Below, one piece after another: positions 1 to 64,000 of a stretch of DNA of 64,000 nucleotides. The notes beneath the pieces were generated by a model that had not been told where the DNA came from, ran no database searches, and worked only from the letters and a program-made list of their open reading frames with translations. Each line of letters opens with the position of its first letter. Within the stretch, counting starts at the first letter, position 1. Source of the DNA: Apoda limacodes (Eukaryota > Arthropoda > Insecta > Lepidoptera > Limacodidae); assembly GCA_946406115.1 (NCBI GenBank), contig OX291556.1:12120501-12184500 (forward strand). The letters are read 5' to 3'. A program made the position numbers and the translations under genes.

Positions 1-33
1 ATCCAGAATGGAATTTGGTGGTCAATTTCAGAA

Positions 34-3000
34 CTAAAATCCTATACAAATATTAAGAATCAGTACTCTTAGAACCATCGGATCGAAAGTGAAATAAGGT
101 ATGATGATCTGTGAAAAGAAATGTCAAAATTCTAAATAAACAAAAAAAAACTATCGCTACGAACATTTAACGTTCACTTTAATTTTTTGTTAGTTTCAGT
201 ATTGTTTTTATATTTTGTGATTTCGAAATGTGTGCAATCCCAATTTCAATCCAATCGCAATTTGGTTTAGGAGTACCGATGGAGATCGAGTTTAAGCTTG
301 CCACGAAATTGGATAAAAACTGGATTGCGATTGAAACTGATATCAGTTGTAGGCCTCCAGGGGTTGTCACAAAATTGAAAACCTTTTTTGGAACAAATTA
401 GTACTTAGTAACTAAAACGATTCAAAAGTAATTTTAAGAATCTTATTTGAATTAAAAAAATTTTTTTTTATATTTTATAGTTTTTTTACTAAAATCTGAA
501 AAATAGCTTGTATGATGAGTAACGATTGCGAGATTTTTTTTTAAGAAAAATACCTACCTTTTAACTTTTTAATCGCGAGTCAAGAGTATGTACTTATATT
601 AGAAAACTTCAACTAGAACCGTAGAACATTTTACCTTATAATTGCGTCGAATGCTCTCCAGAAGTTTATCGATGATTGTAATAGGGACCTGGAAATTATA
701 AATTATTTATGTATTTTTTTTAATCCGCACTGTACGTGATCATTTTTAAAACCTTAAGGTGTGAGGGTGAATTCCCTGGCGATGGTATGCCAATGCTCTT
801 CGAAACAGTGTGGAGAGTGTTCTGGAATTGTGGGATCCCAGTAAATGGTTTTTTCTTAGCGGCTTGTAGGGTTGAACCGGACCAAGTTTTCCCGTCTCCA
901 GTCAGATACCTTGGACAGAGTGGTCTCAAACTTTCCTCCACATCGAAACGTGGGATGCTTGCACGGCCCGTGTAAAAAGCGTCTCCAGTACTGTCATCTG
1001 CATAGCAATGTATGTTGATGTACAACATGTCATTGATATGCAGTAGAAACAGCGTAGGAGGTAGCACAAACCCGTGCAGGGCAAAAGCCTTAGTGTCCAT
1101 GCTATCAGAGCAACTACTGTCAACTATGGCTTGAATGCGTCTGCCGGACAAATAATTGCCACCCATTTGCACAAATGGCAACTTCGAAAGAAGACCCCGG
1201 TGCCAGACCCGATCGAACGCCTTCTCTATGTCCAGGCTTCATGCCAATGCCGTCCCCTGACTCTCAATGGCTAGTGCCCATCGAAGTATGAGAAACACAA
1301 GAAGGTCACCAGTCGAGCGACCGTGGCAAAAGCAATATTGACGGTAGCTGATCATTCATTCATTCGCAGTCTTTCTAAAATTAACGAGAATAAAAAATAG
1401 ATTTTTTAAGGTTCTTACCGAGAGTGCTTTTCCGACGGCTATACCAAATTGGTCTAGGTTTGATGCCGTACTGCCATCTGTAGTAAATGCATTAATAGTT
1501 TTACAAATATCATGATATAAGTAATTTTTTTTTGTCAGCTTGTAGATGTAGGTACAGCTAATAGTCCAATCAAATTAGAAAATAAAAAAAACATTAATTG
1601 GTAGAATTTTAAATTTTGATGTACATGTTCATTAAGACCTCCCGTTGTGCTTACTAAAAGCCCCCACGATACCTGTTGCGCGCGCGCCGCCATCTTGGAA
1701 AAAAGGTACCCTTTTTCAGTTTTTTGCTTATATCTCGGCAATACTTATTAATATTAAATTTCCTATAAAAAAGCTAAGAAATATTCTTTATGTATCTCTA
1801 ATACTTTAGCTGTAATCCGACATTGAACATATTTTTTTCTATATTTTTGCTATCGATATACAGTTTTGTTTCTGTTTACTCCTAAAATGTTCATACGTAT
1901 CTTCAAAAACTTATTCCATGACACTACCTAGAGATAGAAAAACCGACAGAGATGATGAGAAAGAGAGAAAGAGAGAGAAGGGGTAAGATAAATCAGGCCT
2001 AGATGTATGATGTGACATGATGTGTATAGCAGGGCGGAGTCCGCTTGGTCAGTAAGAATAGCCAATAGAACAAAGACAAAGTTCTCGACAGACTGATAAA
2101 CAAACTCAATTTTAACATTATGACTGCTACTAACTACGCCGTTAATGACAAACATACGCTGGACATACTCTACATAGCGTTCCTACAGAACAGAAGCCTA
2201 CATTTGCGCTCCATAGTAGTACTGGATGAACTTTGATCTAACAATCTCTTGGTTATTATGTCCCGACCCAGGCTTACAAAGTCACTGCGACAGACTGTGA
2301 TAGACTGGGACAAATTCAAGAAAGCTCTTAAAAAATCAGCTCACCACAGCTAGATCTCATTCCTGTTCTCAATAGATCTCTGATATTGATGTGGTCATCA
2401 AATCTGTCACCCAACAGTCACTCGCAAGCAACTATTAGCAAGTGCATAAAATAGAAACCAGTTAAGAGCGATCTCATTGTATGTGGAACAGCTTATATTA
2501 ATAGCTTAAAAATCGTTAAGTAGGATTTATTGAACGCTGTCGCCACGTCGAAAAATGGAGATCCTATAGGTATAAATGTGCTCCGTGACATCTGTGATGC
2601 CGTGCTCCTATTCTGTTGCCCAAAATCGAAGCAAAATCCGTCTAGCTAGAATACAGAAACCTAGCCTTACGTTATGTAAAAGCGCTACGTCAAGTATTTC
2701 CAGCCTATGACTATTGGTAGTATTACAGTACTATAAACGGTGCTTGGTAACTATATACATACAAAGTCTCGTAAATCGTAATAAGTTGCCTAAGTCTTTA
2801 TGAGAATTGAGGCACACCTACGAGACGACGATCAGCTGATGGCTGGTCATGGCTTTTCGGTATTGATAGGCAGTCGCGGCTATTTCAAGGTTCTTATACA
2901 CACCAAGTGGCCCCAAAACACATTCCGACCCAGCCATACACAACATGTCACATAATGCAATTGCTTCTTTCCTCCTGTCCTTTTTTCTCTCTTTCTCACC

Positions 3001-5877
3001 CTCTCATCTCTCTTTTTCTCTTTCTCTCTTAGTAGGCGAAATAAATCTAAAAAATGTATTCGAACCATTTTGGTGTAAACATAAAACAAATGGTATATCG
3101 GCAGCAAAAAAAACAATCATTTTCTTCTTTAACGGCGCATTACAGCTCAAATACTAGAGATACAATAGTAAAATGTTTTAGCTTTTTTATAGGATATCTA
3201 ATAATCTATCGTTTTTCAACCACTTTTTTTCCGTATCAGCAATAATTGCTGAGATATAAGCAAAAATCTAAAAAAGGGTACCTATTTTCCAAGAGGGCGG
3301 CGCGAGCGCAACAGCTATCGATGGGGACTTTTAGTATGTTCAACCGGAGGTCTTAATGAACTACTACACTAAAATTCAAAACTCTACTAATTAATGTTTT
3401 TTAGCCTAAAAATGTATCTAATTTGACTGTACTATAAGCATTCTTTAAAATTTAAATATTCAACTTTCCGTAGTCGTATACTCGTCACTAGGTTGGTTTT
3501 TTGTTTCTTTTTAGTGCCAGTTTCATCTTTTATGTACTAACTTAAATCTTTCTTGTAATTATTTTTCTACTATTTAAACACTTTGTGCGATTAAAGATAA
3601 TACTTTCGTATAATATGAAATTTGAAAGTACCTACAAACAAAAGACTAGACTAGATAGTTAGACATTTTAACATGTTGGTAAATTACCTTTTTCCTTTGG
3701 AGTGTCGTCAAGAATAAACTTTGCTCCTCTCAGAAAACCATTCGTGACCTGTGAATAAAGTTGAGCGGTGTTAATATTATGAACTAGCTGACCGTGCGAA
3801 CGTTGTTTCTCGTTTTAGAGCAACTGGCGCGCTACCTATTGTGAAAAGGTTTACCCTTAGTACGTGAGTCTGAATCGCACAAGACCAGTTTTTTCTTTCT
3901 TAGAAATCTTCCCCGGCGTGAGCACAACAACTCATCAAAATTTTACTACAATCGGTTTACCCTTAGTGCACTAGTCCAACTCGCACTATACCATTTTTAA
4001 CTTATTACACACTACATAAAAACCTTGACATAACAAAAACGAACACAACAATATAAGAATTATCTAATTTGGTGCAGTCGTTCGGAAGTAACAGCATGAC
4101 CAAGGAAAACAGAGATTAATTTTTATATAATTATATATAGATAGGAATGAGCCATAAAAAAACAAAATGTAAGCCCTCAATTTAGTCTAAAAACGATTTG
4201 CTTGGTGATATTTCACATTCGTTTTGATATCAATAAAATGACACATAAAAGAAACTGCATCAGTTCTACTGTCAAAGTTTTGTTATGTGAACAAATCAGT
4301 ATTGAGGAGATCTATACTATCCCTTCTGAGTCGCTTGTGAGCGTAAGCCGTGCCCCAATAGTGGGGACGTATGAAGGCTGGCGAGAATCGAGAGAATACT
4401 ATCCATGACCGCCTTCATAGCTAAGCAAATCGCAAAGATGAAATGGGCGGGGCATAGCTCGAAGAACTGATTTTCAATAGGAAAAAGATTCTTGAATGAC
4501 GGCGTTGTACTGGAAAATGCAGCTTAGGAGGACATAGCTCTACGCTAGATGAATAGATGACCATGTGAAGGTCAGTCAGGCAGTCAGGCAGGGAGCCGTT
4601 GGTATTTACAGGCGACACAGAACCGCATGCTTAGTTAAGTGCCGTAAGATCAGGTATATCTCCAGAAGTAGAAGTCTGATACAATGACGATGGTGATGGT
4701 GAATTAACCATTGACGACCTGCGAAACTAATCCATTAAGTGGTCTATAGAAACAGCTGGTTATATATCTCCTAAGACCAATGAATCTTTTCATAAGCCTT
4801 AATTCTAGATTCTACGTGTTCGCCTTTTTTTACCAGACACCGCATATGATAAATAATATAATTATATCAGAATTTGTTATTCTCCATTAACTTACACTTA
4901 AGATGGCAGAAACCAATGCTGAGTTTCTTTTAGATCTTGAATTTGTATCTAAAGTGTTGTCAATCTCCTCTGCATCAGCGTGCATCCCGGGAATGAGACC
5001 ATCAAGTCTCATTGCCCGGTTTGGACCCACTGTCGGTATTTGCACTTGTGACACTTGCTGTAATGAATTCCAATAGTGGTTTTCAACATTTTCATACTTT
5101 ACTTCCTGTGAATGATAAAAATACCTAAACTTAGTGCATACCATACAATGCTGGGTGTCCAAAAGATTCAAGGAAGTCTTTTTAGATATAAGAAATCGTC
5201 GAAGTCGAACATTTACAAAAAAATATTAATTCTGTCACTCCATATTTGGGACTTTATTAAAATTGATTGGAAAACAAAAAATGATATTCTCTTGATTCTT
5301 ATTTCATAAAATAAATATAAATATGACCAAGAAAATTTTCTAATTTCATAGTTCTAAGTAAATATTTAAATTTTATACCGACAAAAAACCGAAGAGATTT
5401 TCAACATGCGGTCACGTGCTACCGCATATCGTACGTGGGACTGTATGTCTTTGTATGCTTTTATAGTGAAATATGAATGAAACGGCACGCTTTTGCTAAG
5501 GTATGCCATAGCCTTAAACTTAGAATAATATAATTTTTAAGGTAAAAGTTAAAACACACCGTCTTTAAAATCACACATTTAAAAAAATGTTTATTTAGTC
5601 TCTAAAAAATAATTGTAGCAAAAGATGTCAAATTTGAACTTATTAAAAATAGAGACAGGTAGAGCACAAAGTAGCAAACGCCAATTTTAACTCATTTACA
5701 ACACTAGATTTCATTTCCGATAGGTGCAACTGATAGCATTAGATTTATAGGAAATTCAACATTTTTTTATCTTAAATCGAATATAACAAATTATTAAAAA
5801 AGTCAAAAATAAATAAAACTTACCGCCCAAATTTGTGCAATATGTGATACAATAAGCATAATTATAACTCTTTTCAT
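34..5877 (-). CDS. Predicted six-exon gene for a small secreted protein, family not recognised
   Basis: Seen in sequence: exons at 5824-5877, 4896-5105, 3688-3748, 1419-1477, 635-688 and 37-108 (stop 34-36) join into one open frame of about 170 codons. Introns start GTAAGT, GTAAGT, GTAATT, GTAAGA, GTAAAA and end in TTCACAG, TTCACAG, CTACAG, TTCCAG, TCACAG. Exon phases agree at every junction, including the one split codon between exons 3 and 4. Exon 1 begins at an ATG and encodes 18 residues (MKRVIIMLIV...QIWA) that look like a signal peptide. Exon 2 (70 residues) is hydrophilic and carries an SRSKR basic site before NSALVSAILS. Exons 3-5 are amphipathic (VTNGFLRGAK..., ...FGIAVGKALS, VPITIIDKLLESIRRNYK). 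The last exon is hydrophobic and least certain; the gene might continue beyond the window. Introns 2, 3 and 4 contain transposon insertions. Inference: a secreted or processed peptide precursor; function unknown. Confidence 0.6.
722..1357 (-). mobile_element. Decayed LINE fragment (RT domain), copy A of the CR1/Jockey-type family
   Basis: The minus strand reads as the same reverse transcriptase found at 8316-9596 and 33355-34536. Recognisable stretches are GRSTGDLLVF, a D/EKAFDRVWHRG block, LHINDML and the YADD catalytic motif. It lacks about 20 bases in the SYGVPEG region. It also lacks a block of several hundred bases between the NTP-side region (near 810) and the HRQGIHSHT-like end (near 780). 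Several frameshifts make it a pseudogene. It has no intact 3' tail. It lies inside intron 4 of the secreted-protein gene, on the same strand as that gene. Confidence 0.85.
1563..3440. mobile_element. Long-terminal-inverted-repeat (foldback-like) DNA element
   Basis: The stretches at about 1563-2060 and 2885-3440 are inverted copies of each other. Both show, in mirrored order, the block TTCATTAAGACCTCC, a GC-rich patch with GCGCGCCGCC-like sequence, GGTACCCTTTTT, TATATCTC, TCCTATAAAAAAGCTAA, an AGAGAGAAAGAG-type purine run and TGTGACATG. The arms are therefore about 500 bases each and visibly diverged. The 0.8-kb middle contains no transposase. Its plus strand has LINE-endonuclease-like remains (WDKFKKALKKS near 2305-2340). 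The element sits in intron 3 of the secreted-protein gene. Exact termini and a target duplication could not be fixed. Confidence 0.75.
3785..4142 (+). mobile_element. RTE-like LINE/SINE 3' tail remnant
   Basis: The stretch begins TAGCTGACCGTGCGAACGTT and ends in AACAGAGATTAATTTTTATATAATTA followed by TATATATAGATAG, the type of ending I associate with RTE-type non-LTR elements in Lepidoptera. Inside, a motif around GTTTACCCTTAGT...CACTA occurs twice (3849-3890 and 3955-3997). No coding sequence survives. It lies in intron 2 of the secreted-protein gene, in the opposite orientation. Confidence 0.5.
4310..4700 (+). mobile_element. Degenerate RTE-type LINE end
   Basis: A GCCGTGCCCCAATAGTGGGG motif (4348-4367), shared with the SINE at 59355-59625, is followed by IAKQIAKMKWAGHSS in the plus frame near 4425-4465. 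The latter matches the conserved IAKLKWQWAGHIARR-type C-terminus of RTE reverse transcriptases. The stretch ends in a TGACGATGGTGATGGTGA-type tail near 4683, as RTE copies often do. It is heavily frameshifted. Confidence 0.5.
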
Positions 5878-6227
5878 TTTACTTTGAAAAATATCTCTGA
5901 ATTCAACTTACAATAATTTAATATGTAATTTACTGGCCCAGAGTACGTTTTCACGGCTATCGCAGAAGCTATAAAAAACTGTTATGAATCATTTTAAAGT
6001 TTATAAAATGTTTAATTTAAATTCTAAACTTGGATATTCGCGATTTTACTTATTAACGTTTCCGATTAAATTATAACTACCTAAAATAAGTGAGTATAAA
6101 AGGTTGATTGTTATCAAAAATAATCATTTAATTGACAAAAAAAAAAATCATGAGGAAATGTATATTTCAACACCCTCGTGGTTAATATTTTTTGTAGCTA
6201 CTGTTATGAATTACGTACCTTATTTAC

Positions 6228-6350
6228 AACATAGGCCGGGCGCACACTACGAGAATGTTCCGATAGAATATTACGCGCCCGACGGGCACTCTGAGCATAC
6301 ATTTCGTCACGAAAAATTTTCTTACAGTGTGCGGGGTCTAGTTTTAGAGA
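6228..6350. mobile_element. Small palindromic (MITE-like) element
   Basis: Its ends are CCGGGCGCACACTACGAGAA and the inverse of a TTTTCTTACAGTGTGCGGGG segment, so they form short imperfect inverted repeats. A related copy in the opposite orientation lies at 31390-31490; both carry ACGGGCACTCTG and GTGCGCCCGG-like blocks. It supplies most of an 87-codon open frame (6104-6367) that I do not regard as a gene. Confidence 0.5.
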
Positions 6351-6379
6351 AAGGAGAGGAGTGTTAAAGCCAGCCTTAA

Positions 6380-6595
6380 GGGGGCGATGTAGGCCAGATA
6401 GCTTATTACTGCCATACTAACGATGTGCATGTAAATATAATAAAATCATTACACAATGTCATATACATTACTATATGAGATGTATTTGTTACATTCTTCT
6501 TACATAATTTAATATAATGTGATCAAAAAAGTGATATTGTATCCTATTTTTGAGAAATAAACTATTTGAATTTGAATTTGAATTTCAATGATTTT
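6380..6595 (+). mobile_element. Probable LINE 3' end
   Basis: A non-coding AT-rich stretch ends in GAGAAATAAACTATTTGAAT and a repeated TTTGAAT tail (6562-6590). Such an AATAAA plus short-period tail is typical of non-LTR element 3' ends. No coding part is present. Confidence 0.35.
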
Positions 6596-7049
6596 GTATT
6601 TACAACTTATATTATGATGCACTAGATATCCCATCGAATAACCAGTTCTAATAACAGACATCCATTACAAACTGAATGCAATACGCGCTTTGAAAATTTG
6701 CACAAGTGTCGAAACATTGGTCACTTTTAGATTTCTTTAGCATGAAATACAGTAATTAAAAATCACTCAGATAATTAATGTACTAGACAAAAAAAGTTTC
6801 AAAATATATATTTTTAAATTTTTTTTAGTTAGGTATTATAGTTTTAGCACAAAATTTACTTAAAAATCGCGTATCTACTTACGCGATCTAACCCAAATCT
6901 AAGTATAAAACATTTTCCAAAAAAAAAACATTTTTCAACAGATGCGGCCCGCGGTTTCACCCACAAAAAATATTTCCATTAATAACTATTGATCGGGTTA
7001 AAAGTACTTACTTTTTGTTCTTTTCTGGTCTTACAGGTGCCTTCGTAGC

Positions 7050-7320
7050 AAAAATCAAGTCATTTGTTCGCACGGGTACGACGTCAGGAATATTACTCCA
7101 AAGAAAAACTGATTTTCTTGGGAATTATCTGAAGATAACCATAGCGTAATAACTACTAATAGTGGGGTAACTCGGCTGTCTAGGCAGCGAAACGATGAGG
7201 TGCGGTGCGGTCTAGGGCGGGGACTCCCCACCCCTATTTCACAGGCGACCGCTCCGTCTGACTGCCAGTGCGCCTGGGTACTGTCCAAGTAGCGTGTTGT
7301 GTTTCGTTATCGCCCATTAA
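7050..7320. other. GC-rich patch in AT-rich DNA
   Basis: Positions 7170-7290 are much richer in G and C than their surroundings (GGTGCGGTGCGGTCTAGGGC, then clustered CCCC and GGGG runs). The longest frame is minus 7055-7288 and resembles no family I know. It could be a promoter or 5' leader of an unseen gene, or part of a repeat. Confidence 0.3.
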
Positions 7321-7779
7321 ATTTAATAATTATTGTGACAAATGTGAGAATCGTTGAATACCTATCTAAATTTTTGCCACAAACATAATTTATGTAAAAT
7401 AAAGTCCCCCAGTCTGCCCGTTTATCTTATGTCTGTATGCTCTGCCAAGGAGCATGGGCACTTTTGCTCCAAAACTAAACTAAAGCAGGCACTTTTGTAA
7501 CAAATTTCAGATTAATGTTGAATGTCTGTACTTCATTTATTATTATACGCGTCAAGCTCAAGCCGGTTAGATTCTGAGATAAACTTATCATAAATACTAT
7601 GTTGACTAACAATCGAAGAATCCGCGTTTAACATCATTAGCTAATCACTTGTTTGTGACCGCGAGGAGGTTCTTGGACAACAGGTTCCGCCACGAGAGTT
7701 AAAATTAGGGCGGGGGATGTGTACGATGGAAAGGGACAGGGACAGGAGTTACATTGTGCGCTGTAACAGCTGACGACGC

Positions 7780-7990
7780 TAATAATAAATTATAAATATT
7801 TTTGGACATCACACACAGCGCCGTCTGGTGCTAAACTAGGCAAAGCTTGTGCTATGGATGCCAGACAACGGATACAAATACATATATATAGACAAACGCA
7901 AATAATAAATGTTTTGTCTTGCGCGGAAATCTTACCCACGCCCTCTATTCAGCAGTTGGGTCATTACCCACTGGTCCACGGAGCTGACAT
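7780..7990 (-). mobile_element. tRNA-derived SINE
   Basis: On the minus strand a tRNA-like head carries an A-box-like GGACCAGTGGGTAATGACCC and a degenerate B box. It is followed by a body shared with the copies at 35521-35776 and 18550-19892 (GGACATCACACACAGCGCCG and CAAAGCTTGTGCTATGG on the plus strand). It ends near TTATAAATATTTTTGG. Not a functional tRNA. Confidence 0.7.
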
Positions 7991-8315
7991 AATCCATATA
8001 TTGCAGAATATATTGAAAGAAAACTGCAACTTTAATTGAGTACCTAAACAGTTATTTTACTTTTGAACTTTGTTCTTTATAAATATTACAATATATAGAA
8101 TTTAATATATGAAACTTTAAAGCTTTATGCAGAGAGAAATTGAGAAAATATAAATATTGTTTTTGCTTTGGTTAATATACGCTGCGGGTGACGTGTTAAA
8201 CGCAAAGCGAAACTTATGCTGAAAAGTCTAAGCTCAGTTACTAATTGTTATAAAATGTCAGTCTACACTTATCTCATTGTTAATAATATTTTAATACTTT
8301 ACATTTATTTATACT

Positions 8316-9596
8316 GGTGACCTTCAAGTGTATCTCACACACCGATGGGCACTAGCAATTGAGAGTCAGGGGGAGGCATTGGCATGTAGCCTGGACATAG
8401 CGAAGGCGTTCGATCGGGTCTGGCACCGGGGTCTTCTATCGAAGTTGCCATCTTACGGAGTGCCCGAGGGTTTGTGCAAATGGGTGGCTAGCTTTTTGTC
8501 CGGCAGACGCATACGAACCGTAGTTGACGGTAGTTTCTCTGATAGCATGGACATTAATGCTGGTGTCCCGCAAGGCTCTGTGCTGTCTCCTACGCTGTTT
8601 CTACTGCATATCAATGACATGTTGGACATCAACAACATACATTGCTATGCAGATGACAGTACTGGAGACGCTTTTTACACGGGTCGTGCAAACATCCCTC
8701 GTTCCGTTGTGGAGGAAAACCGCGGAGAACTTGTGTCTCAAATCGAGACCACACTGTCCCAGGTCTCTGACTGGGGACGGGTAAACTTGGTCCGATTCAA
8801 CCCTACAAAGACACAAGTGTACGCGTTCACCGCTAAGAAAACTCCATTCACTGTAGTCCCACAATTTCAGAACACTCCCCTCTCCATCTCCAAGAGCATT
8901 GGGATCCTTGGTGTTGACATCTCAAGCGATGTTCAGTTCCGAGATTATTTACAAGATAAAGTGAAGCTTGCGTCCAAAAAACTTGGTGTACTCAACAGAG
9001 CGAAGCAGTACTTCACGTCGGGGCAAAGGTTGTTACTTTACAAGTCGCAAGTTCGGCCCCATATGGAGTACTGCTGCCATCTCTGGGCAGGTGCACCCGG
9101 ATACCAGCTTGGCCCTTTTGACTCGGTTCAACGACGGGCTGTGAGAATTGTCGACGATTTCAAACTCACTTGCGGTATCGAGCCCTTAAGTCTGAGGAGA
9201 GACTTTGTCTCACTGTGTGTGTTTTACCGCTTGTACAATGGGTTGTGTTCTGAGGAATTGTTCGAAATAATGCCCATGGCTTCTTTCTACCATCGCACCG
9301 CTCGCCATCGGCAGGGAATTCATTCTCACACTTTAGAACCTAAATAGTCGCGTACAGTGCCGTTTCAGAGAAACTTCCTCCCGCGAACGCTGAAGTGGTG
9401 GAATGAGCTCCCTGCCAAGGTTTTCTGCAAGGACTACAGTATAGAGTTATTCAAGAAAGAAATTATTAGATTTCTGAAGGGTCGGCAACGCGCAAGTGAT
9501 ACTCCTGGTGTTGCAAGCGTCCATAGTCTACGGTGACCGCTTGCCATCAGGCGGACCGTAAGCTTGTTTGTCACCTTAGTGGTATAAAAAAAAAAA
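8316..9596 (+). mobile_element. 5'-truncated CR1/Jockey-type LINE, copy B, nearly intact
   Basis: The copy starts inside the RT domain at CTGGTGACCTTC and runs through the RT C-terminus to a 3' end with TCAGGCGGACCGTAAGC, CACCTTAGTGGTATAAAA and a poly-A run (9587-9596). After the stop at 9345 the frame would continue as RNFLPRT...WWNELP...EIIRFLKGRQRASDT...VHSLR before the 3' UTR. The same 3' end recurs as fragments at 23165, 32750, 37205, 46140, 46565, 50035 and 54360. Confidence 0.9.
8328..9347 (+). pseudogene. Reverse transcriptase, partial (LINE copy B)
   Basis: An open frame of 339 codons without an own ATG, because the element is 5'-truncated. Visible RT blocks, in order: DIAKAFDRVWHRG (first catalytic Asp), SYGVPEGLCKWVASFLSGRR, GVPQGSVLSPTLFLLHINDM, YADDSTGDAFYTG (catalytic YADD), then the thumb/C-terminal region VRFNPTKTQVYAFT, KLGVLNRAKQYF, MEYCCHLWAGAPGYQL and GLCSEELFEIMP. 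It ends at TAG at 9345-9347. Copy C has TGG (Trp) at that place, so this is one G-to-A nonsense change in an otherwise readable frame. Confidence 0.85.
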
Positions 9597-9759
9597 CATA
9601 TTTACATTTACATTACATTTACATATTCTCTGCGTTCACACAACATTTACTAACACTACAACAGCTAAGTACTGCAGCGAGTGGGGGCGTAATGCTGATT
9701 TATAAAAATACCTCTAGGTGCGGGCTCTATCTGCTTGATTGAAACTAGGTACATTAGGG
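9597..9759. other. LINE 3' flank
   Basis: A short TTTACAT-rich tail (9599-9625) follows the poly-A of LINE copy B, then unique sequence. Confidence 0.5.
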
Positions 9760-12700
9760 AGCTCTTTCTTATTTCATATACGTTCTTTCATGACTTATAC
9801 CATTTTATTATTCCTACACTACTCGAATTATGTATACATCATCTGCTTATATCACGAATATTTCCTTGGCTTCCATTGATATCCTTCGGTAACGTCCTTC
9901 TTTAGCATACTTCTTTTATTACGGATTTGCAAATACATGACACAGTAGTGTCTGACAACAATCCTGCGTTCCAAATGCTTTTATTCAAAATCTCTTACAC
10001 TGCTCCTTACAGCTCAAGATAAAGTATTTACTACGATTCGCTAGTCTTTCTACTTGCTTTTAACCTATCGAGAGGTCGTAACCTCTACATATTTCCCACC
10101 GATCGACCAGAAAATGATAGCAACTCATTGCGTATACTTTTCTATTCGCTACCTATAAACTACCCATCGAAATGTAAACTACTGTACCCTACTGAGTTTA
10201 ACTTAATACCGAGGCACTTAGACACGTAATGCGAAACAATATGCAAAATGGTATATTAACTAATTAAGGTTCCCTTTTGGATTTTAGTTAATTTTCCTCC
10301 GAATAAACCCTGGTGAAAATCCGTGAGACACGGCACTACCTACCTCCCTATCGAACACTAACTGTTTAAATGTCGGGTAAACTACCTTCAAATTAATTAA
10401 TTAATCAGGCCAACACAAAACAGTTTCATACTTTTAACTTTTGAAGCCAAACATCAAAACAATATTACACAATATAAAACCCTAATACCCTAAGTTAATT
10501 AAATTGTTAATCAATTCATTATTGCAAAACAAAAGCTGTTTGATAACAATCAAACCTGTGTCGTACTTTAAACATATTTTAGTTTTTGACATATAATATC
10601 TCTCGTCCTCTTAACTTTCATTTACATTTATTGCATTTAATCTAAATTAAAAAACCGTAATAAATCTTAATAAATCATTAGCGGCAGCCAGTGATCATAT
10701 GATTTTAAATTCAAATCGCTTTTTGAACCTACCCGTATCGGACTAATATTAATCCCTAATTCAGCATCTCCTTTTTCTGAATAACAAAGGACACAAAAAA
10801 TTAATAAATATTCTACATACAATGGTCCTTCATACTAGTTAAAACTTTTTCATTAATACATCAAAATTAAAAACTTAATTAAGATCTCATTTGAACTAAA
10901 CTTAGTATAGCGCATTACCATGCATGAAGTGCAATACCTACCTAACTTACTTTTACAGCTTGCCATAAATCAAAAATTATTACTTTCGGCTTGCATTAGC
11001 ATTTTCTCGTATAAACCTCATACCTTATATTCATTTCACTTCTAATTAACTAATAATCAACCCTACTAAATACCTATAACTCTTTATTAACTGCTAAAAT
11101 ATCATTCACTATGAGAATATTTACTTTACATTAATAACCTAGTATTCACCCTAAGAATCTTAAACCTCCCTTACATTAATTATTATCAAACATAGTTTTC
11201 TTTTTCTTTAAGAAATGCAATGCATATCCTATTGCGCATATTTTCAAATCGTCAAAACTTTACTTAATACATTCATAAGAAAAATCAAGAAAATCACTCC
11301 ATTTACACTTTCCATTCTATTTACATCCTGTCTTTTCCCTCGCTAACTAATACCAAACTATATTAACGACAATAATAATTCTTTTAACCTACCTGATTCA
11401 TACAATATACAAAATAAAACCATTACTTTATTTGTTAAAGTCATATGTCATATTCGCATTTTAAAATCAACGAACGTCGCGAAAATTAATTACTTACTAT
11501 GACTTCGTATTCCTACTCACACTTAACTCGTGATAGAGTATTAATAAAATAATAACGAAAAAACTTATAATAATAATATAATAACGAAGAAAAACTTTTA
11601 AAATTCTAAGTTTATTTATTACACATCGCACTTGACCCTTTTTCGCACGTCCATTCATTCCTCCTTAAGTTGAGTCACGCATAACCCTGATTCGTTTTGA
11701 TTCGAGTACGACCTATAAATATTTTTTTCATTTGCTAACCTTTAACTCTTATCCTATCCCACTGAAAATTTTAAACTAATTTATCACGGCTCACTTGGAC
11801 CTAATCCTACTTATTTTGGATTACTCTTGATCCAGATCACGCTTGACTCGGATCAACTTTAACCAAAATCTCACTCGATCATAATCGCTATTAAAACCCT
11901 TCACATAATTTCCATGATTCACTCTTGGCTCTTTCCTAATCTACTACCAATTATATTGTTATCCTACGTATCCCTATACATTATAACACTGTTCATCCTT
12001 AACGATGTTTTATGCAGTTATATTTTTATAAGGCGCATAAAATCAGATACGGAACCCTATATTTACTCACTTCGATTCTTGCTTCATAATATCTTTTTAT
12101 TTATTTTTATTATAAAATTCATACTCTATATATGGAATCTCACCTATTACTAAATAACTGTTCTTGGAGAACCCTATCTTAAGATTCCCTAACTTCTTAT
12201 TATACACTAGTTAAGCAATAATGTACCCTACTGAACCTTACTATCGACTAACCTCAGTCTATCGTAGCCCTACCTAATTAAAATACAATCTCTCTTCTGA
12301 ATAAGCTCGCTTGATGTAGTCCTACACACATTTAACAATAATATATTATATACGAAACCATATCCTACTTCGGAACATTCGGTCATTTATACACAAAATC
12401 TAACATAGTAAAACATATCAATCTTTTGAACAAATTAACCTACACATATTTACGCTTCCACGTTTCCCTTACCAATCCTACTACTAATAAACTACTTACT
12501 ACTACCATAAACCTATTAACTGCCTACGAACTTCCACCAAACAAAGAATACCAATCACCAGCGTTTACATTTGAACAAGGAGTACTACATATGGCCTAAT
12601 TCCTTTCTATTTCTCCCTCGATTTCCTTACTTCTATATTACCTTCACTACACTTTAAATTCATTCCATCCTACCTTTAATTTCCTATTTAAGACCATTAT

Positions 12701-13075
12701 TCCAATCCTTTCCTTTAACACTTTTGTCAACAACATTACTCTGCTAAATAAAAAAAAAAAACCTTGTTATTCTACGTTACCACGACAACGAAAATAACAT
12801 AGCTCGCTTATCCAATCCTTAACTTAGAAATCCCTTATTTGCTATTTCGATTTAAATAACATATCGCCATATACTCTATACTTACCATATTCTATCAATT
12901 AATCTTATGCGATCTTATCACATAAAAACGTTTCGTTATCAATTGATACGAACCCAGTTTGACCTTCAAACTTTTAGACTTTCGAGAAATAACCTACTTC
13001 CCTTTGATGTTTCCCGCTAAATTGTACCTAAACCTACCTATAACTAAAGAATCTATTAGTCCAAATAAAAGTTTA
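9760..13075. other. 3.3-kb non-coding stretch with strong strand asymmetry (few G, many C on plus)
   Basis: Direct counts: 12661-12720 has 18 C and 1 G; 12481-12540 has 19 C and 2 G; 11161-11220 has 11 C and 3 G. The rest looks similar by eye. The longest frame (11914-12153) is only 79 codons and hydrophobic, without homology I recognise. No tandem period, LTR or transposon end was found. The asymmetry starts shortly after LINE copy B and stops near 13075. Confidence 0.6.
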
Positions 13076-13420
13076 AGGTGATTTGCTGGGCAGAGTTTTC
13101 ATACAGAATTCTTTTGCTATAATCTCGGAAGTTTGCACAACTTCACGTTTGATATTACGATTAAAAAAAGGACAAAAAATCAAGAGCTCACCGTTCTTGG
13201 TTGTATAAAATATCATTCAGCCATTTTTTTTTTATTGAATTAGATTGATTATGATTGCTTCTATGTTTAGATTACTTGAATTTTCTTATTCTTGAATGTA
13301 TATTTTTTAATAAATTGATCACTATTGTAAATATTTATGCTCTATTACGACTACTGGTGCACCCTACACTGCATGATTTTTTTTTATAGAAAAAAATATT
13401 TTACCAGTTCATATTTGTGG
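13075..13420. other. Intergenic, nothing recognised
   Basis: AT-rich DNA between the skewed stretch and the piggyBac relic. The G content is back to normal from about 13075. Confidence 0.6.
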
Positions 13421-13534
13421 TCTAGAACACGGGAAGTGCAGGTAAAATAAAAAAAAAATAATAGTATTGGAGCAAAATGATTTTTTGATTTAGTTCCATA
13501 TGTGGCACAATATGCATTGACCTACCTAAATTTG

Positions 13535-14600
13535 CTAATCTAACTAAAGGTGAAACAGACGGAAGCAGTTTTTGTCCTTGTTTTAACAAAGTTCGACTCA
13601 CACAACAAACGATTTTCCTTTGCAGCCCGGATTCTTGCATCGCTGGCGCTTCTGTCCCCACATAGAAAAGTGCTCGACTCCATCACTCCTGGCGTCACGA
13701 GTAGGAAGAATCGCTACATTGGCTCTCATTCTTTTTGTCTCTATCAGATAATTACTTGCAGAAGGCGGCCGGCGTTTTTTCTTATTCATTGATAAACCAC
13801 AAATACAAAGGCTCTTTGCCACTTCTTGAAATCTTTCAACTTCAGCGGCATAGCTCTTTGTCGCATCTCCCCAAATCTTCTGTATTGCAACCAAGTATTT
13901 ATGATGGCTATGTCGAGGAAATGGTAAAACAGTCTCAAATACCACTTCTTTGCCCTCATCTTTATTTTGTTCTTTCCCAGGAATGAGTCGAGCAAGTCAA
14001 CTCCGTTGCGTACAATTTGAGGGCAGTCGATATCTATATATATCTTTTGTTACAAAACCTCCTCACTTTATGCCTACGCTCTTTTCCAACAAAAGATGAA
14101 GACAATATCTATCTAGTTTATTGTCATACCACAATACTGTGACGATATCTGTGCCATTTACATTGCCTACCAATTCTTCTGAATATCCTTTTTCCTTCTT
14201 GCTACTTCTTGCAATGATGGTATTTGTATAGATTTTCCTAGTCGTTCTTTGTTCACGGTTCCCATAGAATATTTTCCTTCATTGGCAAGATACGTAATCA
14301 ATTCAAGGCATGTGTAGTAGTTATCAAAGAATAACTTGTAATTTCTATCCCTGGGAATAGACCTTGCAAGCCGAATAACAATGTTGGCAATTGCGCCTAA
14401 ATCAGGCTCATTAGGAAGCCTCAGATCTGGGTTATTCTCCATCCCAGAGTATAATTCGAAGTCGTACGCAAATCCTCGATCATCACAGAGCACTAACAGT
14501 TAATACCCCCATTTATGAGGCTTATTAGGTAGATATTGGCTCAGCATGTTAGGCCTTCTTCTTCTTCATCCGTATCGCTAAACGGATTGTTTTTTTTTGT
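13535..14600 (-). pseudogene. piggyBac-family transposase, truncated and frameshifted
   Basis: Known family: DDE/D transposase of cut-and-paste elements inserting at TTAA. The minus strand shows, in several frames: acidic NPFSDTDEEEEG (near 14570) joined directly to LSQYLPNKPHKWGY; VLCDDRGFAYDFELYSG (first catalytic Asp block); NYKLFFDNYYTCLELITYL (second Asp); SIQIPSLQEVARRKKD; VLWYDNK; CPQIVRNGVDLLDSFLG (third Asp) with KKWYLRLFYHFLDIAIINTW. A C-terminal Cys-rich end follows, QRCKNPGCKGKSFV...NKDKNCFRLFH. A large N-terminal part is deleted, and frameshifts and stops occur near 14165, 14060 and 13790. No terminal repeats were identified. Confidence 0.85.
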
Positions 14601-14884
14601 TGACGGTCATTTAAAAAAATTTTGAAGGTACGGTCATTTGCAATAGTCCATACATAGTGTAAAGGTTAAAATTGCGTGAAGCCATTTTGTGAACCTCTCA
14701 CTCACACATTAACATTATCAGAACTGTCAATATTAACCTTAAATCGACAAAATTAGGTTTAATTTTCTTTATACTAACCAGTTTATTTAAACCGTTCTTC
14801 TATCTTTTGGTTTCTTAACCTAACAAATTAAGTAGGTGTAAACTGCAGTGTTGTTCTACATACGTATCGTTTATTTCGCATCAA

Positions 14885-14990
14885 ATAATATCTGCCCGGT
14901 GGTGTAGTAGTAGTGTAGGTAGGCGTTGCAACCGGCGAGCCTGTGGTTCAAATCACACAATATCCGTTTTGAGTATTTTTGTTAGGAATA
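14885..14990 (+). mobile_element. SINE-like tRNA head fragment
   Basis: CGGTGGTGTAGTAGTAGTG resembles an A box and GTGGTTCAAATCACAC a B box, about 55 bases apart. The flanking sequence is ordinary AT-rich DNA. The stem bases do not pair well enough for a tRNA gene. Confidence 0.4.
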
Positions 14991-15354
14991 ACTTTTTTTT
15001 GATGTTTTGACTATATTTGATCTAGTTCTCTCTGAAAAGGACCAGTTGGTATGAGAATTTTTGTTTTGATTGCAAGAATTAAAACACATGCAATCAAATA
15101 AAAATGGTTTTTATTAAAATTTTGTAAAGCATAAATAATGTTTTGATAAATGTCTCTTTTTTCTATATATATATTTCCTATGGTTATAGCTTAAGTATTC
15201 GTTTTCGTAATGAAAAGAAAATTGAAACTTAACCATAAGAATAAAAAAAATACAAGTCACCATTCTTTCGTTAATGCTGCTATATATAAATAGTAAGAAA
15301 AATAGTACTTTATTTTTAGGGTTCCGTACCCAAAGGGTAATTAGCGGAATAGTG

Positions 15355-15735
15355 TGTGTTAAACATGTTCCCAAACACAGCAGTCGGTATGAAACCATTG
15401 TTCCACCATAAATCTTCTTTGAGTCGCATCAATGTGCCGCGAGAGTCCACTTCGAGGTCGAGTTGATAAATTCCTCTCCTCTTGGTTGCGTGAGACCCAA
15501 CGCTTTACTGTAAACCACTAAAAACCAAAGTGCCTACTTAAAATAAACATTTTTCAAACTACTGAATTATATTTTAATTTTTTTTTAGATATTTACTTAC
15601 AAAAAAGTGTGGTATTAAAAAAATATGATATAACATTAACATCAAACAAAATACTTACGGTAAAACCAGTCTCATTGCAAATTTGAGATATATTGTAACC
15701 CATATTATATAGTTCTATAATACGCATCCACTCTT
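15355..15735 (-). pseudogene. N-terminal part of a Tc1/mariner-like transposase, interrupted
   Basis: The minus strand encodes a helix-turn-helix (MRIIELYNMGYNISQICNET, 15662-15730) and, after an interruption, VKRWVSRNQEERNLSTRPRSG (15437-15508), the linker typical of Tc1-type DNA-binding domains. It ends in a stop near 15360. The 140-base interruption (about 15519-15655) is flanked by near-identical GGTTTNACNGTAA segments (15504-15518 and 15655-15669). This suggests an inserted sequence with a target duplication rather than an intron; splicing at GTAAGT would break the frame. No catalytic domain follows. Confidence 0.55.
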
Positions 15736-15764
15736 AATGTTAATATTGGCTTGCATATTATTTT

Positions 15765-16000
15765 TAGCAAAGAAACTTAATAAAAACACTAAACAACCTT
15801 ATCCCCACAAGCACCTACAGTAAAACACGACAAAAAAAATGGCTACCTAAGTAATGAACGCATCTATCTTAATAGCTTAATAAAAACACCAAATAACCTT
15901 ATCAGCACATACCCCCAGAAACAAATAGGCAACGAACGATGAAATTAATATCTCTACCTACTTAGCATCCGCATCTTACTTAATAGCTATTAGAAAATTG
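15765..16000 (+). repeat. Diverged tandem duplication, two units of about 115 bases
   Basis: Units at about 15769-15880 and 15880-16000 share CTTAATAAAAACACYAAAYA, ACCTTATC, CACATAC/CACAAGC, ACGACAA/AACGATG and a CATCT...CTTAATAGC end. No coding content. Confidence 0.5.
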
Positions 16001-16044
16001 GTCTAAGCTGTTTAACTAAACACAATATTCATAATTCGTAAAAT

Positions 16045-16152
16045 GTAACAAACACAAAAAGAAAGGCATAAGGTGAGATTCGAATCCACAACCTCAATTG
16101 CTCTCAAAACACGTATTAAGGTCTGATACGTCTATTCACTAGGCTACGGATA
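16045..16152 (-). mobile_element. SINE-like tRNA-derived fragment
   Basis: The minus strand has TAGCCTAGTGAATAGACGTA (A box) and GTGGATTCGAATCTCAC (B box) about 45 bases apart. It looks like the head of a tRNA-derived SINE; no usable acceptor stem is visible. Confidence 0.45.
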
Positions 16153-16448
16153 CGATAACTTTATTGTGAAATTATTATATCTAATATTAAATGAAACTGA
16201 TATTACTCATGTCCTACAAGGCATATTACTTTTTTCTTTAAGTGTGTGAGTGACTACGCCTTGCCATTCTATGTTGTTTTGAAACTCTATATGCAGTTTT
16301 GCAAATGAGTGTACATGTTGTACTATATACCTGTACATGAGCTCTCTATAGGTTGCTCTTATGTATTTGATTAAGTATTTGGTTTGATAGTTTTGGTACG
16401 AACGGATTACTAAATAATATTTAAACTGCTCTTAAAATGCCGTACATG

Positions 16449-16484
16449 ACACACACACACACACACACACAAACACGCACAATA
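16449..16484. repeat. (AC)n microsatellite
   Basis: An AC dinucleotide run, slightly interrupted at its right end by AAACACGCAC. Confidence 0.95.
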
Positions 16485-16634
16485 GAAACCAGAATCTCGT
16501 AGTTAGGTAGGATCTCTTAGTGAAGTTTTTGTCTAGAATAAAACTTTTTCATTAGTAAATGTTTAAAATCAGTGTAAAAACAAAAAAACTGGAAGAATGT
16601 ATTAAAATATATTCTGTGTAATTATGTATTATCT

Positions 16635-16712
16635 ATTATTAAAAGCCAAGGATCGAACTTGGCGCAAAATAGCTATTGTTCGATGTAAGTACCATTAGAC
16701 TACGATACATCT
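16635..16712 (-). mobile_element. SINE-like tRNA-derived fragment
   Basis: The minus strand has CGTAGTCTAATGGTACTTAC (A box-like) and CCAAGTTCGATCCTTGG (B box-like, in a perfect small stem). Preservation is too poor for a tRNA gene. Confidence 0.45.
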
Positions 16713-17224
16713 CTCGTAACAACTTGAAATAATAAAATATTTATTAAATAGGTAGGTCGTCGTCGTTTCTACACAAATATGAATAGATTTTATCGGAGTT
16801 TTAGAGGAAGAGATGAGATGTAGGTACTTAAATTATATATTTTATATCATATGCTATACATATTAATGCTGCTAGGATCTGTGAAATTGCTCCAGATAAA
16901 AATGAGGTTAATATAGAAGTAAAGAAAAGCTGTTAGACAGTATAAGAAGCTATGAAATTTTCGGAAAAATTACTTTACTTTGGAATGTACTCAAAAATTG
17001 TGAGTGTGAAAAATTGTTACATGGTGTTTAAGATTTTCTATTTCTCTTTGAAAAAAGGAAAACCAAAAGGATATCACTGCTGGAGAGTATGCGATGGCCG
17101 AACATCGATTACTGTCTATAATACAGAAAGACATATCAGCAGTGTTGAGGAGGTAATATTGACATTTAACATGGTTTTTTTTTTAATTTAACTAGGCTGA
17201 CACTAAGTAATGAGACAGAAAGTT

Positions 17225-17945
17225 TTAGTACTCCAATATTACCTGGCACTAATTTAATTGTGAAGCGGCTTGTTCAACAAAGTCATGTGCTTAGCCTTCA
17301 CGAAGGTACATAAATCCTCGTTAATAATCTATTGGATAGTTGGTGTTAGAAAATTGGCAAAAAATGTCGTGCGACATTGTATTATATGTAAACATCATGG
17401 CTTTTACTGTACCACTAGCTTCATAACCTGCAGACTGGGTGACGTGTGGTGTACCCTTTGAAGTTACAGGTGTAGATCTAGCAAAACCGTTGCAGCTCAA
17501 GTCTGGTTAAAAGTACTGGATTGTAGTATTCACTTGTGCTACTTTTCGAGCCATACATCCAGAACTATGCTACTCTCTTAGCACTAAGGAGTTCCTTTTA
17601 ACAATGAGGCACTTTATAGCAAGGAGAGGTCGAACAAGGATTATATACAGCGATAATGCTGCTAATTTCCGAGCGACAAACAATATACTAAATACTATAA
17701 ATTGGGATGACGTGTTTTCAAAAATCTCAATTCAATGGTGGGGAGGCTGATGGGAGCGAACGGTCCGTTCGATAACAGAAATTTTATGGAGAATTTAAGG
17801 TAAAGCTGCACTTCGAGAGAAACAAGAAATGACTATAGTATCCGTTTCGCAAGCACTTACCAATTGGCGACCTTTAACCTATATAGCTGACAGTACCGTA
17901 AATAAAGCTCTTACTCCAGCTTCGTCGTGTTGGAACGTAAATTAG
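17225..17945 (+). pseudogene. BEL/Pao LTR-retrotransposon integrase region, decayed
   Basis: The plus strand carries, in changing frames, WIVGVRKLAKNVVRHCIICK (zinc-binding H...C..C part), then EFLLTMRHFIARRGRTRIIY with SDNAANFRATNN (central catalytic Asp block; family consensus is SDNGTNF). Then come INWDDVFSKISIQW, WWERTVRSITEILW (catalytic Glu block) and TNWRPLTYIADS. These are hallmarks of the BEL/Pao integrase. Stops and frameshifts are frequent. Flanking LTRs were not found. Confidence 0.8.
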
Positions 17946-18239
17946 CGTCGCGACGCCTGGGTGACACTATACGCCTTTTTTTTCCGCGCACAGTAACAGG
18001 AACCGCTACGGTAACGTACTCAAGGTTTATGGTAATACGGTCTTGTCTATTTTGTATTAGTTTTCTAATGTTTTAAAGTAAAATTACGTTCCTTAGCATA
18101 GGCCCCTCGTAGAAAACATAAGCACAGACTGACGTCTAGGTTCCTAGCACCGCCGTGACGCCCTCGATCAACCGCGCAATAAGGTGAGTAAATATACTTA
18201 CACGGATTGTAAAATAATTTTAACAAGATTAACAGTTAC

Positions 18240-18495
18240 ACATTTGCTTATTGGAAACGATATTCAATGTTAAGCAACGTCGGGCTTGGTCGGTGACGCT
18301 GAGCGGCACACTGTTTTTTTTTTGTGTAAATTACGTAAATCGTTGTATGGAACCAATGGTGCGTACTTCCGATTTTAATCACACGCATGTAAATTTACAT
18401 AATTTACACATACAAGAGAGTATGCTGCCGCGCGCTCACCTATCCAATTATTGACCTAGCCCGACGTTACGTTGCTTAACTTTGCAACAATTCCG
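18240..18495. mobile_element. Palindromic element with 5S-rRNA-like arms
   Basis: Left arm 18267-18305 reads GTTAAGCAACGTCGGGCTTG then GGTCGGTGAC; the right arm, on the minus strand (about 18487-18430), reads AAGTTAAGCAACGT...CGTCGGGCTAGG then TTGGATAGGTGAGCG. Both follow the internal promoter part of insect 5S rRNA (AAGTTAAGCAACGTCGGGC, then TGGATGGGTGACCGC). The inner parts are also inverted (TGTGTAAATTACGTAAAT on both sides). Single-arm relatives lie at 24274-24535 and 38880-39115. Confidence 0.7.
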
Positions 18496-18549
18496 TTCAA
18501 GCCGACAAAGAAGTTCACTCACTGTAAGTAGTTATTACGCTATGCTATA

Positions 18550-19892
18550 CCTAAATAAAATAAACAGATAAATATTTTTGGATATTACTCAAAGCACCGT
18601 GTGATCCCAAATTAAGCAAAAGTTCTGCTATATATACAAGCACGGAATTCTGTGGATATAGTACAACGGAAACAAATATATGTATATGTATATGTCGTGG
18701 CCCGATCTTAGAATTGATCACTTCATGATGTGTCCGACCATTTCATGAAATGGTCATATTTCATTGTATATAACAGTACCCGCTGGCGACATCATGATAT
18801 GATCTAGCCAAATAAACGACAACTCAGCGTTTAACGATATAAACAGCTAAATGAATGGCTATTCCATGATATTGTCAAATATTAGTGGTCATATCGTAAA
18901 ATAGTCACATTTACCACCGGTAAAGGCGCTAATGTAGCTTTGTTTTTGTGATGCAGACAATTATTTTGTATTATAGGCGAATAAAAATGTTCAAATCTTT
19001 ACTTAATGTATAATAAACAGGTATTAAATTTGGATGTAGTAGAAACTTCTCATCCGATTTCAAAATTTTTCACCAATACTTAGGATGGACTAAGAGCTTG
19101 TTTTTAATAACAGGTTTTTAGTTCAAAATATCCATATTTGTAACTCAAATCGAAAAAATGCACTTTTCCTTAAGGTTCTTTAAGGTTTTTTATCTGATTA
19201 TTGGCACATGGATTGCTGGAGGAACAGGAAAGAATATAGAATACCTAACTTTTTACCCTGATCAAGACGTACATACGGTGCTCACAATTAACTTGATATA
19301 ATACATTTATCCAGATCTAGAGTTCTCACGGGAATAGGAATCGTCTAGTGGAAGATAAAAGTGCAGTGAAACATTGTTATAACAGTGCAGGTGTGTCAAT
19401 TAATTCCACACTACATTAATAGCAATTGACTTTTTATTTAAATGCCGACTATTTGCTTATTAGACCCTAATAAGTTTTATTTAAATTTTTAGCTACTTTT
19501 TTTTACCGTCCGATAGCAATACTATATTGTTTCGTTTTTTTTTTATTTTTTGTATCCTTTATATTATGGAAATCATACATTAATGATATGGCCAAACTTG
19601 GGTGGACATTATCATTAAACGTTGAAGTGTAAACGATATGGTCAGTTTTGGCCGGCTGTATCATGAAATACGACCATTTTATGAAATGGTTGGCCACATC
19701 ATGAAGTGATCAATTTTAAGATCTGGCCACAACATTTATACTTTGTTTGTAAATACTTAGATACATATTAAACATAGAATACACACAGTCTCAAGGCACG
19801 CACAAATAATAAATGGTTTTTCTTGTGCTGGAATCCAACCCACATCCTTCAATTCAGCAGTCGGCTTATTATCCACTGAGCCACGGAGTCTA
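18550..19892 (-). mobile_element. tRNA-derived SINE split by an inserted foldback element
   Basis: The left half (18550-18690) matches the body of the SINE at 35521-35776 (ATAAATATTTTTGGATATTAC, AAAAGTTCTGCTATATA). The right half (19735-19892) matches its head (minus strand CCGTGGCTCAGTGGATAATA as A box and GGGTTGGATTCC as B box). The two halves are contiguous once 18693-19733 is removed. Confidence 0.75.
18693..19733. mobile_element. Foldback/TIR element nested in a SINE
   Basis: The outer 68 or so bases are inverted copies: left GTGGCCCGATCTTAGAATTG then ATCACTTCATGATGTG, right (minus strand) GTGGCCAGATCTTAAAATTG then ATCACTTCATGATGTG. Further inward, short CATGATAT.GTC-type motifs recur in both orientations (18790-18910, 19565-19665), so the arms are about 200 bases with decay. 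The core holds no transposase. Confidence 0.8.
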
Positions 19893-20679
19893 ACTGTATT
19901 TTATATAACATGTATTCAATATCTCCCATATAGCAAGCAATACGCGAGCTGATGTCATCACTCTTGATCCACGAGGAAATTAAATTAGGAACTAAACTAC
20001 TGGTGAAGCAGCTATTTTCTTTTATAAGATTGAATAAGGTGTACTGAATTACATAATTATTTGTATATGGCCTTTGAAACAAAGCAAACAGTTTTATAAA
20101 AAAAAACAATGGTATAAGGGAGAAAGGACATGGTCCCCGTACTGGACTATATATGATACAAAGAATTTGTAGAGTGGAAATGCATCTAACGTGTAGCATA
20201 AAACCTTTGTAGAGGTAGGAGCCGACCTCTACAATGCTTTACTTTTAATATTTACTTGCATCTTGGCCTAATTTTCAAATTCAAATTTTTTTTTCAATAG
20301 GAATACTGATTCTTGTTTGTTTTAAGTCAGTCAGTTTTACGATTTTTGAGAACTAACATCATTGTTTAGATTCTATTTTTTTGTAGGTCCATTTTTGACC
20401 TCTTCAACATAATCTTTATTTACCAATAAAATTACAAGTGCTCCCACAAGAATCTTTTATTAAATATATAACAAGATGTCGTGGATTCGGGAGACGAGGA
20501 GTCCGACCGCGGCGTAATAAACTTCCAACTTCCAACTAAATCCACTTTTAAACCAGATGTAAGTAAAATTCTGGATTAGTTAATTTCCTTATAAAATTCT
20601 GTAGTTTATGAAGCATGAAGAAATGTAGACGGTAAGCAAACCAGATTTTTATTTTTGTTTTCGCTCGTTCAACATTTTT

Positions 20680-21580
20680 TTAGTTTATACTTGCATCCAA
20701 CAGCCGTCATGTTTTTCAAAAGAATGTCATTGTCGATTAGGTCGAACGCTTTTTGATAGTCGAAGTAGGCAATGTCGACCTGGTCTCCACCTTCGACGTG
20801 CGGAGTGATGTAAGCTATCGCGTCGATCTAGTTACTGTTGGTGCTGCGTATTGGCCTGAACCCGTGCTCGGCGTCCGTGAGCTGGGCAGATATCTGGGAC
20901 CTAATTCTGCATCCGAGATAATTTCGAATTAGAGATTATCTAGGAGACACCATCTCGACTGTATTATTTCGAACGTCGACATCATTTTCTCGTTTGCTAT
21001 ATTCTCACTATCAACAGAAACAACCTTCGGACAAAATGTCGTTCGAAACGGTAAAATTGTGAACAGGTTACGCTGCCTTACCTTCCGTTGCACAGTTTAA
21101 GGGCGTTTTTAAAATTTATTTTCAAAAGAAACAGTATGTAACAATATTTGTGTCATGGGCGACTTTCATAAATGCGAAAATCAGCCAATCAATCTATTGT
21201 AGAAAGACTAACAAATGTATTATGAAAGGACTAACTGCAAAAAAATATCATATTTGATTATATGTTAAGCAGTTCGAGCGGCTTGCGTTTGAGAGATGTC
21301 GCATTCGATATTACCAGAATTGCTTAACTTTATTTTCGTTCGAGAAAAGTTTAAATTCGTACTTTATTTCGAATTCGTGATGAATTCGATCACGTGAGAA
21401 TTGACTCCCTGGCGCTAAACGCTACAGTGTAAGGCCGATTCGAAAACTTTCGCTGGCGTCGATAGAATTGCTACAGGCCTGTAACCGCTCACTTCTGAAC
21501 CTGAAGCGCTCTTAGGAATAAGAATCACTCGCGTTATTTTCAACAATTTGGAAAGTAAGACACGTTTAAACCCAAATTTT
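20680..21580 (-). pseudogene. Non-LTR reverse transcriptase fragment, interrupted by a 0.5-kb insertion
   Basis: On the minus strand, 21420-21575 encodes RVILIPK, SEVSGYRPVAILSTPAKVFES (RT palm entry). Then 20690-20912 encodes ISAQLTDAEHGFRP and VDIAYFDYQKAFDLIDNDIL (first catalytic Asp). Between them, about 20912-21420, lies unrelated AT-rich sequence whose two edges carry AATTCT and AGAATT. The rest of the RT is missing. It is a different LINE lineage from the copies at 8316 and 33355. Confidence 0.7.
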
Positions 21581-22282
21581 TACGTACGACCTTAGTAACT
21601 TGAAATTGTAGCTTAGATAATTAGCGAAAACACTAGAATCCTGTATAACTTTTAAATAGAAAATGAGAACATGCCATCTAAATTTTATACCTAGTGGTTG
21701 ATAAGTAAATTCGTTTGTTTCAGAACGCTACAGTACGTATACTCGGTATACTGTTTAATATTAACGTTTACTTGGTGGGCCATGAAATATGCGTCTCTAA
21801 GAGAAAATATTGAATAAATTCATGACTAAAGCGAAAAGTTTTCGTGGTTCAGTTAGCAGAGCGCCTTGAATCGATTTGAGATGCATCGTTATGCGGTACT
21901 CCGATCTTTCAATATCTAAAATATATAAAATTAGTTTAGCATGTGTTTTTAAAATCGTCTGATGATAAGTAATCTACATAAGGCACGAGTATTCAGATGA
22001 GGTACTCAATAGATTGTGACTACAAAATTTTTCACTTTGGCTATTGTTTTTGATGCTATCCTTAGAGAAAGGAGGTTTAGGCTATATTCCACTTAGCTTG
22101 ACTAGTGCAGATTGGTAGGCGTTTGTCGAACTAATGGTCACTTGACTGTCAGAGTTTTCAAGCCCCCCGCCATAAGACTTCTTGGCTTGGCTAAAATACT
22201 ATTGTCATTGAGCAAGAAAGCGCACACATTTTTTCAAATAAAAAAATTAAACTCTGTTAGCAAAACACACGAATAATAATTA

Positions 22283-23020
22283 AAAAGTGCGAGTCGTAGT
22301 CGCGCACGAAGGGTTTCGTACCATTATCTATAAAAACGGCAAAATAATCACGTTTGTTGTTTGGGAGCCCCTGTTAAATATTTGTTTAATTTTAATTTAA
22401 TTATTTATTTTTAACGTGTATAAAACTAAATATTCTGTGAATATTTTAAGCGTCTACGTGTTGCCGTTTTCAATATCGAGCAAAAACATCAAGTTTGTTG
22501 TATGGGAGCCCCTTAAATATTTATTTTACTGTTTTTTATTTGCGATGTTAATTTGTTCTACTGTAATACTAATGGCTATTATTTCTGAATAAACAAATTT
22601 TAGAATTTCACTTAAAACTTGTATTTTTTAAACCGACTTAAAAAAAAGAGAAGGTAAATAAATTAATTCGCCTGGAAGTTTTTAGGGTTTCGTACCTAAA
22701 GGGTAATTAGCGGAACCCTATTACTAAGACTCCGAAGTCCGTCCGTCCGCCCGTCAATCTGTCAACAGGCTGTATCTCTTGAACCGTGATAGTTAGACAG
22801 TTGAAATTTTCACAGATGTATTTCTGTTGCCGCTATAATAACAAACACTAAAAAATAGAATAAAATTAATATTTAGGGGGCTCCCATACAACAAACGTGA
22901 TTTGTTTGCTCGATTTTGCTTGATATTGGTAACGGCAACAGGTATAGACGCTTGAAATGTTCACAGAATATTTAGTTATATATTGACTTAAAAAATAAAT
23001 AATTACTTTAAAATTAACCT
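22283..23020. repeat. Two partial copies of an interspersed repeat, inverted to each other
   Basis: 22683-23020 follows the first part of the complete copy at 58575-59020 (GGGTTTCGTACCTAAAGGGT, CCGTCCGTC, AGGCTGTATCTC, GGGGGCTCCCATACAACAAA). 22283-22610 is the reverse complement of the last part of the same repeat (AAGTGCGAGTCGTAGTCGCG, then GTTGTTTGGGAGCCCC). The pair therefore forms a large inverted repeat with a short spacer. Confidence 0.7.
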
Positions 23021-23164
23021 AAATCTCTTCGATATTTTACATGTATTTTTATTGGAACAACAACGCAAGCAAATATGAGGATTGACCTAATAAAAGTTTA
23101 GATATTAACTCTACTGACTTAGCTGACATTACTGTATGCTTTAAGACTATATATATATATTTTT

Positions 23165-23395
23165 TTTTGTTATACCACTAAGGTGGCAAACAAGCTTACG
23201 GCCCGCCTGATGGTAAGCGGTCACCGTAGCCTATGGACGCTTGCAACACCAGGGGTATCACTTGCGCGTTGCCGACCCTTCAAAAATCTAATAACTTCTT
23301 TCTTGAAGAACTCCATACTGTAGTCCTTGCAGAATACCTTGGCAGGGAGCTCATTCCACAACTTAAGCGTTTATTTATGAATAATAATATTCAGA
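23165..23395 (-). mobile_element. 3' end fragment of the CR1/Jockey-type LINE
   Basis: The minus strand equals the 3' end of copy B: from the region of CCAAGG and FFKKEVIRFLKG, through a GATACC...GTTGCAAGCGTCCATAG segment, to GCGGGCCGTAAGCTTGTTTG and CCACCTTAGTGGTATAACA. Confidence 0.85.
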
Positions 23396-23459
23396 TGATA
23401 TTAGTGAATCTGCTTAGTATAAATTGCAATGGTGTGACACCATTATCGAAGGGTTAAGC

Positions 23460-24020
23460 AGGTAAGGAATTTATGTATTATAATCGATAACCCATGATCT
23501 TGGAATCTACAAGTTTTCTCACTTAGTATGAAATTATATCCCATCACTGCATTCACCTAAACGTCTGCACAACTTTCTGCCATTTCGAACTAAGGTTTCG
23601 TTGGCGCAGTCCTTACTGCTTCTTTTACTTGATAACGTAGATGCAAGCTATCTTGACATTAATAAGGAGCTACTTGATCAACTCAAACGTCTCCAAAATA
23701 TCTGCATTTGAGTCATTTTCAGATTGCAGAATTATGATCATGTTTAGTTATAATAATTTTTATGATCAATTGGCTTCCAATTCAACTTTGCAGGTATACT
23801 CATATGTTATCACTTTGTAAAATCTCCTAAATAGTGCTCCCCAATATCTACTAGAGTTTTTCAAATTTAATCATGTTTTCTGCCAAAATATGTGTTTACA
23901 GACAAAAGAAGAACGGACCCTTACAATTCCATCACATATCACAACTTTCTTTGGTAAATCCTTTGCCGTCAAGTCTGCCTTGCAGTAGAATAATTTGCTA
24001 ACAGATTTAAATAAACCTAA
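23460..24020 (+). pseudogene. LINE reverse-transcriptase C-terminal region, decayed
   Basis: Broken plus-strand frames give SYLDINKELLDQL, RLQNICI, LNSAPQYLLE, FNHVF and KRTLTIPSHI-TTFFGKSFAVKSALQ-NNLL, the order seen in C-termini of several insect non-LTR ORF2 proteins. Frameshifts occur every 50-100 bases. A PKTDI-like end falls near 24030. Confidence 0.55.
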
Positions 24021-24273
24021 AACAGATATTAATAGTTCCGTTATTTAGTCTGTCTGTTCGACCATTAGAAAGCCCTACCTTTTAGACGGAAGTAGCTAGC
24101 AGCCTGAAATTTTCACAGAATATGTGTTACAATGGTGGATTTTCTGACTAAAAATAAAAAATTAAATTTAAGGGGTGGGGCCAATACAACTCAAATCGGA
24201 AAAACAGTAATACATTGAAGCTTCAAACTTGCCGTGATTATAGTATGATCTAAAGAATAACATCAAATTATAA

Positions 24274-24535
24274 AAACCGGCCAAGTGTGAGACGAACCCG
24301 AGCCATTACCATCGTAAATTACCGTATCAGCGCCATCTATCAATTATTAAAAGAAACAGTTACACATTTATATCTTGGAAACGAAATTCAAAGTTAAACA
24401 ACGTCGGAATTGGTCAGTCCATGGGTGATGGGTGACCGCTTAGCTGTGAACTCTTTGTTTTGTTTGTGGACGTAAATTACGAAAACAGCAGCACAGAACC
24501 CACGGTGCACGAGTCCGACTCGGAATTGGCCAATA
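24274..24535 (+). mobile_element. 5S-rRNA-like interspersed element with inverted ends
   Basis: The ends are ACCGGCCAAGTGTGAGACGA (left) and GAGTCCGACTCGGAATTGGCC-type sequence (right), inverse to each other. Inside, GCGCCATCTATCAATTATTA is followed at 24395-24455 by AAAGTTAAACAACGTCGGAA, TTGGTCAGTC and GGTGATGGGTGACCGCTTAG. That is the 5S rRNA internal control region followed by its 3' part, diverged. Confidence 0.65.
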
Positions 24536-24539
24536 ATTG

Positions 24540-25847
24540 TATAAGTTAATTTTATTCTAATGAATTATTTTACGGAATTTTCCTACAAATCCCTTTGTAC
24601 TTTTCAGTATTTACAATGAGTTAAACAAAAACACGGCAAACATTAAAATGAAGCAAGTTTATTGCAGGGGACTAAGAATAATAGCTCACATGGACATAAT
24701 ACCCACATTAAGTTGTAACTATATGACCACATATGAGAGATAAACATTAGGAAGGTGAAACAGTTTGCGGCTTGAACATGTAAACAATTTTTAACTAGCT
24801 TTAGCTAGCAAATTGTTTTCTATGGTAAAATGAAAAATATTTGCTATCTATGCTAAATGCCATATGGCTACACCATCAATGTAGATTTACAAATATATTT
24901 CGAGTCTCGAATGTCTGTCTGTGTATGTATTTCTTAATTCTACAAAGATTTATTATATTGACGTAGGTACTATGACTTTCTACATATATTTAGACTTAAT
25001 ATATACTAGTAAATGTTTATGTATCAAACCTTTTTATGTTCATAGATTTTTTTTCGTCTATAGATTAATTGGGAACGTGAGATTTTTTTTAATTAGATTA
25101 AAGGCTGTGTTAAATATTTCATACCTATTTAAAAAATATGTCTATGTGTTCCCGTTCTATGCGGTCCTGAACTAAACATCCGATTGTGCCTTAACTTTGG
25201 TGCATTAATGAGTACACGACCGCGAAGATTTCTGCATTAGTATCTACAGCCTTTTTACAGGAAGTGGCACGTACCTAAGTCATTTTAACAAATATACACA
25301 AGTACGTCTTTTATTGTTTAGCGGCAGTTCGATGTGTTTTCGGTGTAGATTGAGAGGGTAGCGGGCAGAGATTAAAGCGAACAGAAGTTGTCAGGTCTGT
25401 TAATTCTAAATAAAAATGAATCAATTTTTGCGTCCAAACAAAATAATTTTAGTAAATAGTAAAATAATGATTCCAAAAACTTAAATCCAGCCGTATACGC
25501 AAGAGTATACCTGACAGGTTTGCTTGTATAGGTTCCTAAATCAGAACGTTTGTGTTACAAAAATCTAAAGATTTACAGAAAATAATAGTTCTAGTTTAAC
25601 TCCACCACGACAAATATATATTTTTTCGGTACGCGTTTTCTGGTGGACAGAACTTTTTGATGTGCTGGTGTTAGAAATTAACACCACGAGGCATGACCAG
25701 CGTGATTTCATTCAGTCTTCAGTATTGAAGAAGAAGAAAATGAAGTGTTAAGAAAGATGTTAAACTATACTTTTTACTTAAAGCCTGTTGATCGAAATCA
25801 GGAATTAGCACCAAAAGGCGCTAGTTTTTTATAATATAAAAAGAGAA
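24540..25847. other. Intergenic, nothing recognised
   Basis: AT-rich; the 84-codon frame at 24921-25175 is hydrophobic, Tyr/Phe-rich and looks fortuitous. Confidence 0.5.
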
Positions 25848-26008
25848 ATGGACGCTTTTATAATTTACCGTCAAGCGACACGACATGATTTTATCGTACA
25901 TGTACAAGATTACGCCAAGCGAGCCGCACGGGATTAGAGCGTAGTAACGGCAAAATCGTGTCGTGTCGCTCAACGGTAAATTATAAGAGCGTCCAATGTG
26001 TCCAATAA
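25848..26008. mobile_element. MITE-like palindrome
   Basis: The left end GGACGCTTTTATAATTTACC then GTCAAGCGACACGAC is mirrored by the right end, which on the minus strand reads GGACGCTCTTATAATTTACC then GTTGAGCGACACGAC. The arms are about 45 bases and well conserved. Total length is about 160 bases, with no coding capacity. Confidence 0.85.
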
Positions 26009-26524
26009 GTTAGCCATATCTGAACTTTTTATATCAATGACCTGAACAGTTGAACTGTAAAAGCAAACTACTGCATCAGTAGGTACTATTGTAATAATGG
26101 GGTGAAAATAATGTTAATTCTATAATAACCAGTAGGTATCTTGGTAAATTATGTATGTGTAACCATTCTCTCTCTCTTCAACAATGCTCTGTTTAAAAAT
26201 TCATAGTCCATTGTATGTAACATCCCTTTGAGGGTAAGGCGTCTGTTTGGTAAATAATTAATAAAGAACTGTTATTACCCGACTGCGGCAGAGCGGTCTT
26301 CGTTACACAGTGGACGTAATGTGGAATATGTGAATATATTGAATTTGTTAGGTTAATTTAGTAATGGTTTATTAATAGATAAACATAACGATCGTATGTT
26401 TAAAACGAATAATAATTTAGAGATAACGCAACAAACTTCTAATTTCGAAGAATTTATACATTGTCCCTGCTATTCCATTAAGGAATCAACAGTTTCAAAT
26501 GAGCATTCTAGCTAAGGTCTTGTT

Positions 26525-26660
26525 CAAGGCTAAGGGTCAGCTCATACCGAGACGCGACGCGACGCGACGTGAGGCAGCTTAAAGATAAGCCATGAGTGTC
26601 ACTACGAGCAACGAGACTTCACGTCACATCGCGTCTCGGTATGAGCTGATCCTAAGGCCA
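26525..26660. mobile_element. MITE-like palindrome with a GCGAC micro-repeat
   Basis: AGGGTCAGCTCATACCGAGA then (CGCGA)3 on the left is mirrored by minus-strand AGGATCAGCTCATACCGAGA then CGCGATGTGACGTGA on the right. The arms are about 45 bases around a short core. Confidence 0.85.
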
Positions 26661-27529
26661 CAATAACAGATTTTTTTAATAATTTTATTTATTTTACCAT
26701 ATTGTAGAAGAGGGGTAATTTTTTTTGCGAGATAATATGTTAATATGTATGGACACTGTACGTCTATATCTTTTGCATATCTTTATAAATTTAAAAATAA
26801 TTAAGGTGTAATTATATTTTTCCTAATTGTGGGAGTGACATAGGGTAAATAATTTAAATAAAATAACTCGAAACTATTTGATTTTTTTCTTTTTACTTCA
26901 TCACCATCATTTTTTTTTTGGATTTAGTATTTTGTTAATTCTGAGCGTGTTTGTTTTGATAAAAGGATTTCTTACACCAACTGCTAGGAATCACAAGTTT
27001 TCATCTCTGGTGAGACGTGAAGTTTCGAAAAAACCTTTCTGCTGAAGACTTTAGCTTGGTAAATGTGTATCAATGTTGTTCAAAATAGACAGATACAATT
27101 GTTTGCAGATGTTTCATGTATATAGAAATAATCAACCATTTCAAAGGCATAGCCGCTAATACTAATGGTGTGGTAACATAGACCACAGCCATGCCAACAT
27201 TTAAATGTCAAATATCTCGTTATAAAACTAATTATTACCATCAGAAAGCAGAACATGTCAATACTGAGTGTGTCTACCAAATAATATTCAATAATATCAA
27301 AATATTACACTACTATAATATAATATTTTTGGACGGAGACGTAAGTAATATAGTTTTTTGTTTCACATATTATATCTTCACAGAAAACAACCAGACTGAA
27401 GAAAAAGGAATAAGGAATACCACATGCATAGTGTTAGTTACTTAGAAATTATTTTTAAGATATACCTTATTAATTTATATATTTGATTACCTTTGTAAAT
27501 ATTAGAAATCAATAAAAAAAAAATTGTTA

Positions 27530-27640
27530 TTATAAACACAAATTTTCATCACGTAAATCTTTGGCCTGAACGGAAATCGAACCCACGCCTCTGCGTTCCG
27601 CAGGCAGGTCATTACCCACGAAGCCAAAGATACTGTTAAA
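27530..27640 (-). mobile_element. tRNA-derived SINE head fragment
   Basis: The minus strand reads GGCTTCGTGGGTAATGACCT, a GCGGAACGCAGAGGCGTGGG anticodon-arm region and TTCGATTTCCGTTCAGGCC, matching the head of the SINE at 35521-35776. The body is missing. Confidence 0.65.
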
Positions 27641-27689
27641 CTGAGACACAAGTAAACTGGAATAAGACAAAAAAATTACAAAATATGCA

Positions 27690-27895
27690 TATGAATTCCT
27701 CTCCCTTACCCATTCCCTATTTTGTCCATAAGGATTGATATAAGTTTGTTTAAAAATGACTGATTTCCATACAAACTTCTAACCTCCATTTTACCCCCTG
27801 AGTGGATGAATTCAATATTAAAACCTACGTGCGAAATTTCAAGTCTAGACCTAGTTATCAGTCAGTTACTCTTTTATATACATATAATATATAAT
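27690..27895 (+). mobile_element. Interspersed-repeat 3' tail, RTE/SINE type
   Basis: Non-coding; contains AAAACCTACGTGCGAAATTT and AGTTATCAGTCAGTTACTCT and ends in TTTTATATACATATAATATA. This ending style is common for RTE-derived repeats in Lepidoptera. Confidence 0.4.
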
Positions 27896-28339
27896 GCACT
27901 TTTCATTGGTGATCTGGTCCATACGTGATGGATGTCATCCTATCGCCACTCTTCGGTTTATCTAACCAGACTCGAGACAGTTTTTCTCAAGTTCACAAAG
28001 AAAAATGGCCATTTTGGGCTAGGAAAAAAAGTTTACCAAGTCTTTGAATAAGAATAGTACCATATTAAAGTATTAGATTTTTATGATTATAGAGTGCCAT
28101 CATAATACTTTATAACAGTTAGGGGAAATATTTATATTGTAAATTGAAACAACTTCATTGCGGAAAAGTGCCAGATAATATTCAGTTTCCAATGTTTCAT
28201 AGTTATAATTTTTCTGATGGGTAGATGATTATTTAACTTAGTAGGAGTAATTCTTGGAAAATCTGTATCAAATTAATTACATTTATAGAATGTCAACCAA
28301 AACAGCAAGTTATTGAACCGAAACGTGGACTCTTACAGC

Positions 28340-28705
28340 GGGGCTGATCCACAAGTTCAAAGTCGCTCAATGCGCGATGAAGCGAGCAAAGCTCGGTGTG
28401 TCGCTATGAGATCGAATCCCGGAATTACGACATCCGGAAGAGAACTAAAGTCACGGACATAGGTCGAAGAATGAGCAAGTTGAAGTGGCAGTAGGTTGGT
28501 CACGTCTGTTGGAGAACCGATGGTCGATGCAGGAGACGTGTCCTAGAGTGGAGACCGCGTACGGTAAGGCGAAGCATAGCCTGTAGCCCGACGGACCGTC
28601 AACCTTAAAAGTGAGACCGGTGGTGGATGCAGAGGACAGGAAGAAATGGCGCGCCATAGAGGAGGCTTACGTGCAGTGGACCAATATAAACTAATATGAT
28701 GATGG
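28340..28705 (+). pseudogene. RTE-type LINE, C-terminal end of the reverse transcriptase ORF
   Basis: Plus-strand frames give KVTDIGRRMSKLKWQ, VGHVCWRTDGR, VLEWRPRTVRRS and a RWMQRTGRNGAP-RRLTC-like end. This is the conserved tail of RTE ORFs (RVTDIAxRIAKLKWQWAGH, GRRxVGRPPTRW). It finishes in TATGATGATGGCAGTGATGA, a decayed (ATG)n tail. Several stops and frameshifts. Confidence 0.75.
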
Positions 28706-29206
28706 CAGTGATGAACCCCAAATCTTATATACCACCACACCCAAATCTTATATACTAACACACTAATTTTCCCAAATTTATTTAATAGTTTTAGGCTAGT
28801 TTTGTTTTACTCCTTCAGGCGAACAAAATGAGACAAGTGCCTCTTAAAGACGTAAACCTAGTCCAGTCATGTATGAAGAGTGGCCATTGTTCTTTTTCTT
28901 GACTCGACTAGGCAGACGAAGGTTTTTGATATGACAGGCTTACAGGCACTGTCTGCAATAACAACTATACCTATTATATGTACATATATATTAAAGAAGA
29001 AGCCGTGAAGATAATGTTTCCTACCCTATACAAACCCCTCGTTTCGAAGAAGCCATAAAGTAACAAGATAGCTAGAGGGGCGTGATCTAATATTTCACAC
29101 TGACCGTAACGACAGTGGTAGACCTTCTTATATCGGTGTGCTTAAGTTTTAGTTATAGGCACGTAATGACGTAGGTATATACGTAAGTAGTTATATCAGA
29201 ACCTTA

Positions 29207-30131
29207 AACTACATAATTAACTTGACAATTCAAAAGTGTTTGTAAAATCCTATTTTGAATAAAAAAAATTGACTTTGATTATACATTTATAACTAAGTCG
29301 AGGTAGCCCAGTTATTTTATATGACTGTATATTATGAGGCAAGGCCGCGAGGGTGTAATGGAGCCGAGTGTGCCATGACCATACGACAAATTAAAAAAAA
29401 ACCGGCCAAGTGCGAGTTGGATTCATCCACCGAGCGTTCCGTAACTATCACCATTTACGTTCTTTACAAACACAAACAGAAAAATATGTTTTTTTTATTT
29501 TTATATTTGAGTTGATTGAATGGAAAGTAAATTGCGGTTTACGATTTATGACGTATTAAAAAAAAATACTTACTAGATCTCATTCAAACCAATTTTCGAC
29601 GGAAGTTTGCATGGTAATGTACATTATATGTTTTTTTTAGTTTTATCATTCTCTTATTTTAGACACATATTTTACCACTTTGGAAGTATCTCTCGCGCAA
29701 ACTATTCAGTTTAGAAAAAAATGATTTTAGAAACCTCAATATCATTTTTGAAGACCTATCCATAGATACCCCACATGTATGGGTTTGATAAAAAAAAATT
29801 TTTTGAGTTTCAGTTCTAAGTATGGTGAACCCCCAAAATTTATTGGTTTTTTTCTATTATTGTGTGAAAATCTTAATGCGGTTTACAGAATCACTATAAT
29901 TAAAGTAATAGTTCTGGCTTGAAAATCACCTTACACTACATAATTAACTTTGACGATTCAAGTGTTTGTAAAATCCTATTTTGAATAAAGAAAATTGACT
30001 TTGACTATAACCAAAACTATTTATAACTAAAAAAACCAAGTCAAGGTAGCCCAGGTATTGTATATTATGAGGCGAGGCCACGAGGGTGTAGTGGAGCCGA
30101 ATGTGCAACGACCGTACGTCATATTAAAAAA
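29207..30131 (+). repeat. Two direct copies (about 195 bases) of one sequence, 0.7 kb apart
   Basis: Copies at 29207-29400 and 29932-30131 share ACTACATAATTAACTT, GTGTTTGTAAAATCCTATTT, TGAATAAA, TTGACTTTGA, AAGGTAGCCCAG-like and TATATTATGAGGCAAGGCCG, GAGGGTGTA.TGGAGCCGA. Differences are scattered, so the duplication is not recent. The spacer includes a 5S/ACCGGCCAAGTGCGAG-type fragment (29397-29465). Confidence 0.75.
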
Positions 30132-30469
30132 CACAGTATAACACAACACGACCTATCTTAAAACAAATATTTGTAAAAACGAAGCACGCATTTTATTTTT
30201 TTACATACACTATAATTAAAGTAAACGTTCTGGCCAGCAAAGCCGCTAACAGCATATTTTTCTGAGATTTAAAAATACATATAACACGCTCTAGTGTGAT
30301 CATGTAAAGTAAAAGCACGCATTTTTTTATAAGTTGCATAATAAACCTAAAAATGTTGTATTAATGACTCTTTCCGAGCAAGTGTGTTAAAATTTGGTAA
30401 TTTAAGTAATATTTTATATTTGATGGTATAACCTTTACGTGACCCCTATTACTCGTAATTCATTGATAT

Positions 30470-30648
30470 ATTTCATTTAACATAGCACGGTGCGAAAATA
30501 GAATATGTTTGTATACCTAATATGTTTATATAAATAACAAAGATGTAATTTAGACTTCAAAACTACATACTTATTAAACGTTATTAACTTCATTGTGGTC
30601 ACCAAGAGTAACAACTTCTCCCGCACCATGCTATGTGAAATGGAGTGT
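30470..30648. mobile_element. MITE-like palindrome
   Basis: The left end ATTTAACATAGCACGGTGCG and the right end, on the minus strand CATTTCACATAGCATGGTGCGG, are inverted repeats of about 22 bases. The core is AT-rich. A related CACCATGCTATGTG end is seen at 52105. Confidence 0.55.
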
Positions 30649-31054
30649 AGTTAATCAGACATTTTCATAATGAATTCCAACCTCAAATGTCACATGCCAA
30701 GATGATAAATTAACTTAGTGAATGATGACGTAACGTTAATCTAGGCTTAAAGCTAATAACTTGAGACGTGTTGCCAGTTTACACTCGGTAAAGACACATT
30801 ATTTACTTTGGTATAAAGGTATTCAAATCTTTAACTATAAATGTTGGTGTTGGCGTAGTGGTTTTGTTTATTTATGTGTATATTGTTTATTTACACCACT
30901 GGCTTTCGGTGAAAACTAGTATAGGTACGTCAACCAGACAACGAAGAGTAGGTATGCGAAGTCCACAATATAGTTGCCATCTTACCATTTGTTTTTTCAT
31001 TGGTCCGGGCGGGGTTTCATGTATAGGGTTTAAAAGTTCCTAAAAAATTTTGGA

Positions 31055-31200
31055 ACATTTTGTTTTGATAATAGAGTAAAACATGTAAGAGTGCAAACAG
31101 TTATGATAAACTTTGTTTCTCAAGAAAACTAAATTTAGTTTTAATTTTTTGTACTAAACTACTAAAAAAGTAACTTTTTAAAACAAAATGTTAACATGTC
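31055..31200. mobile_element. MITE-like palindrome
   Basis: GGAACATTTTGTTTTGATAA on the left is mirrored by the minus-strand reading GTTAACATTTTGTTTTAAAA of the right end. The core is AT-rich with no ORF. Confidence 0.5.
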
Positions 31201-31389
31201 CCAATTTCTATGCTCCAATATCCGGGGTTTCCATGCATCTTGTTCTAGTCGCCAGATATCAGAGATGGCAGTACCCTACATATACATAAACTTGAGTGAT
31301 TAATTCTATTTCGCACACCCATGGGTGGTGAAGAAACTGACATAGTTTTGTAAATAAATATAGGGAACTTTAGAAATTTCCTATAGATA

Positions 31390-31490
31390 AATTCTCGTAC
31401 GGGCACTCTGTGCATACATTGTGGGGTCTAGAATGCGCACTAGAATTTTATCGGAAATGTATCGTAATGTGCGCCCGGCCCTAACATAAA
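31390..31490 (-). mobile_element. Partial copy of the small palindromic element seen at 6228
   Basis: The minus strand starts GGGCCGGGCGCACATTACGA, passes TCCGATAAAATTCTAGTGCG and ends CAGAGTGCCCGT, the same blocks and order as 6228-6350. Confidence 0.5.
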
Positions 31491-32314
31491 AGATTTGGAA
31501 CAATATAACAAATATACGGATAAGCAACAATTTACTATGAAGACTGGTAGACCACAAAGAAAGAATAACATGTCGTTAATAATACTATGTAGGTAATTTA
31601 GAGACATTTATCAAAAAAACGATCCTTACGGAACACAATGTTAATACGATACAAAATCACGCACAAAACACAAAATACATGACCCTAAATATCCTGGACC
31701 ACTGAAAATGTATGTTCTTATTACAGTAATTGGGTTTTTAAAGAAAGAACAGATTTGATTTCTAAGGTTTGATAACAAAATTTCTCGGCCAATTAGCCCA
31801 ATTACTAATCTGGCAATGTAATATTGTGTACCTTATTGCAAGATAATTCTCTAAATAAAAATTTTATCTTCGTATTAATCCATATTAAATTAATCTTTAT
31901 TAAAAAATTGTTATAATAAAAAATATTAATTGGTCATAAAGCTGTGTAGCATTTGGAGCCTTATGAGGCATCGCAAATCATGTAGTAGTTTTTTGGGTAG
32001 GTTCCCTTTTTACATTCACTGTTTAGACATTCAGCATTAACTTAATGCGCAACTACTGCGCATTAACTTAAAAGATATTTTAAGTAAGCAAGACAGTTTA
32101 TTGTTTTAAGCCGGAACTTACTAGCTTGTTAACATTGTGAAAGCTTTATAATTGAGAGCTGTTCACCTCGTCAAAGTTAGATTGCTTGGTTGAACTTTGG
32201 CAGTTATGGCTCACTTACCTAAGAATCGGTACCATAACCAAGTTATTGATCTAAAGCGTCACTTAAGTTTTAGGTACCTAATCACTCGGCATAATAAACT
32301 ATGTGCTTTAATAC

Positions 32315-32445
32315 TAATATTTTAAATGCGAACTCTGTCAGTCTGTCTGTTACCTCTTTACGCTTAAACGGCTGTAATAATTAAGATGAAATTTGTCACG
32401 GATATAGTCCCGAGGAAGGAAACAGACTACTTGAAAACGTCAAGC
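32315..32445 (+). repeat. Interspersed repeat, partial
   Basis: Contains CTCTGTCAGTCTGTCTGTTA, CCTCTTTACGCTTAAACGGC, AAGATGAAATTTG and AGGAAACAGACTACTTGAAA. The same consensus is repeated at 36140-36700 and, inverted, at 52900-53115. It is very common in lepidopteran DNA; its class is uncertain. Confidence 0.65.
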
Positions 32446-32660
32446 GTAGATAAGATAGAGCATGCGGCTGCCATGTCAATGGTCCCGGGTTCCATTCCCG
32501 GTAAGGGCAACAAACATTTGTTAATTGTAAGCCATCGGTGATCATGAAAACGTGGATGTTACAAGCATTAATCACTATAGGCTCTCACTGAAAATCAGTG
32601 CAGTGACTTGGACACTGCTTATGCTGAGTGGGAGAACTTTTTCTGGCTTCAAAATATAAA
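32446..32660 (+). mobile_element. tRNA-headed SINE
   Basis: The head ATAGAGCATGCGGCTGCCAT and TCCCGGGTTCCATTCCCGGT (B box) is followed by a body with AAGCCATCGGTGATCATGAA and ACTGAAAATCAGTGCAGTGA and an AT-rich tail. Confidence 0.55.
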
Positions 32661-32749
32661 TTCATAATATATATTGTAAGGTTAATTATTATAAGTACAA
32701 TTGAGTTTTTATATAATAAGAGTTTCTTGTTTTTTTATTATAATTATTG

Positions 32750-32880
32750 GTATATATATATAATGTTTATACCAATAAGGTGGCAAACAAGCTTACGGTC
32801 AACCTGATGGTAAGCGGTCACCGAAGCCTATGGACGCTTGCAATACCAGGAGTATCACCCGCGTGTTGCCGACCCGATAT
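32750..32880 (-). mobile_element. 3' end fragment of the CR1/Jockey-type LINE
   Basis: The minus strand contains CGGGTCGGCAACACGCGGGT, GGTATTGCAAGCGTCCATAG, GACCGTAAGCTTGTTTGCCA and CCTTATTGGTATAAACA, i.e. the last 120 bases of the family. Confidence 0.8.
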
Positions 32881-33354
32881 AGGTTTTCTGTGTATTTTGT
32901 GTTGGCTAAATAAAATGTATTTCATTCTTCTTTCTTTCTTATATGTTAGTAACATTTCTGACTAACTCTTTAGGTATAATTGACGTTCTGCTGTTTTGCT
33001 TTGTAACAAGAAAGACCGATTACTTGTCTGATACTTACATACATATAATGTTTAAGTAGCCACAATTTTATTACACGTTATAATAATTTCTACTACTTTG
33101 TGGCTATATACACTACACTTAATCACAAAACTGACATTGAAAAGCTATTCTCTCATTCGCGATGAGCTTAAAACAATGAATTTTATCGCTAACTGCTCAT
33201 TTCATCACTACACCATTATTATCCATTTAATTTTAATACTTATACATACTAGTAAATTCAACTTACCTACTAATCACTTTTTACGAACAATATCTAATAC
33301 TTATTGAGTAACCTACCTTACCTGGTGTCTATTTACCTACAACCACACGACTTT

Positions 33355-34536
33355 AACATGGTACTAGCCACTGAGAGTCAGGGGGAGGAGTTGGCATGTA
33401 GCCTAGACATAGCGAAGGCGTATGATCGGGTCTGGCACCGGGGTCTTCTATCGAAGTTGCCATCTTACGGAGTGCCCGAGGGTTTGTGCAAATGGGTGGC
33501 TAGCTTTTTGTCCGGCAGACGCATACGAGCCGTAGTTGACGGTAGTTGCTCTGATAGTATGGACATTAATGCTGGTGTCCCGCAAGGCTCTGTGCTGTCT
33601 CCTACGCTGTTTCTACTGCACATCAATGATATGTTGGAGATCAACAACATACATTGCTATGCAGATGACAGTACTGGAGACGCTTATTACACGGGCCGTG
33701 CAAGCATCCCTCGTTCTGTTGTGGAGGAAAAACGTGAAGAACTTGTGTCTCAAATCGAGATCGGTCTGTCCAAGGTCTCTGACTGGGGACTGGAAAACTT
33801 GGTCCGATTCAACCCTTTAAAGACACAAGTCTGCGCGTTCACTGCTAAGAAAACCCCATTCACTGTAGTCCCACAATTCCAGAACACTCCCCTCTCTATC
33901 TCCAAGAGCATTGGGATCCTTGGTGTTCACATCTCCAGCGATGTTCAGTTCCGAGATCACTTGCTAGACAAGGTAAAGCTGGCGTCCAAAAAACTTTGTT
34001 GTACTCAACAGAGCGAAGCAGTACTTCACGTCGGGGCAAAGGCTGCTGCTTTACAAGTCGCAAGTCCAGCCCCATATGGAGTACTGCTGCCATCTCTGGG
34101 CGGGTGCAACCGGATACCAGCTTGGCCCTTTTGACTCGGTTCAACGATGGGCTGTGAGAATTGTCGACGATCCCAAACTCACTTGCGGTATCGAGCCCCT
34201 AAGTCTGAGGAGAGACTTTGCCTCCCTGTGTGTTCTACCGCTTGTACAATGGGTTGTGTTCTGAGGAATTGTTCGAAATGATGCCCACGGCTACTTTATA
34301 CCATCGCACCGCTCGCCATCGGCAGGGAATTCATTCTCACACTTTAGAACCGAAATGGTCGCGTACAGTGCGGTTTCAGAGAAACTTCCTCCCGCGAACA
34401 ATTAGGTTGTGGAATGAGGTTCCCTGCCAAGGTTTTCTCTAAGGACTACAGTATGAGGTTCTTCGAAAAAGAAGTTATTAGATTTCTGAAGGGTCGTAGG
34501 CTTGTTTGCCACCTTAGTGGTATAAAAAAAAAAAAA
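33355..34536 (+). mobile_element. 5'-truncated CR1/Jockey-type LINE, copy C
   Basis: Matches copy B from its RT domain to the poly-A (34525-34536). Over 8401-8520 against 33413-33532 I count 3 differences in 120 bases. The RT blocks DIAKAYDRVWHRG, GVPQGSVLSPTLFLLHINDM and YADDSTGDAYYTG are intact. One extra base near 33995 shifts the frame (KKLCCTQQ instead of KKLGVLNR), so the frame opened at 33304 ends wrongly at 34131. About 75 bases of the 3' region (GCAACGCGC...GGACCGTA in copy B) are deleted at 34497. Upstream sequence differs from copies A and B, as expected for independent 5' truncation. Confidence 0.9.
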
Positions 34537-34924
34537 CATCAAAAAATAATAATAATATTCATTTATAATAATTAATAATGATAAAAATAATTATAAAGTA
34601 TTAAATATTGAGAATAATAATTAAAAATATTAAAGATTAATATACAGCCTATGATATCTACTCACAGATTGTCATGCTGAACTAATGACAACCAAAAGCA
34701 ACTGGTATCTAAGATACAGGTTCAACCTTGTTTAGATACCATTATTTCTATTTCACGTAATATGTGTACAGTATAAAAAAAAACATATGTATGTATTATG
34801 TACTCTGATTCACACATTTAATCTGTAATATGAGAAGACACTAGTTTTTTTTTCTGTACATAATTATTGGTTTGTAATAATAATAATAAATAAAACCAAT
34901 AGTTGTAACAGTTTCATAAAAAAA

Positions 34925-35516
34925 AACGAGTTGCACTCCGGGAGTGCCGGCAGAAGTGAAAACCTTTACACACGATTCGCGCTTAACACTCCAATATGTC
35001 ACAAGACATTGTCAAGAAATAATAATGTTTGTTTATTTACTTTTTTGACGTAGTATATTTGACATCGTAATCTGTCATAGAATTAAAATTACATATCCAA
35101 CCTCCCTGTACTACTCATAATCGCGAATACTAAATTAAAAATATAATAGGCGTGGCATTACGGTTTCCGTCTTACGAATTTCCACGATTACGACACGTGA
35201 CCTGACGCGAGTTTATCATTTTGTACCCATACCAAAAAAAATGCACAACGCCGCTAAAGAAGTTTTCACTTCAAAAATAAAATAAAAAAAGGGGTGGGGG
35301 ACGTTAAGCCATCGAAATATGTAAGCGGTAAGGCACGAGAAAAACACATATAATAGAAAAAAATAAAAATTATAATAGGCGTGAAATTACGGTTTCCGTC
35401 TTACGAATTTCCACGATTAGGACACGTGACCTGACGCGAGTTTATCATTTTTTACCCATAACAAAAAAAGTGCACAAAGCCGTTAAAGAAGTTTTCACTT
35501 CAAAAAAAAAACACAG
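34925..35516. repeat. Interspersed repeat with an internal direct duplication
   Basis: Starts GAGTTGCACTCCGGGAGTGC. Two direct copies of about 140 bases, 35143-35287 and 35376-35516, share ATAGGCGTG, TTACGGTTTCCGTCTTACGA, ATTTCCACGATTA, GACACGTGACCTGACGCGAG and TAAAGAAGTTTTCACTTCAA. They differ at only about ten positions. The unit-to-unit distance is 233 bases. Confidence 0.8.
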
Positions 35517-35520
35517 CGCT

Positions 35521-35776
35521 AATATATAAATCAATAAATGTTTTTGGTCATTACACACGGTGCCATCCGGTAACAATCTAAACAATGTTTGTGATATAGA
35601 TACCAAACAACGCATACAAATCATATAGGTATATACTTTTTTGTAAATACATACAGAAATACCCAGACTCAAGATAAACACAATTGTTCATCACATAAAT
35701 GTTTGTCTTGTGCGGGAATCGAACCCACGCCCCTCGATTCAGCAGTCGAGTCCTTACTCACTGAGCCACGAAGCCA
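35521..35776 (-). mobile_element. Full-length tRNA-derived SINE
   Basis: The minus strand begins GGCTTCGTGGCTCAGTGAGT (A box), passes GACTGCTGAATCGAGGGGCG and has GTGGGTTCGATTCCCGCACA (B box). The body then contains GTTTGGTATCTATATCACAA and ends near CATTTATTGATTTATATATT. This is the best preserved copy of the family in the window. The head resembles a tRNA but lacks a complete acceptor stem. Confidence 0.8.
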
Positions 35777-36139
35777 TCTTAGCATCCAGTCTTGTATTTG
35801 TAGTAGTAAATGGATTGTATTTGCAGTATTTGTGGAAGTTTCATACTATCATAATAATATATGTATTTAAAAATAAATGATGTAATGGATAATAGCGAAA
35901 TTTAAACGATAAGTTAATTAAAAGACAACATGCAGAGGTCATAGATATGAATATTACGCAATGGTACCTAATTACGATATTTAATGTAACTTATCTATAC
36001 TATAAGATAACAGTATGATATTAAAAATATAATTTAATACGGATTTAATACCAATTGATGCAATTTTATAATATTTCTTATATTGTAGATAGTAGTATAG
36101 AACTAACGACACTTCATCCTGCACAATCCATACTAATCC

Positions 36140-36705
36140 ATACTAGTCCATACTAATATTATAAATGCGAAAGTAACTCTGTCTGTCTATCTGTACCTCT
36201 TTACGCTTAAACCGCTGTACGGATTAAGATGAAATTTAGCATGGAGATAGTTTAAGTCCCTGGGAAGAACATACGCTATATACTTAAAAACGTCAAATGT
36301 AAGACGTTTTATTTCTATAATTGAGGAATTGCCGTTGAAATCCTAAACCGATAACCGGATTTAGGGTGGATGAAACCGCGGGCAAAGGCTTGTATTATAA
36401 GTACTTAAGTAACTCTGTCTGTCTGTTACCTCTTCATGCTCAAGCCGCTGTACCGAATTAGATGAAATTTGGCATGGGTATCGTTTGAGTCCCGAGAAAG
36501 GACATAGGCTACTTGAGAAAGGTCAAGTATGAGTCGATTTTTTTTCCATAATTGAGGAATTGTCGTTGATATCCTACACCGATAAAAGAATTTTGGGCGT
36601 GTGAAACCATGGCCAAAATTTAGCATGGCGATATTTTGAGTCGCAGGAAAGGACATAGGCTACTTTGAAACGTCAAGTGTAAGTCGATTGTTTTACCTCT
36701 TGGGC
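36140..36705 (+). repeat. Three head-to-tail copies of one interspersed repeat
   Basis: Copies at about 36161-36395, 36405-36640 and 36617-36705 (partial). Shared blocks: AACTCTGTCTGTCT, ACCTCTT.ACGCT.AA.CCGCTG, GATGAAATTT.GCATGG, AAGGACATAGGCTACTT, ATAATTGAGGAATTG and a GTGAAACC..GG end. The units differ considerably, so this is an old tandem arrangement. Confidence 0.7.
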
Positions 36706-37204
36706 AGTGAAAAGGGTGGGACTCCATCGAACTTTCCGTTATTTAACGATCTGCGAACCCTAATAGTACCTAAGTACCTATTTATTGCATAGAAACTCAA
36801 CGCGGGTTTAACATGGCCAGCAGTGTTACCAGATGGCAAACACATTTTTTTGCAGAACAATTTAAGGTATATACATACACAGTGTGTGTGTAGTATAGGA
36901 TTAAAATATGTTTGCTGTTTAGGCACCACATTAATAAACTAACTTCGAGATTTCGAACCAAGCGCTTAATAGGTGGTGGAGGAAATATCGGAAAAAACCC
37001 GAAGGCTCAATTTTCTACGACCTCCCTTAATGGTCAAAGAAAGGTCAAATTGAAGATAGGAGGTGAATTTTAGTTTCATGCTGGACAAGGACTGCACCAC
37101 TGGACACCACTGCAGTAGAAAATGCTAACTTAACCTGCTAATAGTTTTCGTCAAAATAATAGGTCAGCAACGACTGCTACTTATATTTCCTGATGCTACT
37201 TATT

Positions 37205-37540
37205 TTTTTTATGCCACTAAGGTAGCAAATAAGCTTATGGTCCGCCTGATATGAAGCGGTCACCGCAGCCAATGGAGGCTTGCAACACCGAGGGCATTAC
37301 TCGCGAGTTGTCAACCCTTTCAAAATCTAATCACTTCTTGAAGAACTATATACAGTACCTAGAGAAATCCTAGAAGCTCAATCTACAACTTAAGCGTCCA
37401 CGGGTTGAAGTTCCTCTCAAACCCCACTGTACGTAATCATTCAGGTTCTAAGGTGTGATAATAAATTCCCTGCCTATGGTGAGCAGTACGATAATAGGAA
37501 GTAGCTGAGGGCAAAATTTCAAACAATTCTTCAGAACAAA
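37205..37540 (-). mobile_element. LINE 3' fragment (CR1/Jockey-type)
   Basis: The minus strand carries, from the right, GAAGAATTGTTTGAAATTTT, ACCATAGGCAGGGAATTTAT, ACTTCAACCCGTGGACGCTT, CGCGAGTAATGCCC and TATCAGGCGGACCATAAGCT, then CCTTAGTGGCATAAAAAAA. That is the last 320 bases of the family, more diverged than copies B and C. Confidence 0.75.
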
Positions 37541-38879
37541 GCCATTATACAAACATTATACAAATTATATGCAAAAAAATACAAATAAAATTTATCTCAA
37601 GTTAAAATACCGCTCTGAATTTATCTTTTAGTGTACATACTTTGACATCGATTAATGAAGTGTGTCTGATGACCTTATAAAAATAACTGACGTTTCTGCA
37701 CGAGCGTGATTGAGATAAGGGAGTATTATCTGTACCAATGAGAAAGCAGCTGAAATGTATGCAAGACATAATATTTAATGAGTTTTTTATTTGACTGCAC
37801 AATAAGTAAGTAAGTAGGTAAACGGTGAGGCATTGTGATATAATTATATCTTAAGACCTTAATAGTTCAAAGATCAAGATCGCACACCAGTTTTAGGTAG
37901 ACTATATCTACGAATACATTTTACCTTCGTACCGCTCGCCACCGACAGAGTTTAGCCTAGAACTTAGGCCTGGTGGCCTAGTGGCTATGTCATGTGCTAC
38001 ACGTTCTTAAGGGGGACCGTTTCAAGTGAACATATACCAATATTACGGCTGAGAAGAGATTCAAAAGACCTATGTGATGTCAGCTAATTACGCACTGGGC
38101 CGCGTTGTAGATAACGGTCCGAAACCGCTCTCGCCTGCGTTGGGAAAGGCCGAAAGGCTGTTACCACCAAGCGTTGAACAAAATTATTTTCGAGGTTATG
38201 TTCGTGCACACAACAAGAAATACTGATCACTTGAAAAATAGAGGAGGTTAGGTCCAGGATCAAGAAAAAACTTTTTATTTTATCTTACTTTTTCCTAAAG
38301 AATTCCTTTATTTTCGAATTCTAACTATAAATTATTTTGTATCCAGTTTCAGATTTTCATGGGAAATAAATTTCTGCCTATTTTTCATTAATCAAAACCA
38401 TGAGCCTAAAGCAGTATTCCTTCAAATACAAAAGTAACCATAGGCTTTAAGCTTAGCTCAGCAATGTCAGTCCGCAATGCATCGAAAAGGACAGCGGAAT
38501 TCCTTCTCAAATCAATTTGCTTAAGACCGTCTCAAGGTGGGTTTAGACAAATGGCCGAATTCGAAAATATGAGGAATAGCGAAAAGTACTCAAAGGAGTC
38601 TCGAGCTCGATTTTGATGAAAAATAAAACTGCATCATTGGATTTTTTAGAAGTCAATAATCCTAGCCAAAAATAGAACCTGTTGATTCGATAGTGTTTCT
38701 AATAAGGAACGAATGCTGAGAAGTGTTGGTTTTAAAAATTTTCTTTATATTTTAAAGTAATGTATTTAATAATCATATAATCATCCTTACATTACCTGTA
38801 TCTTGTTCGAAGCGAAGTCATCTTTACAACATTATGTTCTTATTAAAAAATTTTATTATCTTTCCGCGGTTAAAAGGCC

Positions 38880-39115
38880 ACAGTCGAAGAAAAAACCGGC
38901 TATGTGCAAGTCGGACTCACGCACTGCGGGTTCCGAATCTACCACCATTTACGTTATTTACAAACACAAACAAAAACAAAGTGTGCTGCTAAGCGGTCAC
39001 CCATCCAGTTGCTGACCAAGCCCGACGTTGCTTTAACTAACTTTGAATATCGTTTCTAACATACGAATGTTTTACTGTTTCGCTCAATAATAGATGGCGC
39101 TGTGTGCCGAGGCCA
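38880..39115 (-). mobile_element. 5S-rRNA-like interspersed element
   Basis: The minus strand reads CACAGCGCCATCTATTATTG, then AAAGTTAGTTAAAGCAACG and TCGGGCTTGGTCAGCAACTG, GATGGGTGACCGCTTAGCAG, then GTAAATAACGTAAATGGTGG and a GAGTCCGACTTGCACATAGC, CGGTTTTTTC end. The middle corresponds to the 5S rRNA segment after the A box. This is the least damaged of the three copies. Confidence 0.7.
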
Positions 39116-39594
39116 GCAAGGACACCGGATCTTATCCCTTTAGATTATTTATCTGGGGTAATGAAAAAACGAAAACTATAAAGACACAAATCATGCAGTT
39201 GATCACTTGAAACGATCTTTGGAAAATATTTTAAATGGAATCAAAAATATTGTGGTGCTGAATGTAGTACAATCCTTGCGACGTGGAATCCAGCGAGCAT
39301 TCCATAGAATCCTTACAAACATAGATCGAGCAACAGAATAATGCTGTATCTCTTTATAATATAAAAATGCTCAAGGATTCGCATATTCGTGCCGTATTTA
39401 TTACAAACTAATGAGCATACTCCATACATTATATGGAATGCCCGCAAACATAAAAGAGCAACGAAAGAATGCTGTGTTAATATTTACACTAAGAGAATTT
39501 AATAAAATGGGGATAGAATGAGCATTTGCTCGTTTGGTCTAAATCCACCTTTACTTATTGTATACACATTCTGTAAAAATTGTAAGCCTATTTT

Positions 39595-39905
39595 AGGGTT
39601 CCGTACCTTGAAAGGAAAAAACGGAACACTCATAGGATCATTTTGTTGTCCGTCCGTCCGTCTGTCAAGACCCTTTTTCTCAGTAACGCGTGGAGGTATC
39701 AAGCTAAAATTTATATCAAATACTCAAGTCTACTGTCCGTTAGAGCTGTGAAAAAATCAAACTTCTAAGCCAACGCAATCAAAAGATACAGCCGTTTATG
39801 CCGCAAATTTCCGCAAATTTTCGAAACTCGCAAGGGAATCAAAACCTTCAGGGTACTTCCCGTGAACTCAGAATCTTGAAATTTAGTACAAAAGTTAAAT
39901 GAAAG
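39595..39905 (+). repeat. Interspersed repeat of the 'AGGGTTCCGTACC' type
   Basis: Starts TTAGGGTTCCGTACCTTGAA, continues with GTCCGTCCGTCCGTCTGTCA, AAGACCC, GGAGGTATCAAGCTAAAATT and AAGATACAGCCGTTTATGCC, and ends near TACTTCCCGTGAACTCAGAA. A second, older copy is at 47336-47560. No gene. Confidence 0.6.
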
Positions 39906-40030
39906 TTAAATAGGTAAGTACGAGTATAGAACACACTATTTTTTAGGAAGTTTTACCAAAAATAATTACAAGAAATATAAGTATTTGATTAGAAAATAAA
40001 TGTTTCTTATGATTAATTTAATTTTCATAC

Positions 40031-40066
40031 AATATATAAGATTTATTTATGAAAATCTTATATATT
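40031..40066 (-). promoter_or_regulatory. Poly(A) signal at a 14-bp hairpin downstream of the ALDH gene
   Basis: AATAAA on the minus strand lies at 40042-40047, about 75 bases after the stop codon. It straddles one edge of a perfect 14-bp inverted repeat (40031-40044 and 40053-40066, loop 40045-40052). A second AATAAA overlaps the stop codon (40122-40127). Confidence 0.45.
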
Positions 40067-40122
40067 ACGTTATATGTTGCTTATTACAGATTGCAAGAAT
40101 TAAGGACTTCATTGAATCAAGT

Positions 40123-41580
40123 TTATTTATCTAAAGCTGACAATAAAGTGTATTTAATATCTGTGTAGTCCAAAGCTCCATGCATACTTCCTTCCTTTCC
40201 AAGACCAGACTCTTTGATTCCTCCAAAAGCAGCTTCTGTGGCTGACAAAATACCATCATTAATAGCAACCATACCGAACTCTAAATTACGAGACATTCTA
40301 AATGCTTGGCCAAGGTCCTTTGTGAATACATAAGAAGCCAGTCCACTTCTTGTGCTGTTTGAAATCTTAAGCGCTTCTGCTTCACTTTTTACTTTTAGAC
40401 ATATTGCAACAGGGCCAAAGATTTCTTCGGTATATATCTGCATTTCAGGTTTCACGTTTACAATAAGTGTCGGTTCATAAAATTTGTCTCCAATATTTTT
40501 TTTTATTTTTCCACCAAGCAATACCTTTGCTCCTTTTGATACAGCATCATTTACGAGACCTGAAACTTTGTCTACAAGTGCCTTGTTAATTAGAGGGCCG
40601 CATGTCACTCCTTCTTTTGTACCTTCTCCTAAAATACACTTTGTCTGAATTTTCTTCATAAAGCTGTTGACAAAGTCATCAAAAACATCTTCGTGGATTA
40701 AAAATCTATTAGCACATACACAGGACTGACCATTGTTTCTGAATTTTGCAAGTATGGCTTGATCTACTGCATGATCTATATCAGCACTAGGAAATACTAT
40801 AAATGGGGCATTGCCTCCTAACTCGAGCGATACCCGCTTAATTCCGGAAGCGGCCATGCTATAAAGAATTTTTCCTACACCTGTAGAACCTGTAAAGGAA
40901 ATACACGCAACTCTTGGATCTGTACACATCATTTTTCCAACGGCCATACCGTTCTTCCTATCTGAAGTAACAACATTGATAACACCCCGGGGTATACCAG
41001 CTTGATTTGCTAGTTCAACAGCAGCTAATGCTGATAATGGTGTATCTTCTGAAGGTTTAATTACGCAAGTGCATCCCGCTGCCACCAGGGCCGCTACTTT
41101 TCTAGTTATCATAGCAGAAGGAAAGTTCCATGGAGTGATGATAGAAACAACGCCAACTGGTTGCCTCGTCAAAATAATTTGTTTGTTGGGCCACGGACTT
41201 TGTAAAACTTCACCATTGATATGACGGGCAGTCTCCGCAAAATATTCCAAAAATGAGTTACCATACGAAATTTCAGCCCTAGATTCTGCTAAAGTTTTTC
41301 CTGACTCTATCGTGATAATTCTGGCTAGATGTTCGCTGTTTTCTTGACATAAATTAAACCATTTTCTCAAAATATAAGAGCGTTCTTTAGCAGTTGTCTC
41401 TTTCCATTTTTGGAATGCATCACTGGCGGCCTGTAAAGCCTTTTCTACATCAGGTGTATCCATATCAGGTACTTCGGCAATCACGGAATCGTTAGCTGGA
41501 TTCGTCACTGGAAACACTGCACCACTTTTTGCTTCCACCCATTCTCCATTGACAAAGGCTTCGGTTTTTAAAAGATGCAT
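40123..41580 (-). CDS. Succinate-semialdehyde dehydrogenase-type aldehyde dehydrogenase
   Basis: Known role: NAD(P)-dependent oxidation of succinic semialdehyde to succinate, the last step of the GABA shunt, normally mitochondrial. The 485-residue frame is intact from ATG to TAA. Visible landmarks: ITPWNFP (Asn152), IKPSEDTP (Lys175, cofactor), FTGSTGVG (231-236, Rossmann turn), LELGGNAPF (general base Glu253), GQSCVCANR (nucleophile Cys287, with Cys289 as in the redox-switch pair of animal SSADH), EEIFGP (Glu386) and FGGIKESGLGKEG near the C-terminus. FRNNGQSCVCANRF and the last motif fit SSADH better than other ALDHs. There are no introns, and the N-terminus (MHLLKTEAFVNGEW) lacks an obvious mitochondrial presequence, unlike the roughly 50-residue extension of animal mitochondrial SSADH. 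It could be a retrocopy, a cytosolic paralogue, or miss a 5' exon. Codon use looks ordinary for the AT-rich surroundings. Confidence 0.93.
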   Translation of the reverse strand: MHLLKTEAFVNGEWVEAKSGAVFPVTNPANDSVIAEVPDMDTPDVEKALQAASDAFQKWKETTAKERSYILRKWFNLCQENSEHLARIITIESGKTLAESRAEISYGNSFLEYFAETARHINGEVLQSPWPNKQIILTRQPVGVVSIITPWNFPSAMITRKVAALVAAGCTCVIKPSEDTPLSALAAVELANQAGIPRGVINVVTSDRKNGMAVGKMMCTDPRVACISFTGSTGVGKILYSMAASGIKRVSLELGGNAPFIVFPSADIDHAVDQAILAKFRNNGQSCVCANRFLIHEDVFDDFVNSFMKKIQTKCILGEGTKEGVTCGPLINKALVDKVSGLVNDAVSKGAKVLLGGKIKKNIGDKFYEPTLIVNVKPEMQIYTEEIFGPVAICLKVKSEAEALKISNSTRSGLASYVFTKDLGQAFRMSRNLEFGMVAINDGILSATEAAFGGIKESGLGKEGSMHGALDYTDIKYTLLSALDK

Positions 41581-41705
41581 TTTTCAAAAAGCTAGATCAA
41601 ACAAAATTGACTGTTAACCGTATCTGATCGCATAAGCTTATAATGTCGTAATAACTTTATACGAACACTTGTTTCATTAATGATTTCCTGTAGATATTTT
41701 CCCTG

Positions 41706-41713
41706 TTTATATA
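41706..41713 (-). promoter_or_regulatory. TATA-like box upstream of the ALDH gene
   Basis: TATATAAA on the minus strand, about 125 bases before the ATG. This is compatible with a short unspliced 5' UTR starting near 41675. Such strings are frequent in AT-rich DNA, so the assignment is weak. An open frame at 41592-41876 overlaps it but looks fortuitous. Confidence 0.25.
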
Positions 41714-41879
41714 ACATTTGGATACCGATAAAGATACAATTAATATAAACAATGTGAACTGATAAGACGTCAAAAAACAGCGCTTTATCTTCATCTCTTG
41801 CATGACATCCCGAAGAATAATTATGTTGATTTATATTTAATGTTTCATAAAAATCTGTTAGGTTAAGTGTTTCCAAATC

Positions 41880-42919
41880 TTTAAATAAAAAAGTAAGCTA
41901 TTTTTTTTGCTTCACTCATAATAGGTTATGAAAATGTTTTAATATAAATATTCTTAGATAAAAGGCGTGTGTTATGTAACTGTTCATGCTCGATGTTTAA
42001 CTGGATATGTAACTGGGATGTAGTAGTTAGTCCAATCCTGACTTACTTTTCAGAAGTAATCATCTATCAATCAAATCATTTATTTGTAGAAGTAGGTACA
42101 TTAAAGTTCTTAGATTTCTAATAGGTACATATTATTACTTTCTGCCTACAAAGGCGTACAAATATTTAGATGTTTTTGGATTACATATAGAGCTAATATT
42201 AAAACAATTCATCATAAAATTAAAATCTTGTCTAGAATTGGCAAAGGTATATATTATTCTGCCTCTAGCCTTTATTTTACTGCTAACTACCATAATGTAT
42301 AAGTAAGTAATTAATTACTACCATAAGTATTTATGACTTATGGGACACATACAAAGCCACCACCTTTGTCGAAATACACTGCTATCATAGGCAATGTTGT
42401 GACGATGGGCTCACCACTCTGTCACGCAGGAGTGAAGTGGTTGCTGAAACGATACTGCTCACATTGTGGTGTGGGTGTATTTTGAACCACTGGTTACCCC
42501 TTCGAGGATAAAAATTGTGACGTTATTTTTATTATTTTTTTTATATTTCGACAAACTATACAATGCAATTGATACTTCTGTTGCTTTCATTTTATTTTGC
42601 AAAAAAATGTTTAAGATTGGTCCAAAAAAATAGTACAATATACAAGCATAAACATATAGAGTTAAAACAATTGTCTTGAATTAAAACGTGATTAATAAAT
42701 TACCAAATGGCAATATTCAAAATAAGCCAATTTGTAACATCTACTTCAAACTGAAGAAAAAGTCTGACTTTTCTCTTTGTGTCAGGCGTCAATTAAAAAT
42801 TATCTGCTTTAAATATGAGCATAGTAAACATTTTAACTTAGTAATTGTCAAATTATTCATTTTTTTTACAAGTGCTCACAGATTGGTTGCGATAACTGAT
42901 CGAAGTATTTAGGAAAGGA
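41880..42919. other. Intergenic upstream of the ALDH gene, nothing firm
   Basis: AT-rich; 42360-42510 is richer in GC (CTCACCACTCTGTCACGCAG) and may be a repeat. No exon or transposon block recognised. Confidence 0.5.
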
Positions 42920-43330
42920 TTGCAACGTCTGGCGCGGTCAGTATTTGGATAGATAACCGCCTAGTGGCAAAAACATTGAGCTATTTCGTTTTTCAGCATA
43001 CACGTTAAGCTTACTAGATCGCGTGTTTCAGAGTCCTCATGTTCCTGAAAACTCTGACAGTCGACTATAGCCACTGGCCACTAGGTTGAATCGTTCGTTA
43101 GACCAGTGTAGGATACTGACCCGCAAATTAAAACATTCATAAAATTTACTCAGTTTTTATACTTTAATAATAACTTAATGTATTTACCATGAATTATGCC
43201 GGGAAAATTAATTTCCTTTGTCATGACTTCGTTCTTACTTACTTTATTTATTTAAAGGCAATTCCTTGTCATATTTCTGTTATTTGTAAAAGTAGGTTAA
43301 AAGGAAGGTGCTTTAAAGAGCGAGTTAACG
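42920..43330 (+). repeat. Left copy of a direct repeat flanking a Tc1/mariner-like relic
   Basis: Begins ACGTCTGGCGCGGTCAGTAT, then GATAACCGCCTAGTGG, CTCATGTTCCTGAAAACTCT, CCACTGGCCACTAGGTTGAA, GACCCGCAAATTAAAACATT, GGGAAAATTAATTTCCTTTG, CATGACTTCGTTCTTACTTA and GGTTAAAAGGAAGGTGC. The same blocks in the same order recur at 44958-45745. No ORF. Confidence 0.8.
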
Positions 43331-43761
43331 TTTGTACAGTCACGGGCAATAATGCAAGCATAGCTTTAGGGGTAAAAGAGCATGCAACCGATTCTGTGAA
43401 TAAGTCACTCACACATTTACATTACTTCCTGTGAATATCATACAATTATAATACACATAAACATCACTGCACCATCTTCATAGGGCTGCGACACTATGCA
43501 TACTATACTATTTCCATTTCTTTATTTTCTCGATGACAGCTCCTGTGGAAACTTGAACGAGCGTCTTTTTTATATTATGTATACTTTATTTAATAAAAAT
43601 ATGACGCTTACGCACGTACAAGATCATAGCAGAGACGGAGAAACTGATAGGGATGGATATGGACATGGAGCTATCGATAAACGTAACACGATAACAGACC
43701 CGATATATTTTTAAAAAATGTAAGATGCTAAACTATTGCCGGAAAATTTTGTAGACATTTA

Positions 43762-44950
43762 TTAACTAATATTTATTATTAGTTCCTGTACTTCTATATT
43801 ATCGAATGCCACATGAATTTCCCAATCCGACGCTATAATGTTTTGGTTTCTTCTAACAATTTTTTCCCAGTGTTGGGCAGTTACTTTCGCACATGAATTT
43901 TTTAATAAATCTAACATCTTGTTTGCCGTAAATTGGGAGTGGGTATTGTTTTGAGCGGCGTGTCCTTTGATTTGTGCCCATATTAGTTCTATAGCATTGT
44001 ACTGGCAATGATACGGCGAAAGTCGAAGAACCTAATGACCACATTTGGCAGCTATTTCGTCGGTAATATATCTTTTAGGAAGCCTTTTTTTGATTTTAAA
44101 AATTCCACTAATTGTACTTTTAATAAAGAATTATCCACATTTTCGCCATGACGTTGGAGCCAGTCAATTATCTCGTTTTTTTTTTTAATTATTTTTAATT
44201 GAACTGCAATCAATTACTATCAATTTGTCTGGAGATATATGTAGCGTTATCCATAATAATTAACGACGGTTCTTCCAGAGATTGCACTCTTCTTTAAACC
44301 ATCCTCCGTAAATCTCCGCGTTCATTTTGTCGTAGTAGTCCACTGTTTTCTTGGATTTAAAGGCCAGTAAAGCATCTGACACGAATCCTTTCGTAGACCC
44401 TGCATGGTATATGATAAGGCGTTCACTGTTTCCCGTTGGCACTGAACTAGTGGAAGTGTCGGTGTTGTCAGTCCAGTGCTTAGATACTGTGTGGTTTGCA
44501 TTTAACCAAGTCTCGTCAGTGAAAATAACATTTGACCGATCTGATATCTTTCTGACTTCGCAGCGAGCCATAGCAACGTCGTGACGCTCCATCAATATTT
44601 TACGTTTATCCAATTTTTTATAAGAAAATCCAATTTCTTTCAAAACCAAGCTTTAATGACGATTTTTGGCCGTGGAACAAACCACATTCACGTAAAGAAA
44701 CAACAAGTTTTTTGAGTATTGGAATTTCTTTGCGCAAGTAATAGCCATATATATGACGGCGAATAGCGTCAGTGTCGAAGTTGTCAACCGATGTCACACG
44801 ACGTGGTTGGCGTTTTTTCTTCGGAGTACGAAGCTTATTTTCCTGCATGCCGCTTGTACCGTAAGCTTCGGTAGTAATTTTTGAAACAATAGGTCCACTA
44901 ATTCCTAATGCAGCCGCAACACGCTCTCGCACTTGCGACAGTGGTAAAAG
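43762..44950 (-). pseudogene. Tc1/mariner-like (DDE_3) transposase, frameshifted
   Basis: Known role: cut-and-paste DNA transposition. The minus strand reads MRERVAAALGISGPIVSKI, then PKKKRQPRRVTSVDNFDTDA, RRHIYGYYLRKEIPILKKLV and FSYKKLDKRKILMERHDVA. VIFTDETWLNANHTVSKHW carries the first catalytic Asp. Then follow SLVIMDNATYIS (second acidic residue, near 44240) and AIELIWAQIKGHAAQNN (catalytic Glu, near 43985), and the chain ends WEKIVRRNQNIIASDWEIHV, AFDNIEV (stop 43762-43764). At least three frame changes (near 44640, 44260 and 44040) inactivate it. The length without them, about 390 residues, is near normal. It lies between two direct repeats rather than visible terminal inverted repeats. 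Confidence 0.85.
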
Positions 44951-44957
44951 CGGGCCA

Positions 44958-45745
44958 CCACATTGATACGTCTGGCGCGGTAAGTATCGTGATGGATGAC
45001 CGCCTAGTGGAAAAAATATTGAGCGATTTGTGCCATGTCTAGAGTCCTTATGCTCCTGAAAACTCTGCCAGTTGAGTAGCCACTGGCCACTAGGTTGAAA
45101 CGTTCGCTAGACCAGCTTAGGGTACTGACCCGTAAATTAAAACATTAATAAAATTTACTCAGTTTTCATACATTAATAATGACCTAATATATTTACCCTG
45201 AATTGACATGGATCACGACCTACCAAGCACGAAATTAATTTATTCTCTATTAGAACGGGGTTTTCTGGAAGAAATCGCTAAACAGCGATAAGACCGCCTA
45301 AATTGTTACCTAGTTTAAATATTTACTTTTGTTAATTACTTTTTAAATACTGGTGATCAATAAAGAGTTATCTATCTATCGCATTTAACATAAAAAGGAC
45401 TAGAAAATGTGTCGGGAAAATTAATTTTCTTATCTAAGTTGTCATGACTTCGTTCTTACTTACAGTAAGTACTTAAATAACAGAGGCTTTGAAACGTTAA
45501 GCTGTGTCTCTATTTATTGTAATCCATTGTTTATCCACGCCGAGCTGACGGTATGCCCGAGCTTATAATTACTTTTGTGTTTTAATCCCTTTAACCAAGA
45601 TTGTGAGCTAAGTTGTCATTCTGAATATTTGAATAAGCAAATCCAATAAAGGAATTTGAGCTATGAAAGTGTTACAATTATTTTAATTATTTGCAGGTAA
45701 TTCCGTGTCTTACACAAATGTGTGAAAGTTGGTTAAAAGGAAGTT
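44958..45745 (+). repeat. Right copy of the direct repeat, with insertions
   Basis: Carries ATACGTCTGGCGCGGTAAGT, GATGACCGCCTAGTGG, CCACTGGCCACTAGGTTGAA, GACCCGTAAATTAAAACATT, GGGAAAATTAATTTTCTTAT, TCATGACTTCGTTCTTACTT and GGTTAAAAGGAAGTTAGC, in the order of 42920-43330. It is lengthened by a LINE 3' end (45230-45390) and by sequence at about 45478-45695. Confidence 0.75.
45230..45390 (+). mobile_element. LINE 3' end inserted in the repeat
   Basis: GAAGAAATCGCTAAACAGCG, ATAAGACCGCCTAAATTGTT and CAATAAAGAGTTATCTATCT form the 3' UTR and AATAAA/short-repeat end of a LINE family widespread in Lepidoptera. No coding part is left. The TCTATCTATC tail marks the insertion point. Confidence 0.65.
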
Positions 45746-45985
45746 AGCAGCTGGAATAGCATATAGGCTACTTTTTATCCCGAAATTCCCGCGGGAATAA
45801 CTATAACCGAGCTTAATCGAACTATAGCTATAGCTACAGCTTGATATAGCAAACTTCATTAGTGTAATTAAGGAGTAAATCACAGTCGCCGATAACCGAA
45901 TTGAAGGTGGGCGGAGCCGCTGGCAAATTAGTATACCTAATTAAGGAGTTCCTCGCCGATAACCGAATTTAGGGCGGCAGCATAC
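45740..45985 (+). repeat. Interspersed repeat fragments
   Basis: AGCATATAGGCTACTTTTTA, CCCGCGGGAATAACTATAAC and two GCCGATAACCGAATT...AGG blocks (45889-45915 and 45950-45977). These are related to 50985-51360 and, inverted, 53130-53430. Confidence 0.5.
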
Positions 45986-46139
45986 TAACTTAGCTACTGT
46001 CACAGAATTAAGTTAATTACATAGTCATACAATAAATTCATTGAAAAGACAAGTAATCATTATAAGAAGTCCAAAGTTAATATCGGGATCTAACTTCAAA
46101 AAAATATCTACAATGGAAATAGAGGTGTAATTTTTTTTA

Positions 46140-46235
46140 TACTTCTAAGGTGGCAAATAAGCTTTTTTAAATAAATAAGCTTATATCCGTAGCCAATGGA
46201 TGCTTGCAACACCTGGAGCATTACTAATGCTCTAT
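46140..46235 (-). mobile_element. LINE 3' end fragment
   Basis: The minus strand shows GTGTTGCAAGCATCCATTGG, an altered AAGCTTATTT segment containing a small duplication, and GCCACCTTAGAAGTATAAAA. Confidence 0.55.
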
Positions 46236-46564
46236 CTTAAGCCGAAATAAAGACTACCATACTCTCATAGAGCTAAATAACGAAACACCAATAACAAATC
46301 CGTTGCTGGGATATAAAAGTAGCCTTAGTCCATATCCAGTGTATAAGCTATCTCTATTTCACGTTTAATTTATGGGTAAAGAAGACTAAAATTGTCAATT
46401 TCCCTTTTACTTAATTTTTAAACAATGAAGTCTCATGCGACTTTTCTCATTTTCTCCAAGATACAACTACTGAGAACCGGCACACCGACTCGTTTCAGTT
46501 GCGGATATGTCATACTTTGAGTACATACTAAAACTGACCATTTCCGTTATAATCCACTAGGCCA

Positions 46565-46628
46565 CTGTGACCGCTTAACATCAGGCGGACCGTGTGCTTG
46601 TTTGCCATTTGTGGTATACAAAAAAAAT
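46565..46628 (+). mobile_element. LINE 3' terminal fragment
   Basis: GTGACCGCTTAACATCAGGC, GGACCGTGTGCTTGTTTGCC and GTGGTATACAAAAAAA: the last 60 bases of the same family, in plus orientation. Confidence 0.7.
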
Positions 46629-47335
46629 GTTTCTCCGTGGATATCTCAGAAACTATAAGACGGATTGCAAAAATTCTTCTTTAGTTGGATTAGGTATAGT
46701 CCAACTTAGGGAACAGTGCAAGTTTCATCAAAAACGGTTTAGTAGTTTTTAGATAGAAACGTGTGCCTTTTCGACTTGCGCTCTTGCTGACATTGACTTT
46801 GGGTGCATTCGGCGCTTTTCACCGCGATTTGAGCGAAAGACTGGGTATGTGGGTATTCGTACCGCATACTTCGACTACCAAGTGACATCGTTTATGCTAT
46901 ATATCAACGCTGGCACCGACCAGAATAAAATATTTGGCATATTCAATTAAGATTGTTTTTAAAGATAAATCTTTCATTTTTCCCTTTTTAGTTATTAATT
47001 AAAAAAAAATTTAGGTCATTATTTTAAACAGTTCTTATCATTTAAAATTTCTCAAGCACTAAAATGTTATGCTTTACAGCTTTACATTAGTAGAATGTTT
47101 CTTATATACAAAGTCTTATATATATACGGCGATTTTAACCAAGCTGTCCGTTTTAATCATTAACCACAAAAAAAAAGATGTAGTTGTCATAAAAAAATTT
47201 GAGTATTCGTTTTGGGGTTGCCAGGTTTTACCCTCATCATTCTACACTTGACATCTGTTCACCTGGGACAGCACTAGCAAACAAGGCAAAACAGGAATAA
47301 ATCCTTTTGAGTTTTATAAAAAATATGTTATTTTC

Positions 47336-47560
47336 AGGGTTCGTAACTTAAAGAAAAAAACAGAGGTTTCTATAAGACCATTTTCCATCTATCAGTCTGT
47401 CATTGTTTATCTCTAAACCCCAAGTAACTTGGAATTGGCATACTTAATATCTTCATGGCGTGCACATATATCACAATATTTTAGATTTATAATTAGCCCC
47501 TATTTCGGTTCGAATAAACAAAAGTTAAAAATAAATCTTGAAATCTTTAAACGACCAAAC
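47336..47560 (+). repeat. Older copy of the 'AGGGTTCCGTACC' repeat
   Basis: CAGGGTTCGTAACTTAAAGA, AAAAACAGAGGTTTCTATAA and GACCATTTTCCATCTATCAG correspond to the beginning of 39595-39905. Confidence 0.5.
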
Positions 47561-47624
47561 TGCAAGTCTTATTTTTTAAATTTAGTTGTCTCAATGTACT
47601 CGTAAAGCTCAGGATGTGCTTCCC

Positions 47625-47674
47625 GTTCTGCTAAGTTTCTGAAGTTAAGCTTCAGAAACTTGCTAAGCAGAACT
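47625..47674. repeat. Near-perfect palindrome (hairpin)
   Basis: GTTCTGCTAAGTTTCTGAAG is followed after 5 bases by its inverse, with two extra bases (CTTCAGAAACTTGCTAAGCAGA...). The stem is about 20 bp. Confidence 0.8.
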
Positions 47675-48212
47675 TTAGGTCTTAATATGGTTAATTTACA
47701 TTTACTACAGGTGTTTTTGACAATGTTACAGTTTCGTAAATTAAAATTATTTTTAATTACAGTTGTTAAAAATTTACGATGGCGTTTTAACTTATGTACT
47801 TATGTATGTTATTAAATCTTATCCTCCTATATATTCAATATTTGTCATTTAGTTTTATAAGCCTAGCAAAGGTTTTAGTTAATAGTTTCTGCAGTATGTT
47901 AAAAGATACATATACACACGTATAAATATATAGACATAAGCAAGCAAAATAATATAGTCTAGTTGACAAGGTTAGGTATCTAATTGCCAGCGACTTTGAA
48001 GGAAATATGTTTGATTTCCAAAAATTGCCTCAGCCCATGATTCTTTTTGGAGAAGGAGGCTTAGGCCATAGTCTATCGCTTGGTGCAAAATTATAAAAAC
48101 TTGTTTTCGACCTGATATTGAATTTGAATGATATAACAAAACCTGTGTCAGTATTATTTTTTGGAATATAAGAAAAAAATTAAAAGGTAATCATTCATTT
48201 CAAATCAATCAT

Positions 48213-48660
48213 CAGCTTAAACAATTATATGGTAGGCAAATAAAAAATCTACAAGTGGTTAAAAATTTTCCATCATCAAATAATTATTAAGCTCATAAAG
48301 TATAATAAGCTCATTTGTTTCTTCATCTTAGTTCTCTTTCTATGTCTCAAAACATATCTCCTATATCTGTTTCTACAAATTATGGTATTTGATCATTTGA
48401 GATTTTTTATCAAAAGTCCAATAAAATCCAGAAACAGCGTACACAACCCACGACATCATTCATCTTTTTGAAAGTAAGATACCATAATTTGTAGAAACAG
48501 ATATAGGAGCTATATTTTGAGACATAGAAAGAGAACTAAGATGAAGAAACAAATGAGCTTATTATACTTTATGAGCTTAATAATTATTTGTTGATAGTAA
48601 ATTTTTAAACAACTTGTAGATATTTTATTTGCCTACCATAATTATAATTGCTTAAACTTA
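48213..48660. mobile_element. MITE-like element with 180-base inverted arms
   Basis: Left arm 48213-48391 and right arm 48478-48660 mirror each other over nearly their whole length. The stretch from TTATTAAGCTCATAAAGTAT to TCTACAAATTATGGTAT differs at only about two positions, apart from a looser outer end. The 86-base loop has no ORF. The high arm identity means a young element or recent homogenisation. No transposase is present. Confidence 0.85.
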
Positions 48661-48902
48661 CTAAAGTATGTAATAGTATTAACCTAAGTAAGTCGAATAT
48701 CAGCCGAATACACGTGGAGTTCTCAATGCTAATCCTTTATGTATGGGGTAATAAATACGTAGTGGATTCCAGCGTCAGATGTCGGTGGATACTTGCCGGA
48801 ATGATGGATTAACTAAGTCGAAGGTTAATCTGTTCTTAAAGCTAATTGATTCGGTTATTAGAACGGTATAGTGCTGATATTATATTATAATCCTTGTTAA
48901 TA

Positions 48903-49445
48903 TCTGTATGTCGTCATCCGCTAGTTAAATCTGTTGTTCAACTAAATGCCTAGGCAGGTTGTTTAGTATAAAACATAAATTATTATAAATTTCAACTGAT
49001 TATTATATGAAAACCGATTCGGTCGCTCGCGTTCGACGCTCGCTCCACTTCTATGTTGTCACAAGATACCCTGAAACAAGCTAAATCATTAATTTATACA
49101 GTACGATTTCTGCTATATAAGGAGCGTTTTTTTGCGCTCTTTGCTCAATATAGGCACATTCTGTCGTTATCTTGACCAAAAATGAATGCACTATGACGTC
49201 ACTTCCAGTCCGCACTCAACGCATTAATAATTGCACATGTTCGGGTTGAGTAGTGAATACGCTGTTAAATAGTGAACGGCCATATTGTTGGTTTACATTT
49301 GGTGAACAGAATGATTTCAATGCGAATGCGATATCATAGCTGTTAATGCCGTCAACAAAACGCAGCTATACTAAACGACCTGCCCAGGCATTTGGTTGAT
49401 TGGCGGATTTAACTAGCGGGCGGTACATAACATACCTATGTCGTA
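48903..49445. mobile_element. TIR element of about 540 bases
   Basis: The left end ATGTCGTCATCCGCTAGTTA, AATCTG and CTAAATGCCTAGGCAGGTTG then TTTAGTATA is mirrored by the right end, which on the minus strand reads ATGTACCGCCCGCTAGTTAA, ATCCGCC and CCAAATGCCTGGGCAGGTCG then TTTAGTATA. The TIRs are about 60 bases. The core contains GGTCGCTCGCGTTCGACGCTC and a TATATAAGG box but no ORF. Confidence 0.8.
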
Positions 49446-50034
49446 GCTAGGCAGTATAAAGGGAAGAGAAACATTTACCTTCTTGTGTTTTGATTTAATT
49501 TAATTAACCACTAAGGTATTGTAGACAGGTAAGCCTTTCTATACATTTCTGGTTATAATTAATAACCAGCTGACCAGACAGATGTTGTCATGTCCAAATT
49601 TTAACTAATGTTGAGTTCATACAAAAATCCCACAAAACATGGCTTTTACTTTCATATTCAAAATTTTCGTTATTTCTTTACGTAGAACCTTCATTCGGAC
49701 TGTTACGAACATTGAGAAGAAAAGACAGCGAAATTGGTGTAGCTGTTGTCAAATGTTGCGCTTACCAACGTATAAGCATTTTTATCTAAAGAATAAACTA
49801 ATGTTGTAGACCTACTATAGGTCTATAAAAATACATTTTTTTAAATATAAACTCATGTTACAGCGTAAATGAATAAATTGGTATTAACCTCATGCAAAAA
49901 CCGTCTGTGACAAATGGATGGACGGACATGGGAGTGATTATAAGAGTTTCGTTTTTAACTTCGATGGTGCAGGTGTAGGTTTACTACAACTACCGAGACA
50001 AAGATATTTAGAACCACTACTAAAGTGCAAAAAA

Positions 50035-50230
50035 AAACATACGCCTGTATGTATGCCTGTAACCTTTTAGCCTATAAACGGCTTGCATCACAACGCAGGG
50101 TTCCTATAACTTACATTTTTCGAACCTTTGATAATCTAATCACTTGCTTCTTGAAAAACCCCTATACTGTAGTCCCTAAGGAAAACCTCGACAGGGATTT
50201 CATTTCACAACTTTAGTGTTCGCAGGAAAT
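50035..50230 (-). mobile_element. Diverged LINE 3' fragment
   Basis: The minus strand retains CTAAAGTTGTGAAATGAAAT, TACAGTATAGGGGTTTTTCA, AGAAGCAAGTGATTAGATTA and a mutated GTTGTGATGCAAGCC region. These correspond to the KDYSIEFFKKEVIRFLKG-coding end of the family. Confidence 0.6.
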
Positions 50231-50984
50231 ATGTAGCACCTCTGAAAATGGGATCATTTACCTTTCAACCCTACCTTCAATGTGGACTTGACGTTTTTTC
50301 TTCTCTTGTATATGTAACTTTGTTTTTGTAGTATCTGTTTTTGTGTTGAGATATATAGGCTAAACAATTTCTACTTTTTTGTTGCCTTGGTAACTTTTTT
50401 AGGTTACACACCTAATAAAGAAATGGTCCGGTAACTATCGCAAAAGCAACTTTTCTTTGTTTGCAGGCACTGAGCACCGACTTCCACCAATGGACTTAAG
50501 TTAAACATATTGATCAATAATACAGATGTTACCGGCCTATTCTTTTTGTAGTAGAAATGGATTAAGTAATTATTTATAGTTTTTTCTTATGGTAAAAGTG
50601 ATCATGGGTTGTTGTACGAAAACAAACTTAGTAATGAGGTCCCGTTTTGTATCCTTTTACCCTAAGAACGCAATAGCGATTCTAGCAGCTGGTTAGCGGC
50701 AGCTATGGCGCCGCGAAGCCCAGCGTCATATACGGTAAATAATTATGTAAAGTTATTTTTTAAAAGCTAAAACTATTGTTTATACCATTATAAGTATTTT
50801 AAATCAATTCTGGCAGGTTACAATTGGTAGCAAATCTAGCGAATTTTTGAAATTGAAATAAAAATTCCATTAAATTTTTTTTTTTTTAATTAGCTACTTT
50901 AGAAAATGTTAATTTAAACATTAATAAATATTATGAAAATCAGTATTTGAAATCTAATAATGATTTCACTAATTTTATAAAAGT

Positions 50985-51360
50985 TTGGTTGTTTGTTACT
51001 AAAAGACACTTCAACCACTGGACGAATCTGCATGAAACTATACACATATAGGTAGGTTAGATTCTGGAATAGGACATTTACTACTTTAATCCCAAAGAAA
51101 TTAAAAGTTTCTGCGGGTATAACTTTAATGTTTGTAACTACATCCAGCCGCAACGACGCATTCAATTGAGCTAAAATTTTGCACAGAGATAGTTAAAGAT
51201 ACGGTGAAGGACAAAGGCTACTTTTTATTACGGAAAATTCAAAAGTTCTCTCGGGCGTAACTATAACTGAATTCCACTTAAACGAACTACAGCTGGTAAC
51301 AGAAATTTCCTTAATATAAGCAAGGATTGCAGGACGCTGGCTAAAGCTAGTAAATTGAAC
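50985..51360 (+). repeat. Interspersed repeat
   Basis: TTCAACCACTGGACGAATCT, AAGTTTCTGCGGGTATAACT, ATAGTTAAAGATACGGTGAA, GGACAAAGGCTACTTTTTAT and GAGCTAAAATTTTGCACAGA. Inverted relatives are at 53130-53430. Confidence 0.55.
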
Positions 51361-51879
51361 AAATCAGTCATATTTGTCACACTGATAACAATAATATGGA
51401 GGCATTAATAATCGGTTATAAAGCATTTGTATTATACAAATTTATTTTTTATTTTGATATTTAATGAACTCGTAAAGGTTTTTTTTTTGTTGTTTTTTAT
51501 TATTTTACATTTTTTTTATAAATTATAAAAGGAATGACTAATTAGAAAAATCCGAAAAAAATTTAAACAATAATTTATTAGGTGAGTTTTAGTATGACAT
51601 TATTAAAATACAATGTCATATTTAATTTGGCCGGTAAAAAAATATTGAAAAAATTGGACTTATAACAAAATCAGTGTAGTTAAGGACTTCTTAACTAAAA
51701 TATTTTGAATTAGTGACATTTTATCTAAATATTTTTAGTAAAACCAATGAATAACATGACTATGACTTTCTAACATCAAATTTAAATCTTACAAATATGA
51801 AAAAAACTATAAACTTCTAATACAATATTAAATCTTATTTCTAATTTGTTTCAAATTATAATTTCTCCTACTACATACC

Positions 51880-52640
51880 ATACTACATGCCATTGATGTT
51901 TTAATATGAGCTTCATAAAATCTCTTGTAATTCTTAATTTTTAAAATTTGATCTTCAGGGTTTTCCTCATCTCTAAAATTCATTCCTAGAATGATGACTT
52001 CGAATTTTCGGGTTTAATTAGATCTATGTAATAGCCAGGTGTAATAAACCTTTTCCATTTTAATACACATTCTCTCTATTAGTACGAAGTCTCAATCTAC
52101 TGGCACCATGCTATGTGTAGGAATCGGGTATGCAACTGCTACTTTTTGAAATATATTATTGATCCAGGAAAGAAAAAACGCTGATAGTGAGTGTGCTCTT
52201 AAAATTTGTTGAGATATAGTCTACCAAAGCAGTTATGACTTCATTTGGTCCTTTTTGTCCATAATAATTGTCAGTATATAAATAAATTGAAGCTGTGTTG
52301 TTATTAAGAATGTTAATGCCGAAATTATGTCACCACAGTTGACGTAATATTCTATAGACATTTTTTTACAGGTAGTGGCAATTTTTTCTGGTAATCAAAG
52401 CAAAGCGATAGTTTATGGTTCTGTTTGTCAGTTCCAGTTTTTGTGATGATGAAAGAAAGCTTCAGCCTTTCCTAAATATAGTTCGTTTTCAATTTTCAAA
52501 GTTGGGTAACCAGTACATCGATTAAAACTGCATGGATTTAGTGACCTGAAATAAAATTTCAATGGATTAAGATATTTCATGACTACATCTAAATTTGGAT
52601 TAAGTGACATATTGAATTAATTTGACAGGATTTAGTGTTT
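51880..52640 (-). pseudogene. Relic of a DUF7869-like protein (uncertain family)
   Basis: The minus strand shows, in shifting frames, CTGYPTLKIENELYLGKAEA with FFHHHKN, LPEKIATTCK, YYVNCGDIIS, ILNNNTASIYLYTDNYYGQK with GPNEVITALVDYIS, KVAVAYPIPTHSMVPVD and KIKNYKRFYEAHIKTSM. From memory, this order (LPEK, DNxxGQ, YPxxGHSxLPxD, KIKNYKxFYExHIKPS) fits an abundant class of insect proteins with a DUF7869-type domain that often travels with mobile elements. Stops and frameshifts make it a pseudogene. Confidence 0.5.
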
Positions 52641-52899
52641 TTTGAATAAGGAAAAACCAATTTAGGGTCATTTTAATTCTAAAAGAGATATACTAATCCA
52701 TAGAGAAAAAAAACGACACATTAGTGACTTTAAGAGCTAAGGCATCCAATTGCTGAATCAATGGCTTTTTTATAACCTTACCTTATAAGTCGTTTTTTAA
52801 GAAAAACTTTACCTTTCATTCGTAAACCCTTACCTTACGTAATTAGATGTGCACAATTTAATTATTCTATGCCAGGTTTATATTATGTAACTCTAGCTT

Positions 52900-53430
52900 T
52901 GCCCATGGTTCCACTCGTCCTAAATTCGGTTATTTGTGTAGCAAGTTAACGAATACTCCTCAATTATAGAAAAAAAACCGAATCATATTTGACGTTTCCA
53001 AGCAGCCTTTGTCCTTTTCCAGGACTAAAACTATCTTTAAGCCAAATTTCACCTTGATCGGTACAGCGTGAAGAGTTAACAGACAGAGATACTTTCGCTT
53101 TTATAAAGTTTATATATGGATTTAAAAAAATATCTTACTAGACTTTGCCAGTGGCTCCGCCCGCCCTAAATTCTGTTATCGGCATGCAACTCCTGAATTA
53201 ACTTCAATTAATTAATTAATCAGTTATACCAATGAATTGCAATAGGATGCTTTAGGTGCATCAATAGTTAATTTAACTCTGATATAGTTATTACCGCAGG
53301 AAGTTTTGAATTTTTAGGGATAAAAAGTAGCCTATATGCTATTCCAGGACCTAACCTTTATGTATGCCAAGTTTTTTCCCGATCCGTCCAGTGGTTGAAG
53401 CGTGATTGAGTAACAAACATCCATCCAGAC
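52900..53430 (-). repeat. Two interspersed repeats in tandem, inverted to those at 36 and 51 kb
   Basis: 52905-53115 on the minus strand reads AGTATCTCTGTCTGTTAACT, CTTCACGCTGTACCGATCAA, AAGGACAAAGGCTGCTTGGA and ATAATTGAGGAGTATTCG (the 36-kb family). 53135-53430 reads CAATCACGCTTCAACCACTG, GGATAAAAAGTAGCCTATAT-like blocks and GCCGATAACAGAATTTAGGG (the 51-kb family). Confidence 0.6.
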
Positions 53431-54117
53431 AAACAAACTTTAGGACTTTCATATAAAAATCAAAAATTATAAATCGAAATCCAGCTTTACCAAAAAAACG
53501 TTTTATCGTAGACAGATACTTACTGAAAAATGTTCTTTCATCCATTTCAATCCTTTAATAGCTTTGTGAAATGTATTTAAAGTAAGTAGAACAAGGATCT
53601 CCTTACACTGCAACCAAAACGAACACAAATAAATCGACAGTGATATCTTTGACGTTTTATTTGTTTTTAGAAAATGTGAGACGCAGTCTTAAGATGCCTT
53701 TCAACGCTAAACAAGAATTCAATTACAGATAACTCAATATACCTTTATTCCGTATTTCCGACAGTGTTTAGTAATTCTGATATTGCTGAATTTCTCGAAG
53801 TTGGGTTATTTAAATGAAAATGTTTACAGTTACGACAGGTGACCATTGTCTTTTATTAACCGACTTGAAAAAGGAGATTCGGATGTTAATATATATTATT
53901 TAATATGGACTTTCAGGCGTAACTCCGTCATATATAGACGGATTTGCAAAATTCCTTTTTTTTTTATTATTTAATATTAATGTAGTAAATATAAAATTTA
54001 AACTTTTGATCAAAAAAGAATAATGTTGATGATTGTATCAAATTTTGTTACGAGTATGGATGTTTTTAGGGTACGAGAAAAAAAATCATTCATCACTTAA
54101 AAGTAAAAAAAAAACTG

Positions 54118-54295
54118 TTTAAAAAAAAACAACCGGTTTCAAAACTATAATTAACTATTAGGTAACCTAACAGTTTATAACACACTTTACTTGCATGAAA
54201 CCAACTTCAAACAGTAATTCAGATCTGATTTTTGGAATATGTGATTATTTTTACCTGTGTCCATCTTTTTGAAGCCGGTTGTTTTTTTTGTTACA
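54118..54295. mobile_element. MITE-like palindrome
   Basis: AAAAAAAACAACCGGTTTCA on the left is mirrored by minus-strand AAAAAAAACAACCGGCTTCA on the right: 20 bases with one mismatch. The core has no ORF. Confidence 0.75.
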
Positions 54296-54359
54296 AAGTT
54301 TTTTTTTTATATTTGTTGCCATTTCAGATAACGTGACACAGTTGTTTTATAATTTCCTT

Positions 54360-54445
54360 TTCAACACCACCAAGATGGCAAACAAACTTACGGCCTGTCT
54401 AATGTTGAGTTAACGTGTTGCCGACCCTTTTAAAAATCGAATAAA
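54360..54445 (-). mobile_element. LINE 3' end fragment
   Basis: The minus strand has GATTTTTAAAAGGGTCGGCA, ACACGTTA, AGACAGGCCGTAAGTTTGTT and TGCCATCTTGGTGG: a short, diverged 3' end of the common LINE. Confidence 0.6.
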
Positions 54446-54449
54446 AAGG

Positions 54450-55849
54450 GCTGTAGCTTACTTTTATCAATGCTTCTAGCGTACTAAAGCAGTCCTGAAT
54501 CGATCATGAATATAACAGATTTTAGGTATATTATCTTTTTATTTAATGTTATTTTCATATCACTCGACGAATATAAATATTATATTACTACTAAAGGTTT
54601 ATATATAAAAGCATACGTAACTTGAGTTTCCAGGTCGTAGTTTTGTCTTTTCGTAATCTTCGATTGCTATTAAACTTCTTTTAAAGAACTTTTATTTGGA
54701 CAAAACATAGGCCTAATTCGGTTGTAACTGAAGCTATATCATCCGTGGGCTTTACAAGAGATTTTTTTAACCTATCAACCAGGCGGTGTCATAAGACGTA
54801 TGCATATTTTCAGGATACCCAGATGCGATTAAGATGACCTTTTCAGGGTCTTAAGCAAACAATCGATTGAAATAGTCGGTTTCGTGGCTCAGTGGGCAAA
54901 GACCTTTTTAATTACTGTTTTTTTATTACCCACGACTAATTAAGTGTTATTAAACCTAATCACTGAAATTTATTGAGACAAGGCGGCGAGAAGTGCGTTA
55001 TCTACTCTACTACATAGTTCCTAATAATGCATGTTCTACATTCATTGTTCAATGGCGGTTTTCAACTTCTTAATGCAAAAATTTTGCATTACAACTTGCA
55101 TTATCTAAAAAAAATGGTGAATTTCGCTTATCCATAGAAGAGGACAGTTCTCGCCTTCCTCTGAAAAAGGAAGATGCAAAGGAAGGATAATGTTTATCAC
55201 CCTATCTATGTATGTATGTATGTTTGTTCCTTTGCAGCGCTCTACAGACAGACTGACAGAATCTACAGATTTTGATGATTCTTGCGTTAATCGATTCGTA
55301 TTAATCTTGCAAGTGCCACTAAAGATATGACAAAAATCAAAATTATTATCATATTGTGAATAAAAAAATCAAAGTTGACAAACTGTGTCAGATAGCATCT
55401 CATTAATTAGGTATTTTTAAATCACTTTTAGGTTCCCTTATATTTTTTTAATATGAATGACCATTTAGAATCTTTAACGACTTTAAGTTGGTTAGCAACC
55501 ATACTCACTTGAATCTTAATACTTATGATTAATGAATCAATAAATAAGACCACCGCAAGCTACTTTATAATCTCCACAATCCAACGTAACCAGTAATTGC
55601 TAATAAGTAATAAATAGAAAATACTGTTCTATGTTAATCGTAACGCAATGATTTACAGCTCTACACTCAAAGTAAAGTTACTGAAATTAATAAGGCCATT
55701 CGCATGATTAATAACAATCTTGTACACCTCAATAAGTGATCAGAAATCTATGGGCGTGTTTGTTAACCCAGCTAAATATCAATCGATAGACTTAGTTAGT
55801 TCTCGTCAGCTTGTAAGTTAGATAATTGTTTACTTCATTTGTTTCAATT
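54450..55849. other. Intergenic, nothing firm
   Basis: AT-rich; contains a tRNA-head-like GGTTTCGTGGCTCAGTGGGC at 54880-54900 (SINE remnant) and a short (TATG)n run near 55205-55225. No exon seen. Confidence 0.5.
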
Positions 55850-56640
55850 GTTTGCTTTTTGCTCGCGCCCATTGGCTACCTGCGGCTCTAACCAGATCGT
55901 CTGTCCACCTGGTAGGAGGCCGTCCCACGCTGCGCCTTCCGTCTCCGTGGTCGCCGCTCGAGAATCTTTCTTCCCTATCGGTTATTGGTTCAACAAGTGA
56001 TGTGGATTGCCATTGCCATGACAGCTTGCTAACTTTTTGAGCTATATCGGTAACTTTGGTTATTTAGCAAACTGCCTCATTTCGGATTTTGTCGCGCAAA
56101 TAAACGCCTAGGATGACTTTTTCCTTAGCTCGCTGAGCGACTCTGAGCTTATTTAAAAGGCCAACAGTTAGAGACCAAGTTTCTGTACCATAAGTCGTCA
56201 CTGGCAACACACACTGATTGTAGATTTTTGTCTTACATAAATTTAATCATTAAATAAGTTTTTTAGATATTAGCAATAGTTCCGATCCATGGAACCCTAA
56301 CTTAACTGGAGCATCACATTCAAGACAAGTACTCACCAACTTGAATACAACTTTTTAATTCAAACATTAAAACACTAGTCAATATTTAGAGAGGTATTTT
56401 GGACGAAAAAATGCGTCGGAGGCCAACCTGTTGGGTATCTCTGCTGAGGTTTCTAAGCATCGTGCCTTCCAGCGATTCTGCCATGACCACTATATCGTCG
56501 GCAATATGAAGGTGAGTGATGTACTCGCCATTTATGTTTACGCCATATCCTTTCCACTCCAGAAGCCTAACACATCTTCTAACGCAGTTGTTAACAGTTT
56601 CGGAGAAATGACGTCTACCTGTGACACATTTTTGCAAATA
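55850..56640 (-). pseudogene. RTE-type LINE reverse transcriptase, C-terminal half, decayed
   Basis: The minus strand encodes, near 56620-56430, KGYGVNINGEYITHLHIADD then IVVMAESLEGT (the catalytic FADD is here IADD) and QQVGLR. After a gap, 56220-55860 encodes KIYNQCVLPVTTYGTETWSL, KLRVAQRAKEKVILGVYLRD, KVTDIAQKVSKLSWQW and GDGRRSVGRPPTRWTDDLVR with AAGSQWARA. These are the consecutive conserved C-terminal blocks of RTE ORFs. About 165 bases at 56225-56390 do not belong to it. Stops are present; no tail was found. Confidence 0.8.
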
Positions 56641-56934
56641 AATTGGTTTACGACGGCGGTAAAAAATCTTGAGTGAATTTAAAATAATACTCTCAGCTGA
56701 AATAATCAGGCGACAGTTTTTGGTGCTTACTTTTGCCGTCGCATTAAAATATAATTTCTTTGCAAAAACAAGTAATAATTTACTAACTAAACTTGGAAAA
56801 ACTTACATTAAATTGTAACTGGAACCATAATTAATGATAAAAAATCTTTGATTATTTAAAAAATAATAATTAAGTAGCCATTTTGTATGAAAATGTCCAG
56901 CTTCACTGCTTTCGCCAGAAATATTTATCCATGT

Positions 56935-57862
56935 AAAAATTATCCATGGAAGTTTGCTGAACTTAGTCCATATTCTTTTTTAGCATTTAATTTGTTAAAG
57001 TTGTCAGTAACCCTACAAATAAATGAATTCTGTCTATAATTTGTGTTTACCATTTCCAACGAAAAAATAGGACTTTGCCTGCGCAATCTAGATGGAACAT
57101 ATAGATTCAGTTTACTCAGTAGTTCAGGAGCATTAATTAGGCTCTGGGCAATTTTCATAAGTAAAATGTTATCTGCGATTTCTCGACGTATGTATAATGG
57201 AAGGCGATGGTATTTTTTGCAAGCTAGAATATAGTCCGCTGGGGTATAAGTTCGATAATTGAGGTTCCTAAGAAATTTCCTTTGTATTGCCTCAATTCTT
57301 GTTATGTAAGTATTATATTTAGGATTCCAGATTTGAAAGAAATATTCTAACTTGCTGCTTACATATGTACAAAATAATATTTTAAAAGTTTTTATATTCT
57401 CAAATTATCTTCTTGTTCGCATAATAAATCCTAGTGATTTTTATGCTTTCTTTATTATATTATTAATATGTTCATCAAAAATTAATTTAGAATCATGTAT
57501 TACATCTAAGTCTTTCACAGATTGTTCTCTTAGCAACTTATAGTTTTTTAGGTAATACTTACTAAGTATTGGATGTTTGCGTCGGGTAAATGATAAGACA
57601 GAGCATTTAGCAGAGTTAAGTACTAATTTGTTAGCATCACAATACTCATCAAGTCTTACAAGATCTTCTTGCAGAGAAGAAATATCTGCCATTGTTGTAA
57701 TAGACTTGAAGATTTTCATGTCATCAGCAAAAATAAGTACTTTATCATTTTTAAAGCAAACATCGATATCAGAAACAAAGATTAAAAAGAGGAGAGGACC
57801 CAAAAGAGAACCCTGGGGTATACCACTTGGAACTTTAACCCAGCTAGATAATTGTTAGCTAC
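56935..57862 (-). pseudogene. Non-LTR reverse transcriptase (second CR1/Jockey-group lineage), 5'-truncated
   Basis: The minus strand starts near WVKVPSGIPQGSLLGPLLFL and continues with IFVSDIDVCFKNDKVLIFAD and DMKIF (catalytic FADD), SLQEDLVRLDEYCDANKLVL, NSAKCSVLSFTRRK and DEHINNIIKKA (120-codon frame at 57441-57803). In another frame it goes on with RTRRKFENIKTFKILFCTYV, LEYFFQIWNPKYNTYI, RIEAIQRKFLRNLNYRTYTP, RREIADNILLMKIAQ and VPSRLRRQSPIFSLEMVNTN. It ends with a stop near 56940. One frameshift near 57445 is obvious. It is distinct from the 8.3-kb family. Confidence 0.85.
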
Positions 57863-58574
57863 GACCGCTTGCGAGCGATTTGCTTTAAATAACTATAAAC
57901 ATTTGAAAGTGTTTTTAAGCCTTTATTTGTCACCACCAACAGCCTTTCTGTTTTAACCAACGGTCGACTGGTACGAAATACTTTAAGGCATTAAGTTCGC
58001 CATTTGTACATTTATTTTATATAGTGTGCAATAAAGAATAAATAAAAATAGATAAGAGTTTAATAGGTAAACCCTAGTTTAATATTTGAGCGACTGTGTT
58101 AAGTAGCAATCTAAAAAACAATTAAATTAAAGATTATTATTTGAACAGAAAGAATAGGAGAAACGTAAAAATTATTATGTTTTATTATTTGTAAAACATT
58201 TCCTTCTTGTTTTTATGATTCATTAAGGTTGAAATATTCCACTTTGTTTTTGATTTGCCAACAAAAAAGAAAGCTTAAAATTTATGTAGACATATTAAAA
58301 TCGTATTTTCCTGTTCAACTTAAGGTGACAACGATTTGGGAATTATAAATTAAATACTTTTGGTTACTTTACCTTTGCAATATAAAAGTACGAAATTTCA
58401 ATAAATATATACCTAATAATAATACCAAAGTATTAATACACATAATCTTACCAAAAGGTTATCATATTAATTATAAATGTTATACGTGGTCCCATGGTGG
58501 TCCCATTAAAAATGCGACACTGGGTTGCACCAACTTACTTTGCCGTTAGCCAACAAATTTTCATACAATCTCTC

Positions 58575-59020
58575 ATTTTTAGGGTTCCGTACCCAAAGAG
58601 TAATTAGCGGCACCCTATTACTAGCACTCCGCTGTCCGTCCGTCTGTTACCAGGCTGTATCTCATGAACCGTGATAATGAGACAGTTGAAATTTTCACAG
58701 AAGATGTATTTCTGTTGTCGCTATAACAACAAATACTAGAAAATAGAATAAAATAAATATTATAGGGGACAAAAAATACAACAAACGTGATTTTTTTGCT
58801 CGTTTTTGCTCGATATTTATAACGATAACAGGTAGACGCTTGAAATATTCACAGAATATTTAGTTATATATTCACTTTAAAAATAAATAATTAAATTAAA
58901 ATAAAACAAATATTTAAGGGGGGCTCCCATACAACAAACGTGATTTGTTTGCCGTTTTTATAGAAAATGGTACGAATCCCTTCGTGCGCGAGTCCGACTC
59001 GCACTTGGCCGATTTCTTAA
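58575..59020 (+). repeat. Complete copy (about 445 bases) of a common interspersed repeat
   Basis: Begins TTTTAGGGTTCCGTACCCAA, passes GTCCGTCCGTCTGTTACCAG, GCTGTATCTCATGAACCGTG, AGTTGAAATTTTCACAGAAG and GGCTCCCATACAACAAACGT (near-duplicated within the unit at about 58770 and 58925), and ends GAGTCCGACTCGCACTTGGC. No ORF. Partial copies: 22283-23020. Confidence 0.75.
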
Positions 59021-59354
59021 CAATTATTATAAAGTAGACAAAGTCTGAAAATCTGATGATTTATTTATAAGTTTGCTATTTTTTTTTTATCGTACAAAGT
59101 TTCTTTAATCGTGTATTGATTTTCTAAAAGAGCTTAAATAAAGCCTCAACAGTCCCACTGATTTTATTCTGTGTTAGAAAACCACTAAAGCTACTTTTAA
59201 AATGCAATTTTCGGCGGACCGATCGCGCTGTTCTTATAGCATTTCGCCTATTTATATAAAGAAAAATAATTACCGATCACTGTTAAAAGGCAAAGAAGTA
59301 AAAAAAATGAGCTTCCAAAGGTGGTGAACAATAAATACATAGTGCATTTAAAAA

Positions 59355-59625
59355 AAGAGTCGGTGGTGGCCAAGTGCTTTCGATGTCACCTTGTGTCCTG
59401 AGTGGTGGAGGTTCAAACCCGGCGTGTATCAATGTTTCTTCTTTTTTTTTTCAAGTACATTGATTGTTTACACATCTGGCTAATTTCAGAAATAAAGACG
59501 TATATGAAGTTCATAATCCGCACTAGGCCTGCGTGTGGATTAAGGCCCAAATCACCCTTGGTCTCACAACTAGGCCGTGCCCCAACAGTGGGGATGTATA
59601 AGGCTGATGAGGATATAAAAAAATT
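59355..59625 (+). mobile_element. Composite SINE: tRNA head plus LINE-like tail
   Basis: The head has GTGGTGGCCAAGTGCTTTCG (A box) and GGAGGTTCAAACCCGGCGTG (B box). The tail has ATTAAGGCCCAAATCACCCT, AACTAGGCCGTGCCCCAACA and GTGGGGATGTATAAGGCTGA, then TGAGGATATAA. The tail block also occurs at 4345-4385. Confidence 0.65.
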
Positions 59626-60034
59626 AAATAGGTGTGCTATACAAATTACTAAGTGAAAATCATAAATAAAATGTAGGTATTAAGTCAGTTCCGGTCCTAC
59701 AATTCAATCAAGTGAGAAACAAAAATCTTTTCAGTTTATAAAAATATAAAAAATAAAATTATAAATAATATAAAAGTAGTATACGAATATAAAGCAAATG
59801 GAATCAGATTACTCATCGTCCCTTCTGAACAAAAACAATAATGTATTTTCGTTATCTCTTGTACTTTCATTTAGACAGTAGCTAACAAAGAGGCACGTCA
59901 CTCGCGTTTTGGTTTTGTTTTGCGTGGACTTTTTGTGTAACGCAATTCGCTAAGGCAGTATGATTAATAGCATAGGTTTCTTGATATCATTAGAGAGAAA
60001 AAACTAAAATAAATAGGCTGAAACTATCATACGC

Positions 60035-60140
60035 TGAGGTTTTCTGTAGGGACTACAGTATGTATATAGTTCTTCTGGAAGTGAGTTATTGGTTTTTTTT
60101 TAAGTTCGGCGACGAGTGAATAAGCCCCTGGTATTTGTAA
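60035..60140 (+). mobile_element. Diverged LINE 3' fragment
   Basis: GAGGTTTTCTGTAGGGACTA, CAGTATGTATATAGTTCTTC, GTTCGGCGACGAGTGAATAA and GCCCCTGG correspond to the KVFCKDYSIEFF...GRQRASDTPG-coding end of the common LINE. Confidence 0.55.
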
Positions 60141-60974
60141 CTCAATAATTTAAATAAATATACGTCTGATATAATCACGAAGATAACCAAAGTCCGGAGT
60201 ATTATTTACCATACGACTCGACACCAGTCACATTACTAAGAATTGTGCGCCGCTCACATATGTATATTTGAAAGTACCCTGCTATTTTGCGTCCATCTTG
60301 ATCCTTCGTATTTACTGTAACATAATGAGCTTTTGTGATTGTAAAAACTATGATATTTTAGGACAATGTACGTTGTATTTTTACGCCACTGCTCCAGACT
60401 CATGCTTAAAACTTAGTAAGTATATCTTGATATTCATGGAGAAGTCATATAATTGTTACTAAGAGTATAGAGTACATAAAATACTAACTTATTTTCGTAT
60501 TCAAAGAGATATATGACTATATTTTTTCATGATTTTAATATGTATGACTCATTGTCAACAAAATATTGACATGCTAACACAGCACCGACTACCATAAGTA
60601 AGTCTATGTATAACAAAGTTAATCAAATTTACATAAAAAATGGAAACAGCCCCATATAGAGTTCATGCCCCATTTTCGAAACATTTGGCTCCGAAGTGGC
60701 GATATTCAGTTTGTTTAGTGTCGGTCAAGAGTTCACTGACTGAATCTAAAATAAATTATTATTAAAAATTACTCGATTTACCAACAAAAAAAGGATATTT
60801 AGATTTAACCTTGTGTTTTTGTAATAATAACTTTACGTGCAGTAATTCAAGAGAAAAATAACCGTCATCTTTTCGACGTTTCACAGTTTAATCGAATCAA
60901 GTTTTAAGTGGAACCCATAATTTTCTTTCATTAGTGATTTTCAATGAACAATAATTATTTGTTATGCAAGGCTG

Positions 60975-61120
60975 GAAAGTTGCTTTTTGGCGTGAATGCC
61001 TATATTGAATACCGAGAAATTGAAGGATGTCAAGATTGGTCCCACGAGCGAAGCGAGTGGTTTAAAAATTGAATCCTAAGCAAAGCGAGAAATTCTAAGG
61101 CATAAAACGCCAAAAAAAAA
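60975..61120. mobile_element. MITE-like element
   Basis: AAAGTTGCTTTTTGGCGTGA then ATGCC on the left and, on the minus strand, TTTTTTTGGCGTTTTATGCC on the right form inverted ends of about 20 bases. The centre has CACGAGCGAAGCGAGTGG. Confidence 0.45.
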
Positions 61121-61266
61121 CCAGCCGTGCGAAAGACACAATTTTGCACCTCACTACAGCAAGGAAAATACGTACAAGATACAAGAAAAACAAAAATTAG
61201 TGTTTAATTACTTATGAATGGAACAAGTATACTAATTTAAAATAGTTCAATTAAGTATTGATAACA

Positions 61267-61587
61267 TCATAATAGCATTATAAGTCTCTGAAATAGATTG
61301 AGCGTCTTTTGTATGTCTGCTGTAGTCAACAAATTGCACGCTGTAGTGTAATCCAAGCCGTTAATAGAAAATTGTAGTAATCTGGACCCCACCACACGGT
61401 GTCGACATGCTAGTTTAAGTTTTAAGAGAGCAGGTAAATTAAAAATCAAGTTTATCAATAATAAATATAAATTAGATTACCTACCAAGGGTCTCTGCTTG
61501 TCTTTGAGGGTCATCATACCGCAAAGCAGCAGGAATTTGGAATAAGATTATTACGATGGTAGATAACAAATATAGAGATATCTTCAA
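61267..61587 (-). CDS. Weak candidate: two-exon small secreted protein, start codon missing
   Basis: Exon 61485-61587 encodes a hydrophobic stretch ISLYLLSTIVIILFQIPAAL then RYDDPQRQAETL, like a signal peptide followed by a mature start. It ends at donor GTAGGT. A 75-base intron ends ..AAACTAG at 61410. The second exon 61267-61409 stays in frame for 46 residues (CRHRVVGSRLLQFSINGLDY, TTACNLLTTADIQKTLNLFQ...) to a stop. The position where ATG is expected reads TTG (61585-61587), and an in-frame stop lies four codons upstream. It may be a pseudogene, use an unseen first exon, or be chance. I do not recognise a family. Confidence 0.3.
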
Positions 61588-61679
61588 ACACAATAGTCAG
61601 TTACATGCAACAAACTCGTATAACTTTAGTGAGCACCTACCGAATCGTGTAGGGTTTTCTCCAATGAGGATATACATAC

Positions 61680-61955
61680 ATACAAACATATATATATATA
61701 TATAGTAGGGGTTCTTCAAGCAGGTTATGATTTGTTATAAGGCTAGTGATAATCGGGGCTTAATGTTAGGAATAGGCTGGGTTAACTGCAGGCCTCGAGA
61801 ATATAAGGGTGTGAGGAAGGGGCTGACTAAACCTAGATCCAAGTTGGCTTCATTTCCACCCTTCACCGACAAGAAGTGAGGAAGGTGAACTGGTAGGAAA
61901 ATCTGACCGGGATCTAAAAGAAATATATATATAGATATATATATATATAATTCGT
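61680..61955. repeat. Two (TA)n runs flanking a 220-base spacer
   Basis: Alternating TA tracts at 61689-61704 and, with ATAGATA interruptions, at 61921-61951. The spacer is less AT-rich and contains GGTGAACTGGTAGG-type non-coding sequence. Confidence 0.8.
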
Positions 61956-62109
61956 ATGGTTTATGTGTCATGTCATTATTCTAATAAGATAAAGAAGTTA
62001 TTTGAGTGATATTTAATTAGCAAAATTGGTTGTGTGAGATCCGGGTTAGATTCCGTTTAGGTAATGGGTGGCTAAAATTTAATGTGGGATTTTTAACCCA
62101 ATCTCCTTA

Positions 62110-63389
62110 AGGAATTCGTAAATAAATAAAAAAAACCTCCACTCCACCCATTGCGGCAACGGATAGATTTAGAAACTTAATTATTATTGTGTCCACATTT
62201 AAATATTTGTTTCCTGTGTGAAAATAAACGTAAACCTCCCATGTCTTTCATGGCCGCGACATTAATCTAACGGGTCTAATTTTTAATTAGACTTGATTTT
62301 ATTGCTTTATACTGTTTAAGTTGGTTGATTCATTTAAGATAGAAATGACAGAAACGCAACCTTGACCAAACTTTATTAACAGGGTATGAGGTGACGCTAG
62401 TGGGTCAGGATTTGTTCTATTCTTCTCCATGAATCACCCCGTTGGAAAAAAACGTATTAGTATAACCATACACAATTCTCTACTAACTGATGAGACTCGG
62501 AATTGTTGTATGGATGGCCGAAACGTTAAGTTCTAGACACTCAGAAAAGGGCTAACCCTTACTTGACCTGGCTAATGTGTTAGGTCCTGGGTATGGATAT
62601 GTCTCCCTTACAAACTACCTTAAGAGGATACACTTCGCGGCGCCTCGCAGCGGGCTTCATACAAACGAATTTCTCACTTATTTTTGACACTTGTTGATCA
62701 AAAACCACTAAATTTTGAAGACATGTTTTAGTAATAAATATCTAGGTCTGCAGTGTGCCAGTTTTCAATAAAATTTTATAGTTCAAAAGTTATACAGGAT
62801 TCTAGTTTTTCATACAAATGATTTTAAAAAGATTTCCAGTTAATATAACGTTTTACAAGCTTTTAGAAAAACCACAGACCTAGGTATTCAGCTTGGGATT
62901 ATGACTTAGGGCTGTTTAAAACCAAATTATAAATAATTAATTTTCAATATTCATTTTGGCGATAAGGTAGGAACAGTCTAGTGTATAAGTTAGGCGAACT
63001 TTAGGCTTCGTCTCGATTTTATAGTATTGATTTCCATAAAGTCTTACATCCGGATGTAGATAATCCCCATAGATTCGGATCATAAACTCAATTCTAGACT
63101 TAATAGCGAAATTCGTATCGACCGGGTTGCGAGATACTAAAACAAAACCGGACCAACAATATTAGTCTAAGACGGTCGAGCAGTACGTTTAGACTCCACA
63201 TGCGCGGAGAGCGAATTTGCGAATTCTGCGCATACGGCGGCTCCCCTTTTTCCCTCCGGGACGACAGCTGAGCGTTTCGAGCGTTTCGTTGCACAGGCAA
63301 ATTGTATGAAAATCTGACCATTTATTCTTTAATCGACCAAACTGATAATTCTGGGGCGGGCCCAGCGATTCTGGTTAGAGCAAATCCAT
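62110..63389. other. Intergenic, one GC-rich patch, no gene recognised
   Basis: 63180-63300 is CpG-rich (CATGCGCGGAGAGCGAATTT, TCTGCGCATACGGCGGCTCC) within AT-rich DNA and contains a 73-codon minus frame without recognisable similarity. It could be a promoter or part of a repeat. Confidence 0.4.
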
Positions 63390-64000
63390 TACTTTACTTA
63401 AGGGGTAGGCTGTAGTTTATTTCTGGGATACACTTACATTCAATCTGTTAGTTCGTCTTTACGATGTTTCTCCGTAAACTATTATAAGGTTACTTAAGGG
63501 GTAGTTAGGGAAAATTGCAGTGGGTTTCTAATACATGTAATCTGTCTCACTGTGTTTGAGGTGTTTCCTCATATGACATTTTGGGGTATATTTCCACCTA
63601 CCCCCTGTTAATAACTCATGTGTATACTTAGTATGTTCATCTGTCTCTATCATGGTCTTCTCGATACTACCTTACATTAGACGTTCCACTTAAAGGTGAG
63701 CTAGGAAACCTACCGATGGTTTACGTATTTAGGTTATGATGTTTACTTAAGGGAAAGTCCGTGAGTATATCCGTGGGTGGTTTCGTATTTAATCTGTTAG
63801 TCCGTCTTTACGGCGATTCTTCATATTCTATCAGAAGATTATAAAGTCAGTTGAGGGATAGCTAGTACGGGTAGTGACAGGCCCCTTATATATAGATGGT
63901 CTGACCGCCTTTGGGGTGGCTCCTCATATATTGTTCTAATTTTATAATATCACTTAAGGGGTCGTCAATGAGTTAGTCAATGATTTATTTATGCACTTAG
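63390..64000 (+). repeat. Degenerate tandem repeat (satellite-like) of about 100 bases, running off the window
   Basis: ACTTAAGGGG or close variants start at 63396, 63492, 63688, 63745, 63849 (AGTTGAGGG) and 63952: spacings 96, 196, 57, 104 and 103. A second module, AATCTGTTAGTYCGTCTTTA then CGRYG and TTCCTCATAT-like, recurs at 63442, 63538, 63791 and near 63896, always about 45 bases after the first. Units differ by perhaps a third of their bases. No ORF. Confidence 0.75.

What the first reader, a model, noticed from the sequence alone, without database searches (positions are those of the whole stretch)
34..5877. Unannotated six-exon gene for a putative secreted peptide, with introns full of transposons
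Six short minus-strand exons join through five GT-AG introns with matching phases, from a signal-peptide ATG exon (5824-5877) to a stop at 34-36. That consistency is unlikely by chance in such AT-rich DNA. Exon 2 contains a basic SRSKR site before NSALVSAILS, which could be a convertase cleavage site. I recognise no family. It is invisible to single-ORF searches because the longest exon is only 70 codons.
Basis: partly seen in the sequence, partly recalled or inferred. Interest (0 to 1): 0.85.

Follow-up and report, generated by a model that had tools for sequence, protein, structure and literature searches.

The report
Probable orphan gene, secreted insect protein
A stretch of what is probably moth or butterfly DNA very likely holds a small split gene for a secreted protein that resembled nothing in the databases searched; such orphan genes are common and its job is unknown.

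Summary
The six-exon chain is present as described: 513 nt, 170 aa, no internal stop, five GT-AG introns. It exceeds chance: with a gene-finder written here, 0 of 3000 shuffles reached its score, and 1 of 300 did earlier at lax settings. Removing exons 1-4 costs 8-23 bits each, exon 5 costs 0-4 and exon 6 nothing, so the stated 3' end is unproven. Exon 1 is the only signal-peptide-like one of 71 comparable ATG exons (my own criterion). Old transposon debris in introns 3 and 4 hints that the frame was kept by selection. RSKR separates an acidic part from a basic part, but a similar motif arises in 3% of shuffles: cleavage is plausible, not shown.

No relative was found in Pfam, NCBIfam, PDB or 5.8 billion proteins, a set that does hold many Lepidoptera. 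Best reading: a real, fast-evolving or lineage-restricted gene for a secreted protein of unknown role. Transcripts, orthologs and the neighbouring DNA could not be tested (the genome search did not complete). A real but ordinary kind of find.

The parts
5824..5877 (-). exon 1: start codon and signal-peptide-like MKRVIIMLIVSHIAQIWA; in-frame stop 11 codons upstream of the ATG
   Evidence: donor 10.9 bits, top 0.12%; only signal-peptide-like one of 71 ATG exons with donor >=6 bits. Its coding composition alone is not distinctive (P 0.28 among open frames)
4896..5105 (-). exon 2: 70 codons, acidic part ending in the basic site RSKR (residues 75-78), then NSALVSAILS
   Evidence: acceptor top 0.07%, donor top 2.26%; a 70-codon open frame occurs at 0.76% of positions and 1% of those are as protein-like
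3688..3748 (-). exon 3: VTNGFLRGAKFILDDTPKEK, ends at phase 1
   Evidence: acceptor top 0.73%, donor top 1.43%; composition P 0.041; loss 9.1-12.3 bits if removed
1419..1477 (-). exon 4: (D)GSTASNLDQFGIAVGKALS
   Evidence: acceptor top 2.92%, donor top 1.86%; composition P 0.017; loss 8.4-13.1 bits if removed
635..688 (-). exon 5: VPITIIDKLLESIRRNYK; may instead be the last exon, reading on to a stop at 599
   Evidence: acceptor top 0.25%, donor top 4.42%; composition not distinctive (P 0.57); loss 0-3.8 bits
34..108 (-). exon 6 as proposed (unproven): IIIPYFTFDPMVLRVLILNICIGF and stop
   Evidence: good acceptor, top 0.86%, but composition not protein-like (P 0.78) and no loss if removed
1555..3429 (.). 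in intron 3: transposon-like element with roughly 480-base inverted arms; ends read by eye as CAG..CTG flanked by TA (Tc1/mariner-like is a recalled label)
   Evidence: inverted arms 1557-2038 / 2924-3439 at 69.6% identity; arm distance K2P 0.364; ends printed
720..1313 (-). in intron 4: fragment of a non-LTR reverse transcriptase
   Evidence: blastn to 8313-8905 (78.6%) and 33360-33917 (77.1%); RVT_1 at E 7.9e-06, 26.1 bits, under the Pfam cut-off of 29.6

Best explanation
This is a real protein-coding gene of a lepidopteran, with at least four and probably five coding exons in this window, for a small secreted protein that is fast-evolving or restricted to its lineage. Supported here: spliced frame, signal-peptide-like start, coding composition of exons 2-4. 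Inferred: the signal peptide directs the protein out of the cell; a furin-type convertase may cut after RSKR, parting an acidic N-terminal piece (pI 5.1) from a basic, helix-prone C-terminal piece (pI 9.2, residues 79 to about 146), which would act outside the cell, most simply by binding lipid, membrane or a partner protein. Odds: real gene about 0.85, secreted about 0.75, convertase processing about 0.35, this C-terminal action about 0.25.
For: Chain and frame. 0 of 3000 shuffles reach its score. With transposon splice sites masked, the gene-finder recovers the E1 donor, E2, E3, E4 and the E5 acceptor at the claimed bases. Splice sites in the top 0.07-4.42%. E2, E3 and E4 more protein-like than 99%, 96% and 98% of open frames of equal length in unmasked window DNA. 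E1 the only signal-peptide-like one of 71. Neutral simulation: at 0.1-0.2 substitutions per site, 1.2% to 0.01% of copies keep the frame and all ten splice sites; the intron-4 fragment has its own branch of about 0.11 (my arithmetic), the intron-3 arms about 0.18 each if identical at insertion. RSKR in 3.3% of residue shuffles, and the charge split. Lepidopteran host: best hits of the neighbouring aldehyde dehydrogenase are Lepidoptera.
Against: No homolog in any search. The earlier shuffle set had 1 of 300 above the claimed score at lax penalties. The gene-finder prefers the inner ATG at 5859 (Met-7) to 5877 and, unmasked, joins transposon stretches. Synonymous codon use is not significantly like that of the neighbouring dehydrogenase gene (11% of random draws as good). 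Composition of E1, E5 and E6 is not distinctive. The low-confidence exon-2 model (pLDDT 59, pTM 0.24) runs a helix through RSKR, against an exposed cleavage site. A proline (residue 130) sits in the most amphipathic stretch. Splice and protein frequencies in my gene-finder are recalled values, and the signal-peptide criterion was set after seeing exon 1. The selection argument assumes that the gene predates the insertions and that the arms were once identical.
Confidence: 0.6

Rival explanations
1. A chance chain: short open stretches between good-looking splice sites in AT-rich, transposon-rich DNA, picked out by eye.
For: No homolog. Open stretches of 18-24 codons occur at 19-28% of positions. 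E5 and E6 add little or nothing. One of 300 shuffles reached the score at penalties 9 and 11.
Against: 0 of 3000 shuffles. The segment's best chain ranks second (penalty 9) and third (penalty 13) of 22 segment-strands; those above it carry the dehydrogenase gene and, at penalty 13, a reverse-transcriptase ORF. E1 and E2 meet at sites in the top 0.12% and 0.07%.
Confidence: 0.12
2. A real gene with a different 3' half: E1-E4 are right, but E5 is terminal (stop at 599) or the gene continues beyond the window start with other exons, and may belong to a family that would be recognised from its missing part.
For: E6 costs nothing to remove, E5 0-3.8 bits; at penalty 13 with transposons masked, the best chain ends in E5 at 599. 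E6 composition is poor. Only 33 bases lie beyond the proposed stop, so no poly(A) signal could be sought. The protein search admits only candidates 0.55-1.75 times the query's length, so a wrong length would hide relatives.
Against: E6 has a good acceptor, the right phase and a stop.
Confidence: 0.4
3. A recently dead gene (pseudogene) or an untranslated RNA gene with a leftover frame.
For: Transposons have invaded two introns; no expression data.
Against: Frame and ten splice sites are intact although the transposon pieces are diverged; unconstrained copies seldom survive so. No Rfam match in the window.
Confidence: 0.08
4. A known kind of secreted lepidopteran antimicrobial precursor (moricin, cecropin, gloverin, attacin or lebocin type), too diverged for the searches.
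For: Signal peptide, possible RSKR processing, basic helix-prone C-terminal part.
Against: No Pfam family even at E 10; no similar protein in a set rich in Lepidoptera; net charge of residues 79-146 is only +1.8.
Confidence: 0.08

Closest known systems
Lineage-restricted orphan genes of Lepidoptera, such as lushu of Plutella xylostella (PMC11290247; abstract and section list seen)
   Same: No recognisable relative in the searches made here; a lepidopteran gene that similarity searches would miss
   Different: lushu is reported as a sperm protein with a knockout phenotype; here there is no expression, tissue or phenotype, and the species is unknown
Insect male accessory-gland (seminal fluid) proteins, described as hotspots of new, fast-diverging genes (PMC9768217; listing and start of abstract only)
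   Same: Small, secreted, without detectable homologs
   Different: No tissue evidence here; the resemblance is of kind, not of sequence
Insect antimicrobial peptide precursors (PMC7924397, listing and start of abstract only; the lepidopteran family names are recalled)
   Same: Signal peptide, possible basic cleavage site, basic helix-prone C-terminal part
   Different: No sequence match at E 10 in Pfam; weak net charge; split over five or six exons

Membership tests
spliced protein-coding gene | open joined frame with GT-AG introns beyond chance | tested here: met
   1 of 300 at lax settings
spliced protein-coding gene | spliced transcript | not testable with these tools
   no reads or transcripts of this species on hand
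spliced protein-coding gene | codon use like a known gene of the same genome | tested here: inconclusive
   one reference gene only; 11% of random synonymous draws score as well
secreted protein | N-terminal signal peptide | tested here: met
   by a simple criterion of mine (basic residue, then a hydrophobic 9-mer), set after seeing the exon: 1 of 71 exons; SignalP not available
convertase-processed precursor | R-X-K/R-R site between pro-part and product | tested here: inconclusive
   RSKR at 75-78; such a motif in 3.3% of shuffles; low-confidence model puts it inside a helix
orphan gene | no detectable relative outside its lineage | tested here: met
   within their sensitivity: the protein search needs shared 5-residue words and similar length
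orphan gene | presence or absence in close relatives known | not testable with these tools
   no insect genomes on hand; the genome search was unanswered 12 times
lepidopteran antimicrobial precursors (moricin, cecropin, gloverin, attacin, lebocin; names recalled) | match to a family profile | tested here: not met
   0 Pfam families at E up to 10

The most novel reading that the evidence does not exclude
A new family of secreted, convertase-processed peptide precursors confined to one lepidopteran lineage, without cysteines in exons 1-5, with a product built from two helix-prone segments each encoded by very short exons, and kept by selection while its introns filled with transposons.
Probability: 0.2. 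Interest if true: 0.55.

Novelty: new member of a known kind. Interest (0 to 1): 0.33.

Why it matters
Genes made of exons of 18-70 codons with no relatives fall through both similarity searches and single-frame searches, so small secreted proteins of insects are probably under-counted. If expressed, this would be one more candidate for a lineage-specific reproductive, immune or signalling protein, with junctions that reads could test at once. The kind itself is well known.

Tried and rejected
Homology: Pfam at E 10, 0 families; NCBIfam at E 10, 0; PDB sequences, one chance-level match, kinetochore subunit MCM21, E 0.97; 5.8 billion proteins, 47 candidates sharing words, none at E up to 1, and residues 25-124 alone, 8 candidates, none at E up to 10. 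Viral contigs: 6 pattern stretches, none confirmed. Bacterial and archaeal genomes: 30 pattern stretches, none confirmed. A tandem paralog in the window was sought with tblastn; apart from the exons themselves the best hit was E 0.58.

Structure: exon 2 alone gave pLDDT 59.3, pTM 0.24, too weak for a fold search, so none was run. The joined protein was not handed to the structure tool, because its stated rule admits only proteins read straight from the DNA.

RNA reading: no Rfam match and no tRNA in the window. Papers: four searches, on missed small-exon genes in Lepidoptera, gave three unrelated papers. No search of print for this very gene was possible, as it has no name.

Full report
What is there. 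On the minus strand six stretches join into an open frame of 513 nt (170 aa and a stop): 5877-5824, 5105-4896, 3748-3688, 1477-1419, 688-635, 108-34. All five introns are GT-AG (718, 1147, 2210, 730 and 526 bases), and an in-frame stop lies 11 codons upstream of the ATG. My first script had two exon ends one base off; one search is the correct version.

Is it chance? I wrote a small gene-finder with splice-site and amino-acid frequencies recalled from general knowledge and an arbitrary penalty per exon. The claimed chain scored 56.3, 44.3, 32.3 and 20.3 bits at penalties 9, 11, 13 and 15. Against 300 dinucleotide shuffles, 1 reached it at penalties 9 and 11, and 0 at 13 and 15. Against 1500 further dinucleotide and 1500 trinucleotide shuffles, 0 reached it at penalties 9, 11 and 13. 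Among 22 segment-strands of the window (the last segment is 4 kb), the best chain of this segment ranks second at penalty 9 and third at penalty 13; those above it carry the dehydrogenase gene and, at penalty 13, a reverse-transcriptase ORF.

Which exons hold? The best chain in the untouched segment is not the claimed one: it scores 55.7 at penalty 11 and 43.7 at 13 and draws in stretches of the intron-3 element and of the reverse-transcriptase fragment. With splice sites inside those two elements masked, the best chain uses the E1 donor, E2, E3, E4 and the E5 acceptor at exactly the claimed bases, starting at the inner ATG (5859) and ending either in E5 at 599 or in a tiny exon at 495-475. 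Removing E1, E2, E3 or E4 costs 8.4-22.9 bits, E5 0-3.8, E6 nothing. Composition agrees: E2, E3 and E4 are more protein-like than 99%, 96% and 98% of open frames of equal length in the rest of the window; E1, E5 and E6 are not distinctive (P 0.28, 0.57, 0.78). Synonymous codon use is not significantly like that of the one host gene available (11% of random draws as good). So E1-E4 are well supported, E5 is likely, and E6 is open.

Protein. Exon 1 is the only one of 71 ATG exons with a donor of 6 bits or more that passes a simple signal-peptide criterion; I set that criterion after seeing the exon. RSKR at 75-78 is the only R-X-K/R-R site; 3.3% of shuffles of residues 19-170 have one. Residues 19-78 have pI 5.1, residues 79-146 pI 9.2 with net charge +1.8, and the one cysteine lies in doubtful exon 6. 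Amphipathic windows lie at 81-103 and, more strongly, at 122-153, the latter with a proline at 130. AlphaFold2 on exon 2 alone, without an alignment, gave pLDDT 59.3 and pTM 0.24, with a helix running through RSKR. It is too weak to weigh, but if anything it speaks against an exposed site.

Age of the introns. Intron 3 is mostly one element with inverted arms at K2P distance 0.364; intron 4 holds a reverse-transcriptase fragment at 0.131 and 0.151 from two other copies in the window, which are 0.063 from each other. If the arms were identical at insertion, each has changed by about 0.18; the branch of the intron-4 copy is about 0.11 (my arithmetic), part of which may predate insertion. In a substitution-only simulation, 1.2%, 0.12% and 0.013% of unconstrained copies keep the frame and the ten splice sites at 0.10, 0.15 and 0.20 changes per site. 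This suggests constraint, provided the gene is older than the insertions, which was not tested.

Relatives. None was found: Pfam, NCBIfam, PDB, two protein-database searches, viral contigs, prokaryote genomes. As a control, the intact aldehyde dehydrogenase at 40123-41580 found many Lepidoptera in the same protein set, best Epargyreus clarus at 77% and Manduca sexta at 75% (8000 of the candidates scored, 120 listed). So the host is a lepidopteran whose own proteins seem absent from the set, and the set does cover the order. The protein search needs shared 5-residue words and a length of 0.55-1.75 times the query, so diverged relatives or a wrong gene length could hide homologs. The window's own genome could not be searched: 12 requests did not complete (listed under Tried and rejected).

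Verdict. Most likely a real gene for a secreted, fast-evolving or lineage-restricted protein of unknown role. Processing at RSKR and an extracellular action of a helix-prone C-terminal part are inferences. Comparable things in print: an orphan gene of Plutella xylostella with a male reproductive role (PMC11290247, abstract and section list seen), and accessory-gland proteins as hotspots of new genes (PMC9768217, start of abstract in a listing). It is a new member of a known kind, of moderate interest until expression or orthologs are shown.

Noticed in passing
40123-41580 (-): Intact single-exon stretch for an aldehyde dehydrogenase (Aldedh E 1.1e-160), lepidopteran succinate/glutarate-semialdehyde dehydrogenase type; best database identity only 77%, so the species has no close relative in the set. 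The N-terminal leader seen in the 501-506 aa relatives is missing from this frame.
   Followed up: partly
10001-14000: Strong GC skew, -0.41 at 10001-12000 and -0.28 at 12001-14000; the other 2-kb bins lie between about -0.11 and +0.08. Cause not examined.
   Followed up: no
8295-9347 (+), 33298-34134 (+), 720-1238 (-): Three copies of one non-LTR reverse transcriptase; the first and third match RVT_1 (the third under the cut-off); the first two differ by K2P 0.063.
   Followed up: partly
14167-14499 (-): Transposase fragment, DDE_Tnp_1_7, E 1.4e-14; piggyBac type is a recalled label.
   Followed up: no
57441-57854 (-): A further reverse-transcriptase fragment, RVT_1, E 1.7e-09.
   Followed up: no
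3848-3897 and 3954-4003: A 50-base direct repeat (76% alike, spacing 106) inside intron 2.
   Followed up: no
43762-45106 (-): Open frames that read like Tc1/mariner transposase pieces (recalled impression); the one piece tested, 44618-45106, matched no Pfam family at E 0.1.
   Followed up: no
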